Of a stretch of 63,134 nucleotides of DNA, positions 1-63,134 are shown piece by piece. Position 1 is the first letter of the stretch. Each line of letters opens with the position of its first letter. The notes under the pieces were generated by a model. The model made no database searches. It saw only the letters and a program-made list of their open reading frames with translations, and was not told where the DNA came from. The position numbers and the translations under genes are program-made. Source of the DNA: Pseudomonadota bacterium (GTDB lineage Bacteria > Pseudomonadota > Gammaproteobacteria > Steroidobacterales > MnTg04); the NCBI GenBank assembly GCA_022572885.1, contig JACZVC010000002.1, positions 1 through 63,134 on the forward strand, in the 5' to 3' direction.

Positions 1-95
1 TGGATCAGCAGCCACGCAACGACGACGTAGGCAACGCCGCTGCGAAACACGTTGCGGCGCCTTAGTTCATTGATGAACTGCGAGATGTTGACCAT
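1..95 (-). CDS. Partial N-terminus of a probable TPR-type regulator/adenylate-cyclase-like membrane protein
   Basis: Only the first 31 codons lie in the window; the gene runs off the left edge. The start is ATG at 95, with GGGAG placed 6 bases upstream. The visible residues begin MVNISQFINELRRRNVF and continue into a hydrophobic stretch (GVAYVVVAWLL). A short amphipathic head, a basic RRRNVFR-type motif and then one membrane helix is the usual N-terminus of a large gammaproteobacterial family that continues into TPR repeats, sometimes with a cyclase domain or winged helix. The downstream domains are not visible, so the exact subfamily is inference. Confidence 0.55.
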   Translation of the reverse strand, partial: MVNISQFINELRRRNVFRSGVAYVVVAWLLI

Positions 96-434
96 AACAG
101 GCTCCCACCGTCTGGACCAAGAGTAGCTTAGTCAGCCGTTTAATTCAGTCAAAGTGCTTGCGAGGCTTGAGTTCGTGGGTCTATTTTGCCCCAGCTAAGA
201 CACTTTTTCGGGGCCACTGGTAACGCGGGCACCTGAGAGACCTGAAGGTCTGGATCGCTCCGGGTATACCGGAGATTCCGTTTCTTGAGAGGATGTGTGG
301 AAAAATCAGGACATCCAACGTCTTTAAAAGGCATCAACACCAGCAGTGGACACTATTGATTGGACAGCATGGCAGCGTTCTTAAAGGTGGAATCCGATAG
401 TGCCGGTCCGCAGGCAGGCGACCTGACCGTCGCA
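96..434. other. Intergenic region with small hairpins, no convincing gene
   Basis: A 339-base gap between two leftward genes. It holds two short hairpins: AGACC-TGAA-GGTCT (238-251) and CTCCGG-GTATA-CCGGAG (258-274). Neither is followed by a T-run on the leftward strand, so I do not call a terminator. An open frame with a GTG start near 340 (63 codons) has no ribosome site or recognisable product, and I do not believe it is a gene. Confidence 0.5.
125..152 (-). promoter_or_regulatory. Possible sigma70 promoter for the leftmost gene
   Basis: Read leftward, TTGACT (147-152) is followed after 16 bases by TAAGCT (125-130), about 30 bases before the ATG at 95. The -35 box is close to consensus and the -10 box is weak. 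Prediction only. Confidence 0.35.
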
Positions 435-1112
435 TCAGTCGATGCGAAACTTCCTGGCCAGCCAGTAATCGGTGCTGAGATAGCGGCCGCCGCCGATAAT
501 CAGCAAGGCCATCAGCATCACCAGGTAAGTCGCGGCAAACTCTATGCCGTTGTTCAGCTTGACGATGGACCCGCTGCCGTTCAGGTAGCGATAGTTGCCG
601 TGTTCGCGCAGGATGGTCTTGGCCTTGGCCAGCCGTTTCGAGCCTTCGATCGTGCGCTCGTTGGTGTTCAGACACTCGACGAAGGTTTTGAACGGGCCAG
701 CCGTATCGTATTCGGTGGTTCCCTGCACGCAGACCGGTGACGGAAATGACGGGGCGATCGCCGCCCAGCCGTTCTTGAGATGAACCGAGTATCCGGCGAC
801 GAACATCATGACCATCAGTGGCAGGGATATCCAGCGTACGGCCAGGCCCGCCAGCAGTAAAAATCCACCAATCAATTCGATCCAGATCGACATCTGCCAG
901 CTCAACTCGGGCGGAAGAATATTAAAAGGAAAAGGGAAGCTCTCCAGCATGCTGCCGAAATAATTGGCGCCAGTGAGCTTTTCCCATCCCGACACGATCA
1001 GCACCGGTCCGAGGATCAAGCGCAACGCCAGCGAAGCGACACCATCGAGATGGCTGGTGATATTTTTCAGTTGCGCATTAAATTTGCTGACATGGTTCAA
1101 AATTGCGGTCAT
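435..1112 (-). CDS. DoxX-family membrane protein of the HvfX type
   Basis: A 225-residue inner-membrane protein with four predicted helices (about 27-43, 76-92, 95-112 and 191-208). A soluble loop of about 75 residues (about 115-190) separates the last two. The first helix region has the RLILGPVLIVSGWEKL pattern of DoxX proteins. The loop, with a GNYRYLNGSGS-type motif before the last helix, is what I recall from DoxX proteins that accompany DUF692/DUF2063 genes. It is the last gene of that cassette, 64 bases after the DUF2063 stop. DoxX proteins are quinone-linked or of unknown activity; a role in metal or redox stress here is inferred from context. Confidence 0.8.
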   Translation of the reverse strand: MTAILNHVSKFNAQLKNITSHLDGVASLALRLILGPVLIVSGWEKLTGANYFGSMLESFPFPFNILPPELSWQMSIWIELIGGFLLLAGLAVRWISLPLMVMMFVAGYSVHLKNGWAAIAPSFPSPVCVQGTTEYDTAGPFKTFVECLNTNERTIEGSKRLAKAKTILREHGNYRYLNGSGSIVKLNNGIEFAATYLVMLMALLIIGGGRYLSTDYWLARKFRID

Positions 1113-1176
1113 ATTTCGACTCCTGGATAGAGATTATTTGCCGCCAGTCGGGATTCTGAACCAGCCCGTTGGGGCG

Positions 1177-1944
1177 TCAGGTTTGGGTACCGAGAATAAT
1201 GTCTTTGTCGTGAAGGTCTGCAAGAATATCCTTGCCGCCCTCGCTGACTACCTGCGGGTTGGGATGTTTAATTTCGGTAGCGATTCGGGCCAGGAGTTCA
1301 CCACCCGTTCCGGTAATTGCAGCGTCCTGGAGTAACTCCAGCAGGCGGGCGGTGACCGCGTTGATCTCCATGAAACCCACCTGGTCGTCGCGGTTCCGAT
1401 AAACCACCAGGAACGTGCTTTGCCCGGCAGGCTCTTGCGGCTGGTTTGCCGGGGAAATCCGGTGTACCGGGTAGTCGTAAGCCAGCACCCAGGCCAGGGG
1501 CGACAGCACCGGCCGGCCGGCCATCAGGTCGCCATCCGGGTCGATGCCGGCAAGATCGAATTCCGCCGTATCGATCTGCAGGGCAAGCTCGACCCACTCA
1601 TAGTGGGCCAACTCGTTCAAAAAAGGCGGCTCGTCATTCGCGGCCGTGTGCTCATCCTGTAGGTAGCCCAGAAAATCTTTGGGAACCTGCAGAAAATACG
1701 GCGTCTGCGAGCGATGTGTGGAGAAATACTGGCGGATCAGAACGCGCCAGCGTTCGTCACCCATTATTTTGCTCAATACCGGAAAGGTTCCGGCCAGCAA
1801 TTTGACCAGGTTGTTGAAAAACAGGTCCCGATAAATTGTCATTCGCCGGTCTTCGATACCTCCCGGCGCTGGTTGATTCTCCGGGTCGCGAATATGCGCG
1901 GCAAAAGCGTGTTGCAATTGCTGGAACGGCAAGCTTTTATCCAT
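1177..1944 (-). CDS. DUF2063 protein (BufC/HvfC/MbnC-like partner)
   Basis: 255 residues from the chosen start ([11 protein letters not shown]). An upstream in-frame ATG at 2007 lies inside the DUF692 gene and would add 21 residues unlike the family. The N-terminal half matches the DUF2063 pattern: a helical segment with [20 protein letters not shown] followed by [13 protein letters not shown]. Family members partner DUF692 enzymes that oxidise cysteines of a precursor peptide (methanobactin MbnB/MbnC; bufferin BufB/BufC). The gene overlaps the 3' end of the DUF692 gene by 8 bases, so translation is probably coupled. Confidence 0.82.
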
Positions 1945-2788
1945 GCGAAACTCTCGCCGAGGGCTGCGACCATTTTTTCTGCAACTCGATAATGATATCC
2001 ATCTCACGCATCAGCTCCGCCAGCGGCGGAATATCGAAGTCGCGTTCGAGCAGGGTCGGTACGACGCCGCAATGGGCATAAGCCTTGTCGAGAAGTTGCC
2101 AGACCGGGTCAATCACATCGGCGCCATGGGTATCGATTCGTAAATCCTCGGCTTCCACGTAATGCCCGGCAACGTGAAAGTAAACCACGCGGTCTGCCGG
2201 CAACGCGGTCAGGAATTCCTCCGCGTCATAGTTGTGGTTGATGCTGTTGACATAGATGTTGTTGACATCGAGCAGCAGGCCGCAATCGGCTTCCTCGAGT
2301 ACCGCTTTGATAAACTCTATTTCCGTCATCTCCTGGCCGGGTGCCGCATAGTAGGAAACGTTTTCGATCGCAAAAGGCCGTTCCAGGATATCCTGTACCT
2401 GGCGAATCCGGTCGGCGACATGATGGACCGCGTCGGCGGTAAAAGGGATTGGCATCAGGTCGTAGAGGTGGCCGTGGTCGCTGCAGTAACTCAGATGCTC
2501 GGTGTAAAAGCGAATGCCGTGCTCGTCGAGAAAGCGCCGCACCTGCTGTACAAACTCGACATCCAGCGGTTCGGGGCCGCCGATCGACAAAGACAGGCCG
2601 TGACAAACGAACGGGTATCTCTCGGTAAACGCGCGAAACCGTTTCCCCAGCCGGCCACCGACGCCGATCCAGTTTTCCGGCGCGGCCTCCAGGAAACCGA
2701 TCTGCTCCGGCGACTGGTTCTCCAGAGGATTCAACAAACCCCGGCGCAGACCCAGTCCGGCGCCTTTAACGGGATAGTTTTCGCTCAT
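1937..2788 (-). CDS. DUF692 multinuclear iron enzyme (BufB/HvfB/MbnB-like)
   Basis: A 283-residue TIM-barrel-type protein. Conserved DUF692 metal-binding and active-site positions are visible: H63, E97-H98, E142-N143, D174 with N176/N177, H205 and H209, D219 and H221, and E248-R249-D250. Family enzymes install modified cysteines (oxazolone-thioamide in methanobactin, thiooxazole in bufferins) on a ribosomal precursor, together with the DUF2063 partner encoded next. The ATG has a very good ribosome site (GGAGG, 5 bases away). The expected precursor gene (DUF2282-like, signal peptide plus Cys repeats) is not seen upstream: the gene lies only 95 bases after nth. Confidence 0.85.
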
Positions 2789-2883
2789 TCAGTCCTCCGG
2801 ACATTCGCTTGCAGGCATCGACCCGTCCTTAGCAGCAAATGACCGCGACCGGCGGGTAATTATTACAAATTCGGCGATCCAGC

Positions 2884-3582
2884 TTACGCCCGGTCCGTTC
2901 GACCGACAAGCGGGTCAGGGTTTCCCTGCTTCTTTTTCGCCGGGTCGGGCTGGCCTGTTTTTTGCCGGTACTCGCACAGGTCCTCGATCGGGCACTGCGG
3001 GCAAAGCGGGCGTTGTGCCTTGCAGATGTATCGGCCATGCAATATCAGCCAGTGGTGCGCATCCTGGCGAAATTCTTCCGGGACCAGCCTGAGCAGTCTT
3101 TTTTCGACTTCCAGCGGGGTTTTCCCCGGCGCGATACCGGTGCGGTTGGCAACCCTGAAAATATGCGTATCGACGGCGATGGTTATTTCGCCGAAGGCGG
3201 TATTCAGGATGACGTTGGCGGTCTTGCGACCGACCCCGGGCAGGCTTTCGAGTTCGACCCGGGTGCGCGGGACCTCGCCGGCAAATTTTTTCTCGAGCAT
3301 GCGGCAGGTGGCGATGATGTTTTTCGCCTTGGTGTTGTACAGACCGATGCTGCGGATGTGTTTTTTCAAGCCATCCACGCCGAGTCCGAGCATCGCCGAT
3401 GGCGAAGCGGCGACCGCGTACAGGCCGCGGGTCGCTTTGTTCACGCTGATATCGGTGGCTTGCGCGGAGAGGATGACGGCAACCAGTAATTCGAATTCGG
3501 AATGGTAAAGCAGTTCGGTCGTCGGCGTGGGATTGGCGGCTTTGAATCTGCTAAAAATTTCCAGCCGCCTGGCGCGGTTCAT
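2884..3582 (-). CDS. nth: Endonuclease III, DNA N-glycosylase/AP lyase
   Basis: 232 residues, slightly longer than E. coli Nth. It excises oxidised pyrimidines and nicks abasic sites. The helix-hairpin-helix [13 protein letters not shown] carries the catalytic Lys (K120). The catalytic Asp is D138 in VDTHIFRV. The C-terminal [4Fe-4S] site is C187-x6-C194-x2-C197-x5-C203. The start at 3582 ([10 protein letters not shown]) overlaps the rsxE stop by 4 bases, so nth is the terminal gene of the rsx operon, as in E. coli. A longer open frame reading further upstream is out of phase with rsxE and is not the real start. Confidence 0.96.
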
Positions 3583-4265
3583 GCCCGCTCGCTCGCCACA
3601 TCGCTGCCCGGTGCAACCGCTGCAAGGCGGGCATAGCGGTGATCCAGGGTATTTTTTAACGCCACCAGCATGCCGAGGCCGATAAATGCGCCCGGGGGCA
3701 GCAGCGCGAGGAGAAATCCGTGTTCCGGGTCGAAAAACTGCAAGGTCCAGTTGCTGGCGATATCGCCGAACAGCAAGTCGGCGCCATCCAGCAAGCTGCC
3801 GCGCCCGATCAGCTCCCGCGCTGCGCCAAGCACGACCAGCGTTGCCGCGAATCCACTGCCCATTGCCAGACCGTCGAGCAGCGATGGCAGCGGCCGGTTT
3901 CGGGAGGCGAACGCCTCGGCGCGGCCGATGATCGCGCAGTTGGTGACGATCAGTGGTACGAAGATGCCGAGCACCCGGTACAGACCGTGAAACCAGGCAT
4001 TCATGACCAGTTCGATGACGGTTACCAGCGAGGCGATCAGCAGCACGAAGACCGGGATGCGAATTTCGTCCCGCAACCAGTTGCGGCTTAAAGACACCAC
4101 CAGGTTTGAAGCACAGAGCACAGCGATGGTTGCGATGCCAAGTCCCAGGCCATTGACCAGGCTGTTGCTGACCGCCAGCAGCGGGCAAAGCCCCAGCAAT
4201 TGAACCAGCGCGGGATTATTGTTCCACAAGCCGGTGTTAACGATTTCCCTGTTGGCGGTGTTCAT
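3579..4265 (-). CDS. rsxE: Rsx/Rnf electron transport complex subunit E
   Basis: A 228-residue six-helix membrane protein, homologous to RsxA encoded at the head of the operon. It has the family motif [19 protein letters not shown] near the N-terminus and [18 protein letters not shown] in the middle, with the Cys pair that coordinates the intramembrane [2Fe-2S] cluster in Rnf/Nqr complexes. It overlaps rsxG by 4 bases and nth by 4 bases. The C-terminus is longer and less conserved than in E. coli. Confidence 0.95.
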
Positions 4266-4939
4266 GGCTGGCTTTCCGTCTCAAACCGGTAACTATCGCC
4301 GGCGGCTGCAGCAAACAGCCGTTGTTGATGCTGGTTAAAATACAACATCGCCTTGTGGACTGCCTGAACCACGGCCCGGGGGCTGATTGTCGCCCCGGTG
4401 AGTTGATCGAACCGGCCACCGTCTTTCTTCACCTGCCAGTCCGCTGGCAGGGCACTCGCCAGCGACAGGCCAGGAAACTGCTCAACCCAGTCGGAGCGTT
4501 GCTGGTCGATCCCATCGCCCAGACCCGGTGTCTCGCGGTGAGCCACGATCCTGACTCCCGCCAGCGTGCCATCGGCATAGATGCCAACCAGCAGGCGAAT
4601 CACGCCGTTGTAACCATTGGGGGCCTGCGGTGATATGATCAGGCCGACCGGCTGTCCTAGCCGGCGCGCCCGGTAAACGGCGACGCCCTGGTCGCTGCCA
4701 AGCAGTTTCGTATCGATTACATCAATGGTATCCGTAAAAAAATCGTTATCGTAGGCTGACGCGGGTATCAACTCGTTGAGGCTGCGCATCATGTACTCGC
4801 GCTCGTTCTTTGCTATCCTGTCTGCTGTCAGCGCATAGAAAAAAGTTACGACTCCCACGCCGATTACGGCAAACAAAAACAGGTTCAGACCGGAGCGGCT
4901 CATCAACCTGAACAAGTTTCCGCGGTCAGTCATGGCCAT
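4262..4939 (-). CDS. rsxG: Rsx/Rnf complex FMN-binding subunit G
   Basis: 225 residues: one N-terminal membrane helix (about 18-37), then a periplasmic FMN-binding domain. The covalent FMN site T-G-A-T lies at 181-184 ([12 protein letters not shown]), with T184 the flavinylated residue by analogy. The HRETPGLGD motif (134-142) is also typical. Two candidate ATGs exist, at 4939 and 4933; both overlap the end of rsxD. Carries electrons on the periplasmic side of the Na+/H+-linked ferredoxin:NAD or SoxR-reducing complex. Confidence 0.95.
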
Positions 4940-5960
4940 AAACCCGTGGCCTGGTGTAATGGTCGATTAATGGCGTCGTCATATTCATAAACAGCACGGC
5001 GAAGGCGACACCATCCGGAAACCCGCCCCAGGTACGAATCACGTAAACGAGAATGCCGATACCCGCGCCATATATTTTCTGACCGCGGGGCGATATCGGT
5101 GCAGTGACCGGGTCAGTTGCAATAAAAAACGCACCGAACAGCGCGGCGCCGGCGAACAGGTGAAACCCGGATGGCACATAGGCGCCCGGGTTCAGCAAGT
5201 ACATGATGGCTGCTGTCACAAACAGGCCGAGCAACATGAACGTCGGGATCTGCCAGCGGATGACGCCCTTGTAGAGTAGCCACATGCCACCCAATGCACT
5301 GTATATGCCGATCCACTCCCAGCCTTTCCCGGCGAAATTTCCAAACAACGGCCCGTTCTTGATTTCCGAGTAGTTCCTCGCCTGTGCCAACTCGTTCCTC
5401 GTCACATCCAGTGGCGAAGCGGCGGTGATCGTGTCCATCGCTTGCCCGGCCGGCAGGTTTCCGGTGAGCAGGTAAAAAAGACTGTCGCCGAAATCGGGGT
5501 GGGTAATACCGATGTCCACGTTCAGCGGCGGCAGCCAGCTGGTCATGTAGACCGGAAAAGACACCAGCAAAACCACATAGGCGGTCATTGCGGGATTGAA
5601 TGGATTTTGCCCGAGCCCACCGTAGAGGTGTTTGGCAATAACGATGGCGAAAGTCGCGCCGGTCGCCGTTACCCACCAGGGCGTCAGCGGTGGCAGCGTG
5701 AAGGCGATCAACACCGCGGTCACCAGTGCGCTGAAATCCATCAGATACGGCCGCAATGGCAGCCCGCGCAGTCTTAGCATCGCAGCCTCGGCCGCGAGCG
5801 CAACTCCGCCGGCAACGACAATATTGAATATCAGCCCGGGACCGAAGAAATAGACATGCGCGATGGCTGCCGGGATCAGGGCCTTGAGTACCCGTTGCAT
5901 CATGCGCCGTACGCTGCCCGAGGGCGTGATATGTGGCGCGAACTGGGATTCAAATTTCAT
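4926..5960 (-). CDS. rsxD: Rsx/Rnf complex subunit D, FMN-site Thr replaced by Ser
   Basis: A 344-residue polytopic protein of the NqrB/RnfD family. It aligns well with E. coli RsxD as I recall it: LYGGLGQNPFNPAM (112-125), SFPVYMTSWLPP (134-145) and the C-terminal [11 protein letters not shown]. coli RsxD carries its phosphoester FMN on the Thr of QATPLD. The equivalent here reads T-A-A-S-P-L-D, with S182 at that position (codon TCG, 5415-5417). Whether Ser is flavinylated, or the site is lost, cannot be told from sequence. Overlaps rsxC by 4 bases and rsxG by 14. Confidence 0.94.
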   Translation of the reverse strand: MKFESQFAPHITPSGSVRRMMQRVLKALIPAAIAHVYFFGPGLIFNIVVAGGVALAAEAAMLRLRGLPLRPYLMDFSALVTAVLIAFTLPPLTPWWVTATGATFAIVIAKHLYGGLGQNPFNPAMTAYVVLLVSFPVYMTSWLPPLNVDIGITHPDFGDSLFYLLTGNLPAGQAMDTITAASPLDVTRNELAQARNYSEIKNGPLFGNFAGKGWEWIGIYSALGGMWLLYKGVIRWQIPTFMLLGLFVTAAIMYLLNPGAYVPSGFHLFAGAALFGAFFIATDPVTAPISPRGQKIYGAGIGILVYVIRTWGGFPDGVAFAVLFMNMTTPLIDHYTRPRVYGHD

Positions 5961-7522
5961 TCGCCGAAATCCTGGTCCGGTTCGACCGTTGAATCGGTCT
6001 TTGCCTGTGCGCGTTGCACCGAGGCTGCAATCTGCCGTTCGCGTTCCTGCTGGCTGCCCTCGGCGAGCCGTTTTTTGCGGGCGGTCAGTCGCGCCTGCCG
6101 CGCGTCTTCCTCGATACTGATGCGTGCTGCGCGGTCCTCGAATCTGTTTTTTGCCAGTTGCGACTTTTGCTGTTGCCGGTCACGTGCGGACAACTCCGAC
6201 TTGGCGTATCGAAAATACTGGGCAAGGGGGATGTGGCTTGGGCAAACATAGTCGCAGCAACCACACTCAATGCAGGCGCCGACCGAAAGCTTGGCCGCTT
6301 TGTCCAGGTCTCCGCCTTTGACCTGCCAGTACAGTTCCTCCGGTTGCAGAGTGACAGGGCATACTTGCGCGCATTTGCCGCAGCGTATGCACGGCATCGC
6401 GAAATCGGTCTGTTGCAACTCACTCGGGCCGGCGACCGTGACACAGTTGGTTCCCTTGATGACTGGCAGTTGGTCATCGGTCAGTGAAAATCCCATCATC
6501 GGGCCGCCCATCAACATTGCGTCGGCGCCGTCGCGATAGCCGCCACAGGCCGCGACCAGGTCTGCGATGGGTGTTCCCAGCCTGACTTCGAGGTTGCCAG
6601 GCAGATGGACGCCTTTCCCAGCAACGGTCGTGATTCGTGAAATCAGCGGCTGCCCATCAATCAACGCGTGTTTGATCGCCAGCGCCGTACCGACATTCTG
6701 CGACAAATAACCGATGTCCTGTGGTAAGCCGTCATGGGGTACCTCCTGGCCGGTCAGAACCTGCACCAGTTGCCGCTCTCCGCCGGCGGGATATATCGAG
6801 TATATTTTTCGCAGGACGATGCGCTCGTCGCCAATCCTGGCTAACGCTTTTTCGAGTGCGGCTATGGCTCTTTGCTTGTCTCGCTCAATGCCAATCAGCG
6901 CTCTTGGCGCAGACATCGCGTGCAGCATGATCTGAATCCCGGTTATCAAATCATCCGCATGCTCCCTCATCAACATGTCATCGCAACTGATAATGGGTTC
7001 GCATTCGGCGGCATTGACGACCAGAGCCTTGATGCCCCTGTCTTCGGCCTTGGACATCTTGGCAGCCGTCGGGTACATCGCGCCGCCGAGCCCGGTGATG
7101 CCGGCCTGGTGAATCCGGTCCTGGATTTCCTCCGGGCTCAGCGACAGGTAATCCACGCAGGCAAGGCCAGTATCGATCGCATGGTCCTTGCCGTCCGACC
7201 TGAGTACTACGCACAGCGCGCTAAGACCACCCGGATGCGGAACCGGGTGCATGCCTATGGACTCTACAGTTCCCGATGTCGGCGCATGCACCGGCGCCGA
7301 CACCTCGCCATCGGCCGCGCCGATCGGCTGCCCTTGGAAAACTTTGTCGCCGGCCTTTACCAGCGGTATGGCCTCGCGACCGATGTGCTGGCTCAGCGGA
7401 ATCACCAGTTTGTCCGGAATCCCAACGTGTCGAATCGGGGTCAACGTGGATTGAATCTTGTTGGGTAAAAGTTTCAGGCCGCCCCTGAAACGACGTGGCA
7501 TGACTTTGTCTTGCTGTTCCAT
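5957..7522 (-). CDS. rsxC: Rsx/Rnf complex NADH/flavin-binding subunit C
   Basis: 521 residues from ATG 7522 (MEQQDKVMPRRF), chosen because further upstream the frame runs into rsxB. The N-terminal segment is barrel-sandwich-like; the middle is the flavin/NADH-binding region (ITGLGGAMYPTAAK at 142-155). Two [4Fe-4S] motifs follow: C378/C381/C384/C388 and C417/C420/C423/C427. A charged Gln/Arg-rich tail follows but is much shorter than the long Ala-rich repeat tail of E. coli RsxC. Couples the cytoplasmic electron donor or acceptor to the membrane subunits. Confidence 0.95.
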   Translation of the reverse strand: MEQQDKVMPRRFRGGLKLLPNKIQSTLTPIRHVGIPDKLVIPLSQHIGREAIPLVKAGDKVFQGQPIGAADGEVSAPVHAPTSGTVESIGMHPVPHPGGLSALCVVLRSDGKDHAIDTGLACVDYLSLSPEEIQDRIHQAGITGLGGAMYPTAAKMSKAEDRGIKALVVNAAECEPIISCDDMLMREHADDLITGIQIMLHAMSAPRALIGIERDKQRAIAALEKALARIGDERIVLRKIYSIYPAGGERQLVQVLTGQEVPHDGLPQDIGYLSQNVGTALAIKHALIDGQPLISRITTVAGKGVHLPGNLEVRLGTPIADLVAACGGYRDGADAMLMGGPMMGFSLTDDQLPVIKGTNCVTVAGPSELQQTDFAMPCIRCGKCAQVCPVTLQPEELYWQVKGGDLDKAAKLSVGACIECGCCDYVCPSHIPLAQYFRYAKSELSARDRQQQKSQLAKNRFEDRAARISIEEDARQARLTARKKRLAEGSQQERERQIAASVQRAQAKTDSTVEPDQDFGE

Positions 7523-7526
7523 GATC

Positions 7527-8069
7527 TTACTGGCCGACCCGCTGTTCCGGGCTGGGCCATTTCCAGCTACCCGGTTGCGGCTCCGGGACAACCATATCGA
7601 TACAGTCAACGGGGCAGGGCTCCACACACAGATCACAACCGGTACACTCGGACTCGATCACCGTGTGCATCTGCTTGCTGGCGCCCAGTATGGCGTCCAC
7701 CGGGCAAGCCTGAATGCAGAGCGTGCAGCCGATACACAGATCTTCATCGATGACTGCTATTGTGAGCGGTTTTTCTTCGCCATAATCGGGATCGAGCGAT
7801 TTGATATCCCGGCCGAGCAGCTTGGCCAGCGCCTGGATCGTCGCTTCGCCGCCAGGCGGGCATTGGTTGATATCCGCCTCGCCCGCGGCTATTGCCTCCG
7901 CATAGGGCCGGCAACCCGGGAAGTTGCACTGGCCGCACTGTGTTTGTGGCAGCAGGTTGTTGATCTGCTCGACTACCGGGTCTTTGGTAATTCTGAATCG
8001 GTTCGCGGCAAAGCCAAGCGCCAGTCCCAAAGCGAGCGCGAGCAAGCCGATTGTAATGATCGCGATCAA
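7527..8069 (-). CDS. rsxB: Rsx/Rnf complex ferredoxin-like subunit B
   Basis: 180 residues: an N-terminal membrane helix (about 2-22), then a [4Fe-4S] site (C45-x2-C48-x4-C53-x16-C70), then two bacterial-ferredoxin [4Fe-4S] motifs (C112/C115/C118/C122 and C142/C145/C148/C152). All ligands are present, so it should be active. Sits 8 bases after rsxA and 4 before rsxC. Confidence 0.96.
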
Positions 8070-8077
8070 GACTATGC

Positions 8078-8653
8078 CTAGACCAGCCCGCTAAAGCCGA
8101 TAAAAGCGAGCGCCATAATCCCCGCCGTGATCAGCGCGATCGATGCGCCCTTAAAGGGCTGTGGTATATCGGCAAGTTCAATTCTTTCGCGGATCGCGGA
8201 AAAGAAAACCAGGACCATCGAAAACCCGAGCGCGGCCCCGAAGCCGTACAGCAGCGACTCCACGAAGCCATGTGATTCCTGGACATTCAACAAGGTCACG
8301 CCGAGTACCGCGCAATTGGTGGTTATCAGCGGCAAATATATTCCAAGGATCTGATAAAGCAGAGGGCTGGACCGCCGCACCAACATTTCCGTGAATTGAA
8401 CCATTGCGGCGATGAGCAAAATAAAAGTAATCGTCCTCAGGTAGGTCAGCCCCAGCGGTTCGAGCAGGTAATGATGCAGGAGGTAGCTGGCCGCGGAAGA
8501 CAAGGTAAGGACAAAAGTCGTCGCCAGGCCCATGCCCACGGCGCCATCCAGTTTCCGCGACACGCCCATGAACGGGCACAGGCCAAGAAACTTCACCAGT
8601 ACGAAATTGTTGACCAGAACGGTACTGACGATAATCAAAGCCAGTTCGCTCAT
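8078..8653 (-). CDS. rsxA: Rsx/Rnf complex subunit A
   Basis: A 191-residue six-helix membrane protein, full family length. The motifs [20 protein letters not shown] near the N-terminus and [12 protein letters not shown] in the middle are typical, including the Cys residues of the intramembrane iron-sulfur site. First gene of the rsx operon. It lies only 34 bases after the metG stop on the same strand, so read-through from metG is likely. Confidence 0.96.
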
Positions 8654-8687
8654 CTCATACCTTGATGCTGATCATGTAGTCCCGCTC

Positions 8688-10358
8688 TTAGTGATTGGCC
8701 GATGGCGCCAGTCCTTCACGTGACGCCAGCAGAATTTTTTCGATATCCGCCGTCTCGATTCTTCGGGCCAGAGGCTTGAACGGATTGATTGCACTCCCCA
8801 GTTGCGGTTTTTGCAAATCGTTCCAGATCAATTCGCCGGATTGCAGAAAATCCTCGGCATTGGCAACGAGTTCGGGCAACACCGGCTTGAGATAAATGCA
8901 AAGCTGCCTGAAATGATTGAGACCCTGTGTACAGACGGCCAGAATCTTTTGTTCGTTGCCTTCGCCCTTGGCGAGGACCCACGGCTTGTTTTCATCGATA
9001 AAACGATTTGCCTCGTCGGCCAGCGCCATGATCTTGCGAATAGCCCGCGAGTATTCGCGTTTCTCGTAGGCATCGGCGATAGTCTCGGACGCATCCGCAA
9101 AGCGGGCAAACAAATCCGGATCCGGTAGCTCGGTAGCCAGTTTTCCATCGGCCAGCCTCTGAACGAAGCCGGCGCAACGACTGGCAATATTGACCAGCTT
9201 GCCGACGACGTCGCTGTTTACGCGTTGCCTGAAATCCTCGAGATTCAAATCGAGGTCGTCGATGCCGGGCCCCAGCTTGCCGGCGAAATAATATCTGAGG
9301 TACTCGGGGTCCAGATGCTCCAGGTATGTCCTGGCCGTGATAAAAGTACCGCGCGACTTGGACATCTTGGCGCCGTTGACGGTCAGGAAACCATGCGCCA
9401 GCACCGCGGTCGGAATCCGGTAACCGGCCCCATGCAGGACGGCCGGCCAGAAAAGCGCATGAAAATAAATGATGTCTTTGCCGATAAAATGATAAAGTTC
9501 GGTGCTGCCGCCTGGTCGCCAGTAACTGTCGAAATCGATGCCTTCGTTGCGGCAATACTGGAGAAAGCTCGACATATAACCGACCGGGGCGTCCAGCCAG
9601 ACGTAAAAATACTTGCGGTCTTCCCCTGGAATTTCGAAGCCGAAATAAGGCGCATCTCGTGAAATATCCCAGTCGCGCAGACCCGCTTCGAACCACTCGT
9701 CCAGTTTGTTGACTATGCTGGTATGCAATTGGCCGCTGTGTATCCATTCACGCAGCATGGTTGCAAAATCGGCAAGCCGGAAAAAAAGGTGTTCGGACTC
9801 TTTTTTCACCGGCGGATTTCCCGAAACGACCGAAATCGGGTTGACCAGTTCGGATGGCGAATAGGTCGCGCCGCAGACCTCGCAGCTATCGCCGTACTGT
9901 TCGTTCGCGCCGCACCTGGGGCAATTGCCGCGTACATACCGGTCGGGGAGAAACATGTTGCGCTGTTCGTCAAAGGCCTGGTAGATTTTCTTGCGGGTGA
10001 TGTGGCCGTTCTCCACCAGGGTGGCGAAAATACTTTCTACAAGTTGGCGATTTTCCTCGGAATGGGTACTGTGAAAGTTATCCATTTCGATATGGAAATC
10101 CGCATAGTCCCGCTCGTTGCTCCTGGCAACCCGGGCTACGAGTTCTTCCGGTGTGATGCCTTCTTTTTCCGCGGTCAGCATGATCGGCGTGCCATGGGCG
10201 TCGCTGGCACAGACAAACACACAGTCATTGCCGCGCAGCTTTTGAAAACGCACCCAGATATCTGTCTGCACGTATTCCAGCATATGGCCGAGGTGCAAGG
10301 GGCCGTTTGCATAAGGCAGGGCGCTGCTCACCAGGATCTGGCGTTTTTGTCTACTCAT
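8688..10358 (-). CDS. metG: Methionyl-tRNA synthetase, short form without C-terminal tRNA-binding domain
   Basis: 556 residues. Class I signatures are clear: H-L-G-H (22-25) in [12 protein letters not shown] and KMSKS (331-335). The zinc knuckle C146-x2-C149 / C159-x2-C162 is intact. The protein ends soon after the anticodon-binding helical domain, so the C-terminal Trbp111-like dimerisation domain of the 677-residue E. coli enzyme is absent. The stop is clean and the next gene follows normally, so this looks like a natural short form rather than a frameshift. In E. coli metG is adjacent and divergent to apbC; here the pil/kinase block lies between them. Confidence 0.96.
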
Positions 10359-10423
10359 TATGGTTCAGCGCCCGGAGTGTTCGTTAAGCCGTTGTGTATC
10401 AAGGGCGGATTATGCCACAAGGG

Positions 10424-11506
10424 TCAGCCATTTCGGGGCGCTTCCAGCTCTCTGATCTCCTCGAATTTCTTCTTGTCGAGCGCCTTCATATAGGCCTCTT
10501 CGGCGGAGATTGTCCCTTTGTTGTACAAAGACATCAGCGACCCGTCCATGGTGCACATGCCAACGCCGGCGCTGCTCGCCATCGTGTTTTCCAGCTGGTC
10601 CAGTTTTCCCTGGCGAACCAGGTTGGAAATCGCCGGATTGTTGATCAGTATGTCCAGGGCGGCGACCCGGCCGTCCTTGTCGCTTCGCCTGACCAGTTGC
10701 TGTGAAATCACGCCCCTCAACGATGTCGACAACATCGACCGAACCGGGCCTTGCTTTTCCGCCGGAAAAGCATGAACGATCCGGTCGACGGTAGCGGCCG
10801 CGCCGTTCGTGTGCAGGGTTCCCATGACCAGGATTCCCATTTCGGCCGCGGTAACCGCGATACTCATCGTTTCAAGATCGCGCATTTCGCCAACCAGGAC
10901 GACATCCGGGTCTTCGCGCAACGCAGATTTGAGGGCGGCAGCAAAACTGTAGGTGTGCGTCCCGATTTCCCGCTGGCTGATCAGGCAATTTACCTGTTTG
11001 TGAATGAACTCGATCGGGTCTTCGATCGTAATGATATGACCTTTGATGCGTTTGTTGATGGCATCGATCATCGCCGCCAGCGTCGTCGATTTGCCGGAAC
11101 CGGTTTTTCCAGTGACCAGTATCAGACCGCTGGACGAGCGGCAAAGCTCGCCAACGACGGTCGGCATGCCAAGGTCGACCAGCGTCAGGGTCTTGCTCGG
11201 GATGGTCCGGAAAATACCGCCCAGTCCACCGAGGTGGCGGAAGATATTGACCCGGAATCGGGCGATGTCACCCAAGGTATAGGCGAAATCAGCGCCGTCG
11301 TGCTTGTCCAGCGCCTTTTGCGCCTTGGGAGTCATGATCTGCCCAAGTTCGGTCTCGGCTTCTTCCTGGCCAAGGGGTTCCGGGCGGAGTGTATGCAGGT
11401 CGCCGAACTGCCTGATACGGGGTGGGTCTCCGGCGACGAAATGCAGGTCGGAGCCGTTTTTTTCCACCGTCTCCTTTAGCAACTCTTCGATCAGGCTCAC
11501 AGGCAA
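10424..11506 (-). CDS. PilT/PilU-family pilus retraction ATPase (second copy)
   Basis: 360 residues. It has an N-terminal PAS-like domain, Walker A GKTGSGKST (133-141), an Asp box (ALREDPDVVLVGEMRDLET) and a His box (GTLHTNGAA). It is a secretion-type hexameric ATPase that powers type IV pilus retraction. It follows a paralogue by 8 bases on the same strand. By position (second of the pair) and its C-terminal extension (EEAYMKALDKKKFEE) it may be the PilU-like member, but I do not assign it firmly. Confidence 0.88.
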   Translation of the reverse strand: MPVSLIEELLKETVEKNGSDLHFVAGDPPRIRQFGDLHTLRPEPLGQEEAETELGQIMTPKAQKALDKHDGADFAYTLGDIARFRVNIFRHLGGLGGIFRTIPSKTLTLVDLGMPTVVGELCRSSSGLILVTGKTGSGKSTTLAAMIDAINKRIKGHIITIEDPIEFIHKQVNCLISQREIGTHTYSFAAALKSALREDPDVVLVGEMRDLETMSIAVTAAEMGILVMGTLHTNGAAATVDRIVHAFPAEKQGPVRSMLSTSLRGVISQQLVRRSDKDGRVAALDILINNPAISNLVRQGKLDQLENTMASSAGVGMCTMDGSLMSLYNKGTISAEEAYMKALDKKKFEEIRELEAPRNG

Positions 11507-11514
11507 TCTCCGTT

Positions 11515-12600
11515 TCAGGTTTCGAATCTGGGCATCAGGCTGGCATCGGTGACAAAACGCTTGAACAAGGATTTATCCTGCGCAAAGGTCACCGCATGGT
11601 CCGGGTCGATCTCCTTGGCCTCAATGGCGTCAAGCAAGGCCTGATCGAGCATTTGCATCCCCAGGTTCTTGCCGGTTTGCAACTGGGACGGGATTTGGTG
11701 GGTCTGGTCCGTCGAGATGAGTTTGGCGATAGCCCGGGTCATGATCATGATTTCCAGGATTGCCTTGCGGCCCCTGGAATCCGGTGTCCTGACAAGCACC
11801 TGGGAGATCACAGCGATCAGACCCTGGGTCAGAAACGCTTTGGTTTGTTCGCGGAGGTCGGCCGGCAAAGCGTCGATCATGCGGTCTATGGATTTTACAG
11901 CCCCGGTCGTATGCAAGGTGCCGAGAACGAGATGCCCCGTTTCGGCAGCGGTCATCGCCATTGAAATGGTTTCCTCGTCGCGCAGTTCGCCAACCAGAAT
12001 CACATCCGGATCCTCGCGCATTGCGGCTCGGACGCCATCGGCAAAGGAGTGTATATGGGTGCCCAGTTCCCGCTGGATAATCTGCGAGCTTTTGCTGGCA
12101 TGGACAAATTCGATCGGGTCTTCCAGGCTAATGATATTCACCCGACGATTTCGATTGATGTAATCGATCATCGCGGCGAGGGTTGTCGATTTTCCGGTGC
12201 CGGTCGAACCGGTAACCAGGATCATGCCCTGATGATAGTCGCAGAGTTTCTTTACGATTGGCGGCATGCCAAGTTCGTCCAGCTCCGGTACCTCGTCCGG
12301 GATGTGTCTGAAGGTTGCGCCAACACCGGTTTCCTTGCGAAAAATATTGACCCGGAACCGGCCGCCGTCTTCACTGACATAGGCGAAGTCCAGGTCGCCA
12401 CCCGTGTCAAACCGGTCACGCTGGTTTTCGGTCAGGATTTCGTCGACATATCCTTGCAGTTCAGTATCGCCAAGATCGCGAAAGCGGATTGGAGTCAGGT
12501 CGCCATTCAGCCTGAGCATCGGCGGGACGCCGACCGCGAGGTGGATATCGGAGCATCCTTGCTGCAGGCCGAGTTTCAAAAACGCATCGATTCTTGCCAT
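11515..12600 (-). CDS. pilT: PilT-family pilus retraction ATPase (first copy)
   Basis: 361 residues. It begins MARIDAFLKLGLQQGCSDIH, the usual PilT opening. Walker A is GSTGTGKST (131-139), with AMREDPDVILVGELRDEET and GHLVLGTLHTTGAVKSIDR (Asp and His boxes). It should drive retraction of type IV pili at the inner-membrane platform. Its start codon shares one base with the stop of a 36-codon frame, and its operon neighbours are a HEAT-kinase fusion upstream and a second PilT-like ATPase downstream. Confidence 0.88.
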   Translation of the reverse strand: MARIDAFLKLGLQQGCSDIHLAVGVPPMLRLNGDLTPIRFRDLGDTELQGYVDEILTENQRDRFDTGGDLDFAYVSEDGGRFRVNIFRKETGVGATFRHIPDEVPELDELGMPPIVKKLCDYHQGMILVTGSTGTGKSTTLAAMIDYINRNRRVNIISLEDPIEFVHASKSSQIIQRELGTHIHSFADGVRAAMREDPDVILVGELRDEETISMAMTAAETGHLVLGTLHTTGAVKSIDRMIDALPADLREQTKAFLTQGLIAVISQVLVRTPDSRGRKAILEIMIMTRAIAKLISTDQTHQIPSQLQTGKNLGMQMLDQALLDAIEAKEIDPDHAVTFAQDKSLFKRFVTDASLMPRFET

Positions 12601-12710
12601 CAGCGCACGCCTACCGGCATTTCAGGCAACTTTCCCAGGGTAACGGGGGTAACCGCCCGCCGTTGCACGCCGCCGGAATTATCGGCATTGCTCGATCGTC
12701 TGCTGCTCAT
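12600..12710 (-). CDS. Possible 36-residue small protein or leader coupled to pilT
   Basis: ATG at 12710, stop TGA at 12600-12602, overlapping the pilT ATG by one base (TGATG). The peptide is Arg/Ser-rich at the start (MSSRRSSNAD) and ends PEMPVGVR, with no membrane segment or recognised motif. A weak purine-rich site (GGGTGG) sits about 7 bases upstream. The stop-start overlap suggests translational coupling, but the coding case is weak. Confidence 0.3.
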   Translation of the reverse strand: MSSRRSSNADNSGGVQRRAVTPVTLGKLPEMPVGVR

Positions 12711-12746
12711 TTGAATCCACCCTGAATGATTCCAGGGCCTAGAATA

Positions 12747-15128
12747 TCAAAGGTACGCGTCCATTGCCTGATAGATATCATCCATGGATTCATGTCTATC
12801 CTTGGGGTCCAGCGCCATGGCCTTGCGGATGATTTCGCTCAGTTCCTGCGGTATCTTGTCGTTGACCTCGATGGCTGATGGCGCCTTGCCCTGTACATGC
12901 TGGTACATCACCGACATGTGGTCACCGCGGCGGTATGGCGGTACACCGGTCAATAATTCGTAAAGAATTATGCCAAGGCTGTAGATATCCGCCTGAACGT
13001 TGACTTTCTTGCCAAGAATCTGTTCCGGGGCCATGTATTTCGGTGAACCGATCACGTAGCCGGTCTTGGTCAGTTGGGTGTCGCCGCTTTTTTGTGCTGC
13101 CGCGACGCCAAAATCCACGATCTTCAGCAGGCCTTCCTCGTCGATCAGAATATTTGCCGGTTTCAGATCCCGGTGGACGATGCCGGCGGCGTGGGCGACG
13201 GCCATACCGGTGGCGATATCACAAGCGAAACGTACGGCCTTTTTGGTAGCCAGCGGTTTTTCATCGATAACTTCGCCACCCAGCGTATGCGACGGAAAAT
13301 ATTCCATCGAGATGGCATACAGGCCCTGCAGGAAAAGAAAATCATAGATTCGAATGACGTTCTTGTGGGTGATTTTTCTTGAGTAACGCAACTCATGTAC
13401 GAAGCGCTTGAGCATTTCTTCATCCGATGAAATATTCGGATTAAGAAATTTGAGTACCAGTTGTTCTTCTACCACGCTGTCTTCAACCAACAACACGGTA
13501 CCGAAAGCGCCTTTGCCGATCTGGGTGATGAATTTGTAACGGTCTGCGATGACATCGCCTGGTTTCAGGGTGGTAATGTCCAGAATCTTGGCTTGCTCAG
13601 CTGCCATGATGACTTCAGCGACTTCGCGGCTATCCATGAGCAAGGTATGGTCAGGTTCGGCATATTGTGCGACCTCCTCATCCGAGAGAACCGCCGTATC
13701 CGAGAAACGCCGATCGAGTTTCTTCACTGCCCTGTTTGCGGCGCGATTGACGGTTTCATCCTTGCTACCGGCGTGGGCAGCTATGGCTTTCCGGACGGTC
13801 TCTGAATGGCTCGCATCCGCCAGGCTGGACAGGGCCGCCATGGCTTCCAGCCGGATTGCTTTTTCCTCCCGGTCCAGCAACGGCAGTACCGTATCGATGC
13901 ATTCCGCATCGCCAATCTTGCCGAGCGCGCGGATAATGACCGGCATTGCCTGGTGGTTGGATTTCACCATTTCGACCAACGCCGGCACCGCTTCCTTGCT
14001 GCCGATTTCGGCCAGTGCGTCTACCGCGCGTTCACTGACCCACCAGTCCTTGTCTTTGGTTGCGGCAATCAGTTTGCCGATGGCTCGTTCGTCGCGCGTC
14101 ACATTGAGGATTTCGATAGCCGCCCGCCTTATGCCTTCGTCCTTGTCGCCGATCAGTTCCATTACCGCATCCACGACCCGCGATCCGCCGATTTTTGCCA
14201 ATGCGTCGGCCGCGCGGGATCTCACCCACCAGTCTTCATCGGCGATGGCTTCCAGCAGATGCTTGATCGAATTGGCATCGCCGATTTCGTTCAGCACCTC
14301 GACGGCCGCTCGGCGAACAAATTCGGACTCGTCTTTGAGGATGTGGATCAGGTGCTTGACGGTGTCGGGGTGGTTGATCTTGATCACCAGGTCGATTGCC
14401 TTGTTTTGCACCTCCAGATCCGGGTCGCGCAACAATCGCATGACCGCTTCCGAATCGATGTCTCCGTCCATGTGGCTTAACGCGGTCAGCGCCGCCTGGC
14501 GGACCATCTTGTTCCTGTTGGCGAGCTGCTTTTCGAAGCAGCGTCTGACCTCGGGCTTGTTGTAGCGGTACAGGAGATTGATGATGTGTACCTTGGCTAT
14601 CGAGTCCTTACCCTCCATGCGTTCGATCAGGTCAGGCACCATGTCTTCATTGACCAGGCTCGCGATCAGGCCAAAGATCGCCGCTTTTTCGTGCGGCTCG
14701 ACCTTGTACGCCACGCGCAAAAGCTCGTATACGTTCAGACGTTTGTTGTTGTGTTTGAGGATGCTGATGACGGCTGCCTTGTTGGTGTCCGGATCGCGGA
14801 GCAATTCCAGCAGTAATGAAGGGTTGTACTGATTGCTGCTGGTCATGGCCCAGGCGATGCCGGCGACCACCCGCTCGTTGTTTTCCTTCAGTCCCTCTCC
14901 GTACAGGGGAAAAGTCTTATCGGTGAGCGTCTGCGACAGGACATCGACATAGGCTACGGTATGTTTCTTGTCGGCATGCGCAAGGGCCTCCAGGACCGGT
15001 GGAATTGCGCTGCCACCGAGGGCGGACAGCTTCTCCAGCGCTTTCAAGGCCGCCGGCGATTCCACCTCGCCCAGTTCCAGAACCTGGGACATAAGGCGTT
15101 CGGCCCGCAGGGCAGAAAGAAACTTCAT
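12747..15128 (-). CDS. HEAT-repeat protein fused to a Hanks-type Ser/Thr kinase
   Basis: 793 residues. About 1-460 is a long array of HEAT/PBS-lyase-like repeats, many showing the pattern D-x-W-W-V-R/S-x-R-A-x-D-A-L-A-K/E-I-G. About 530-793 is a complete protein kinase: glycine loop GKGAFGTV, Lys K560 (LVLKFL), HRDLKPAN with H652, DFG at 672-674 and GSPKYMAPEQ. All catalytic residues are present, so it should be active. There is no membrane helix, so it is probably cytoplasmic. It is the first gene of a leftward block leading into pilT and its paralogue, which suggests control of pili or of a scaffold bound by the HEAT solenoid; that is inference. Confidence 0.9.
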   Translation of the reverse strand: MKFLSALRAERLMSQVLELGEVESPAALKALEKLSALGGSAIPPVLEALAHADKKHTVAYVDVLSQTLTDKTFPLYGEGLKENNERVVAGIAWAMTSSNQYNPSLLLELLRDPDTNKAAVISILKHNNKRLNVYELLRVAYKVEPHEKAAIFGLIASLVNEDMVPDLIERMEGKDSIAKVHIINLLYRYNKPEVRRCFEKQLANRNKMVRQAALTALSHMDGDIDSEAVMRLLRDPDLEVQNKAIDLVIKINHPDTVKHLIHILKDESEFVRRAAVEVLNEIGDANSIKHLLEAIADEDWWVRSRAADALAKIGGSRVVDAVMELIGDKDEGIRRAAIEILNVTRDERAIGKLIAATKDKDWWVSERAVDALAEIGSKEAVPALVEMVKSNHQAMPVIIRALGKIGDAECIDTVLPLLDREEKAIRLEAMAALSSLADASHSETVRKAIAAHAGSKDETVNRAANRAVKKLDRRFSDTAVLSDEEVAQYAEPDHTLLMDSREVAEVIMAAEQAKILDITTLKPGDVIADRYKFITQIGKGAFGTVLLVEDSVVEEQLVLKFLNPNISSDEEMLKRFVHELRYSRKITHKNVIRIYDFLFLQGLYAISMEYFPSHTLGGEVIDEKPLATKKAVRFACDIATGMAVAHAAGIVHRDLKPANILIDEEGLLKIVDFGVAAAQKSGDTQLTKTGYVIGSPKYMAPEQILGKKVNVQADIYSLGIILYELLTGVPPYRRGDHMSVMYQHVQGKAPSAIEVNDKIPQELSEIIRKAMALDPKDRHESMDDIYQAMDAYL

Positions 15129-15352
15129 GGATTGTATGTCTCAGTCGTCATAACTATGCTGGCCTCGCTGTCTGGCGGCCATGCCACGCCTGCGGTGAAT
15201 ATCCACGGTTTTCAGGGAGTTTGCACCAATATTTGCGGCATTATGCCACACGGCGGCCAGCAAAATAGCGACATGAATCACAGCCCTCAATTGTTCAGTG
15301 ACAAGCTGGGACAGGGTACAATAGCCTACCTTTCTGTGATTTCCATCTGCCA

Positions 15353-16447
15353 ATGAAAAATGACATCGATCCGGGGCTTGGCAAAGTTCTCGCGGATTTT
15401 GGTGAAAGCGAGCTTGGGTACCCGCTTGCCGATGTGGCTAAGGTCGTCAATGTGAACAAGGCGGACGGTGGCCTGGCCGTCGAGATCAGCCTGGGGTTTC
15501 CCGCGGACCGGTACCGGGACAAGCTGATTGCTGAGCTGACTCCGTTGATCGAGAAACAGCTGGGGCTAAGCCCGGTCAAGCTCAGGATAGCCTGGCGGGT
15601 GGCGGCGCATGCCGTCCAGGCCACTTTGAAACCGCTGGGGCAGGTGAGAAACGTCATCGCGATTGCCTCCGGCAAGGGCGGGGTCGGCAAATCGACGACT
15701 GCGGTCAACATCGCATTGGCCCTGGCGCGAGAGGGAGCAAAAACCGGCATCCTGGACGCCGATATTTATGGCCCGAGTCTGCCGCTAATGCTGGGTCTGG
15801 GCGGGCAACGTCCCGGCAGCACCGATGGCAAGACCATGCAACCCCTGCAGGCGCATGGGATCAGCGCCATGTCCATCGGCTTTCTGATCGACCAGGAGCA
15901 GGCGATGGTCTGGCGCGGGCCGATGGTCACCCATGCGCTGACCCAACTGATAACCGATACCGTGTGGGGTGAACTGGACTACCTGATCGTCGATATGCCG
16001 CCAGGCACCGGCGATACCCAGCTAACCCTCTCGCAAAAGGTGCCGCTAAGCGGCGCCGTGATCGTCACCACGCCACAGGACATCGCCTTGCTCGATGCCC
16101 GCAAGGGTTTGAAGATGTTTGGGAAAGTTTCAGTCCCGGTACTCGGAATCGTCGAAAATATGAGTACCCACATTTGTACGCAATGTGGCCACGAGGAACA
16201 CGTTTTTGGCAGTGGCGGGGGACGGGAAATGGCGGAGCAATACAAGGTGCCATTGCTGGGTTCCCTGCCGCTGGATATTCGCATCAGGGAGCACGCAGAC
16301 GGCGGTAATCCAACCGTCGTCGCCGACGAGGAGAGTCCGCTGGCCAAGCGTTACCAGCAGATTGCGCTGAGAATGAGCGTTCAACTCGCGGCAAAGCGCA
16401 GGGATTACAGTCACCTGTTCCCGAAAATCAGTATCGAGGACCGCTAA
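15353..16447 (+). CDS. apbC: Iron-sulfur cluster carrier ATPase ApbC/Mrp
   Basis: 364 residues. An N-terminal DUF59-like domain (about 5-90) is followed by a ParA/MinD-type ATPase with the deviant Walker [10 protein letters not shown] (107-115). The cluster-binding C-x2-C is C275-C278 (CTQCG). It transfers Fe-S clusters to target proteins. The start is the ATG at 15353, 224 bases from the divergent kinase gene. A TACAAT at 15317-15322 is a candidate -10 for it. Its stop overlaps dcd by one base. Confidence 0.95.
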
Positions 16448-17013
16448 TGAGCATCAAGTCAGACAAGTGGATAAGACGCATGGTTGCCGAGCATCGCATG
16501 ATCGAGCCGTTCGAAGCGGGGCAGGTCAGGAAAAACGGCAACGGCCCGGTGGTGTCATACGGGACTTCCAGCTATGGCTACGATGTGCGTTGCGCCCCTG
16601 AATTCAAGATATTCACGAATATCAATTCCGCTATTGTCGATCCCAAACATTTTAAGACTGACAGTTTTGTCGATCTGAAATCCGATGTTTGCATTATTCC
16701 GCCAAACTCATTTGTGCTGGCCAGGACGATCGAGTATTTCCGGATACCGCGCCGGGTACTGACCATTTGTCTCGGAAAATCAACTTACGCGCGCTGCGGA
16801 ATCATCGTCAATGTCACGCCGCTGGAGCCGGAGTGGGAGGGCCATGTGACGCTGGAATTTTCCAATACTTCGCCACTGCCGGCCAAGGTCTATGCGAACG
16901 AGGGCGTTGCCCAGATGCTGTTTTTTGAGTCAGATGAAGATTGCGAGACTTCCTACCTCGATCGCGGCGGAAAATACCAGGGCCAGACCGGGGTTACCCT
17001 GCCAAAGGCCTGA
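16447..17013 (+). CDS. dcd: dCTP deaminase
   Basis: 188 residues, full length for gammaproteobacterial Dcd. Forms dUTP from dCTP on the route to dTMP. Family motifs: [20 protein letters not shown]-type block near 40-60, then [20 protein letters not shown] containing the catalytic Glu region, and [11 protein letters not shown] near the C-terminus. TAATG overlap with apbC, matching a frequent gammaproteobacterial gene order. Confidence 0.96.
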
Positions 17014-17032
17014 TCGGCGGGCCAGCTATCAT

Positions 17033-17782
17033 TCAATTCGCAGGCGCAGGATCATAGAGTTTCAGGCGAATGGAAAAATCGATTTTCCCTCGCTTGTATT
17101 TATCGAAACGCAGCATCAGGTAGTCCAGTTCGGGCGCCAGCCAGATGATGGCATGATTGTCGGAACCGGTTTTTTGCCGCCTTATCCTGACTGCGGCATA
17201 TTCGCCAAAGGGCGTCTGAATGGATTCCGTGTCCTCTATTTCGAGATGGTATTCCCGGGTGCCGTTTTTTTCGGCCACCGTGTATCCGGTGGGAATTTCG
17301 CCACGGGAAAACTGCAGTTTCATTGCAATTTCCATGCTCAGGAGATCCAGTACGCCCGGCGACCATGGCAAGGTTTTTTCTGTGCCCTTGTATAGACTCG
17401 ATATTTCATTATTGAGTGGATCGAACACAAGGCGTTGGATGTCATTTTTTTTCGCGCCATTGGAAGTATACGATTGTGGATGTGGCAGACCATTTTTCAG
17501 GATGAAGCGGCTTTCAGCTTTAACATCCCGATGCACGAACAAGCGGGCCAGGCCGCGTGGAATGACTCGGGTCCGGTAAACAAACAAGCCATCGGTATCG
17601 GCAATCAGTTCGACCCTGGAGACGCCGACGCGTTTTTTCCCCCGCATAACCTTGTAACTGGCCGAGAAAGGCTGCAGGGCTCCCGGCTGCTGGACGGGCG
17701 GCATTTCGGTTGCGGCGCCGGCCACGCTGGCCGTCGCCAGCAGCGCCGCCAGGCCACTGATTGTTTGCATTTTAATCGACAT
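17033..17782 (-). CDS. DUF3108 periplasmic protein
   Basis: 249 residues from the ATG at 17782, chosen because it opens with a signal peptide (MSIKMQTISGLAALLATA, cleavage after AGA about residue 23). Upstream in-frame extension overlaps purN and does not look secreted. The body matches DUF3108: FSASYKVMRGKKRVGVSRVEL near the start and the ending DFSIRLKLYDP. Function unknown; such proteins are often encoded beside purN/purM, as here (10 bases after purN). Confidence 0.85.
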   Translation of the reverse strand: MSIKMQTISGLAALLATASVAGAATEMPPVQQPGALQPFSASYKVMRGKKRVGVSRVELIADTDGLFVYRTRVIPRGLARLFVHRDVKAESRFILKNGLPHPQSYTSNGAKKNDIQRLVFDPLNNEISSLYKGTEKTLPWSPGVLDLLSMEIAMKLQFSRGEIPTGYTVAEKNGTREYHLEIEDTESIQTPFGEYAAVRIRRQKTGSDNHAIIWLAPELDYLMLRFDKYKRGKIDFSIRLKLYDPAPAN

Positions 17783-17792
17783 AATTCGTTTG

Positions 17793-18461
17793 TTAACCGA
17801 CCGTGAACGCAATTTTTCTGGGCTTTCCCAACAGCTTGCCGTCCAGCATGATCGTTTCGTCCTGGCAACGCAGTCCACCGCGGGCAAACCAGCCGATAAC
17901 CATGGGATACAGTTTATGCTCGGTAGCCTGAACCCTGGCTGAAAGGCTGATTTCGTCATCATCGGCCCGGATGGGTACCTCGGACTGGGCGATAACCGGT
18001 CCACCATCCACCCGGGAGCTGACAAAGTGGATGCTGCAGCCATGCACACTGTCTTTCGCCGCCAGCACCCGGCGGTAAGTGTTCAATCCCGGATATTTTG
18101 GCAGCAGCGATGGATGAACGTTCAACAAACGACCATCAAAATACTCGACAAATTCATCATCAAGAATTCGCATGAACCCGGCCAGCACGACCAGACCGGG
18201 ATCGTAATCACGGACAAGTTGCAAAAGCCGGCGGTCAAAATCTTGCCTGGTCGCAAAATCGGCGCGCTCCGCCACGGCGGTCGGGATGCCTGCGTTTTTT
18301 GCTCTCCGCAGGCCGGGCGCATGCGAATTATTGCTGACCACGGCAAGAATTTTGCCGTGGATTTCCTGATTGGCTATGGCGTTGATGATCGCCTGCAGAT
18401 TACTGCCTTGGTTGGAAATCAGTACCACCAGCGTCAGCGGAGCGCCTGGCAACGGGTTCAC
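17793..18461 (-). CDS. purN: Phosphoribosylglycinamide formyltransferase
   Basis: 222 residues. Third step of purine synthesis: formyl transfer from 10-formyl-THF to GAR. Visible motifs: [13 protein letters not shown] (substrate phosphate loop), [26 protein letters not shown] with the catalytic Asn-His, and [15 protein letters not shown] with the catalytic Asp. Overlaps purM by 4 bases (ATGA). Confidence 0.96.
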
Positions 18462-19489
18462 CGAAAGCGAACCTCGCCATCCCCTTTTTCAATGATTCCA
18501 AGGCGAAACGCGCGTTCACCGTCAGAGCCCAGGGATGCGAGGGCGTCGGCCTCTTTTTCGGCGGCCAGGCAGATCACCATGCCGACACCGCAGTTGAATG
18601 TTCTGAGCATTTCACGGTCATCGATCCCGCCGTGATCCTGCAACCAGCAAAAGATTTCGGGGCGTTGCCAGCTCTCGAGGTCGACCACGGCGCTGCAGCC
18701 GGCGGGCAATATTCGCGGAAGATTTTCCGTCAGCCCGCCGCCGGTAATATGGGCCAGGCCGTGAATCGTATGGCGCTTTATCAGATTGATGATCGCGGAG
18801 ACATATATACGCGTCGGCTGGAGCAGGCAAAGGCCCAGGGTGGAGCCGCCAAAGGGGCTGTCCAGACCGGCGGCCGAGGATTCCAGCACCTTCCGCGCCA
18901 GCGAATAGCCGTTCGAGTGCAAGCCAGACGACGCCAGCCCGATTAACATGTCGCCGGGCTCGATGCGACTGCCGTCCAGCAGCGCGTCTTCTTCGACGAT
19001 ACCCACGCAGAATCCGGCCAGGTCATAATCATCGTTGTGATACATGCCAGGCATTTCCGCGGTTTCTCCGCCGATCAGCGCACACCCGGCTTGCCGGCAA
19101 CCCTCGGCGATTCCTCCGACCACCGATGCGGCGGTCTCCGGCTTCAGTTTTCCAGTCGCATAGTAATCGAGAAAAAACAATGGCTCGGCACCAGCCACCA
19201 ATACGTCATTGACGGACATGGCGACCAGGTCGATGCCTATGGTGTCATGACGATTCATGTCGATGGCGAGCCTCAGCTTGGTACCGACCCCGTCGGTTCC
19301 GGAAACCAGGACCGGCTTCCGGTAACGGTCGGTGGGCACCCGGAAAAGGCCGCCGAATCCACCCAGACCTGCGATGACTTCCGGCCGCCTGGTCCTGGCG
19401 ACCGCCGGTTTGATCAGTTCAACCAAGCGCTTGCCGGCATCGATATCGACACCGGCATCCCGGTAAGTGAACGCAGGCTTATCGGCCAT
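18458..19489 (-). CDS. purM: Phosphoribosylformylglycinamidine cyclo-ligase
   Basis: 343 residues, typical length. ATP-dependent closure of the AIR imidazole ring. Motifs: [12 protein letters not shown] at the N-terminus, [26 protein letters not shown] and [11 protein letters not shown] (substrate and ATP sites), [15 protein letters not shown]. Strong ribosome site (AAGGAAGG) before ATG 19489. Head of a purM-purN-DUF3108 operon, divergent from the DUF2066 gene. Confidence 0.97.
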
Positions 19490-19649
19490 GGATCGATTCC
19501 TTCCTTTTTGGTTTTGCCTTTGCCAACAGACCGCCGGCTGTCAAATCCGAAAATCATCGGCGCAATATGCAGGCTGCGGCTTCGGTATGTGTAATAATTT
19601 TACCTGTTCGACCTTGGCCCGGATAGCAAAAAGACAGATCAGGCGAAAA

Positions 19650-20684
19650 ATGATTGATTGGATAAAGACGATACTTGCTGCGCTGTGCCTGATGCTGGTA
19701 AACCCGCCAGCGATAGCTTCGGTGTTTGGCAATCTTTACCAGGTCCGGACGGAGGTCAGTGCGCGTGACGCGGCAACCCTGGAGCAGGCATTCGAGGACG
19801 CGATGGCAGTCGTGCTGACTCGGGTAACCGGGACCCGCCAGGTTGGCCAGGCAGAAGAAACTCAGGCCCTCCTTGGCAAGGCGCGCGACTTTATTCAGCA
19901 GTTTGGCTATATCGACAGCCGCACCTTGCTTATTTCTTTCGACGGGCAGGCGATCAACCGGCGGCTCAGCGAGTTGGGCCTGCCGGTCTGGGGCCAGGAG
20001 AGGCCGGTAACCCTGGTCTGGCTGGTGCTGACCGATGAACGTGGCCGGCGCAAGATTCTTGCAGCAGATGACCTGGGGCCGGTTGTCGAAAGCCTGAAAG
20101 AGACAGCGAACCAGCGTGGCGTCCCGGTCATCATTCCGTTGATGGATGCGCAGGATCGGCAGGCGATCGATGTGGCCGATTTACGCGGTGTTTTTGAGGA
20201 CAACATTTTCTCTGCCAGTGATCGCTACGATGCCGATGCCGTGCTGGTGGGATTCGCGCGGGCGAAACGGCGGACCGACGTGGATGGGCCGGTTTACCGG
20301 GTAAGCTGGACTTTGCTTTTTGCCGGGCAGGTACATAACTGGCTGGGCAACCTGAGCGCGGGTATCGACCGTGCGGCTGATGAGTTTGCAAGCGTTCTTG
20401 CCGCCATCGACCGCCATGACAGCGGGCGGCAACTGGTCTTGGTCAGGGGGATCGGCGACCTGGTGGCTTATGGGCGAGTCAGGCTATATCTCGAATCCCT
20501 GTCATTGGTCAATTCGGTCGCGGTCGACCGGGTCCATGGCGAAGAGGTGCTGTTCAGCGTTGAATTGCGCGCCGGCCCGGATCAATTCGCGAGTGCGATC
20601 AAGCTTGGCAAGATTTTGTTTGCCGAAGATTTTGAATACCCGGTGTCAATGCCCGGGACTATCGTGTACAGGTATCGCCAGTGA
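19650..20684 (+). CDS. DUF2066 exported protein
   Basis: 344 residues from ATG 19650 (MIDWIKTILAALCLML), with a signal peptide cleaved near residue 24. The mature N-terminus (LYQVRTEVSARDAATLEQAF) and the DAMAVVLTRVTGTR segment are the DUF2066 signature. Function unknown. The gene is characteristically divergent from purM in gammaproteobacteria. Overlaps the next gene by 4 bases. Confidence 0.85.
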   Translation: MIDWIKTILAALCLMLVNPPAIASVFGNLYQVRTEVSARDAATLEQAFEDAMAVVLTRVTGTRQVGQAEETQALLGKARDFIQQFGYIDSRTLLISFDGQAINRRLSELGLPVWGQERPVTLVWLVLTDERGRRKILAADDLGPVVESLKETANQRGVPVIIPLMDAQDRQAIDVADLRGVFEDNIFSASDRYDADAVLVGFARAKRRTDVDGPVYRVSWTLLFAGQVHNWLGNLSAGIDRAADEFASVLAAIDRHDSGRQLVLVRGIGDLVAYGRVRLYLESLSLVNSVAVDRVHGEEVLFSVELRAGPDQFASAIKLGKILFAEDFEYPVSMPGTIVYRYRQ

Positions 20685-21238
20685 TAGCGAAACATATTCC
20701 CAACATGATCTGTATTTTTCGGATATTGCTGGTGGGTCCGGTGGTCTGGTTGTTGTGGCATGGCAATTTCGTGGCCACGCTCTGGCTGTTTTTTATCGCC
20801 GGGTTTTCGGACGGGCTGGATGGTTATTTGGCGAGACGTTTTAGCTGGCGTTCACGTCTCGGTGGAATCCTCGACCCGTTGGCCGATAAATTTCTGATGG
20901 TATCGATGTTCATTACGCTGACGCTGGTTGGCCTGATCCCCCTCTGGTTGGCGGTGCTGGTGGTCGGTCGTGACCTGGCGATCGTCACTGGCGGCCTGGT
21001 TTACAACTGGTTGTTTGGCACGGTGCAGGCGCAGCCTACCGATATCAGCAAGCTCAATACCTTGATGCAGTTGGTGCTGGTGATGGTGGTCGTATCTGGA
21101 GCGGGTTACGGCTGGCCGGGGCAGTCCTGGGTGATCGTCCTGGGCGCCTGCGTGATGGTTACCACCATTATCAGCGGTGTTGACTATGTTTGGCATTGGG
21201 GCCGCAAGGCCTACCTTTCCGGTGCGGATGCCAGGTGA
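20681..21238 (+). CDS. CDP-alcohol phosphatidyltransferase family membrane protein
   Basis: 185 residues with several membrane helices. The family signature D-G-x2-D-G-x-L-A-R-x8-9-G-x3-D-x3-D is complete in the segment from about 44 to 70 (DGLDGYLARRF, then GGILDPLADK). It transfers a phosphatidyl group from CDP-diacylglycerol to an alcohol. It resembles PgsA-like enzymes (phosphatidylglycerophosphate synthase) but the acceptor cannot be decided; pssA is a separate gene at 27522. Confidence 0.85.
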   Translation: MIAKHIPNMICIFRILLVGPVVWLLWHGNFVATLWLFFIAGFSDGLDGYLARRFSWRSRLGGILDPLADKFLMVSMFITLTLVGLIPLWLAVLVVGRDLAIVTGGLVYNWLFGTVQAQPTDISKLNTLMQLVLVMVVVSGAGYGWPGQSWVIVLGACVMVTTIISGVDYVWHWGRKAYLSGADAR

Positions 21239-21942
21239 CTGAGTCCCGACAGTTGTCGTTGCCGGTACAGTTGTCGGATCAGGCCGTGTTCGACAGTTTT
21301 TTCGAATCCGGGAATGGCGCTTTGCTGACTCATTTGAAGTCGCTGGCGCGTAGCGGCAGTGAACGCTTGATCTGGTTGTGGGGTGGGTCGGGCAGCGGCA
21401 AGACCCATCTATTGCAGGCCGCATGTGCGGAGGCTGGCGGGCAGGGCCGGCGTGCGGCCTACCTGCCGTTGAAAGAAAAACTGGACGCGGGAATGCTTGC
21501 GGGCCTTGAGGAATTCTCGCTGGTCTGTCTGGATGATGTGCAACGGATCGCCGGTCTGGCTGACTGGGAGTCCGGTTTGTTCAGGCTGTTCAATGATGTT
21601 GCCGAAAACGGCGGCAGCCTGCTGGTTTCGGCCGACAGACCGGCGGCAAAAATCCCATTCGGGCTGCCGGATCTGCAATCGCGGCTGAACTGGGGTCCCG
21701 TTTACCGCGTGGACCCGGTCAGCGGCGAAGATCTGCACAAAGCGATGGCGCTGCGCGCGCAACACCGAGGGTTGCAGTTGCCGGAAGAAACCAGCCGGTT
21801 TCTTTTGCGGCGTTTCCCGAGAGACATGCGCTCGGTATACCGACTGCTGGATACGCTCGACCTGGCATCCCTCAGGGCGCAGCGCCGGCTGACCGTGCCC
21901 TTTGTCCGTGATGTGCTGAGCCGGGGCGATGGCCTTGGCTGA
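21235..21942 (+). CDS. hda: DnaA regulatory inactivator Hda-like protein
   Basis: 235 residues from GTG 21235, chosen because the protein then begins QLSLPVQLSDQAVFDSFF, the clamp-binding QL(S/P)LP-type motif at the Hda N-terminus. AAA+ domain: GGSGSGKTHLLQA (Walker A) and LVCLDDVQRIAG (Walker B). It promotes hydrolysis of DnaA-ATP after replication starts, with the sliding clamp. An earlier ATG at 21190 lies inside the previous gene. GTGA overlap with that gene. Confidence 0.88.
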   Translation: MTESRQLSLPVQLSDQAVFDSFFESGNGALLTHLKSLARSGSERLIWLWGGSGSGKTHLLQAACAEAGGQGRRAAYLPLKEKLDAGMLAGLEEFSLVCLDDVQRIAGLADWESGLFRLFNDVAENGGSLLVSADRPAAKIPFGLPDLQSRLNWGPVYRVDPVSGEDLHKAMALRAQHRGLQLPEETSRFLLRRFPRDMRSVYRLLDTLDLASLRAQRRLTVPFVRDVLSRGDGLG

Positions 21943-22276
21943 GAAGGGTTGGCCACGGCCCCCTGTCCTGCTCAGACCGATGTTGGTGGCAAGTCACGCC
22001 ACCGTCTTGTTGTTGATTTTCGCCGCATTGATTCTGCCGGCATACCCAGCGTGGGCCTGGCTGCCGTTGGTCGTAATGCTGATATCGGTACCCGGGGTTT
22101 TGGCTGCACGGACCTATACTTATCGTTGGCTGATGATGCTGCTGGCGCTTCCGGTCGCGCTTGGCCTGATGGAACTGATTGCCAATCCAGCTCTGCGGCT
22201 TTGGTCCGCGGCCCTGGTTTTTTTCAGTTGCACGCTGTTTTTCTGCCTGGCCTTGAGTCTGAGAACCAGCGGTTGA
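21929..22276 (+). CDS. DUF2069 small membrane protein
   Basis: 115 residues, three or four hydrophobic helices (about 21-42, 44-60, 66-86 and 93-110). Matches the DUF2069 family by pattern and by its place between hda and wrbA. Overlaps the end of hda by 14 bases. Function unknown. Confidence 0.75.
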   Translation: MALAEKGWPRPPVLLRPMLVASHATVLLLIFAALILPAYPAWAWLPLVVMLISVPGVLAARTYTYRWLMMLLALPVALGLMELIANPALRLWSAALVFFSCTLFFCLALSLRTSG

Positions 22277-22277
22277 A

Positions 22278-23221
<944 letters not shown>

Positions 23222-23337
23222 GGTCTAATCCTTTGTTTTGGCAGCTTTTGGCTCGGTCGATAGTAGCGGGGCTTGGCTTGACGGAATAGGGTGCCCTTGT
23301 TAGCGTTCTAAACCTTTCCGTTTTTCGATGGGCCGGA

Positions 23338-23655
23338 ATGTACAAGAAGCGCCGCACAAAAGCTTTTCGTATCCTCGCAGCAGCCAGTTTACTGATGCTC
23401 AGCGCTTGCGCGAGCAATCCGCCGGTCCAGGAAATGAGCGATGCGCGCCAGGCCATACAGGCGGCTATTACTGCGGGCGCGGAGGAATACGCGACGATGG
23501 CGCTCAAAGACGCCCGGCAGTTTCTTTCAGATGCCGAAGCCAAATTGAATCGCAGGGCCTACAATGGCGCGAAAAACGATGCCCGGGAGGCAAAACGCTG
23601 GGCGGATGTTGCGATCAACACGGCCCTCGAGGCTACCGATACAGAACAACATTAA
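23338..23655 (+). CDS. DUF4398-type lipoprotein
   Basis: 105 residues. Basic start (MYKKRRTKAF), hydrophobic segment and lipobox L-S-A-C with C23 or so. The mature part is alpha-helical with A-R-Q-A-I-Q-A-A and a K-D-A-R-Q-x-L-S-D-A-E-A-K-L repeat typical of DUF4398 cell-envelope lipoproteins. Function unknown. Divergent from arsC. Confidence 0.75.
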   Translation: MYKKRRTKAFRILAAASLLMLSACASNPPVQEMSDARQAIQAAITAGAEEYATMALKDARQFLSDAEAKLNRRAYNGAKNDAREAKRWADVAINTALEATDTEQH

Positions 23656-23696
23656 TAAGTCCGGGCTCTCCAAAACCCCCAGCGGTGCCAGGAATA

Positions 23697-23990
23697 GTGA
23701 GTCAAAGTGCCGAATATTGCCGTTACCTGGTATCAGGGCGTGTTCAGGGCGTTTTTTTCAGGGTCAGCACGGCAGAACAAGCGAGTTCGCTGGGGTTGAG
23801 CGGCCGGGTAAGGAATCTGGCAAACGGCCGGGTTGAGATCGTTGCCTTCGGTGACCCGGACAAGCTGGGGTTGCTCGAGGACTGGCTGCATCAAGGGCCG
23901 CCTTCTGCCCGGGTGGACGCGGTGACCGCCGAGCTCATCAGCGTAGAGTCAGCCGGCGACCTGGTGCCGGGCCGGTTCCTGGTCGGCTAG
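23697..23990 (+). CDS. acyP: Acylphosphatase
   Basis: 97 residues from GTG 23697; no ATG precedes the domain and an AGGA lies just upstream. The signature is intact: GRVQGVFFRVSTAEQA with the catalytic Arg, and GRVRNLANGRVEI with the catalytic Asn. Hydrolyses acyl phosphates such as 1,3-bisphosphoglycerate and carbamoyl phosphate. The open frame continues upstream but overlaps the DUF4398 gene in another phase and shows no family similarity there. Confidence 0.88.
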   Translation: MSQSAEYCRYLVSGRVQGVFFRVSTAEQASSLGLSGRVRNLANGRVEIVAFGDPDKLGLLEDWLHQGPPSARVDAVTAELISVESAGDLVPGRFLVG

Positions 23991-23997
23991 GAGCGGG

Positions 23998-24576
23998 CTA
24001 GTTCCGATACCACTTCCGGTTCAGCCGGTCGATGACCAGGTCGCCATACTTTCTTCGTCCCTTACTGCCGTTGTATCTGGCCAGCCCGCGAATCAGATCC
24101 TGATTTTCGAGGTCCAGGTAATACTTGAGTATGGTGCACCCCATGCGCAAGTTGGTCTGCGCATGGACCAGGTTATCATCGGGCCTGCCAATTTCCTTGA
24201 GCCAGAATGGCATGACCTGCATCAGGCCGATTGCACCGGCGGAGGAAACAGCAAATCGATCAAAATTGCTTTCTATGTCGATCACCGCGAGAACCAGTTC
24301 GGGGTAAAGGCCTTTGCGGGTAGCCTCGAAATGAATTTGCTTGAGTAGTTGCAAGCGTTTGCGGGTGTCGGGAACCTGCCTGGCCAGCCTGCCGGACATA
24401 TCGGTCAGCCAGACCTCGGCATCGAATCTATCCGCGAAGCTGCTCGAGTCATTGGCCGCTTCGATCAACAAGCGCCGCAGTTCGGGATCCGGCTGCGTCT
24501 GCGCAAGCGCGGTTGTGCCGGATAACATCAGGATCAGCATCAGTCCACGCCAGGTTTTGTTCAGTTTTGGCGGCAT
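23998..24576 (-). CDS. Secreted lytic transglycosylase (SLT domain)
   Basis: 192 residues, signal peptide ending TALA-QTQP (about residue 25). The SLT fold has the catalytic Glu in IDIESNFDRFAVSSAGAIG, then GLMQVMPFW and LARYNGSKGR. Cleaves peptidoglycan to 1,6-anhydro-muropeptides in the periplasm. Two bases after proS on the same strand, so probably co-transcribed. Confidence 0.9.
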   Translation of the reverse strand: MPPKLNKTWRGLMLILMLSGTTALAQTQPDPELRRLLIEAANDSSSFADRFDAEVWLTDMSGRLARQVPDTRKRLQLLKQIHFEATRKGLYPELVLAVIDIESNFDRFAVSSAGAIGLMQVMPFWLKEIGRPDDNLVHAQTNLRMGCTILKYYLDLENQDLIRGLARYNGSKGRRKYGDLVIDRLNRKWYRN

Positions 24577-24578
24577 GG

Positions 24579-26291
24579 TCAGGTCCCGGTCTGCGAGCTG
24601 CGGAGCAAATCCTTTAATTCGTCAATGGACAAATGCCGGGGTTCGTCGTCGCGCCGGTTCTTGTATTCGAAGGTTCCCGCATCCAGGCCTTTTTCGGCGA
24701 CAACCACTCGATGCGGAATGCCGATCAGATCCATATCGGCAAATTTCACGCCCGGCCTGGCGTTGCGGTCGTCAACGAGCACCTGCAATCCCATGGCGTT
24801 CAGTTCCTCGTAGAGCTGGTCTGCGGCATCCCTGACCCGGTCCGATTTGTGTTGATTGATTGGGATCAGCGCAACATCGAACGGCGCCATCGCCGGTGGC
24901 CAGATGATGCCTCGCTGGTCATGGTTTTGCTCGATGGCAGCGGCTGCAATCCGCGTGATGCCGATGCCATAGCAACCCATGATCAGGGTTTGCGTTTTCC
25001 CGTTGGCGTCGAGTACCTGCGCATTCATCATCGAGCTGTACTTGTCACCGAGTTTGAATATGTGTCCTACCTCTATGCCACGGGCTACCGACAAAGTGCC
25101 TTTGCCGGTCGGGCTGGGGTCTCCATCGACGACATTTCGCAAATCCACCGAAGTGCAGTCAGGAAGGTCGCGACCCCAGTTGCCGTTTACCCGATGCTTG
25201 TCTTTTTGGTTGGCGCCGCAGACGAAATCGACAACCGCCGCGGCGCTGTGATCGACATACAACGGACAGGGTAAGTCGACCGGGCCGATGAAACCCGGTT
25301 CGCAGCCGATGATTTCCTTTACCTTGTCTGCGGTCGCCATCGTCAGCGGTTCGCTGACGCCAGGCATTTTTTCCGCCTTGCGGGCGTTCAGTTCGTGGTC
25401 ACCGCGCAAAACCAGGGCGATCAGGCCGGCGTCTTCCGCATCCACCAGCAAAGTCTTGATACACGCGCTCGGATCAGTGTTCAAAAACCTACAGAGTTCG
25501 TCGATGCTGCAAACATCGGGCGTATCGACAAACCGCATATCCCCGCCCGGTTTTTTCTTCCCGGCCACCGGCGGCAGCGCTTCGGCCATTTCAAGATTGG
25601 CCGCATAATCGTCTCCATTTGAGAAGGCGATCGCATCCTCGCCGGAATCCGCGAGCACGTGAAATTCCTGTGAAGCATTGCCGCCGATAGCGCCGGGATC
25701 GGCCTGTACCGGCCTGAAGCGCAGGCCCAGACGGGTGAAGATATTGCTATAGGCGACGTACATCGCCTGATAACCGGCATCCAGGCTTTCCTGATCCAGA
25801 TGAAAAGAATAGGCGTCTTTCATAATGAATTCGCGCGCGCGCATGACGCCATAACGCGGCCTGATTTCATCCCTGAACTTGGTCTGGATCTGGTAGTAAT
25901 TGACCGGCAATTGGCGATAACTTTTCAGTTCCCTGCGCGCGATATCGGTGATGACTTCCTCGTGGGTCGGGCCATAGCAGAATTCGCGCTGATGCCGGTC
26001 CTTGAACCGCAGCAGTTCGGGGCCGTATTCGTTCCAGCGCTCCGATTCCTGCCAAAGTTCAGCGGGCTGAACGCTGGGCATCAGCAATTCGAAAGCGCCG
26101 GCGCGGTTCATTTCCTCGCGCACCACTTGTTCGATTTTCCGCAGAACCCTGAGCCCCATCGGCAACCACGTATACAGACCGGAAGCGAGCTTGCGGATCA
26201 GGCCCGCGCGCAGCATCAGCTGGTGGCTGATCACTTCCGCATCGGCGGGCACTTCCTTCAGGGTATTTAACGGCAATCGCGACAATCGCAT
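24579..26291 (-). CDS. proS: Prolyl-tRNA synthetase, bacterial type
   Basis: 570 residues, class II aaRS of the ProS type. Motif 2 region [18 protein letters not shown]. The editing (INS) domain lies between about 225 and 390. Motif 3 includes [20 protein letters not shown], followed by the anticodon-binding domain ([19 protein letters not shown]). Complete length, so it should charge and proofread tRNA-Pro. Confidence 0.97.
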
Positions 26292-26431
26292 CTTGGGGCA
26301 TTCCTTTTTCGTTCAGCGCGTGCTGAGCTTTCGCGGGAAGATTGTATCGGGCCTGAGGTGGCCGGGTACAGAGCGTAATTCCAGGCGGTCCTGATTTGCC
26401 AGCGGCCGGCCCTGCCTGCAATATCGTCCGC

Positions 26432-27430
26432 ATGAGCGCTGCAATCTATGCGGACAAGGATATCGACCCAGGGCCTATAGCTGGCAAGCGGGTAGCGGTG
26501 CTGGGTTTCGGTGCCCAGGGGCGGGCGCACGCGTTGAATCTAAGGGATTCCGGGCAGGATGTGGTGGTCGGGTTGCGCGCAGGTTCCGCCTCCGCCGATG
26601 CCTGCCGGCAGCAGGGCCTGGAACCCGTATCGCTGGAAAAAGCGGCTGAATCCGAGCTGGTGGTGATGCTGGTACCCGATGCCGAGCAAGTGGCCCTGTA
26701 TCAAAATATCCTCGCCAGCAGAATGAAAAAACACAGTGCGCTGATCTTTGCGCATGGCTACAACATCCATTACCGGCGCATCGTGCCGCGGCAAGACCTC
26801 GATGTTCTGCTGGTGGCGCCGCTGGGCATCGGTGAGCAAGTGCGCTTGCAGTATGAAGCTGGCCTGGGCGTGCCGGCCCTGGTCGGTGTGCACCAGGATG
26901 CCAGCGGGCAGGCCAGGGCGCTGGCGTTCGCGTATGCAAAGGTGAACGGACATGGCCGCGCGGCGGTGATGGAGACGACTTTCGCGGAAGAAACCGAAAC
27001 GGATCTGTTTGCCGAACAGGCGGTACTCTGCGGCGGAATCGATCAGCTGGTCGTCAGCGCATTTGAAACCCTGACCGAGGCGGGCTATTCCCCGGATATT
27101 GCCTATTTTTGTTGTCTGCATGAGGTCAAACTGATGGCCGATATGCTGCATCGCCGGGGCATCGCCGGGACCCGGCAATCCATTTCCGTGGCCGCGGAGT
27201 ACGGCGACTATACGCGCGGACCCAGGGTGATCAACGAGGCCAGCCGAGCCGCGATGAGAGATCTTCTGGCTGAAATCCAGGATGGCCGTTTCGCAGACGA
27301 ACTGGACGCCGAGATCGAGGCCGGGTCGCCGCTGATCCGGCAGCGGAGAGCGGCGGCAGAGTCACACGAAATCGAGAAAGTGGGCGCCGTACTGCGCGCG
27401 AGGATGCCATGGCTGCAAAAAAAAGAATAA
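26432..27430 (+). CDS. Ketol-acid reductoisomerase homologue lacking two catalytic residues
   Basis: 332 residues, length and order of a class I IlvC. NADPH site GFGAQGRAHALNLRDSG (25-41); FAHGYNIHY (107-114); metal ligands D191 and E195 (ETDLFAEQ); E231; S252 (QSISVAAEYGD). Two invariant positions differ. The active-site Lys of V-A-P-K-G-P-G is Leu (L131 in VAPLGIGEQ), and the first Glu of Y-F-E-C-L-H-E is Cys (C227 in YFCCLHE). In characterised enzymes these act in the isomerisation and bind Mg2+. So it may be a changed-function paralogue or pseudoenzyme. It sits before pssA, the usual place of ilvC, but ilvI/ilvH are missing here. Start ATG chosen at 26432. Confidence 0.85.
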   Translation: MSAAIYADKDIDPGPIAGKRVAVLGFGAQGRAHALNLRDSGQDVVVGLRAGSASADACRQQGLEPVSLEKAAESELVVMLVPDAEQVALYQNILASRMKKHSALIFAHGYNIHYRRIVPRQDLDVLLVAPLGIGEQVRLQYEAGLGVPALVGVHQDASGQARALAFAYAKVNGHGRAAVMETTFAEETETDLFAEQAVLCGGIDQLVVSAFETLTEAGYSPDIAYFCCLHEVKLMADMLHRRGIAGTRQSISVAAEYGDYTRGPRVINEASRAAMRDLLAEIQDGRFADELDAEIEAGSPLIRQRRAAAESHEIEKVGAVLRARMPWLQKKE

Positions 27431-27521
27431 TCCTGGCTCGCGCTCGGTGCGACCGCCCGGGCAAGGGTTACAATGGGCGATGTCGCCCGGTGCGTTTTAA
27501 AGGGTGTGACGTCGCAAGCCA

Positions 27522-28298
27522 ATGAAAGCAAAAACCAGCAATCGAAAAGAGAAACTGCGCAAGGGAATCATCCTGTTGCCCAACCTGGTGACGACTGCCG
27601 CCATGTTTGCCGGTTTTTATGCCATTGTCGCTGCAATTGACGGTAATTTCAGGCGTGCAGCCATCGCCTTGTTCATCGCGATGTTTATGGATGGCCTGGA
27701 TGGCCGGGTTGCAAGAATGACCAGCACCGAAAGCGATTTTGGCAAGGAATACGACAGTCTGTCGGATATGGTTTCCTTCGGGTTGGCGCCGGCGCTGGTC
27801 GTTTACCAGTGGGGCGTGGTACGGATTTCCGAATACGGCCTGGCCTGGGGACGCCTGGGGTGGCTGGCTGCGTTTATGTATGCCGTATCCTGCGCCTTGC
27901 GCCTGGCGCGGTTCAATACCCGCGTACTGCCCACCGGCAAGCGATATTTCCAGGGTCTGCCCAGCCCGTCAGCCGCCGCGCTGATCGCTAGCATGATCTG
28001 GCTGGGTGACAGGCTGGAGCTTGAGGGCATTATCGTGCTGGCGCTGGGTTTCGGCGTGACCGTCATGGCCGGGTTGTTGATGGTCAGCAACTTCAGTTAT
28101 TACAGTTTCAAGGATTTGAATCTCGGCGGCCGCGTGCCCTTTGCCTATGTGATCCTGATTCCGTTGCTCTTCATGCTGATATCGCTGGATCCACCGGTCG
28201 TGCTGCTGACCATGTCGTCTTTTTATGCGTTGTCGGGCCCGGCGATGGCCGGCTGGCGGTTCTTCGCCAGGCGGCGCCAGCGGCAACTGATTGACTGA
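27522..28298 (+). CDS. pssA: CDP-diacylglycerol-serine O-phosphatidyltransferase
   Basis: 258 residues, multi-pass membrane enzyme (type II, Pseudomonas/Bacillus-like rather than E. coli-like). The CDP-alcohol signature is complete: DGLDGRVARMT, then FGKEYDSLSDMVSFG. N-terminal LLPNLVTTAAMFAGFYAIVA is typical of this PssA class. Makes phosphatidylserine, precursor of phosphatidylethanolamine. Located 91 bases after the IlvC homologue. Confidence 0.92.
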   Translation: MKAKTSNRKEKLRKGIILLPNLVTTAAMFAGFYAIVAAIDGNFRRAAIALFIAMFMDGLDGRVARMTSTESDFGKEYDSLSDMVSFGLAPALVVYQWGVVRISEYGLAWGRLGWLAAFMYAVSCALRLARFNTRVLPTGKRYFQGLPSPSAAALIASMIWLGDRLELEGIIVLALGFGVTVMAGLLMVSNFSYYSFKDLNLGGRVPFAYVILIPLLFMLISLDPPVVLLTMSSFYALSGPAMAGWRFFARRRQRQLID

Positions 28299-28303
28299 AA
28301 TTC

Positions 28304-29083
28304 GTGACTCTGAGCGAAAGAAAACAAATTTGCCTGCAAGCGATGGGGCTGACTGTCTGGCGAAAACGAGACGCCACCACGGCTGCACCTGGGGCGGGAT
28401 CAAAGGAACCGGGCAGAGCAGGCGATCCGGTGGCACCCGCGGCCAAACCACGGGCGGTCGTATCGCCGGCTCTTGAGCAACCGATGACAGCGGATTCCGC
28501 TGACGACACCGCAACCCTGGCCTGGGGCGAACTGCTCCAGCGTATCTCCGGCTGTACCCGCTGCCCGCTCCATCAAAACCGGATTCAGGCCGTGCCCGGC
28601 GTTGGCGATCAGGCGGCGGAGTGGATGTTTATCGGCGAGGCGCCAGGCAAGGATGAGGATCAGCAGGGTGAGCCATTTGTCGGCCGCGCCGGGCAACTAT
28701 TGAATGCCATTTTGCATGCTGCCGGCCTGAGCCGCGAGCAGGTCTATATTGCGAATACGATCAAGTGCCGGCCGCCCGCCAACCGCAACCCGCAGCATCA
28801 GGAGTCGGACCGGTGTTATCCTTTTCTGCAGCGCCAGATCGCCCTGCTGCAGCCAAAAATCATCGTTCTCCTCGGCAAGGTCGCAGCGCACCGCATGATC
28901 GATACCGATCAGCCGCTGGGGAAATTGCGGGGCAAGATATATCGCTATCAGGACCAGATACCGATGGTTGTCACCTACCACCCGGCTTACCTGTTGCGCA
29001 GCCCCAGCCAGAAGGCCAAAGTGTGGGAGGACATGTTGCTGGCGAAAACGGTCCTGGCCGGGCAAAGCGCGCTGCAGGCCTGA
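28304..29083 (+). CDS. Family 4 uracil-DNA glycosylase (Fe-S)
   Basis: 259 residues from GTG 28304. About 85 N-terminal residues are low-complexity Ala/Pro-rich linker. The domain follows: CTRCPL (two cluster Cys), GEAPGKDEDQQGEPFVGRAG (catalytic loop), IKCRPPANRNP and DRCYPFL (two further Cys) and VTYHPAYLLRSP (uracil-DNA binding loop). All four cluster Cys are present. Removes uracil from DNA. Five bases after pssA; stop overlaps rimI start (TGATG). Confidence 0.9.
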   Translation: MTLSERKQICLQAMGLTVWRKRDATTAAPGAGSKEPGRAGDPVAPAAKPRAVVSPALEQPMTADSADDTATLAWGELLQRISGCTRCPLHQNRIQAVPGVGDQAAEWMFIGEAPGKDEDQQGEPFVGRAGQLLNAILHAAGLSREQVYIANTIKCRPPANRNPQHQESDRCYPFLQRQIALLQPKIIVLLGKVAAHRMIDTDQPLGKLRGKIYRYQDQIPMVVTYHPAYLLRSPSQKAKVWEDMLLAKTVLAGQSALQA

Positions 29084-29592
29084 TGGTTGTTGCGGAAAAA
29101 CCCATTGAAATCCGGGCATTGCAGACCCGTGACCTGGCCCGGGTTGTCGTTATCGAGGCCGCTTCCTATGACTTTCCCTGGTCGGCAGGGGTTCTTGCCG
29201 ATTGCCTTGCCGTGGGTTATTACTGCCGTGTCCTGGATCTGCAAGGCTGGCCAGCTGCCTATGCCGTTTTGTCTGCCGGTGCCGGTGAAGCCCACATTCT
29301 CAATCTGACGGTATCTCCGGAGTGCCGGAGGCAGGGGCTTGGCCGTCGCTTGTTGCGTGATTTTCTGGGGTATTGCCGCAAGCAGTCGTTGAGCCGGATC
29401 TATCTGGAAGTCCGTCCCGGCAATGATGCCGCCCGGGTCTTGTATGCATCCGAAGGATTCGAACTCATTGGCGTGCGACGGCAATATTACCGTTCACGGC
29501 AGGGCCGTGAAGACGCGATGGTGTATGCGCTGAACTTTAACGAGGCAACGAAGAGCGAGCACGGCGCTGACCCGCGCCCCCGTCTGGTGTAG
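29083..29592 (+). CDS. rimI: Ribosomal-protein-S18-alanine N-acetyltransferase (GNAT)
   Basis: 169 residues, GNAT fold. The acetyl-CoA loop is seen as [18 protein letters not shown], and the RimI-like ending as [19 protein letters not shown] followed by GVRRQYYR. N-terminal [13 protein letters not shown] is also a RimI pattern. The C-terminal 15 residues are extra. Overlaps the glycosylase gene by one codon base. Confidence 0.88.
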
Positions 29593-29621
29593 ACTTCGCG
29601 CCTTTTCCAGGGTTGAAACAG

Positions 29622-31223
29622 ATGCCAGGCTTGGCCAGTCAAATCAGTCGGCGGCGAACATTTGCAATCATTTCCCATCCCGATGCGGGGAAAACGACGC
29701 TTACTGAGAAGTTGTTGTTGTTCGGTGGTGCGATCCAGCTGGCTGGGACGGTCAAGGGCCGCAAGGCAAGCCGTCATGCCACTTCGGACTGGATGGCGCT
29801 GGAACGACAGCGGGGAATATCGGTGACCTCATCGGTCATGCAGTTTCCCTACCGCGACTACATCATCAATTTACTCGATACGCCAGGTCATGAGGATTTT
29901 TCCGAGGACACCTATCGTACACTGACCGCCGTCGATTCGGCACTGATGGTTATCGACTGCGCAAAAGGCGTCGAACAGCGCACGATCAAATTGATGGATG
30001 TCTGTCGCCTGCGCGACACACCGATCATGACATTCATCAACAAGCTCGACCGCGAGGGCCGCGAGCCAGTGGAACTCCTCGATGAGATAGAAAACGTCCT
30101 GGCAATCCGTTGCGCGCCGGTGACCTGGCCGATCGGCATGGGCAACAGGCTCAAAGGTATCTATCACCTGGCCCTGGATCGCCTGTATGTGTACCGGACC
30201 GATGACCGGGCAAAGGCCGGGCAGACCCGGGTCATCAACGGATTGCACAGTCCCGAGGCTGGCCAGTTGCTGGGAGACATGGCCGAGGAATTCTGCGACG
30301 AGGTGGAACTGGTCCGGGGTGCGAGCACCGAATTCTCGATAGAAGAATATCTCGCCGGCCGCCAGACCCCGGTTTTTTTCGGCTCGGCCATAAACAGCTT
30401 TGGCGTCAGGGAACTGCTCGATGCCTTTGTCGAATACGCACCGCCGCCGCAGCCACGTGAGGCCATGGAACGCGTCGTTGAGCCCCAGGAAAACGCCTTT
30501 AGCGGTTTTGTCTTCAAGATACAGGCCAATATGGATCCGGCGCACCGGGACCGGATCGCTTTTATGAGAATCTGTTCCGGTAGTTTCAAACCCGGCATGA
30601 AGCTGTTCCAGGGACGCACGCGGAAAAACATGAAAATCGCCGACGCGCTGACATTTTTGGCCGCCGACCGCAAACATGCCACCAATGCCTGTGCCGGCGA
30701 CATCATCGGTCTGCACAATCACGGTACGATCAATATTGGCGATAGCTTCAGCGAAGGCGAGGATCTCGAGTTCACGGGCATACCGAGTTTTGCCCCGGAA
30801 CTTTTTCGGCGCGCGGTGCTGCGCGATCCGCTGCGCATGAAAGCGCTGCAAAAAGGGCTGGATCAGCTGTGCGAGGAAGGGGCCACGCAGTTATTCCGGC
30901 CATTTCGGAATAACGATTTGATCCTGGGCGCGGTCGGCCCGCTGCAATTCGAGGTGGTCGAATTCCGCTTGCGCGAGGAATACGGCGTCGAATGTCTGTT
31001 CGAGGCAATCAATGTCGCCACGGTTCGCTGGGTCGGCGCCAGCGACGAGAAACAACTGGAAAAATTCAGGCACAAGGCGGGCGAGCACCTGGCGGTGGAT
31101 CATGCTGGCGAGCTGGTCTATATCGCGCCCACCAGGGTCAACCTGTCGCTGACCGAGGAACGTTGGCCAGATCTTGAATTCAGTGCGACCCGCGAGCACC
31201 AGAGCAGGAAGAGTGCAGGCTAA
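29622..31223 (+). CDS. prfC: Peptide chain release factor 3
   Basis: 533 residues from ATG 29622; a TTG 9 bases earlier is an alternative. GTPase motifs: [19 protein letters not shown] (G1), [12 protein letters not shown] (G2), [16 protein letters not shown] (G3) and FINKLDRE (G4). The rest matches the RF3 beta-barrel and C-terminal domains ([12 protein letters not shown] near 445). Recycles RF1/RF2 after peptide release. Full length. Confidence 0.96.
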
Positions 31224-31282
31224 GTCCTGCAGACTCCAGGCAGCCGGGATATAGTCGCTGCCATGGCGGACGGGGATCGGCA

Positions 31283-32575
31283 GTGAATATCCGGATTTTG
31301 CGGCAGAGGCCGGTGCTGGCATGGGCGTTTTACGACTGGGCCAACTCCGCTTATGCCACGACCGTGATGGCGGCGTTTTTTCCGATCTTTTTCAGTCAGT
31401 ACTGGAGTGTCGGGGTCGCTGGCAGCGTCACCACCTTTCGCCTGGGCGTTGCCAACGGTACGGCGAGCCTGATCATCGCTTTTCTCGCGCCGTTCCTCGG
31501 TGCAATCGGCGACCGCGGCGGCAGCCGGATGCGCTTTCTTTTTACCTTCGCGGCGCTGGGCGTGGTGATGAGCAGCGCCTTGTATTTTGTCGAGCAGGGC
31601 CAATGGCAATACGCCGCGGTCATCTATGCGTTGGCGACCATGGGGTTTGCCGGCAGTAACGTGTTTTACGATTCGCTGCTGGTCGATATCAACGCGCAAG
31701 AGAATTTCTCGCTGGTTTCCGGTTTTGGTTACGCGATGGGCTACCTCGGCGGCGGCCTGCTGTTCCTGGTAAATGTGCTGATGTACGAGCACCCGGAATG
31801 GTTTGGCCTGGTCGATGCTACCCAGGCGGTACGCGTTTCCTTTGTCACGGTTGCCGTCTGGTGGGCCGTGTTCAGCATTCCCGCGATGCTTTGGGTTCGG
31901 GAAACACCGACCGTCAACAAGAGCAGCAGCTGGCAGGCGGTGACCGCCGGTCTGACGCAACTCAAGCATACGCTGAAAAAAATCCGTTCTATGAAAACGA
32001 TCGTGTTGTTTCTGGTTGCCTACTGGTTGTACATAGACGGCGTCAACACCATCATCAAAATGGCCGTGGATTTCGGCATCAACCTGAATATTGCGCCAAC
32101 TGACCTGATTAAAGCCCTGTTGCTGACTCAGTTTGTCGGTTTCCCCGCGGCTTTGGCGTTTGGCTGGCTCGGCAATCGGATTGGCGCCAAGCAGGGGATC
32201 ATGATCTGCATCACGGTTTACTTTGTGGGTACGCTTTGGGCCGGCATGTATCTAAAGACGGTTACCGAGTTCTATATGCTTGCGATCATGATCGGGTTGG
32301 TCCAGGGAGGCGTGCAAAGCCTGAGCCGGGCGCTATACGCCAGTATCATTCCAAGCGACAAGACCGCTGAGTTTTTCGGTTTCTACAACATGCTGGGAAG
32401 ATTTGCCGCGGTGCTCGGTCCGTACCTGGTGGCCGGCGTGGCCCTGTTCACGCAAAATCCGCGTTACGCGATCATGGCTATCGCGCCCTTGTTTCTTTTT
32501 GGCGCGGCCGTGTTGTTCCTGGTGGATCCGGACAAAGGTCAGCGGGAAGCCAATGCCCTGGGAGGGGAGACATAG
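31283..32575 (+). CDS. UMF1-family major facilitator transporter
   Basis: 430 residues with about 12 membrane helices. The N-terminus AWAFYDWANSAYATTVMAAFFP is diagnostic of the UMF1/Atg22-like MFS family; FYDSLLVDI and GGVQSLSRALYASIIP later also fit. Substrate unknown; these proteins are thought to export amino acids or other small molecules. Stop lies 27 bases from the convergent transglutaminase gene. Confidence 0.85.
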   Translation: MNIRILRQRPVLAWAFYDWANSAYATTVMAAFFPIFFSQYWSVGVAGSVTTFRLGVANGTASLIIAFLAPFLGAIGDRGGSRMRFLFTFAALGVVMSSALYFVEQGQWQYAAVIYALATMGFAGSNVFYDSLLVDINAQENFSLVSGFGYAMGYLGGGLLFLVNVLMYEHPEWFGLVDATQAVRVSFVTVAVWWAVFSIPAMLWVRETPTVNKSSSWQAVTAGLTQLKHTLKKIRSMKTIVLFLVAYWLYIDGVNTIIKMAVDFGINLNIAPTDLIKALLLTQFVGFPAALAFGWLGNRIGAKQGIMICITVYFVGTLWAGMYLKTVTEFYMLAIMIGLVQGGVQSLSRALYASIIPSDKTAEFFGFYNMLGRFAAVLGPYLVAGVALFTQNPRYAIMAIAPLFLFGAAVLFLVDPDKGQREANALGGET

Positions 32576-32601
32576 CTCTGCCAAGCTGCTGCAGGACCGC
32601 T

Positions 32602-34560
32602 TCACGGCCGAAACGCAGCCACCCGAGCCTTGAGTAGTCTGAGCCGTTCGCTGCCGGGGTTTGGATAATAACGAATCGCGATATAGTCATCGGCAATTTC
32701 GCCGATCACGGCGCTCAGATCGGGACGCGACTCGATCACCCGCCGGGCGAAATTCAATGGGCCTTCATCGCTTTTCCTCGCCAGGCCCTTGCCCGCCAGC
32801 CGCTGGCAGAAAAGCCGCCAGGATTTGTCGGCGGGATGCAGTTTCCGGCGCCGGAATCCCCTGGCCGTGGACAGACCCAGGAAAAACAACGCCAGCGACA
32901 TCGCGACCGCCAGCACGGCAGCCAGACTTTTCCAATCCGGTTTCTCGAATCCCAGTTTTTCCAGCAATGATCGCTGACGGTCGAAATCGTAATCGAGTAT
33001 CCATTCATTCCAGGCGTTGTGCATGGCGTCCCAGGCTTGCCGCATTTGTATCAGCGCCGGGTGCAAGCGAAGAAAGCGCTCCTGGGCCGACATAGCATCG
33101 GGCAGCGTTCCCGCAAGGCCCTGCAGAATCCGGTCTGGCGCAACGGCTGCGGTGGGATCGACGCGCTGCCAGCCACGGCCGGGAAGCCAGACCTCGGACC
33201 AGGCATGGGCATCGGCCTGGCGTACGACGAGGTAGTCGCCCAGCCGGTTGTATTCCCCGCCCTGGTAACCGGTCACCACGCGCGCCGGGATGCCGGCGGC
33301 GCGCATCATCAAGGTGAAGGCGGAAGCGTAATGGCCGCAGAAACCCTGGCGGGTTGCAAACATGAAGTCATCGACGCTGTGTCGATAACCGGTTCGCGGC
33401 GGTTGCAGTGTATAAAAAAAATCCTGTTCCGTGAACATCTGCAGGACTCGCGAAATAAACAGCTCTGCATGGCCCGCATCGGCAAACATTTGCCGGGCCA
33501 GCGCCTGCGTCTTAGGGTTTCGGTCGGGGGGTATCGCCAGGTTGCGCCAGGCCAGCCGTTGCGGCAAAGACAGATCGGCCGTGAACCGGGTATGCGAAAC
33601 CACGTTGTAGCCGGTCAGTCGTCTGACCGGCTGCCGGCTGATCAATTGGAGATCGCGGTTCATCGTGGTGCCTCGCCGATCCCAACTCGCCGGCAGGTCG
33701 AGCGCAAATATCCAGTTTCTCTGATGGGGCTCCAGCGTGACCTGGTAGCGATATTCTTTGCCGTGGAAATCGATCAGGGCGGGCGCAGCCTGGGCGGATG
33801 GCACAACGACGCTCCACCGCATGCCGTCGAAAGCGCTGAGTACCGGGCCGCGCCAATAGCGTTCCCGGGGTTCCGGGAGGTCGCCATCGAACCGAGCGCG
33901 GAAGGCGATTTCCGCCGACAAGGAAAGGTCGGATATTTCACCCGGGCTCATTTGATCGCTGAGGCCGGTCGATGCGCCGGCGCGGGTCGGCATGGACCAG
34001 AAAGGCCCGCTGATGCGGGGGAAAAACAAGAACATGACCAGCATCAGCGGCACGGCGTGCAGCAGCATGCGTCCGGACAGCCTCAGATTCTGCTTCAGGG
34101 GCAGAGCATCGCCGGACTTGCTGACCGCCAGCAGAGCGGCGGTGATGATCCACACGCTGACCAGCAGGTAAACGCCGGTCCACGGGGATTGGTCGAACAG
34201 CAGACTCGCCAGCACCAGGAAGTAAGCGATGAACAGCAACAGGATCTGGTCTCTTTTGCCGCGAGTCTCCAGTAGTTTCATGCCCATCATGATTGCCAGC
34301 AGGGCGGTGCCGGCGGTAAGCCCATTGATGGTGCGATAGGTCAGCACGATGCCGACAAAACCGGTGACGGCGACCAGAAAACGGAGCGTCCGCGGTGGCA
34401 ACGACCAGCCATGGCGTTCAGCCTGCCAGCGCCACAAGCCGACGGTGACCAGGAAAATACTGATCCACATCGGCAGTCGCGGCAGGTGAGGCAATAACGC
34501 CAGGCCGATACCCAGCAGCGTCCAGTTCATGCGTTGCTCGCGAAATCCGCGGCTGTTCAT
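32602..34560 (-). CDS. TgpA-like membrane transglutaminase (DUF3488)
   Basis: 652 residues. Five or six N-terminal helices (to about 182), a periplasmic transglutaminase-like domain, then a helix near 550-567 and a cytoplasmic tail (DUF4129-like). The catalytic triad is visible: C408 (GFCGHYASAF), H452 (DAHAWSEV) and D468 (VDPT). Last gene of the moxR-DUF58-transglutaminase set, overlapping the DUF58 gene by 4 bases. The Pseudomonas homologue TgpA is essential; its substrate is unclear. Confidence 0.9.
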   Translation of the reverse strand: MNSRGFREQRMNWTLLGIGLALLPHLPRLPMWISIFLVTVGLWRWQAERHGWSLPPRTLRFLVAVTGFVGIVLTYRTINGLTAGTALLAIMMGMKLLETRGKRDQILLLFIAYFLVLASLLFDQSPWTGVYLLVSVWIITAALLAVSKSGDALPLKQNLRLSGRMLLHAVPLMLVMFLFFPRISGPFWSMPTRAGASTGLSDQMSPGEISDLSLSAEIAFRARFDGDLPEPRERYWRGPVLSAFDGMRWSVVVPSAQAAPALIDFHGKEYRYQVTLEPHQRNWIFALDLPASWDRRGTTMNRDLQLISRQPVRRLTGYNVVSHTRFTADLSLPQRLAWRNLAIPPDRNPKTQALARQMFADAGHAELFISRVLQMFTEQDFFYTLQPPRTGYRHSVDDFMFATRQGFCGHYASAFTLMMRAAGIPARVVTGYQGGEYNRLGDYLVVRQADAHAWSEVWLPGRGWQRVDPTAAVAPDRILQGLAGTLPDAMSAQERFLRLHPALIQMRQAWDAMHNAWNEWILDYDFDRQRSLLEKLGFEKPDWKSLAAVLAVAMSLALFFLGLSTARGFRRRKLHPADKSWRLFCQRLAGKGLARKSDEGPLNFARRVIESRPDLSAVIGEIADDYIAIRYYPNPGSERLRLLKARVAAFRP

Positions 34561-35537
34561 GACTCACCCTCGCTCGGCGAGGGGTACAAGGCCAGTGCGC
34601 TCAGGCAGATCAGTTGGTGCTCGGCGCCGCTGGCCGGGGGAATTTCCGTACCAGGCAGACGCAGACCGAAGAGCATGCCGGCAGAATTCGCCGCCAGTAT
34701 CCAATAGCAAAGCAGTGACAAACGCCGTTCGTCATCGCCCGGACCGGCCAGGTTCCAGTCCAGCCACAGTTGTTCCGCCGCGCCGCCGGAAAACTGCTTG
34801 ACCAGCAGTTCTTGCTCTCGGGCCAGCGCTTTCCACGCGATATGGCGTGGCGAATCGCCCGGCCGGAAGCTGCGCAGACCGGAGAAATCGTCCGAGCCAT
34901 CGCCGGCGGCGACCGCATCATAGTGCGAACCGGATTGCCTGGCGGGCAATGGCGCCGCCGCCGCCGGGCGCGGGAATACCAGGCAATCGGCCGGCTGGTG
35001 TATCCAGCTCCAGCTGCGGAAAAGATTGAGCGGGAAGCGCGTGCTGACCGCGAATCGCTGCAGACGCAGACAGCCTCGTTTGCGGGTGGGGATCGACAGG
35101 CGGATAACGCCGCTGCAATCCGTTGCCATATCGGTCGTACTGCCCAGGTAATCGCTGGATTCGCCACGCAGATCATACCTGGCTGAGTGCTCCGAATTTT
35201 GCAGCAGGATTTCAAATACGGCATCTTCACCAGCAAAAACCGGTTGCGCGCCAATCGCCCGCACCACCGTTCCGGTCAGGTTTCCGTGGCAATGGTGCAT
35301 GGCGACCAGGCCCAGGCTGGCCAGCAGAAAAGTCAGCGCAAAACCCATGCTATTGCCGTAGTTCATGCTGGCCAGGAGTATGGCAAACAGCATGGCGGCA
35401 AAAATAAACCCCATTTTCCCCGGCAGGATATAAACCCGTCGTTTATCCAGCGTAACGGGCAGACGGTCGCGCCCTTGACGCTTTAACGCCCAGGCCGCTA
35501 TCCGTTCCTTGATAAATTTTGGAATGCCTGCCGCCAC
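34557..35537 (-). CDS. DUF58 protein
   Basis: 326 residues. Two close membrane helices (about 38-78) are followed by a soluble part containing the DUF58 signature GSDDFSGLRSFRPGDSPRHIAWK and LARGQ-like LAREQELLVKQF. DUF58 proteins usually pair with MoxR ATPases and transglutaminase proteins, as here. Ends four bases into the next gene. Confidence 0.9.
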   Translation of the reverse strand: MAAGIPKFIKERIAAWALKRQGRDRLPVTLDKRRVYILPGKMGFIFAAMLFAILLASMNYGNSMGFALTFLLASLGLVAMHHCHGNLTGTVVRAIGAQPVFAGEDAVFEILLQNSEHSARYDLRGESSDYLGSTTDMATDCSGVIRLSIPTRKRGCLRLQRFAVSTRFPLNLFRSWSWIHQPADCLVFPRPAAAAPLPARQSGSHYDAVAAGDGSDDFSGLRSFRPGDSPRHIAWKALAREQELLVKQFSGGAAEQLWLDWNLAGPGDDERRLSLLCYWILAANSAGMLFGLRLPGTEIPPASGAEHQLICLSALALYPSPSEGES

Positions 35538-35551
35538 GGGCGTGAAATCGT

Positions 35552-36511
35552 TCAGGGTACGGAGACAGCCGCCAGCATCAGTTCACCCGGTTCGGTGCTG
35601 GCGTGCAGTTCGTCGCGCAAGCGCAGCCGGTGATTGGCGACTGCCGGGATAATCGCCTGGACATCTTCGGGCAACACGCCCGGGTGACCATGAATCATTG
35701 CCCAGGACCGGCTGCACTTGACGATCGAGATGGCGGCGCGGGGCGACAGGCCATGGACGAAATCCGGCGATTCGCGGGTGAATGCGACCAGGGCCTGCAC
35801 ATAATCGAGCAACACATCGGAAACATGGATCGATGACACGGTATCCATCAACGATTTCAGTTGCGCAGTTTGCAAAGCCGGTTCGAGCAAGGCGAGCAAT
35901 GCGCGCCGATCCTGCCCGGCGATCAGGCGGCGTTCCATCTCCGGACCCGGAAAACCCAGCGAGATCCGCATCAGGAAACGATCCAGTTGTGATTCGGGGA
36001 GCGGAAAGGTGCCGATCTGGGTGACCGGGTTTTGGGTTGCGATGACAAAAAACGGATCCGGCAGCGGATAACTGTCGCCATCGGCGCTGACCTGGTTTTC
36101 TTCCATCGCCTCGAGCAGGGCGCTTTGCGCTTTCGGGGTCGCCCGGTTCACCTCGTCGGCCAGCACCAGCTGGGAAAAAATCGGTCCCGGGTGAAACTCG
36201 AAGCGGTTGTCGTCACGCAGATACACGGAAACGCCGATCACATCGGCCGGTAGCAGATCGCTGGTGAACTGAATCCGGTTGTAATTGAGTCCAAGCGTGC
36301 GAGCCAGGGCATGGGCCAACGTGGTCTTGCCGACACCCGGCAGATCCTCGATCAGCAAGTGGCCTCGCGCCAGCAGGCAAGTCAGCGACAGGCGCAGCTG
36401 GTGGTCCTTGCCGAGTATGATTTCGTTGAGTTGATCGAGAACAGCGTTTACCTGCTGCTGCTGTTCCGTTACCCGGCTTTCGCTTGCTGTTGCCGCCGCC
36501 TGTCGATTCAT
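35552..36511 (-). CDS. MoxR-family AAA+ ATPase
   Basis: 319 residues. Walker A GVGKTTLAHALART, Walker B VLADEVNRATPKAQSALLEAMEE, sensor ATQNPVTQIGTFPLPESQLDRF: the full MoxR signature. Probable chaperone for complex assembly, working on the DUF58/transglutaminase partners encoded downstream (14 bases and 4-base overlap). Start at 36511 follows a 154-base gap after valS. Confidence 0.93.
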   Translation of the reverse strand: MNRQAAATASESRVTEQQQQVNAVLDQLNEIILGKDHQLRLSLTCLLARGHLLIEDLPGVGKTTLAHALARTLGLNYNRIQFTSDLLPADVIGVSVYLRDDNRFEFHPGPIFSQLVLADEVNRATPKAQSALLEAMEENQVSADGDSYPLPDPFFVIATQNPVTQIGTFPLPESQLDRFLMRISLGFPGPEMERRLIAGQDRRALLALLEPALQTAQLKSLMDTVSSIHVSDVLLDYVQALVAFTRESPDFVHGLSPRAAISIVKCSRSWAMIHGHPGVLPEDVQAIIPAVANHRLRLRDELHASTEPGELMLAAVSVP

Positions 36512-36545
36512 CGCTGAAACCCTGATCCAAAAATAACCGATTAAT

Positions 36546-36582
36546 GATGATCTTTGCTCGACCGTCTTTTGGTCGGATCATC
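36546..36582. repeat. Inverted repeat between valS and moxR
   Basis: Arms GATGATC (36546-36552) and GATCATC (36576-36582) enclose a second stem CGACC/GGTCG (36559-36563, 36571-36575), giving a 12-bp stem with a one-sided 6-base bulge. On the leftward strand it follows valS by about 80 bases and is not directly followed by a T-run, so it may be an imperfect terminator or an operator in front of moxR. Confidence 0.4.
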
Positions 36583-36665
36583 CCGAAAATCCAGCCTATC
36601 AGCTTGTTATCGCCGTGGCTGTGACCTGCTTAACATAGTTCAGTTCACTGCGGGGCGCGCGCTCG

Positions 36666-39434
36666 TCAAGCGCCCAGCTTACGAACTTTTAGCAGTTGCT
36701 CACGCCATCGCACCTGCGCGTCTTCCATTTCCACGACCCGCTGTCGTTCTTTTTCTACGACGGTGGCTGGCGCGTTGGCCACAAAATTCGGGTTGGCCAA
36801 TTTTTGCTTGCTGCGCTGTAAATCGTTATCCAGTTTCTCGATTTGCTTGTTCAGCCTTGCCAGTTCGGCATCGCGGTCGATCAAACCGGCCATCGGCACC
36901 AGGATTTCCATGGTGCCGAGCAAGGCGGTGGCAGAATCCGGCGCCGTCTCATCATCGGCAAGAACACGAATGCTTTCCAGTTTCGCGATATGCAACAAGA
37001 AGTCCTGTAGCTTTTCCAGCCTGCTTCGATCCTCGTCCGAGGCATTTTTTAGCAATAGCGGCAAGGGTTTAGCCGGTGCGATGTCCATTTCACCGCGAAT
37101 TTGCCTGACCCCGAGAACCAGGCCTTGCAGCCAGACCATGTCCTGCTCCGCCTTTTCGTCGCGATCGAATTCATCGGCGCCGGGGTAGGGTGCGAGCATG
37201 ATGGTTTCGCCGCCGGCGCCGGCCAGTGGCGCGACTTTTTGCCAGATTTCCTCGCTGATAAACGGCATCAGCGGGTGGATCGCGCGCAACAAGGCTTCGA
37301 GCACTGTAATCAGCGTCCGCCGAGCCCCTCTTTTCGCACTGTCACCGGCAGTATCGTCCTGGAGCACGGCCTTTGACAGTTCCAGGTACCAATCGCAGAA
37401 CTCGTTCCAGGTAAATTCGTACAGGGCCTTCGCCGCGAGATCGAGCCGATACGCTTTCATTTGCCGGGAAATCTCCGCGGCAGCGGCGCAAAACCGCGAG
37501 CGAATCCACCGATCCGCGAGGCTGTATTCACAATCGCCGCCGAGCCCGCAATCTTGTCCCTCGGTGTTCATCAGCACATAGCGCGCCGCGTTCCACAGCT
37601 TGTTGCAAAAATTGCGATAGCCCTCAATACGGCCCAGCTCAAAACGAATATCCCGGCCGGTGGTCGCAAGGCTGGCAAAAGTGAAACGCAAACTGTCGGC
37701 GCCATACGCGTCGATGCCATCGGCAAACTGTTTTCGGGTGACTTTTTCTATTTTTGCTTTCAGATGCGGCTGCATCAGGTCGCTGGTTCGTTTTTCCAGC
37801 AGGCTGTCCAGATCGATGCCATCGATCAGATCCAGCGGGTCGAGCACGTTGCCCTTGGATTTGGACATTTTCTGGCCATCCTGATCGCGAATCAGGCCAT
37901 GGATGTAGATTTCCCTGAAGGGGACCTCGCCGGTGAACTTCAGACCCATCATGATCATGCGGGCGACCCAGAAGAAAATAATGTCAAAGCCGGTGACCAG
38001 TACGCTGGTTGGATAAAAGGTATCCAGCGCAGCGGTTTTTTCGGGCCAGCCCAGCGTGGAGAACGGCCACAGGGCCGATGAAAACCAGGTGTCGAGCACG
38101 TCTTCGTCCTGACGCAGAGCGAGATCCGTCGCTAACCCGTATTTTCGCCGCACCGCAGTTTCATCGGCCGCGACATAGATATTGCCCTGCTCGTCATACC
38201 AGGCCGGAATGCGGTGCCCCCACCACAGTTGCCGGCTGATGCACCAGTCCTGAATATTGCGCATCCATTCGAAATAAGTCTTCGACCAGTTCGCCGGCAC
38301 GAAGCGAATATCGCCATTTTCGACAGCGGCAATCGCGGGTTCCGCCAGCGGTGCGATTTTTACATACCACTGGTCGGTCAGGTATGGTTCGACGATCGCG
38401 TGACTGCGGTCGCCACGCGGAATCATCAGCCGGTGGTTCTCGACCCGTTCGATCAGACCCAACGCCTCCAGGTCCGCGACCACTTTCTCCCTGGCAACAA
38501 AACGATCGAGCCCACGATAGGCTGGCGGGCAATTTTCGTTCATCGAGGCGTCATCGCTCAGGACGTTGATGACATCCAGATCATGTCGCTGGCCGATTTC
38601 GTAGTCGTTGAAATCGTGTGCCGGCGTGATTTTCACGCAACCGCTGCCAAACTCAGGATCGACGTAATCGTCTGCGATCACTGGAATCAGCCGGTCGCAC
38701 AATGGCAGGCGCACTTTCAGGCCGATCAGCGATGCATAGCGTTTATCGTCCGGATGGACTGCAACGGCGGTGTCGCCAAGCATGGTCTCGGGGCGCGTCG
38801 TGGCGACCGTCAAATGGCCATCGCCGCTGGCCAGTGGATATCGCATATGCCAAAGATGGCCGTCTTCTTCCTGCGAGAGGACTTCGAGATCCGACAATGC
38901 CGTGTGCAGGACAGGGTCCCAGTTGACCAACCGTTTGCCCCGGTATATCAGCCCTTCATCATAGAGTTGCTCGAAAACCGTCATTACCGCCGCGGACAGA
39001 TCGTCATCCATGGTAAATCGCTCGCGGCTCCAGTCCACCGATGATCCCATGCGCCTGAGTTGCCCTGAAATCCTGTCGCCCGATTGTTCCTTCCATTGCC
39101 AGACGCGGTTGACGAATTCGTCGCGGCCAAGTTCACGGCGATGCAGCCCTTCGGCGCCAAGCAGCCGTTCGACCACCATCTGGGTTGCGATGCCCGCGTG
39201 ATCGGTCCCGGGTTGCCAAAGCGTATTTTGCCCCAGCATCCGGTGATAGCGGGTCAGCGCGTCCATGATCGTGACCTGGAAAGCGTGCCCCATGTGCAAG
39301 GTGCCGGTGACGTTCGGTGGCGGGATCATGATGCAATAAGGCTGACCCTGGCCCGTTGGCGCGAAATACCGGCTTTCTTCCCAGCGCCGGTAGATGCGTT
39401 GTTCGATTTCCCCGGGGGAATAAGTCTTGTCCAT
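36666..39434 (-). CDS. valS: Valyl-tRNA synthetase
   Basis: 922 residues from ATG 39434 ([11 protein letters not shown]); an in-frame ATG at 39497 would overlap the upstream gene and add unlike sequence. Class I motifs [14 protein letters not shown] and [12 protein letters not shown] are present. The large editing domain is intact, and the C-terminal coiled coil ([22 protein letters not shown]) is present. Full length. Confidence 0.97.
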
Positions 39435-39459
39435 AAGAGTCCTGTCAGAATGCCGGGGG

Positions 39460-39774
39460 TCAGTCGTTTGGGTCCGGCGACACTTCAAGGTAGTCACGCA
39501 GGATCTGGTCGATCAATTCCGGGAGTTCGTTGCGCAAGCGGTTGGCGACTTGCTCGAATAACGACGCTTCCATTTCCTGAAAAGCCGCATGCAGCAGCCG
39601 GTCAGTCAGCTCGAAGCTGCGGGATGCCAGTTCGGTTTGTAGCTCGGCCAGACGATTCTCATCAAACAGCGGCGGCGCAGCCACGGCGGAATCGGCGCCG
39701 GTTGCCGCGGCATCGGTGACTACATCGGTGAGTACCGGGATTGGGTCAGGTTTTTTCCCGTCGTTGGCGTTCAT
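39460..39774 (-). CDS. Uncharacterised acidic protein between holC and valS
   Basis: 104 residues. N-terminus contains [11 protein letters not shown], then a disordered Ala-rich linker, then a helical C-terminal half with many Leu/Glu ([20 protein letters not shown]). No membrane segment. I recall small proteins with an IPVLT(D/E)VV motif at this place in other proteobacteria, but no function. The ORF fits tightly between neighbours (13 bases from holC, 25 from valS). Confidence 0.7.
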
Positions 39775-39787
39775 ATCGCGGATTATT

Positions 39788-40219
39788 TCACATTCGGTGC
39801 GTATTCAGCGAGTAACCGCGATCGCGGTAAAAACGAAATCGCTGACGCCCGCTTGCCCGCGTCTCTGCTCCGCGGCCAACCAGTTCCGCAACCCTTTCAA
39901 AGCGGCTGAATATCTCGGGAACCTCGCTGGCGAGATTGATCAGCATGCCGTGGTGTCCCTGCGAATCTTCGCCACAGCCGATGACGACCGCCTCGGCACA
40001 TTTTTCCGTTGCGCCGGACCGGTCCAAGCAGCGGTGGGGCACGAAACTGCCGTCACGAAAAACCCAAAGCAGCTTATCGAGCTGCATGGCCTGTGCAGCA
40101 GAGGCCGCGTGTATATAGACCGTCATGGCGGACAAGTAAGCTTTTTCCGCAAGGTGGCAAGCCAGCCGCAACCGATCGTGCCGGGATTCCTCGAGGATAT
40201 AAAAATCGACGCGCGTCAT
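39788..40219 (-). CDS. holC: DNA polymerase III chi subunit
   Basis: 143 residues, typical length. N-terminal VDFYILEES, CHLAEKAYLSAMTVYIHA, and LDKLLWVFRDGSFVPHRC form the HolC signature. Links the clamp loader to SSB. Lies between pepA and valS as in other gammaproteobacteria, 7 bases after pepA. Confidence 0.93.
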   Translation of the reverse strand: MTRVDFYILEESRHDRLRLACHLAEKAYLSAMTVYIHAASAAQAMQLDKLLWVFRDGSFVPHRCLDRSGATEKCAEAVVIGCGEDSQGHHGMLINLASEVPEIFSRFERVAELVGRGAETRASGRQRFRFYRDRGYSLNTHRM

Positions 40220-40226
40220 CGCGATC

Positions 40227-41711
40227 TCAACATCGGCTCAGCAAATACTCCACCAACATCGAAACCGGCCGGCCAGTTGCTCCCTTGGCCTTGCCGGCTT
40301 TCCATGCCGTGCCCGCTATATCGATGTGCGCCCAGCGCAAGCCTTCGGTAAACCGGCCCAGGAAGTTGGCGGCAATCGAAGCGCCGCCCTCGCGACCTGC
40401 CGAGTTGGCAAAATCCGCAAAATTACTGCGCAGTTGCTGGTTGTATTCTTCGTCCATAGGCAGACGCCAGGCACGGTCGCAAGCTCGCCGACCGGCATCC
40501 AGCAATTCCGCCGCCAGCTTGTCGTCCCGCGTCATTATGCCGCTAAAGGTGCCGCCCAGGGCGACCACGCAGGCGCCGGTCAGGGTGGCTACGTCGAGTA
40601 TCGTGTCCGGCTTGAACTGGCGGGCATAAGTCAGCGCATCGCAAAGAATCAGCCGGCCTTCCGCATCGGTGTTCAGTATTTCGATGGTCTTTCCCGACAT
40701 GCTGGTGATTACGTCCCCGGGACGCGTCGCATTGCTGCCGGGCATGTTCTCGCAACTGGGCACGACCATGACGAGGTTGATCGGCAAGTCGAGTTCCGCG
40801 ACTGCGCTCATGGTGCCGATTACCCCGGCGGCGCCACACATGTCGAACTTCATTTCATCCATTGCCGGCGGTGGCTTGAGGCACACGCCACCGGTATCGA
40901 AGGTGACGCCCTTGCCGACCAGCACAATCGGTTTACTGCTCGCAGCGGCCCCGCGATATTTCAAAACAATGACCCGGGCAGGCTCTTTTGCGCCCTGGGT
41001 CACCGCTAGCAACGCGCCCATACCCAGTTTTTTTATTTGCGCCGGCCCAAGAATCTCTGCTTGCAGCTTCTTGTGTTTTTTCGCCATATCACGCGCGATT
41101 TTTGCCAGGTAGGACGGTGTGCAGACATTGGCTGGCAAATTGCCCAGTTCCCGGGCAAGACTCTGCCCGACGGCAATGCACTGGCCATGCCGGATACCTT
41201 TGTCGGCGATTCGGCGATGTTTGCCCTGGGATATGGCGAAGCCGATTTTTCCCGGACGGCGGGAGGTTGATCTCCCCGATTTGGTCGTGCGGTACTCATA
41301 ATTCGCAGCCACTGCGGTTTCTACCCCGAGCCGGGTCCAGCGATAGATGTCTTCAGCGCTTTCCGCATGATGGCCCAGGTATGAGATGGCGTTGCGCACG
41401 CCGCTGCCATGCAGGGTCTTTAGCGCCGCAGCGAGTGATTTCCGGTATTGCGGCAGATCGTATTGACTCTTTTTGCCCAGGCCGACCAGCAACAACCCAC
41501 GAAACACGGTATCGCCGATACCAGGCAGCCAGATGCAGTCCGCGGGTTTGGTTGGCAGATCGCCTTGTTTTCGCAACTTGTCCAGGAGACCTTGGGTCGC
41601 CTTGTTTATCGCCTGGGTCGCCGCCGGCAAATCGCCATTCGAGTAAACACCGGCGATGGCGCAGTCGGTGCGTTGTCCGGCGGGGTTTCCGGACCTGGCA
41701 AAAAACTCCAT
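40227..41711 (-). CDS. pepA: Leucyl aminopeptidase (M17)
   Basis: 494 residues. Two-zinc M17 peptidase: VGKGVTFDTGGVCLKPP, MKFDMCGAAGVIGTM and the active-site NTDAEGRLILCDAL are all present. It removes N-terminal residues from peptides; in E. coli it is also a DNA-binding accessory factor. Divergent from lptF, the usual arrangement. Confidence 0.97.
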   Translation of the reverse strand: MEFFARSGNPAGQRTDCAIAGVYSNGDLPAATQAINKATQGLLDKLRKQGDLPTKPADCIWLPGIGDTVFRGLLLVGLGKKSQYDLPQYRKSLAAALKTLHGSGVRNAISYLGHHAESAEDIYRWTRLGVETAVAANYEYRTTKSGRSTSRRPGKIGFAISQGKHRRIADKGIRHGQCIAVGQSLARELGNLPANVCTPSYLAKIARDMAKKHKKLQAEILGPAQIKKLGMGALLAVTQGAKEPARVIVLKYRGAAASSKPIVLVGKGVTFDTGGVCLKPPPAMDEMKFDMCGAAGVIGTMSAVAELDLPINLVMVVPSCENMPGSNATRPGDVITSMSGKTIEILNTDAEGRLILCDALTYARQFKPDTILDVATLTGACVVALGGTFSGIMTRDDKLAAELLDAGRRACDRAWRLPMDEEYNQQLRSNFADFANSAGREGGASIAANFLGRFTEGLRWAHIDIAGTAWKAGKAKGATGRPVSMLVEYLLSRC

Positions 41712-41779
41712 AAAAACTCCAGTTACGCCGTAGGCGATTGTTTATTGAGCCCCCGGCAGACGTGGTTTAATGTTTGTTG

Positions 41780-41825
41780 TCCGGCGCAAAGCGGCTTCGC
41801 TAAAAGCCGTCTCCGGCGCGAAAGC
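41780..41825. repeat. Direct repeat flanking a hairpin in the pepA-lptF promoter region
   Basis: TCCGGCGCAAAGC (41780-41792) recurs as TCCGGCGCGAAAGC (41812-41825). Between them CGGCTT (41792-41797) pairs with AAGCCG (41804-41809). The 147-base divergent gap must contain promoters for both genes; the repeats may be a regulator site. No known operator recognised. Confidence 0.4.
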
Positions 41826-41858
41826 TGATTAGTTTACTTGATTCCCGGGTCATATTGG

Positions 41859-42977
41859 ATGCTATTACTGAGAATTACAGACCGGTATATCTTTCGTGAG
41901 GTCGTCACGGTCTGGCTGATGGTGACCTTTGTGCTGTTGTTTTTCCTGTTCAGCAATGTTGTTGCGAGATTGCTGGCCAGCGCTGCCGCCAACGATTTTG
42001 CCCGTGAAAGTCTTGGGGTGCTGCTGGGTCTGACCAGCGTCCGCTTTCTGACCACGCTGATTCCGTTTGCGCTGTTTCTCGCGATGATGCTGGCGCTTGG
42101 CCGCATGTACCAGGACAGCGAAATGCCGGCTTTTCAAGCCTGTGGCATCGGACCGAAACGTCTTTATCGTCCCTTGTTCATGGTGGCCCTGCCGGTAACC
42201 GCCTTGATGACCTGGCTGTCGGTGGATCTGGATCCCTGGGCCGCAAACCAGCGTTTCAAACTGGAGCGCGCAGACCAGGCGGCACTGGCATTCGGTAACC
42301 TCGAGGCCGGCCAGTTCAGGACCCTGGGCAGCGGCAATACCGTGTTTTATGCCGAACGCGTGGACCAGGATGGTCAGTTGCACAATCTTTTCATACGCCG
42401 TGAAATTGCGGATCGGCTGGAGATCGTCGTCGCGGAACGCGGCGTGCAGCAAGTCGACGAACACGGCTCGCAAAGCCTGATACTTTTCAATGGCAGGCGC
42501 TACGAAGGCATTCCGGGAGAAGCTGCATTCCGCACCATGGAGTTTTCCGAACACGGCATCCCGATCGGCCTACCCGAGCCCGATCTGGAGTCTGACGACC
42601 TGGAACTGATGTCGACGGCCGAATTGCTGGGCGCCACCGATATTGAGCGCCGGACTGAACTGCATTGGCGCCTGTCGCAGCCGGTGTCCGTGCTGGCGCT
42701 GACCTTGCTGGTCGTACCATTGAGCCGAACCGATCCACGCCGCGGACGATACGGCAAACTGATATTCGCAGTACTGATTTACCTGATTTACTCGAACCTG
42801 ATGGCCACGGCCCGGATCATGATGGACCAGGCGGTGGTTCCGTTCTGGCTGGGTACCTGGTGGGTGCACGCGTTGGTGGTTTTGCTTGCCGTGATGCTGT
42901 TCGTCCAACAACGCTTGCGCATGGTCTGGCCGATGAGAAAAAAATTGCCGGCGGATTGCGGGGCGCCGGACGCATGA
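41859..42977 (+). CDS. lptF: LPS export permease LptF
   Basis: 372 residues from ATG 41859 (MLLLRITDRYIFREV); an upstream TTG is less likely. YjgP/YjgQ family: six membrane helices with a periplasmic beta-jellyroll between about 105 and 265. With LptG and LptB it extracts LPS from the inner membrane. Overlaps lptG by 4 bases. Confidence 0.95.
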   Translation: MLLLRITDRYIFREVVTVWLMVTFVLLFFLFSNVVARLLASAAANDFARESLGVLLGLTSVRFLTTLIPFALFLAMMLALGRMYQDSEMPAFQACGIGPKRLYRPLFMVALPVTALMTWLSVDLDPWAANQRFKLERADQAALAFGNLEAGQFRTLGSGNTVFYAERVDQDGQLHNLFIRREIADRLEIVVAERGVQQVDEHGSQSLILFNGRRYEGIPGEAAFRTMEFSEHGIPIGLPEPDLESDDLELMSTAELLGATDIERRTELHWRLSQPVSVLALTLLVVPLSRTDPRRGRYGKLIFAVLIYLIYSNLMATARIMMDQAVVPFWLGTWWVHALVVLLAVMLFVQQRLRMVWPMRKKLPADCGAPDA

Positions 42978-44044
42978 ACATTTTCGACCGTTACCTGATG
43001 AGAGCGACCTTGCAAGGATGTGGCGTGATACTGATGGTCCTGGCCGCACTCACCTTGTTTGTCAATTTTATCGGCCAGTCGAAATACGTCGGCAACGGCG
43101 CCTATGGCATCGGGGATGCTTTCGTGTTCGCCTTGCTGACCCTGCCATCGCAGATTTACCAGGCCATGCCCATCATCGCCTTGCTGGGTGCGCTGATCGG
43201 GCTGGGCGGCCTGGCCGCCCACAGCGAGTTGCATGTGATCCGTTTGTCCGGCGCGTCGGTCTGGCGCCTGGCCAGGTCCGTGTTGATGGCGGGCAGCGTG
43301 CTGATGGTGCTGACCGGAGCCTTTGGCGAGTTCATCGCGCCGCCGCTCGATCAGGCCGCGCGCCAGTTTCGCACGCTGAAGCAACATCAGAAAATCAGCA
43401 TTGCTGGTTCCAACACCAGCGCCTGGATCAAGGAAGGCAACGATATAATCAGCATCGACCAGATGATGAGCGGCGGGCAGGTCGGCGGCCTGTATATATA
43501 TCGCTTCGATGATCAGCGTCGCCTGCGGTCGGTGATTCGCGCAGATGGCGCGCGCACCAATGAAGAAGGCGACTGGTTCCTGGAAAACATGCGCGAAAGC
43601 CAGTTGAGCGAAGATGGCATATCGACGTTTTCGGCGGCGCAAACCGCAAGCCCGGGTTTGTTACAGCCTGATCTCCTGGAACTGTCGGCGATCGATACCG
43701 ATCATCTGTCGGCTCGCGGTCTCTATGAGTATTACCACTACCTGCGTAAAAACGATCTTGAAACCAGTCATTACGAGCAGGCGTTCTGGACGCGCATCGC
43801 GACCACCGCATCGGTTCCCCTGATGCTGCTGCTGGCGTTGCCGTTCGTGCTCGGTCCCATGCAACGCAGCGGCATCGGTGCGCGACTGGTGGCCGGTATC
43901 GTTATCGGGATGAGTTATCGCCTGGGTTCGCGCAGCCTCTATTATTCGGGCGATGTTTACGATCTGGACCCGCTGCTGGTCGGCTGGGGTCCGGTCGTGC
44001 TGCTTGCCGTGCTGGTTACCGTGGGCTTGAGCCGGGTTCACTGA
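42974..44044 (+). CDS. lptG: LPS export permease LptG
   Basis: 356 residues from ATG 42974 (MNIFDRYLMRATLQG). Same fold as LptF: N-terminal three helices, periplasmic domain, C-terminal three helices. AAHSELHVIRLSGASVW is the LptG cytoplasmic loop (coupling region). The stop region overlaps the convergent RDD gene by 7 bases. Confidence 0.95.
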   Translation: MNIFDRYLMRATLQGCGVILMVLAALTLFVNFIGQSKYVGNGAYGIGDAFVFALLTLPSQIYQAMPIIALLGALIGLGGLAAHSELHVIRLSGASVWRLARSVLMAGSVLMVLTGAFGEFIAPPLDQAARQFRTLKQHQKISIAGSNTSAWIKEGNDIISIDQMMSGGQVGGLYIYRFDDQRRLRSVIRADGARTNEEGDWFLENMRESQLSEDGISTFSAAQTASPGLLQPDLLELSAIDTDHLSARGLYEYYHYLRKNDLETSHYEQAFWTRIATTASVPLMLLLALPFVLGPMQRSGIGARLVAGIVIGMSYRLGSRSLYYSGDVYDLDPLLVGWGPVVLLAVLVTVGLSRVH

Positions 44045-44466
44045 TCGGGGCGGTCTGCATTGGCCAGTTCGGTTCCCGACCAGAGGTCGTGCCAGGCCAG
44101 CCGGCGGTCGCTGCGCAGAGTCCACCAGAACCCGAGGCCGAGTGGCGCCCACGAAAGTAGTGAAAACAATAGCCGCAAGCTGACATCGCTCAGGGTCAGC
44201 GCCTGGCCATCGGAGCGGATCAGCCGGATCTTCCAGGCCCGCATGCCCAGCGTCTGCCCGCGTACTAACCAGAAACCGGCAAAGTAACCGGCGACCACCG
44301 CGAGCAGGTAAAGCCGGTAGGCGATATTGTCGATTTCGATAGCGCGGTGGGTTATCGGCATCAGCAGGGCGGTCGCCAGCATCAACAGGCCCAGCAGCAG
44401 TAAGGAGTCATACAATATTGCGCCCAGTCGGCGCAGCAGACCCGGTCTCGTGTCAGCGGTACCCAT
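44038..44466 (-). CDS. RDD-family membrane protein
   Basis: 142 residues. The eponymous region opens with PGLLRRLGAILYDSLLLLGLLM, and G-M-R-A-W-K-I-R-L (75-83 region) matches RDD proteins. Two or three helices. Function unknown. Overlaps lptG tail to tail. Confidence 0.85.
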   Translation of the reverse strand: MGTADTRPGLLRRLGAILYDSLLLLGLLMLATALLMPITHRAIEIDNIAYRLYLLAVVAGYFAGFWLVRGQTLGMRAWKIRLIRSDGQALTLSDVSLRLLFSLLSWAPLGLGFWWTLRSDRRLAWHDLWSGTELANADRPDQ

Positions 44467-44509
44467 CGCGCCGGCAGTTTAGATCAACGGTGGCGGGATG
44501 CACCAGCGT

Positions 44510-46537
44510 TTATCGCCGGTTGCCCGAGCCGTTGACGGTGAAACGCCAGCCGATCGTTAGCAGCAGCATTCCCAGCAGCCAGCTCAGGCCGCCGCCACCA
44601 CCTGATGGTGGCGGTGGTGATGGAGGCGGCGGTGGCGGGGGGATGGCCGCGGCACAGGCGGCGGTTTCCGCCGGTGCGGGGTCGGTGCTGTTCGGCGCCA
44701 CGAAAACCTGCAGCGTGCAATCCACGCCGCCGATGTCACCGGCGACCCCAAACTGATCCTCGTAATTGATCCAGGCGCCGTTCGACCAGTCCACCGCGGT
44801 CGCCGGGTTGGCATCCAGCGTAGCCACCGCAAAATCGAGATTGCTGATCGCCAGGACCGCGGGCACGGCGCTGCTGATACTGAGGTTGGCCGGTATCGTG
44901 AAAACGGCCACGACCGCGTCGTCCGCATAACGCAGGTAACCGTTCGGTGCTCCGCCAGGCTGATTCAGCCAGGCGGATGCCGTATTGATCGGTATGGATA
45001 CCGCGGGTTCGCCCGCGACGGTGGGCAGTTCCAGTCGGGCGCTGCCGGTCGCGCCATCAACGGTTTGCCCCTGATATCGGATGATATTTCCGATAGAGTT
45101 CCGAAAGCGCATGGGCTTGTTGAAAGCCAGCCACAACCGGTAATCGCCGCCGGGCACCATTGCGCTACTGCTGGTCACGGATAGGGTCCTGTTGTTGCCG
45201 CCCGCCGAGACCCAGCTCGCTGCGTAAACGATGTTGCCGGTCGCCGCTTCGCTGATCTGCACCGCTTGAATCCTGGGCGGCGCGGCCTGGCGGTAGAAAC
45301 CCAGCCATAGCATGCTGGTGATATCGTCGCGCATCCGGGCCACCTGGCTGTCGGGCAGGATGAAGCCGCTGTGGCCATGGGTACTGGTGCCACCGTAGTC
45401 CTGGGCGCCGTTCAACGGTTCCGTCTCCAGGGTCCAGGATGGAATCTGGTAGGTGTAGGCGAAATAATCCGCTGTTGTGCCGATACCCTGGTTACCGACC
45501 TCGTTGGGCCCGTCCCGGCCATCGCGGTAAATCCTCGGCGACGCCACCCGCATGCGGTTCATCAGCGCCACGGTGATGTTGTCACGGCGGGTATTGCCGG
45601 TGAGCGGCGTGAAATATATCTGGGTAAATGAATGGATATCGGTGTACATCCGCAGCCGATCCTCCGGTCCCAGGGCGGCGCCGTTCTGCAAAGCCAGTAT
45701 TTCAGGTTCCGAGGCCACGCTCAGGCTGCGAAAAATCAGGCTGGTCTCGCGACCCTGGCCCCATGAGCCATTGTTCAGGCCAAAGCCAAACGCGTTGTTG
45801 CGGTTGAGATCGACGCCCCAGAAATTATCGCCAACGGTGGTCAGGTCCGCATCGACCACGCCCAGTGACACCGGGTTTCGCAGGTTTTTCCGGCGCATGC
45901 GGCCATCCCTCGGCTGACCGGGGTCCGCCGTGACGCTGAGCGGAAAACTCTGTGTCTGGATAAAACTGTCGATATTGAGAACCGGCAGGATTACGACATT
46001 GAGATTTTCGGCCAGGTACTGGCCCACACCGCCATCGGCCTTGTTCTCGATCAGCGTCTCGAACAATTCGGTCGAGGCTTCCGGAGTTTGCCATTCACGG
46101 GGATGAGTGCCGGTGTTGACCATGACCGCGGGCTCAGGCAGCCCATCTACAGTCAGCGAATCTGCAGTATCGCCAAGCCGGTAGGCCCAGATATTCCGGC
46201 CCGAAAGCGTCTGACCGACAATGGTGCCGGTGACTTGGTCGGTGTTCGCTATCATCAAGGCTTGGTGCTGCATATGCAAACTGACATATTCACGGAACCC
46301 GTCCACCGCGGTCAGCGAGGCGACCGGCAACGGCGGCGGAAAGCCCAGCGCGATATTCAGGCCGCTGCTGTCATTCTCGGTATAGGTGAACCGGACATCG
46401 CCGCAACCGGGCGCAAACGGGTTGACGATCTCGTTGAACTGGTCGAACAGACACTGGGCGCCTGCGTTGGCCGAGACCAGCAGGCCGGCCACGACACCCA
46501 AGCGAGTCAGCACGGAGCGATTCACAGGGCCAGCCAT
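44510..46537 (-). CDS. Secreted M14 zinc carboxypeptidase with GlyGly-CTERM anchor
   Basis: 675 residues. Signal peptide (cleavage about residue 27, AGA-QC). The M14 catalytic domain shows zinc ligands H145 and E148 (THPREW), H302 (DIHSF), the DLNRN block (243-247) and the catalytic Glu near 371-373 (WTLETEP). About 410-640 is beta-rich. The C-terminus has a Pro run, a run of Gly, one hydrophobic helix and a basic end (SGNRR): the GlyGly-CTERM sorting signal read by rhombosortase. It is probably surface-attached after type II secretion. Overlaps the HEAT gene upstream by 16 bases. Confidence 0.85.
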   Translation of the reverse strand: MAGPVNRSVLTRLGVVAGLLVSANAGAQCLFDQFNEIVNPFAPGCGDVRFTYTENDSSGLNIALGFPPPLPVASLTAVDGFREYVSLHMQHQALMIANTDQVTGTIVGQTLSGRNIWAYRLGDTADSLTVDGLPEPAVMVNTGTHPREWQTPEASTELFETLIENKADGGVGQYLAENLNVVILPVLNIDSFIQTQSFPLSVTADPGQPRDGRMRRKNLRNPVSLGVVDADLTTVGDNFWGVDLNRNNAFGFGLNNGSWGQGRETSLIFRSLSVASEPEILALQNGAALGPEDRLRMYTDIHSFTQIYFTPLTGNTRRDNITVALMNRMRVASPRIYRDGRDGPNEVGNQGIGTTADYFAYTYQIPSWTLETEPLNGAQDYGGTSTHGHSGFILPDSQVARMRDDITSMLWLGFYRQAAPPRIQAVQISEAATGNIVYAASWVSAGGNNRTLSVTSSSAMVPGGDYRLWLAFNKPMRFRNSIGNIIRYQGQTVDGATGSARLELPTVAGEPAVSIPINTASAWLNQPGGAPNGYLRYADDAVVAVFTIPANLSISSAVPAVLAISNLDFAVATLDANPATAVDWSNGAWINYEDQFGVAGDIGGVDCTLQVFVAPNSTDPAPAETAACAAAIPPPPPPPSPPPPSGGGGGLSWLLGMLLLTIGWRFTVNGSGNRR

Positions 46538-47625
46538 TGCGCGATCTCCTGTCTGAGATTTGCCGATAAACGCGGATTGGCCGCCAGCCGGCCAAGTTCC
46601 GCCCTGGCCGCGGGGCTGGCGTGGAGCCGCAGCGCCAGGACGGCTGTGCGCCTTTGCGCTCCTGCGCTGTCATCGAGGATCACACCGCCGAGGCGTCGAA
46701 TATCAGACAGATCGCCGTACCTCGCCAGCGCGCCGGCGGCCGAGGCGCCATGTTGCGGGTCAGCCAGCAGCGCAAACAATTGTTCTTTGGCGCCGGCGTA
46801 GCCGGCCTGTAAACGGCCGATGGAGAGAATCGCCGCCGATGCCAGTTGATCGCGTTGCCGGACCAGGTCGAGGATCGCCAGGCTTTGCGCGGAATCCAGC
46901 GATTGTTCCAGATCGCGCATCATATCGATGACCACAGCCGCGGGGGCCTGGATGGCCAGTTGCCGGTACAAACCTACATCGCCCAGTCGCCTCGCGATCA
47001 GCAGCACGCCGCCGGCGAGTCGGGGCTGATCATCGAAGGCGGATGAAATCTGCGGGCGCCAGGCTCGCAATTCGGCTGGCGAAAGCTCGGCCAACGCCTG
47101 TTCCAGACCGGCGGCGATGTGCCGGTTCTCGTCCAGGTCAGCGGACCAGGCGGGCAACGGCGCCTGGCCGCGGGCAATCTTCCTGAGGATTTCGCCGCGG
47201 GCAGCTTGTATGCGCCAGTTTCCCAGGGTCAGCCGGGCAGCCGAGGCGACATCGTGCAGCGCGACGGTCAACCGGTGGTTGCCCTCCGTGAGAATCGTCG
47301 TCGATTCTGACTGATAACCCAGCAGTTCCTTGACCGCTTGGGTTGTTTGATCATCAGGGGTGGCCAACGATCCGAGCGCCAGCAGCCCCTCATAGAGCAG
47401 GTGCTCCCGCGCATTCACTGTCAGCGCCGGGTCTGAGCTGACCTCAAGAAGCCATGTCCTGGCGGCGGGCTGGCGGTCGTTCGACACGATATCGCCAAGT
47501 TGCTGCAGGCGCGCAGCCGCCTGCGCCTCGTTGGCCGGTGCCGCCGTGGGCGCTAACGTTGCCACGGACATCAACAGGCTGACCAAAATCGGGGCCACTC
47601 GTGGCTGCGATGGTTTTGCTGGCAT
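46522..47625 (-). CDS. Secreted HEAT-repeat-like helical protein
   Basis: 367 residues. N-terminal signal peptide (hydrophobic about 12-30, cleavage near ANEAQ). The rest is all-alpha with repeated A-L/R-L patterns; the last 100 residues (ALARYGDLSDIRRLGGVIL, AVLALRLHASPAARAELGRLA) look like HEAT/PBS-lyase repeats. No catalytic motif seen. Translationally coupled to the M14 peptidase, so it may be its chaperone or inhibitor; that is inference. Confidence 0.75.
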   Translation of the reverse strand: MPAKPSQPRVAPILVSLLMSVATLAPTAAPANEAQAAARLQQLGDIVSNDRQPAARTWLLEVSSDPALTVNAREHLLYEGLLALGSLATPDDQTTQAVKELLGYQSESTTILTEGNHRLTVALHDVASAARLTLGNWRIQAARGEILRKIARGQAPLPAWSADLDENRHIAAGLEQALAELSPAELRAWRPQISSAFDDQPRLAGGVLLIARRLGDVGLYRQLAIQAPAAVVIDMMRDLEQSLDSAQSLAILDLVRQRDQLASAAILSIGRLQAGYAGAKEQLFALLADPQHGASAAGALARYGDLSDIRRLGGVILDDSAGAQRRTAVLALRLHASPAARAELGRLAANPRLSANLRQEIAQWLAL

Positions 47626-47898
47626 GTTCCGGGCTCCCGAAGATTTCTATGGCTGATTTTGTTTATTTGTACCGTTATTCCGGTGCGACTGATAGCCCGG
47701 TTGCGAGTTCCCCAGCGAGCAAATTTGTCAGATTAGATTCGGACCAATTTGCATAAGCCACAAAATTGTATATATTGTTTAGCCAGCCTGTTGAATTGCA
47801 TACGGAATTGCCCGATACAGGTCTTGGCCGCACGCCAAGAGAGCCTCATAAAAGTCGGCAACCATGATAAATGGTCCGAATATAACCAAGGGGACAAG

Positions 47899-48207
47899 AT
47901 GTTGGATACCAAAGAGCGATTTTTCCGGGCAACCCTGGAGTTGGCCGGTTCCGGATCCATTAAAAAGCGCCTGGTCGGCGCCTATATTGGCCACCTGGGT
48001 GATCTGGAACCAGATCAATTACCCAAAAGCGCCAGGAGCAAGTTCGAGCGTCTGACCGGTGATTTGACCCGGGTCACGGCGATCAACGGTGAAGGGCCTG
48101 TCTTCGCCAGCGTCCGGAAAATGTCGAAAGAAGAAGCGGACTGCGCCGCCGAGACCATTGTCAGCCTGTATGGTCAGCTAGCGGCATCGCGTAGCAAGAA
48201 TTTGTAG
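47899..48207 (+). CDS. Small conserved-looking protein of unknown function
   Basis: 102 residues from ATG 47899, which has AAGGGG 5 bases upstream. The first part (MLDTKERFFRATLELAGSG) is helical, then IKKRLVGAYIGHLGDL, and the C-terminal half has KMSKEEADCAAETIVSLYGQL. I recall small soluble gammaproteobacterial proteins with this K-M-S-x-E-E-A ending, but no function. The 273-base upstream gap holds a perfect CTTGGC/GCCAAG hairpin and an AT-rich stretch that may carry the promoter. Confidence 0.7.
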   Translation: MLDTKERFFRATLELAGSGSIKKRLVGAYIGHLGDLEPDQLPKSARSKFERLTGDLTRVTAINGEGPVFASVRKMSKEEADCAAETIVSLYGQLAASRSKNL

Positions 48208-48251
48208 TTTGCGTTCCTGCCAGCGTTGACGATCGCCCGGCGGGCGTAGCG

Positions 48252-50516
48252 CTAACGCTTGCGCAACCAGAACTCGTACATGCCGGCAAACAACGCCGGA
48301 TTTTCCTGCTCGAGCTGATGCCAGTCGTCGAGACTGTCCATTCGCGGATTGCCGGCGAAGCGTTGCAGATATAATTTGTCTGCGCGGCCCGGGCCAGGGT
48401 CAAAGCCGATCAATTCCAGGCCGAGTTCATCGAGACAGTCGCCGATCTGCGGCAACGTAAAGCGGTGTTCCTGCACGTGAAACAACAAGTCTCTGCAGGT
48501 GGACAAGGAGAAAAAATCCAGGTTCTTGCGGATACCGGCGGCCGCGTGGCCGTCCGCCAGCGCCAGGATGTCTGCCCTGGACTTCCGGATGTCATCCGCG
48601 GTGACCGACTCGGCCGCAGGCAGGATTTGCCTTGCGGCCAGGACATCCGTTCTCCCGAGTTCGCTGTACAGACCGATGCGCATCAGGCCGTCGTCCCTGA
48701 GCAGACCGACCAGCACCCGCCAGCCGGCCACCGGGTCGGCCAAGTGATGCAGCACGCCTGAGCATTCGATCAAGTCGAATTTTCGCTCCAGCGCCGCGAG
48801 GTGCAAAATATCCGCGTGCAGAAAATCGATGTTGTCCTGACCGAGCCGTTGGTTCATCTGCTGCGCATACGCCAGGCTGGCCCGGCTCAAGTCGACCGCC
48901 AGTACCTTGCTGTCTTTGAATTTGGCGGCGGTTTCGATCGCGTGCCGGCCGGTGCCGCAACCGGCGATCAGGATCTCGGGACGGGCGGGTTTGGCCAGCC
49001 CCGCCGGGTCCAGCAACGGGAACACGGAGCGAATCTGCGATACGAAATCCTTGCCGTTTTCACGGCTGGCGGTCTGCCAGCGCGGATAGGGGTTGTCCTC
49101 ATACAGCCTGCGGACCTTTCTGGAAACCTCGTCGTCGATTGTTGCGAGCGACTCCATTTGGCCGGCAAGCCGCTCGCGTTCTATGGCGTCGGTTAATTGC
49201 AAGCGGTATAAATCCGCGCAAGCGGGATTGTCGCTCAGCGCTTGCCGCAGAGCTTCGGGGAATTCCGTGATCGGGCGATAACAGGCGGCGAGCAAGACGC
49301 GCCAGGAATCGTTGCCGGTCGCCTCGCCAAGCAAGCCGTCAACCGCCACTATTTCTTCGTGATCGGCCAGCCACAGGTACTCGTTGGCATGCAGCTGACG
49401 GGCCAGGGCTTGAAGAAACCCGGTCAGTTTGGTTCGGATGGCGCCAGCGGGCGGGGCAGCCGTCGCCCACAGCAGAATCTTGCGCCGGCTCGCTTTCAGC
49501 AAGGTTTCCATCGCCGCATCCGCCGCCAGGCAGTGGCGCAGGACGGCGAGCAGCAGCGGCTCGCAAAGCTGCTCGAGCAGTTGCTCGACCGGGAATTGGT
49601 CGATGTTTGATGCCGTCCCATCCGCCTGTAGCAGGCAAAAACCCGCTTTCGCCCTCAGGTAATTCAGCGCCGGCCGCAACAACAACTCGAGGTTCAAGTC
49701 TGTCGCGGAAAATAGCGCCAGCAGTTCCTTTTCGAGTTCGGCATCGTCGCCGGCGGGCTGGCAGCGGCCGAGCGCTACGGCATAGGAAATACGATAAGCC
49801 GCATTCGCCGGCGCAAGTTCGCAAGCCGCGCGGAAATGTTTGCGCATAGGCTCGTACTGCTGCCGGTCGGCCAGCGCCAGGGCCAAAGAGAAATGCGCCT
49901 CGTGATGATCCGGCCGGTAATGCAGCGCCTGCTGGAAGGCCTCGATCGCATCCGGATTTCGCAGCGCCGAAAAAATCAGGCCGAGGTTGTAAGCGGCATC
50001 GGCATCCGCCGGCGCGACCGACAAACAGCGCACCAGGTTTTCCACCGCACTGGCATAATCACCGGTCTGCATCAGCGTCACACCCAGGTTATAAAGCGCG
50101 TCCGGAAAGTCCGGTTGGCAGGACAAGGCGTTTTCGAATTCCGTGATCGCCTGTTTGCTTTGTCCCATGGCCAGCAATAAATTGGCGAGATTGGAATGCG
50201 CGGCAGCTGCCTGCGGGTGCAGAACTAGGGTGCGCCCCAGTGTTGCCTCGGCCTCGCCGGGCTCGCCCGCACGGCGTTGCAGGCTGGCCAGCGTGAGCAG
50301 GGCTTCGAGATCGTCGGGTGCCTGGTCCAGCGCGCGCCGGATATGGACCAGCGCCGAATCAGTTTTACCACTTGCCCCCAACAGGGCCGCCATCAGGCGA
50401 TTGGCGGCCGGGTGCGCGGGCTGCTCTGTCAGAATCTCGGCACAAAGACCGTGCGCCTGGTCGATCTGGCCCTGCTGGTAACAAGCGATCGCCTGGTTGA
50501 GTTTTTGCTCCGGCAA
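48252..50516 (-). CDS. TPR protein fused to a SAM-dependent methyltransferase
   Basis: 754 residues. About 1-245 carries seven TPR units (A-H-S-N-L-A-N-L-L, A-L-Y-N-L-G-V-T, A-A-Y-N-L-G-L). The middle is a helical domain of unknown type. The C-terminal methyltransferase has ILIAGCGTGRHAIE (motif I, AGCGTG 518-523), VLAVDLSRASL (acidic ribose-binding Asp) and FDLIECSGVLHHLADP (motif IV). Substrate unknown; possible protein or sugar target. It follows queD by 12 bases. The organisation resembles TPR-methyltransferases next to glycosylation genes, but no such genes are here. Confidence 0.85.
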   Translation of the reverse strand: MPEQKLNQAIACYQQGQIDQAHGLCAEILTEQPAHPAANRLMAALLGASGKTDSALVHIRRALDQAPDDLEALLTLASLQRRAGEPGEAEATLGRTLVLHPQAAAAHSNLANLLLAMGQSKQAITEFENALSCQPDFPDALYNLGVTLMQTGDYASAVENLVRCLSVAPADADAAYNLGLIFSALRNPDAIEAFQQALHYRPDHHEAHFSLALALADRQQYEPMRKHFRAACELAPANAAYRISYAVALGRCQPAGDDAELEKELLALFSATDLNLELLLRPALNYLRAKAGFCLLQADGTASNIDQFPVEQLLEQLCEPLLLAVLRHCLAADAAMETLLKASRRKILLWATAAPPAGAIRTKLTGFLQALARQLHANEYLWLADHEEIVAVDGLLGEATGNDSWRVLLAACYRPITEFPEALRQALSDNPACADLYRLQLTDAIERERLAGQMESLATIDDEVSRKVRRLYEDNPYPRWQTASRENGKDFVSQIRSVFPLLDPAGLAKPARPEILIAGCGTGRHAIETAAKFKDSKVLAVDLSRASLAYAQQMNQRLGQDNIDFLHADILHLAALERKFDLIECSGVLHHLADPVAGWRVLVGLLRDDGLMRIGLYSELGRTDVLAARQILPAAESVTADDIRKSRADILALADGHAAAGIRKNLDFFSLSTCRDLLFHVQEHRFTLPQIGDCLDELGLELIGFDPGPGRADKLYLQRFAGNPRMDSLDDWHQLEQENPALFAGMYEFWLRKR

Positions 50517-50528
50517 GACTGGGCCTGG

Positions 50529-50891
50529 TCAGGCAGACGGGCCGGTATAACTGCAGCCTGAGTTACAGGTTTCGCAAACCACGACCCGGCACAGGCCGGT
50601 GAGATCGCCGATCAGCCGCTGCCAGATCCAGCGCGCCAGGTTTTCGCTGGTCGGATTTTCCAGGCCCGGGATGTCGTTGAGATAATGGTGATCGAGTTGC
50701 TCGAACAAAGGCTGGAATGCTTTTTTTAGCTCGGCAAAATCCATGACCCAGCCGCTGTCGCCACCGGCATCGCCGGACACGTGCACCTCGATCCGGAACG
50801 AATGCCCATGCAGACGGCTGCACTTATGATCTTCGGGCACGTTTGGCAAACGATGCGCCGCTTCGATCTGAAAGCCCTTGAAGATTTCCAT
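50529..50891 (-). CDS. queD: 6-carboxy-5,6,7,8-tetrahydropterin synthase
   Basis: 120 residues. PTPS fold: zinc His residues in AAHRLP and RLHGHSF, catalytic Cys in KCSRLHGHS, Asp/His LDHHYLND, and E near [11 protein letters not shown]. Second step of queuosine synthesis from GTP. queG, the last enzyme, is at 60676 in the same window. Ends with [10 protein letters not shown] typical of the family. Confidence 0.93.
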
Positions 50892-50984
50892 GCGCAGAGT
50901 TTAATCGAATCGGAAGATTTTCGCGGAGAAAATGCCGGGCGGTCTTGCGCTTGAACGATGGGTCCTGAATGCACCCAGCGCGGC

Positions 50985-53336
50985 TCAATAATTTAGAGCG
51001 CTATGGCTGCCCACATATAATTCACGTCCTGCCGGGAGATCAATGAGCGCCCGCTGCCTGGCCAGTTCATCCTCAAGTTCGGCGAGCACGGCGGCGAAAC
51101 CCGGATGTCCCCGCAAGCCATCGGGGACCGGGTCGATCCTGATGTGCCACGCGTACCGGAAGCCCTTTTCAACGGCGGCGGCAAGATCTGCAACGCCTTC
51201 GTCGGGCCGCCCTTGCAGAGCATGGATCGCAGCCCGGAAATAAAGGACGCTGGGTGTCCCGACGTCGCGTTGTATCCAATAATCGAGAAACTCCGAGGTC
51301 TCTGTGAGCAAGGCGTCTGCGGCGCTGGAATTCCCCGCATTATCATCGATGTATGCCTTGTACACAGCAGGTAAGGCAGCCATCATCAATTGACCTCTGG
51401 TAAGCCATTTCCCGCGAACCAGGAATGGATCGGCCGATGGCAATGGGCCATTTGCTTCGGGCATTTGGTCAAGTACTTGCTGCGCGTAGTCGTGCAAACC
51501 GGCCATCGTTGCGTGGGCGACTACCAGGTGCGCCAATTCCGGGTCTACTGGCCAGTTCCTGATGTGCGCCCTCGCGCCGTCGATATTTTCGGTCGCCAGC
51601 AGATAGCTTGATCGGGTCCAGTAAGTGTACTGATCGTTCGGAAAATCTCGCTCGGCCTGTCGAATCAGCAACTCGCTACTCGAAGGTGCGTCGATTTGAA
51701 TATAAATGTTCGCCATCATCCCTGGCAGCCAGCTCATGTGGCGGATCGTGTACGGATGCTGAAGCGCACGATCCAGGCGCGGACCCAGGTTTATCGCCTG
51801 GTCGAGTTGTCCGGCGTCTCTGTGTGCGACTATGAGGTTGTTCAGCGCGGAGACATGGGTTGGTATCAGATGCAGTTGAGCATTCAGAAACCGGGATGCA
51901 CTATCGAAGTCCCTTACCATCATGCTGGACATTGCTGCTGTTGCCAGGAACTCGGTGGAGAAGGGCGCGAGTTCGGCGGCGCGCCGAGCGTAGCCGGCCG
52001 CGAGGTGGAATTCTCCGAAGGTGTCGACGGTTCGGGACAACCATCTTAAAACCATCGGGCTATCGGCATTCAGGGCAAGTGAGTGTTCATACGCAGCCCG
52101 TGCCATGACGGGGTCGCGCTCGAAATCATGGATCAAACCCATGGCCGCGTATGCCTCGGCCGAGTCCGGGTCCAGTGCCAGTGCCCGCTGAATGGCAACA
52201 CGACCATCATCAAGGCTCCTCTCCTTTGCGGCCTGATCCGTTCCGTACGAAAACCGCAGGGCCAATGCGAGGGCCAGCCCTGTCCAGCCGTCGACAAAGT
52301 CCGGATCCGCATCGACCGCCGCCCGCAACGCGGCGATTGATTTAACCATTACCGACAGCGAATCTGCTAACGTGGACACGCCCTCGCTAGGCTTAAAGCG
52401 ACGCTGCATGTAGTAACGACCGAGGACTGCCAGTTCCCTTGGGTCGAGACTTTGTCCTTCGAGCTCGGCAAGCTCCTGGCTCCAGCTCCCCGCCACATCG
52501 AGTTCCTGTTCGAGTCGCAAGATCAGTTCGTCGGTGGACACGCCCTCATCAGACACATTTGCATCTACCGGGATGCTCGCGCGAAGCGTCTCCGATTCCG
52601 GGTCGACCACATCCAGAGTAGTGCGCCCCGAGGCATCGGCTCTGAGGATGAGAACTGCATCCACCCCTAACGAGCGACCCGTGGCCACATAGGGTCCGAG
52701 ATTCTCGCCGCCATACACGGGCACATCCGGAATGACGACGGTCACATCGTCGAAGTAGATAAGGCGCTCCACCAGCTGATCAGAAATACGCTGCAGAATC
52801 TCGTCCGAGTTCGCCGATTGCGATACTGCGGGCATCATCGCCAGGCTCAACGATGGTTGTATCTCGGCGACGCCTCGTCTATCCACGTATACCATCACCC
52901 AGGCAGCCGCCGCGATGATCAGCGTCATAGCGATTGCCGCACGCTTCCCGGCCGAACGGGACATCGAGAGCCATCGCCTCGCCGGTAATTTTACGTCGCC
53001 GGATTCCGAATCAGATTCGTAGCGGACGCTCGCCACGAGCCGGTATCCCCTCTTCGGGATGGTCTCCAGATATTTCGGTCGATGGGAATCGTCGCCGAGT
53101 GCGCGACGGATGGCTCCGATCGCCTGATAAAGAGTCTCCGGTGCGACCTGTATATCCGCCCATACTGCGTCCATGAGTTCGTCGGGACCGACGACTTCAC
53201 CCGCATGGTCCGCAAGCACCCGCAGCAGGTCCATGGCCCGCGGCGTAAGGTGGACTGTTTGGCCATCCCGAGTCAATTGACCCATCGATGGGTCAACGGT
53301 CCAGTCCCCAATCAACATATTCGGCTGTCGAGACAT
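50985..53336 (-). CDS. ToxR/CadC-type winged-helix TPR regulator in the membrane
   Basis: 783 residues. About 5-105 is an OmpR/PhoB winged helix (LTPRAMDLLRVLADHAGEVV, ETLYQAIGAIRRALGDD, KYLETIPKRGYRLVA). One membrane helix (132-151) follows. About 200-300 is a domain seen in adenylate-cyclase/CadC-like TPR proteins, and about 340-700 carries TPR units (AIQRALALDPDSAEAYAAMG). The DNA-binding end is cytoplasmic and the TPR part periplasmic. It is divergent from a secreted protein gene across a 203-base gap carrying 11-bp-period direct repeats, so it probably controls that gene. The start at 53336 begins directly at the winged helix. Confidence 0.85.
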   Translation of the reverse strand: MSRQPNMLIGDWTVDPSMGQLTRDGQTVHLTPRAMDLLRVLADHAGEVVGPDELMDAVWADIQVAPETLYQAIGAIRRALGDDSHRPKYLETIPKRGYRLVASVRYESDSESGDVKLPARRWLSMSRSAGKRAAIAMTLIIAAAAWVMVYVDRRGVAEIQPSLSLAMMPAVSQSANSDEILQRISDQLVERLIYFDDVTVVIPDVPVYGGENLGPYVATGRSLGVDAVLILRADASGRTTLDVVDPESETLRASIPVDANVSDEGVSTDELILRLEQELDVAGSWSQELAELEGQSLDPRELAVLGRYYMQRRFKPSEGVSTLADSLSVMVKSIAALRAAVDADPDFVDGWTGLALALALRFSYGTDQAAKERSLDDGRVAIQRALALDPDSAEAYAAMGLIHDFERDPVMARAAYEHSLALNADSPMVLRWLSRTVDTFGEFHLAAGYARRAAELAPFSTEFLATAAMSSMMVRDFDSASRFLNAQLHLIPTHVSALNNLIVAHRDAGQLDQAINLGPRLDRALQHPYTIRHMSWLPGMMANIYIQIDAPSSSELLIRQAERDFPNDQYTYWTRSSYLLATENIDGARAHIRNWPVDPELAHLVVAHATMAGLHDYAQQVLDQMPEANGPLPSADPFLVRGKWLTRGQLMMAALPAVYKAYIDDNAGNSSAADALLTETSEFLDYWIQRDVGTPSVLYFRAAIHALQGRPDEGVADLAAAVEKGFRYAWHIRIDPVPDGLRGHPGFAAVLAELEDELARQRALIDLPAGRELYVGSHSALNY

Positions 53337-53362
53337 ACCGCATCGATTCCGATTGGCGAAGA

Positions 53363-53372
53363 AACCTAGGTT
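53363..53372. repeat. 10-bp perfect palindrome upstream of the regulator gene
   Basis: AACCTAGGTT, 27 bases upstream of the regulator ATG at 53336. Position suits an autoregulatory site; it could also be chance. Confidence 0.3.
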
Positions 53373-53410
53373 ACGCCTGCAGTCGGCTGGCTACCAGTGA
53401 TTCGCTGACC

Positions 53411-53427
53411 GAGCAAGAAAAATGCTC
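53411..53427. repeat. Short inverted repeat in the divergent promoter region
   Basis: GAGCA (53411-53415) and TGCTC (53423-53427) flank a 7-base A-rich loop. Just upstream of the direct repeats; role unknown. Confidence 0.3.
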
Positions 53428-53434
53428 AGACAAA

Positions 53435-53452
53435 TTTCAGGATTTTTTCAGG
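53435..53452 (+). promoter_or_regulatory. Two TTTCAGG direct repeats, 11-bp period: candidate regulator operator
   Basis: TTTCAGG at 53435-53441 and again at 53446-53452, separated by ATTT. Seven-base units at 11-bp spacing is the arrangement of sites bound by OmpR/PhoB-fold winged helices (for example the pho box). They lie 20 bases before TATAAA (53473-53478), the candidate -10 of the secreted-protein gene, where an activator replacing a -35 box could act. Confidence 0.5.
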
Positions 53453-53472
53453 TTTTTCCTGCCACCAGGACG

Positions 53473-53478
53473 TATAAA
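53473..53478 (+). promoter_or_regulatory. Candidate -10 box of the secreted-protein gene
   Basis: TATAAA, 61 bases before ATG 53540. No good -35 hexamer is at the 16-18 base spacing (AGGTTT at 53450-53455), consistent with an activator-dependent promoter. Prediction only. Confidence 0.4.
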
Positions 53479-53539
53479 TCAATGTCGGAGTGAATATGCA
53501 CGAAATCCATTTCAAACCCGATTTCGTCGGAGGAATATT

Positions 53540-54328
53540 ATGTTAAGCAAATTTCGTGTTATGGCTGTGACCATAGCTATAGCTGTAATTACGCTGGGCC
53601 TTGCAGCCGTGCCGGCGTTGGCTGACCAACCCGACCCGAACACCGGTTGCCATGGGCCGCACAAAGGTTGTAACGGCGGTGACCGCGACGAAACTTTTTA
53701 CGACGTGGTGATCGGCCCAATGTCTGCTAGTGGCGATTTTATTGCTGGCGAAAGTGACGACGATCACCCCTGGCTTACCTTCGGGAACGGAACGTCGATT
53801 GGCCTAGGTGATGCGACACTGTCGCCGCCAGGACCTGCCCGGCCAGGGATTGGTGAGTTCACGGATCTGAGCTTTTTCCATACCCTACCGGGTGATTCTC
53901 CTCCATTTCCTCCATTCTCAACCACGCAGGGCAAGAAGTGCTTTCCGAAGGACGGGGACGAGGAGAAGGACGAGGACGAGAAGAATCACAGGGACGTCGG
54001 CACCTTTTCGATACATCAGGGGCGCGTTCAAGAGGGACGGGGCGGCAGAGCGCAAGCCAGCTTTTGGTTCCATGGCTTCACGCACACCGAAGTTGACGAG
54101 GAAATCGTGACGGTTCTTTATGCCCTCCTGTTGACCGGGGATACGATATCGTTGCCTCCTACTGGAGGTGAATCTGTTGTGATAGCCATGACGGCCTGGC
54201 AGTTGACCGCAACGAACAAAGGGCAGGCTGTAAAGAGCGCCTCTTGTATCGGCGATGGGGAGGTGTATGTCAATGTTACGGTCACTGAACATGACCCTGA
54301 TGCTGAACATGGACATGATCATGATTGA
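53540..54328 (+). CDS. Secreted Cys/His/Asp-rich protein of unknown family
   Basis: 262 residues from ATG 53540, which has an excellent ribosome site (GGAGG then 5 bases). Signal peptide 1-28 (VPALA-DQ). Mature features: C37-HGPHKG-C44 (an eight-residue Cys/His element), C134 and C236 as the only other Cys, a highly charged stretch 136-151 (many Asp/Glu/Lys), an aromatic block SFWFHGFTHTEVDEE (174-188), beta-rich C-terminal half, and the tail EHGHDHD, a possible metal-binding end. I do not recognise a family. Its divergent neighbour is the TPR regulator, and a strong terminator follows, so it is a single-gene transcript. It could be a metal-binding or signalling envelope protein; this is inference. 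Confidence 0.8.
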   Translation: MLSKFRVMAVTIAIAVITLGLAAVPALADQPDPNTGCHGPHKGCNGGDRDETFYDVVIGPMSASGDFIAGESDDDHPWLTFGNGTSIGLGDATLSPPGPARPGIGEFTDLSFFHTLPGDSPPFPPFSTTQGKKCFPKDGDEEKDEDEKNHRDVGTFSIHQGRVQEGRGGRAQASFWFHGFTHTEVDEEIVTVLYALLLTGDTISLPPTGGESVVIAMTAWQLTATNKGQAVKSASCIGDGEVYVNVTVTEHDPDAEHGHDHD

Positions 54329-54391
54329 TGATGTACCAGAATAGTCGACTAAGATAAAAGCTGATTCCTCACTCTGAAATTCGACGCCTGG

Positions 54392-54430
54392 ACGACCCCT
54401 GGGGCTAAATAGCCTTCCAGGGGTCGTTTT
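54392..54430 (+). terminator. Rho-independent terminator of the secreted-protein gene
   Basis: An 11-bp perfect stem (ACGACCCCTGG 54392-54402 with CCAGGGGTCGT 54417-54427) encloses a second small stem GGCT/AGCC (54403-54406, 54411-54414), and is followed by TTTT (54427-54430) and C. It begins 64 bases after the stop. The reverse strand lacks a T-run after the stem, so it acts rightward. Confidence 0.9.
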
Positions 54431-54687
54431 CTTTCGGCGGCCTGATAGGCAACGACCTGTGCGGGTGGCTTGATCGGGCCATCTGAGAGAAATATGGGGG
54501 GTTGAGATTTAGCTCCACGAAGGTCTGCTTTTCTAATCGGGTGCCAATATGAAGCTTTTGGCGGTGAGAACACAGAGTGATCACATAGCCTGTGCCGACG
54601 GCGCCGGACCATTTAGACCGTAGTCAATGCCAGAAATATTTCCGCGGAAACATTCTCTCGAATTTACATTGGAAAGTTTCCAAATTA
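54431..54687. other. Intergenic stretch between terminator and tRNA-Glu
   Basis: With the 3' part after the secreted-protein gene this makes a gap of over 350 bases without a protein gene. It contains a 12-bp palindrome TTTCCGCGGAAA (54639-54650) and a TTGGAA/TTCCAA hairpin (54669-54683) just beyond the tRNA 3' end. No reading frame with start, ribosome site and familiar product was found. Confidence 0.5.
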
Positions 54688-54762
54688 TGGCGCTCCCTAG
54701 GGGAATCGAACCCCTGTTTTCGGCGTGAGAGGCCAACGTCCTGACCGCTAGACGAAGGGAGC
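54688..54762 (-). tRNA. tRNA-Glu (anticodon CUC), CCA encoded
   Basis: 75 bases, leftward. Acceptor stem GCTCCCT/AGGGAGC, discriminator G and encoded CCA. D arm TCGTCTAGCGG, close to E. coli tRNA-Glu. Anticodon stem TTGGC/GCCGA with loop CTCTCAC, giving anticodon CTC (reads GAG). T arm CAGGGGTTCGATTCCCCT. Standard cloverleaf with the U8-equivalent T. Confidence 0.95.
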
Positions 54763-54800
54763 GCTGTGGTTCTGGGTGCCGCCGGTGGCGGTGGGATGGT

Positions 54801-54828
54801 ATTATACGGCCCCGTCTGATTTGCTCAA
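54801..54828 (-). promoter_or_regulatory. Promoter of tRNA-Glu
   Basis: Read leftward, TTGAGC (54823-54828), 16 bases, then a perfect TATAAT (54801-54806), about 40 bases before the tRNA 5' end at 54762. The -35 lies only about 15 bases from the pcnB start, so the two transcripts start back to back. Confidence 0.75.
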
Positions 54829-54842
54829 CCGGAGCATCCCAT

Positions 54843-56192
54843 TTGAGTGACCAAACAGGGCGAAACACCCATCGCCCGTCGATTATTCCCCGTTCAGATC
54901 ATACGGTGTCGCGGGCCAATATCTCGAACAATGCCATCAAGGTCTTGCACCGGCTGCACAAGGGCGGTTTCCAGTCTTTTTTGGTCGGTGGCTGTGTCCG
55001 TGACTTGCTGCTCAGGCATCAGCCCAAGGATTTCGATGTTGCGACCGATGCCAGCCCCGATGAAGTTCGCAAGCTGTTTCGCAACTGCCGCCTGATCGGC
55101 CGCCGGTTTCGCCTGGCGCACATTCATTTTGGCCGCGAAATCATCGAGGTCGCCACGTTCAGGGCGACCCATGACGAACTGGATGACGACGATATCCGCG
55201 GGCAGACGGACGCAGGCGGGCGCATCCTGCGCGACAACCGCTATGGCAAGCTCGAAGACGATGTCTGGCGGCGCGATTTTACCGCCAATGCGCTGTACTA
55301 CACGCTCGATGGTTACAGCATCTGGGATTTCGTCGGCGGGTTTAAAGATGTCGAACAACGCGTGCTCAGGGTCATCGGCGATCCCGAGACCCGCTATCGC
55401 GAAGATCCGGTCCGCATGCTGCGCGCCGTGCGTTTTGCCGCCAAGCTTGACTTTTCGATCGACGATCCATCGGAGGTGCCGTTGTGGGAACTGGGGCACT
55501 TGCTCGAAGGTGTGCCGCCCGCGCGTCTTTATGAGGAAATCATCAAGATGTTCCTGGCCGGCCGTGCGGTCGAGAGTTTACGACTACTCGAACATTATCG
55601 TCTGCTTGCCCATCTTTTCCCGGCGCTGGTTTCCGAGTCGGGGAAAGATACAGACAGTCAGTTCAGGAAACTGTTGCTCGAGGGTCTCGCGACCACGGAT
55701 CAGCGGGTCAGGGAAGACAAACCGGTCACGACGTTCTTTTTGTTCGCGGTTCTCCTCTGGGCGCCTATCAAAAGACGTTTCGACCGGTTGCACGGCAGTG
55801 GCATGCCGCCGATTCCGGCCATGCAACAGGCGGTCGAGGACATCGTCAAGGCACAGCAATCGCAGATCAGCGTTCCGCGACGTACAACCATCCCGATGAA
55901 GGAAATGCTGGCCTTGCAATCGCGTTTCAACGTGCGCAAGGGCGTTCGCAGCCTGCGCTTTTTGCATCACCCGCGGTTTCGTGCCGCCTATGACTTCATG
56001 TTGTTAAGGGCATCCAGTGGCGATTTCGATACGCAAGCCGCGCAGTGGTGGACAGACATACAACTGGCCGATGACAAAACCCAGCGTGAAATGGCGCAGG
56101 TCGGGCGCGGCGCCGGTTCCGGCAAACGCAAGCGCCGCCCGCGGCGGCGGGGCGCGCGCAAGCGTTCAGCCGGGCAGGGCGGCCAGGAATAA
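54843..56192 (+). CDS. pcnB: Poly(A) polymerase I
   Basis: 449 residues from a TTG start at 54843 with GGAG about 8 bases upstream; the conserved block PRSDHTVSRANISNNAIKVL begins soon after, so the true start must be near. Nucleotidyltransferase signature: FLVGGCVRDLLLRHQPKDFDVATDA (the DxD carboxylates) and RRDFTANALYY. Basic C-terminus (RRPRRRGARKR). Adds 3' poly(A) that targets RNAs for decay. Leads a pcnB-folK operon. Confidence 0.93.
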   Translation: MSDQTGRNTHRPSIIPRSDHTVSRANISNNAIKVLHRLHKGGFQSFLVGGCVRDLLLRHQPKDFDVATDASPDEVRKLFRNCRLIGRRFRLAHIHFGREIIEVATFRATHDELDDDDIRGQTDAGGRILRDNRYGKLEDDVWRRDFTANALYYTLDGYSIWDFVGGFKDVEQRVLRVIGDPETRYREDPVRMLRAVRFAAKLDFSIDDPSEVPLWELGHLLEGVPPARLYEEIIKMFLAGRAVESLRLLEHYRLLAHLFPALVSESGKDTDSQFRKLLLEGLATTDQRVREDKPVTTFFLFAVLLWAPIKRRFDRLHGSGMPPIPAMQQAVEDIVKAQQSQISVPRRTTIPMKEMLALQSRFNVRKGVRSLRFLHHPRFRAAYDFMLLRASSGDFDTQAAQWWTDIQLADDKTQREMAQVGRGAGSGKRKRRPRRRGARKRSAGQGGQE

Positions 56193-56207
56193 CCGGGTAT
56201 TGCGACG

Positions 56208-56714
56208 ATGCGCTGGCAACCCGCGTATGTTGGCCTGGGCAGCAACCTGGACGATCCTTGCGGGCAGCTTCGCTGGGCCATGGCCAAACTCAAACAGCGG
56301 TCCGATATACGCAGCCTGACCTGTTCCGGCATTTACCTCAGCGCGCCGATGGGCCCGCCGGATCAGCCCGATTTCCACAATGCGGTTTGTGGCTTGCTGA
56401 CCAGTCTGTCCGCCGCGAACCTGCTCAGCGTGCTGCACGAACTGGAAGCGCAAAGGGGCAGACGGCGAAGTCAGCGCTGGGGCCCGCGCACCCTGGACCT
56501 CGACCTGCTCGTGTATGGCCGCGAGCTCAGTGATGACGCCGAGCTGAGGTTGCCGCATCCTGGTGTTCATGAACGCAGTTTTGTCCTGTATCCTCTGGCA
56601 GAAATCGCTCCGGCCCTTGAAATACCTGGGCGGGGAAGAGTGAGCCAACTGGCGGCCGCTTGCGGACGACAAGGTTTGCAGCGCTATGCCGATACAGGAG
56701 ACAGCAATACATGA
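56208..56714 (+). CDS. folK: 2-amino-4-hydroxy-6-hydroxymethyldihydropteridine pyrophosphokinase
   Basis: 168 residues. AYVGLGSNLDDPCGQLRWAM (substrate loop), GPPDQPDFHNAVC and RWGPRTLDLDLLVYG (Mg/ATP-binding Asp residues) are all HPPK signatures. Folate pathway. Fifteen bases after pcnB and 4-base overlap with the next gene. Confidence 0.95.
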   Translation: MRWQPAYVGLGSNLDDPCGQLRWAMAKLKQRSDIRSLTCSGIYLSAPMGPPDQPDFHNAVCGLLTSLSAANLLSVLHELEAQRGRRRSQRWGPRTLDLDLLVYGRELSDDAELRLPHPGVHERSFVLYPLAEIAPALEIPGRGRVSQLAAACGRQGLQRYADTGDSNT

Positions 56715-57364
56715 TTGTCGCCAGTCCGCGTTATATCGTGGTGGAAGGCCCGATTGGCGTCGGCAAGACCAGCCTCGCCAGGCGCCTGGCGGACAGTTTC
56801 GCTTGCGACCTGGTCGAAGAAAAGCCCTGGTCGAACCCATTCCTCGAGCGGTTTTACCAGGACCCGCGCGGCGGCGCGTTGCCGGTGCAATTGTTTTTCT
56901 TGTTTCAGCGCGCCCGTCAGCTTGAGGAGGAACGCCAGCGCGACCTGTTCAGCCCGGTCAAGGTGGCCGACTACCTGATGGAGAAGGACCGGCTGTTCGC
57001 GGAACTGATACTGGACCCGCAGGAGTGGGAGTTGTATCAGCAGATCTATGAGCGCCTCGATATTCAGCCGCCGACCCCCGATTTGGTGATCTACCTCCAG
57101 GCGCCGGTCAAGGTATTGCTGGAAAGAGTCGCCAGGCGCGGCGTCAGATTTGAACAATTGATAAAGCGTGACTACCTTGAGCAACTGATGGAAGCTTATG
57201 CCCGATTTTTTCACCAGTACGACGAATCGCCGTTACTGATTATCAACACGGCGGATATCGATCCGGTGGGCAACGATACTGATTTCCAGCAGTTGCTGGA
57301 GCAGGTGAATTCGATTCGCAGCGGCCGGCATTTTTACAACCCGGTTAGTCGCAGCATCGCCTGA
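56711..57364 (+). CDS. Deoxynucleoside kinase (dNK/dGK-dAK family)
   Basis: 217 residues. N-terminal P-loop YIVVEGPIGVGKTSLARRLA, then NPFLERFYQDP, DYLMEKDRLFAELIL (the E/DR-type substrate region) and VIYLQAPVKVLLERVARRG (lid). Phosphorylates deoxynucleosides from ATP in a salvage step. It sits inside the folK-panB operon (ATGA overlap; 11 bases to panB), an arrangement with no direct pathway link to either. Confidence 0.88.
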   Translation: MIVASPRYIVVEGPIGVGKTSLARRLADSFACDLVEEKPWSNPFLERFYQDPRGGALPVQLFFLFQRARQLEEERQRDLFSPVKVADYLMEKDRLFAELILDPQEWELYQQIYERLDIQPPTPDLVIYLQAPVKVLLERVARRGVRFEQLIKRDYLEQLMEAYARFFHQYDESPLLIINTADIDPVGNDTDFQQLLEQVNSIRSGRHFYNPVSRSIA

Positions 57365-57375
57365 CAGGAGACCGC

Positions 57376-58206
57376 ATGTATACGCATTTGCAACAAAGAG
57401 ACTCGGACAAGCCGCCGGTAACGATCTCGACGCTCGAAAAAATGAAGGCAGAGGGGATGCCGATCGCCTGCCTGACCGCATACGATGCAAGTTTTGCCAA
57501 CCTGGTGGATGAGGCCGGCGTCGACCTGGTGCTGGCCGGCGATTCGCTGGGCATGGTGATCCAGGGGCATCCGACGACGGTGCCGGTCACCGTCGATGAC
57601 GTCGTTTATCACTGCAAGGCAGTTGCCCGCGGCCTGACCCGGTCGTTCCTGGTCGGTGACCTGCCGTTTCTCAGTTATACGACGCCGCAGCAGGCCATGG
57701 GTAATTCAAGGCGCCTGATGCAGGAAGGGCGCGCCAAGATGGTCAAACTCGAAGGCGGGGCGATGCAGGTGGAAATCGTCGAATACCTGGCCTCGCGGGA
57801 TGTGCCGGTCTGTGCCCACATCGGCCTGAAACCCCAGTCGGTACACAAGCTTGGCGGTTACAAGATCCAGGGGCGCGACCCCGCGACCGCGAAACAAATG
57901 CTCGCGGATGCCAGGGCGCTGGAAAACGCGGGTGCCGACATCGTCTTGCTCGAATGCATCCCCAACGAACTCGGCGCCAGGATTACCAGCGAACTCAAGG
58001 TGCCGGTGATTGGCATCGGTGCGGGTCCGGATGTCGACGGCCAGATCCTGGTCCTGTACGACATCCTGAATATTACGATCGGTCGCAAGCCGCGCTTTGC
58101 ACAGGATTTCACGATTGGCGGCCGCAGCCCGATCGACGCGGTCAAGGCCTATGTCGAAGCCGTGCGCAGCGGCGACTACCCGGCGCCGGAGCATTGTTTC
58201 AGTTAA
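57376..58206 (+). CDS. panB: 3-methyl-2-oxobutanoate hydroxymethyltransferase
   Basis: 276 residues. PanB barrel: PIACLTAYDASFANLVDEAG, LAGDSLGMVIQGH (metal-binding Asp), VKLEGG, HIGLKPQSVH, and VLLECIPNELG with catalytic Glu. First committed step of pantothenate synthesis. Clear ribosome site GGAGACC before ATG. One-base overlap with panC. Confidence 0.97.
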   Translation: MYTHLQQRDSDKPPVTISTLEKMKAEGMPIACLTAYDASFANLVDEAGVDLVLAGDSLGMVIQGHPTTVPVTVDDVVYHCKAVARGLTRSFLVGDLPFLSYTTPQQAMGNSRRLMQEGRAKMVKLEGGAMQVEIVEYLASRDVPVCAHIGLKPQSVHKLGGYKIQGRDPATAKQMLADARALENAGADIVLLECIPNELGARITSELKVPVIGIGAGPDVDGQILVLYDILNITIGRKPRFAQDFTIGGRSPIDAVKAYVEAVRSGDYPAPEHCFS

Positions 58207-59054
58207 TGCAGACCATAACTTCCGTTGAGCTGCTGCAGAGCCAGATCGCCCAGTGGAAAAGCCGGGGGCACACGATCGGCCTGGTGCCGACCATGGGCGA
58301 CTTGCACGAAGGCCACCTGAGCCTGGTCCGGCTGGCCCGTGAACAGGCTGATCGCCTGGTGGTCAGCATTTTTGTCAACCCGCTGCAATTCGGGCCTGAC
58401 GAGGATTTCGATCGTTATCCACGGAAACTGGGCGCCGATTCCGGCCTGCTGGAAAAAGAGCAAGTCGATGCTGTGTATGCGCCAGGCCAAGCGGCGATGT
58501 ATCCGCAAGGTGGACAATCCGTGCCGCAGGCCTCGGCCGGCGAACTCGGCGGTATCCTGTGTGGCGCCAGCAGGCCTGGCCATTTCGATGGCGTTGCGAC
58601 GGCCGTGAATCGTTTGTTTGAGGTTGTGCAACCGGATTTGGCGGTGTTTGGGCTAAAGGATTACCAGCAGCTATTGGTGATACGCCAACTGGTGGCCGAA
58701 CGGGATCTGGCGGTTGATATCCTCGGTGGACCGACCTGCCGGGAAGCGGACGGCCTGGCAATGAGCACGCGCAACCGTTATCTGAATGCAAAGGAAAGGG
58801 CGGTTGCGCCACGCCTTTATGCTGAACTGCAGACAGCGGCGGCGCTGATCAGAGCCGGCTCGCCGGCGCGTGTACAAATACTCGAGCGGGCGGTTGAAAA
58901 TCTTGCCGCGGCAGGTTTTCGGCCGATCTATTTCGAGTTGCGCCGGGCCACCGATCTGTCGGTAGCGGGCAAAAAAGACCAGGACCTTGCGCTGTTGACC
59001 GCCGCTTGCCTCGGCAAAACTCGCTTGATCGATAACCTGTTGTTTTCGTTATAA
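58206..59054 (+). CDS. panC: Pantothenate synthetase
   Basis: 282 residues from ATG 58206. Class I synthetase-like: LVPTMGDLHEGHLSLVR (HIGH-like), VSIFVNPLQFGPDEDFDRYPR and VFGLKDYQQLLVIRQLV plus LAMSTRNRYL (KMSKS-like) are complete. Condenses pantoate and beta-alanine. Confidence 0.97.
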   Translation: MQTITSVELLQSQIAQWKSRGHTIGLVPTMGDLHEGHLSLVRLAREQADRLVVSIFVNPLQFGPDEDFDRYPRKLGADSGLLEKEQVDAVYAPGQAAMYPQGGQSVPQASAGELGGILCGASRPGHFDGVATAVNRLFEVVQPDLAVFGLKDYQQLLVIRQLVAERDLAVDILGGPTCREADGLAMSTRNRYLNAKERAVAPRLYAELQTAAALIRAGSPARVQILERAVENLAAAGFRPIYFELRRATDLSVAGKKDQDLALLTAACLGKTRLIDNLLFSL

Positions 59055-59150
59055 TCGCTTGTAGTTGCCTCGGACCGTCGGTAAAATTTCGCGCCAGCGA
59101 TGGGTAGGCTAAAGTGCGCCTGGGCCGTAACAAATGACAGGAAGACCTAA

Positions 59151-59531
59151 ATGCAGCTCACCTTGTTGACCGCAAAACTGCACCGCGCGTGCGTTACCCA
59201 TGCCGAGCTCGATTACGAGGGCTCATGCGCAATCGATACGAATCTGCTCGATGCCGCCGGCATCAAGGAATATGAGCAAATTCAGATTTATAACATCGCG
59301 AATGGTGAGCGCTTTACGACCTATGCGATTCGGGCGGAACACGGATCTAAAATCGTATCGGTAAACGGGGCGGCGGCCCACAAGGCGTCCCCCGGCGATC
59401 GCCTGATTATTTGCACCTACGCGGCGATGTCTGAGCAGGAGGCCAGCAGGCACCAGCCGCGGCTGGTTTATCTGAACGAGCGCAACGAGATCACGCGTAC
59501 CGCCAACACCACCCCGGTGCAGGCGGCCTGA
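59151..59531 (+). CDS. panD: Aspartate 1-decarboxylase
   Basis: 126 residues, pyruvoyl enzyme. G24-S25 in DYEGSCAID is the self-cleavage site that forms the pyruvoyl group; K9 and Y58-type residues are placed as expected ([18 protein letters not shown]). Makes beta-alanine for PanC. 96 bases after panC, same direction. Confidence 0.97.
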
Positions 59532-59585
59532 GCTTTTCCCAGGAGCCTAGCGACGAACACTGGAGTCCGGCAATCGCCTAGCGGG

Positions 59586-60542
59586 CTAGCCGGCGATCTG
59601 GTTACGACCACTGAGCTTGGCCCGGTAGAGCGCGGAGTCGGCTCGCTGCAATAATGTTTCCAGCACGTCGCCCGGTTGCATCTCGGCGATGCCCATTGAG
59701 ATGGTGACTTTGAACGGCGGTCCTTGGTCGCCCAGGGGATCGCCTTCCTCAACGGCCTTGCGGACCCGTTCGCCACACTGTAACGCTTGCTCTATTTTCG
59801 TATCCGGCAGCAAAACCACGAATTCATCGCCGCCATAACGCGCGATCATATCGGTCGGCCGGAACTGGCCACACAGCGAATCCGCAACGAAGCAGAGTGC
59901 TTCATCGCCGGCCAGGTGCCCATAGCGGTCGTTGAAGCGCTTGAAATAATCGACATCGACGATTCCCAGGCAGGCCGGGTCGGCATCGGTCTGACAGCGT
60001 TTAATCTTGCGTCTGAACATGTCTTCCATCCAGTGGCGATTTTTCAGGTTGGTCAAGGCGTCGGTTATCGCGTTGCGCTCGAATTGTTTGAGGGCGCCGA
60101 CATTGTCCATAATGACCTGGTTGTCAAAACGGACCCGCGACGACAGCACGGTCAGGAGGTTCCTGGCAAAGTTATGCGAGGTGTTGATCAAGGTCCACAG
60201 CAAATCGTGACTGATTACCACCAGGTGGCTGTCTTCGGCTGCGACCACATAGGCCGATGGGTCCCGGTCCTCGATTATCGACATTTCACCGACGCACGAG
60301 CCCTGCGGGAGTTTGGTCAGAGGCGCATTGCTGAGACTGTTGAGGTGAACTTGCAGGCTGCCGCTGAGAATCAGGTAAACCTTGTCGTTTTCCTTATCCG
60401 GCGAGAGCAGGAGGTCGCCTGATTTCAGATCCAGTCTCTCCGTGTCTTGCAGGCAGGACGCCACGAGTTCCGGATCTACTCCCTGGAACAGTTCCATGCT
60501 GCTGGACAGCATACGATATAAGGCGCTGGTTGATGCAGCCAC
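59586..60542 (-). CDS. cNMP-binding domain diguanylate cyclase (GGDEF)
   Basis: 318 residues from GTG 60542 (GGAGG 5 bases upstream). N-terminal cyclic-nucleotide-binding fold (about 15-135; LILSGSLQVHL, VGEMSII). GGDEF domain 157-318 with DALTNLKNRHW, intact G-G-D-E-F (237-241) and an inhibitory I-site R-P-T-D (228-231). It lacks a membrane helix. Predicted c-di-GMP synthase with product inhibition, gated by a nucleotide or other ligand. Two inverted repeats lie just upstream of its start. Confidence 0.9.
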   Translation of the reverse strand: MAASTSALYRMLSSSMELFQGVDPELVASCLQDTERLDLKSGDLLLSPDKENDKVYLILSGSLQVHLNSLSNAPLTKLPQGSCVGEMSIIEDRDPSAYVVAAEDSHLVVISHDLLWTLINTSHNFARNLLTVLSSRVRFDNQVIMDNVGALKQFERNAITDALTNLKNRHWMEDMFRRKIKRCQTDADPACLGIVDVDYFKRFNDRYGHLAGDEALCFVADSLCGQFRPTDMIARYGGDEFVVLLPDTKIEQALQCGERVRKAVEEGDPLGDQGPPFKVTISMGIAEMQPGDVLETLLQRADSALYRAKLSGRNQIAG

Positions 60543-60558
60543 TGCGTCCTCCCGACCA

Positions 60559-60572
60559 TGTACTTAAGTACA
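60559..60572. repeat. 14-bp perfect palindrome upstream of the GGDEF gene
   Basis: TGTACTTAAGTACA, 17 bases before the GTG start (60542), just outside the ribosome site. Suits a dimeric repressor or can form a hairpin over the leader. Confidence 0.5.
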
Positions 60573-60575
60573 ACA

Positions 60576-60615
60576 ACTTATGTCATCCGCGGGGCATGAG
60601 CCTCGAGACATAAGT
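60576..60615. repeat. Spaced 9-bp inverted repeat upstream of the GGDEF gene
   Basis: ACTTATGTC (60576-60584) and GACATAAGT (60607-60615) are exact reverse complements separated by 22 bases. The element lies between queG and the GGDEF gene. It could be a hairpin in the leader or a regulator site; it is not followed by a T-run on the leftward strand. Confidence 0.5.
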
Positions 60616-60675
60616 CCTCGTCCACATTTGAGGATAAAGGGATTTCAGGGATTTTCTTTGAAGTAGTTCCGCTTT

Positions 60676-61767
60676 TTACATATTGCACGACGATTTACGC
60701 CGGTTTTTTCCGGAAATCAGTTTTTCCAGCGCCCATTCGATGTGTTCCCTGACCATCTCATCCGGGTGGTCCTTGCGTGACCTGAGGGTGGCGATGACCT
60801 CCTTTGAAGGTTCGGCATTGCCTAATGCCACGGCCACGTTGCGTAGCCAGCCCGCATAACCGGCCCTGCGGATCGCACTGCCTTTGGTTTTTTGCAGAAA
60901 CTCGTTTTCGCTCCACGCGAACAACTCGACCAGTTTTTTCCGATCGAGTTCATGACGAGGCTGGAAATCCCGTTCGCAGCTCAGTTTCGCGAACTTGTTC
61001 CAGGGGCAGACAAGCTGGCAGTCGTCGCACCCGTAAATACGGTTGCCCATCGCTTCCCGAAATTCAACCGGGATGGCGCCGCGATTTTCGATGGTGAGGT
61101 AAGAGATGCAGCGGCGGGCATCGACCTGGTACGGCGCGATAATCGCCTGGGTCGGACAAACATCCAGGCAGGCGCGGCAGGATCCACAATGATTGGCGAC
61201 CGGCTGGTCTGGCGGCAATGGCAGATCTACAAAAATTTCACCAAGAAAAAACCAGGAGCCAGCCTCACGGTTGATCAGGTTTGTGTGTTTGCCGATCCAG
61301 CCGAGCCCCGAATTTCTGGCCAGCGCTTTTTCCAGTACCGGCGCGCTATCGACAAAAACCCGGTAACCGAGTTTGCCAATGGCTTGCCGGATGCGCTCCG
61401 CCAGCTTCGCCAAACGGGGCCTGAGCAGTTTGTGATAATCACGGCCCAGCGCGTAACGCGACACATAGGCACGATCTCGTTGTGCCAGCGTTTGCCACGC
61501 GTCCGCCGCATCGGGCCAGTAATCCATGCGAGCGCTGATCACGCTGAGCGTTCCTGGCAGCAATTCGGCGGGCCGGCTGCGCATCGTGCCGTGACGCACC
61601 ATGTAATCCATCGTGCCATGCCGTCCGGCGGCCAGCCATCGTTTTAGATGCTGTTCATCCTCATCGAGCTCTATCGAGCCAAAGCCGATTTGCTGAAAAC
61701 CCAGTTCATTGCCCCAGCGGCGAATCTGGTCCGCGAGCCCGGCTAAATTGTTTGGCGTGATATTCAT
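60676..61767 (-). CDS. queG: Epoxyqueuosine reductase
   Basis: 363 residues from ATG 61767 (MNITPNNLAGLADQI), chosen because E. coli QueG begins close to the WGNELGFQQIGF block; longer starts (61800, 61851) have poor ribosome sites. Two [4Fe-4S] motifs: CGSCRACLDVCPTQAI and CDDCQLVCPWN; cobalamin-binding region around LGWIGKHTNLIN. Reduces epoxyqueuosine to queuosine in tRNA. C-terminal helical repeat-like tail (LRSRKDHPDEMVREHIEWAL). Confidence 0.93.
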   Translation of the reverse strand: MNITPNNLAGLADQIRRWGNELGFQQIGFGSIELDEDEQHLKRWLAAGRHGTMDYMVRHGTMRSRPAELLPGTLSVISARMDYWPDAADAWQTLAQRDRAYVSRYALGRDYHKLLRPRLAKLAERIRQAIGKLGYRVFVDSAPVLEKALARNSGLGWIGKHTNLINREAGSWFFLGEIFVDLPLPPDQPVANHCGSCRACLDVCPTQAIIAPYQVDARRCISYLTIENRGAIPVEFREAMGNRIYGCDDCQLVCPWNKFAKLSCERDFQPRHELDRKKLVELFAWSENEFLQKTKGSAIRRAGYAGWLRNVAVALGNAEPSKEVIATLRSRKDHPDEMVREHIEWALEKLISGKNRRKSSCNM

Positions 61768-61776
61768 ATTAACGAC

Positions 61777-61784
61777 ATTATAAT
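61777..61784. promoter_or_regulatory. Bidirectional -10-like palindrome between queG and nnr
   Basis: ATTATAAT contains TATAAT on both strands. Leftward it ends 9 bases before the queG ATG, so a transcript from it would be almost leaderless. -35 boxes are weak on both sides. Confidence 0.35.
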
Positions 61785-62064
61785 AAGCATTCGATGCCAT
61801 GTTCTCCCAAGTATTGAAGACAACTGTTTTAGCCGCCCCTGTTTGGCCCACAGAATGGCGGGGGGAGGCCGGGAGCGGGCTTATCGAATTGGGACCGTTA
61901 CGATCCGAATGCGGAGGTACGAAGTGTTGAGGAGTTTCTTAAGGTTGTTGAGCAGGATAAGTATTGTTGTTTCTATGGCTAGCCATTGGGCGCGAAACCA
62001 GGTGATGCAGTTCGCTCCCTACGGTCGCCGGACCGGCGTGACCGCCGGCCGCTGATCACGCGAC

Positions 62065-63134
62065 ATGCAACGGCTCCCCAAAAACCTGTATCTGGCCAGC
62101 CAGGTTCGTGAATTCGACCGGCGGGCGATCGAGGATCATGCGCTACCCGGTTATACATTGATGACCCGCGCGGGTGAAGCCGTGTACACGGTTATTGGCG
62201 AGCGCTGGCCGGAGGCGCGCACGCTGGCCATCGTCTGCGGGGCTGGCAATAATGCGGGGGACGGGCTGGTGGTTGCCCGGCTGGCGTTGGCCGCGGACCT
62301 GACCGTGCATCTGCTGACCTTGCACCCGATCGACCGGCTAGGCGGTGACGCGGCGAAGGCCTGTCAGGATTTCAAAGCCGCCGGTGGCGAGGCGGTCGAA
62401 TTCTCCGAATCGCTGTTGGCCGGCGCAGATGTGATTGTCGATGGCATCCTGGGCACCGGGCTGGACCGACCGGTTGGCGGCGCATTTGCCCAGGCCATCG
62501 CAGCCATCAACGAACAGGGCAAGCCGGTTCTTGCACTGGATATACCCAGCGGACTGTCGGCCGATACGGGCTTGCCGATGGGGGTGACGATCAAGGCGGC
62601 AGCAACGGTCAGTTTCGTCGCGCTCAAAGCCGGGCTTTTCCTCGGATCAGGACCAGGCTTTTGCGGCGAGATCTTTTTTGCCGGGCTGGATGTCCCGGAT
62701 GTGGTTTACGACCACGCCGACCCGGTCGCCGAATTGTTGCAAGAAGATGAGATCCTGGAGTTGTTGCCGGCGCGCGCGAAAACCGCGCACAAAGGTGACT
62801 TCGGCCATGTCCTGATCGTGGGCGGCGGGCCGGGAATGCCGGGCGCGGCATGCCTCGCGGGTGAAGCGGCGTTGCGCAGCGGCGCGGGTTTGGTCAGTGT
62901 TGCCACCCACCCCGGGCACCTGGATTTTTTCGCCAGCCGGCCCGAATTGATGTGCCATGGGATCGATGAGCCCGGTCAACTCACAGCATTGATAGAAAAA
63001 GCCGATGTTATTGCGCTGGGGCCTGGACTGGGGCAAAGCGACTGGGCAAGACCGCTTTGGGACGCAGTCATCGCAGGCGATCGTCCGCTGGTTATCGACG
63101 CCGACGGTCTAAACTGGCTGGCGCAGTTTCCGGC
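62065..63134 (+). CDS. nnr: Bifunctional NAD(P)HX epimerase/dehydratase (partial)
   Basis: The first 356 residues are in the window; the gene continues past the right edge. N-terminal epimerase domain (YjeF_N): GAGNNAGDGLVVARLAL, DGILGTGLDRPVGG, ALDIPSGLSADTG. The C-terminal carbohydrate-kinase-like dehydratase begins near residue 230: KTAHKGDFGHVLIVGGGPGMPGA, ALGPGLGQSDWA and LVIDADGLNWLAQFP. Repairs hydrated NADH/NADPH. Divergent from queG with a 297-base gap holding no credible gene. Nnr often heads a tsaE-containing operon. Confidence 0.95.
   Translation, partial: MQRLPKNLYLASQVREFDRRAIEDHALPGYTLMTRAGEAVYTVIGERWPEARTLAIVCGAGNNAGDGLVVARLALAADLTVHLLTLHPIDRLGGDAAKACQDFKAAGGEAVEFSESLLAGADVIVDGILGTGLDRPVGGAFAQAIAAINEQGKPVLALDIPSGLSADTGLPMGVTIKAAATVSFVALKAGLFLGSGPGFCGEIFFAGLDVPDVVYDHADPVAELLQEDEILELLPARAKTAHKGDFGHVLIVGGGPGMPGAACLAGEAALRSGAGLVSVATHPGHLDFFASRPELMCHGIDEPGQLTALIEKADVIALGPGLGQSDWARPLWDAVIAGDRPLVIDADGLNWLAQFP

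Follow-up and report, generated by a model that had tools for sequence, protein, structure and literature searches.

A divergent membrane regulator and exported protein with a predicted tandem-repeat operator, and the recurrence of the design in Gammaproteobacteria

Introduction

What does a membrane-bound transcription regulator control when it faces, across a short gap, the gene for an exported protein of no recognised family? The question arises at one locus of the window, by which we mean the whole 63,134-nucleotide stretch of gammaproteobacterial DNA that was analysed, where the genes for a 783-residue regulator and a 262-residue protein are divergent and share a gap of 203 nt (Table 1). 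The earlier note on this DNA took the two genes for a self-contained pair and suggested that they might sense a metal and secrete a metal-binding protein.

Results

Layout of the locus

The pair lies among genes for a QueD-like PTPS protein, a TPR methyltransferase and PcnB (Pfam), with which a functional link is not obvious. The longest open reading frame for the exported protein, from 53288, runs into the start of the regulator gene, and the ATG at 53540 was taken as the start. Folding bears out the strong terminator that had been noted after the presumed target gene. Riboswitch control of this gene was considered and rejected, an Rfam search having matched a tRNA only.

Table 1. Features of the divergent pair (nucleotide positions in the window; aa, residues of the regulator; C19 and C21, paralogous regulators)
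Feature	Position	Strand	Remarks
783-aa regulator gene	50985..53336	(-)	ORF coordinates exact
Regulator winged helix	aa 1-106		AF2 model, Pfam; CadC/ToxR fold matches
Regulator single TM helix	aa 129-153		AF2 model; hydrophobic IAMTLIIAAAAWVMVYV
Regulator TolB_N/FlgO-like alpha/beta domain	aa 163-257		AF2 model; FlgO match in paralogues
Regulator TPR superhelix	about aa 299-764		AF2 model, Foldseek
Putative operator half-site 1, CTCAGACAAAT	53425..53435	(+)	weakest copy; 11-nt register; aligned to C19 and C21 gaps
Putative operator half-site 2, TTCAGGATTTT	53436..53446	(+)	
Putative operator half-site 3, TTCAGGTTTTT	53447..53457	(+)	overlaps expected -35
Putative -10 of 262-aa protein gene, TATAAA	53473..53478	(+)	27 nt past last half-site start
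Putative ribosome-binding site, GAGGAA	53530..53535	(+)	4 nt 5′ of ATG 53540; sequence
262-aa exported protein gene	53540..54328	(+)	start ATG 53540
Intrinsic terminator (predicted), 3′ of 262-aa protein gene	54392..54436	(+)	fold -34 kcal/mol, z -4.9

A ToxR/CadC-type regulator with TPRs

The regulator matches Trans_reg_C (E 7.4e-18) and TPR repeats in Pfam, and its AlphaFold model, built from 15 homologues, has a mean pLDDT of 80.6. The winged helix, of OmpR/PhoB type, is N-terminal and begins at residue 7, and neither Pfam nor the model contains a receiver domain. The best match of this domain among PDB sequences is the DNA-binding domain of CadC (5ju7, E 4.6e-22), and Foldseek returned CadC (TMt 0.87) and ToxR (TMt 0.86) as well as TPR superhelices. 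One predicted transmembrane helix separates the DNA-binding and sensor domains in the model; paralogues of the regulator reach the Pfam cut-off for FlgO, and the TPRs are predicted to be periplasmic. The earlier description of a ToxR/CadC-type membrane regulator with TPRs is thus upheld. The protein scores far below the cut-offs of the curated models for CadC (92.3 bits against 400 for the NCBIfam equivalog, with no cadBA-like ORF adjoining) and HilA/EilA (71.1 bits against 589), so that it is of ToxR/CadC type, yet neither CadC nor HilA. Assignment as a two-component response regulator such as PhoB or OmpR was rejected in view of the absent receiver domain.

An exported protein of no recognised family

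The 262-residue protein has a clear signal peptide (about residues 1–28) and is predicted to be secreted. Its translation contains the features first remarked on, namely CHGPHKGC, an acidic stretch and a C-terminal His/Asp tail, EHGHDHD, with 12 histidines in all and four cysteines at 37, 44, 134 and 236. It had been said to belong to no recognised family, and searches of Pfam, NCBIfam and PDB sequences indeed returned no match; an EGF_alliinase match at E 0.021 was below the cut-off and was discarded. Outside its own genome no relative was found among 59 relatives, nor in 396 genomes from the order and 369 from the class, where the best two or three candidates per genome were scored, nor in plasmids and two contig scans. 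Two order-level matches at E 0.005–0.006 were weak and did not extend beyond the leader region. An AlphaFold model from two sequences (pLDDT 39.6) consists mostly of strands, and nothing more of it was used. The regulator and exported protein as a pair have no orthologue in four congeneric genomes, and co-occurrence of the same two genes elsewhere, which the earlier note had named as a test, was not seen, the exported-protein family being present in no other sampled genome.

Putative tandem half-sites over a predicted promoter

Operator-like repeats had also been reported in the gap, and these resolve into three head-to-tail 11-nt half-sites (53425–53457) with the core TTCAGG, lying over the −35 region of a predicted promoter. 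With a start point about 7 nt past the −10, the two best half-sites cover about −50 to −29; head-to-tail half-sites of 11-nt period close to the −35 are the arrangement of a TcpP/PhoB-type operator. The 2.76 Mb genome has two copies of the exact pattern TTMAGG-N5-TTMAGG, one in this gap and the other in that of a paralogous regulator. Composition alone predicts about one match per genome, and a reversed control pattern likewise occurs twice, so it is the places of the pattern that are remarkable and not its count. A 20-bp palindrome at 53277–53296, inside the regulator's own ORF, was not taken as an operator because it has one copy in the genome and is not common to the other gaps.

Two paralogous units in the same genome

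C19 and C21, the regulator's two nearest full-length relatives (28% identity), each face a divergent exported protein of their own, of 279–282 aa at C19 and 205 aa at C21, and BLAST finds both of these unrelated to the 262-residue protein. The half-sites CTCAGA/TTCAGG/TTCAGG at the 783-residue regulator have counterparts in TTAAGA/TTAAGG/TTAAGG at C19 and TTCGGA/TTCAGG/CAAAGC at C21, and in all three aligned gaps GTATNAA comes after the third half-site. The best ungapped block through the three gaps has 16 invariant columns of 30, whereas none of 100 dinucleotide shuffles exceeded 14. In one congeneric genome the orthologue of the C19 regulator consists of no more than a C-terminal stretch of 410 aa (77% identity), and no partner was found; the winged helix has apparently disappeared there along with the target, in keeping with a dedicated pair. 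An exception is a further winged-helix TPR regulator (C4), whose divergent neighbour is response-regulator-like and not exported.

Recurrence in related genomes

A profile of the three regulators, applied at E 1e-70 with the best two or three candidates scored per genome, found a match in 176 of 396 genomes from the order and in 21 of 340 from the class. Within the order, about 70 members with a winged helix were then examined on their upstream side. With gene and signal-peptide calls made by crude scripts, 29 of 46 divergent neighbours carried a signal peptide, compared with a background of 36 in 169 genes (p 1.7e-7), a comparison that replaced an earlier background test on 22 loci. The partners are diverse, including UrcA family proteins (three), JAB-like, DUF2807 and DUF4384 proteins, a PD40 propeller and an OmpA-like barrel, and many belong to no family. 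TPR relatives lacking the winged helix also had an exported divergent neighbour, in 6 of 11 cases, and the enrichment was therefore rejected as specific to winged-helix regulators; it may in part be a broader trait of this class of TPR proteins, and it is the 11-nt repeats that provide the specific evidence.

Periodicity was assessed by a three-copy repeat statistic against dinucleotide shuffles. At lag 11 this gave z 12.9 for gaps whose divergent gene is exported (n=28), 4.5 where it is not (n=11), 0.4 beside co-directional neighbours (n=14) and −1.1 next to TolB-TPR relatives that lack the winged helix (n=13), values that overstate independence since some of the loci are related (L086/L088/L089; L124/L126/L127); none of the other lags from 8 to 15 stands out. 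In a hold-out of other families of the class, lag 11 gave z 7.7 (n=12) and 9 of 13 divergent neighbours were exported, with a weaker contrast to the co-directional gaps (z 4.3, five gaps). In 8 of 50 gaps, in-phase YTTMAGG pairs are oriented toward the exported gene; the opposite orientation was never seen. The spacing of 27–28 nt between half-site and −10 is found again at C19, at C21 and at the surveyed locus L069, where the operator is a near letter-for-letter copy, ATTCAGGCCGA CTTTAGGTTTT CTTCAGGACTC, followed by TATACA. What recurs is thus the type of pair, consisting of one sensor, one exported protein and a shared operator geometry, and not this specific pair. The design and its operator are repeated by two paralogues and in many genomes, and a self-contained divergent unit of regulator and exported protein is supported.

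Discussion

The regulator is likely to be a one-component membrane activator that serves a single exported protein, through an operator of TcpP/PhoB-type geometry. It would span the inner membrane, its winged helix facing the cytoplasm and its TolB_N/FlgO-like and TPR domains the periplasm, and two or three winged-helix domains would occupy the 11-nt half-sites head to tail. Bound at the −35 region, these domains would recruit RNA polymerase, as TcpP does at toxT or PhoB at the Pho box, while the TPR part would read a periplasmic cue and so set the amount of the one exported protein. Activation of the gene for the 262-residue protein is the leading reading because of the promoter geometry, which is that of TcpP and PhoB.

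The same repeats might instead be bound to repress the exported-protein gene, or chiefly to control the regulator's own divergent promoter. The site does lie within a shared gap and over the −35, a position from which a bound repressor could keep polymerase out, and the unique palindrome within the regulator ORF could be enlisted for such a role; however, every gap with the motif has half-sites directed toward the exported gene and at the same distance from the −10, which is the geometry of an activator, and we regard repression or chiefly autogenous control as unlikely.

The activator model is also compatible with a further step, in which the TPR domain senses the exported partner itself, and partner that is free in the periplasm switches the regulator as a feedback on export or demand. 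TPR superhelices are protein-binding folds, the arrangement of one regulator and one exported neighbour recurs with unrelated partners, and the congeneric C19 orthologue that is left with its C-terminal part is the one whose partner was not found. Against this, each unrelated partner would require a matching TPR surface, and a small molecule or envelope stress could equally well be the signal, so that partner sensing, too, seems improbable to us. With similar reserve we would propose a large undescribed class in Gammaproteobacteria, of TolB/TPR factors that each have a private 11-nt-repeat operator and one divergent exported protein, which the TPRs sense. If such a class exists, the cell would measure the export of, or demand for, its envelope proteins one by one.

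Metal sensing, coupled to secretion of a metal-binding protein, was suggested by the His/Asp tail and the many histidines, and the three UrcA partners elsewhere belong to a family named for its uranyl response. The sole homologue of the exported protein, encoded in the same genome (C10:301-963) and about 40% identical in the alignment, nevertheless lacks the histidines of CHGPHKGC and the HGHDHD tail, so that, judged on this one homologue, metal-ligand residues are not conserved. It keeps all four cysteines, which we read as two disulphides and not as a metal site. The partners at C19, at C21 and in other genomes are, moreover, unrelated to the 262-residue protein, and the metal proposal has become very improbable. 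That the two genes are chance neighbours is hardly credible: the pair itself is in no other sampled genome, but operator and exported neighbour recur by two paralogues and in many genomes, and the 11-nt period is absent beside TPR relatives that have no winged helix.

Among known systems, the HilA/EilA family combines a winged helix and TPRs in one protein, although the regulator reaches only 71 of the 589 bits that the family model demands, and HilA is not known to have a transmembrane sensor arrangement. The activator model finds its closest parallel in TcpP of Vibrio cholerae, which has a membrane-anchored winged helix of PhoB/OmpR type and binds a direct repeat, TGTAA-N6-TGTAA, of 11-nt period (PMC11358694), at a similar position (−55 to −37 at toxT; PMC8546550). 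Unlike the 783-residue regulator, TcpP recognises another half-site and has no TolB_N/TPR domain, and it works with ToxR and TcpH on the gene of a transcription factor and not on a divergent exported protein. PhoB shares the tandem 11-nt repeats (Pho box, TGTCA-N6-TGTCA; PMC11358694), but is cytoplasmic with a receiver, where the regulator has a transmembrane helix and none. CadC of Escherichia coli is alike in its winged helix and single transmembrane segment, whereas its target is cadBA, its co-sensor is LysP and it binds AT-rich sites that are arranged head to head a long way upstream, at −153 to −113 (PMC5430869). Each of two ToxR-like regulators of Salmonella activates an exported-protein gene in its vicinity, MarT that of the adhesin MisL (PMC11358694) and ChiR that of the chitinase ChiA (PMC10109510); they differ in lacking a TPR sensor and in their binding sites, and for neither has a divergent design that recurs with a single operator geometry been reported. 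A word search of a review of membrane transcription regulators found no mention of TPRs or divergent partners (PMC10269533). In the full-text literature, subscription papers lying outside its coverage, we found no description of the regulator/exported-protein design, and no paper that gives targets to TolB/TPR-type CadC-like regulators. The locus is a real regulator–target unit; its kind is known, but we found no description of the recurrent form that it takes.

TolB/TPR-type CadC-like regulators are numerous in the order, and the common operator geometry would allow a target to be assigned to each directly from sequence. It ties many exported proteins without an assigned function to a sensor, one that could be transferred to a reporter strain, and the reading of partners by TPR sensor domains becomes directly testable.

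The half-sites themselves differ among the surveyed regulators, as do the recognition helices. Helices with YQA occur with TTCAGG or CTCAGG, LSRCIYQLR with TCAGG/TCAT, and VSRAVSLLR with CCTAA, giving the qualitative impression that similar recognition helices tend to go with similar half-sites.

Possible exchange and common features among the exported partners

The C10 and C25 versions of one region of this genome, 79-89% identical on both flanks, are either duplicates or strain variants. The leaders of their exported proteins are alike (59% over 51 aa) whereas the mature parts are wholly different, with identity ending shortly past the leader and returning beside the stop codon; judged from this pattern, the mature part looks to have been exchanged. 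A further copy of the exported protein of contig C19 (77% identity) is found on contig C14 (L150:2015-2866), where it is accompanied by neither a regulator nor an operator. DNA similarity between the two genes starts shortly 5′ of the ATG of the C14 copy, as if the promoter of this copy had been replaced. Among the exported proteins of loci L069, L027, L028 and L029, several unrelated partners resemble each other where the mature chain starts: directly past their signal peptides come a short Cys-x(6-12)-Cys loop plus a Gly- or Asp-rich linker.

Other regulator arrangements and gap motifs

Lipoproteins of about 80 residues that share an EYR-type motif lie directly upstream of other winged-helix TPR regulators and in the same direction, and this in-line pairing is a second recurring arrangement. 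The gaps between regulator and divergent partner at L073, L077 and L078 have a different motif in common, approximately TTTTTAGCCCGAGTTTCGTTACT, which is probably a second operator class; two of the partners at these loci are homologous (GCSVRD[IV]AGKWMFATGIGRQ).

Coordinates of lipoprotein genes, riboswitch-like matches and the paired region
Feature	Location	Strand	Remark
EYR-type lipoprotein	L121:2369-2623		
EYR-type lipoprotein	L128:2350-2595		
EYR-type lipoprotein	L143:2410-2658		
EYR-type lipoprotein	L145:2404-2643		in regulator's orientation
EYR-type lipoprotein	L148:2404-2643		in regulator's orientation
c-di-GMP-I-GGC riboswitch-like match	L026:7197-7308	-	40 bits
c-di-GMP-I-GGC riboswitch-like match	L150:2965-3037	-	36.6 bits
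c-di-GMP-I-GGC riboswitch-like match	L027:1326-1394	-	34.5 bits
C10/C25 paired region	L028:1-2841 (C10) and L029:1-3055 (C25)		two versions of one region

RNA-like elements and a palindrome

All three c-di-GMP-I-GGC-like matches fall under the gathering score of 59 bits. Two lie immediately 3′ of exported-protein genes and are directed antisense into them, and the third is upstream of a 423-aa membrane protein. At L027:2254-2420 (minus strand), where the C21 exported gene has its long 5′ leader, a stretch resembles the 3′ half of these matches (GGAAAGCCACGGGTTCTC...ACCGGGCTGCCGAT); the 5′ half is absent.

Within the 5′ coding part of the window's regulator gene lies a perfect 20-bp palindrome, TTGACCCATCGATGGGTCAA (53277-53296), the only one in the window and a single occurrence genome-wide when up to 3 mismatches are allowed. 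Past the terminator of the window's exported gene, a tRNA gene (54691-54762, minus strand) is the sole Rfam match at gathering level in the window.
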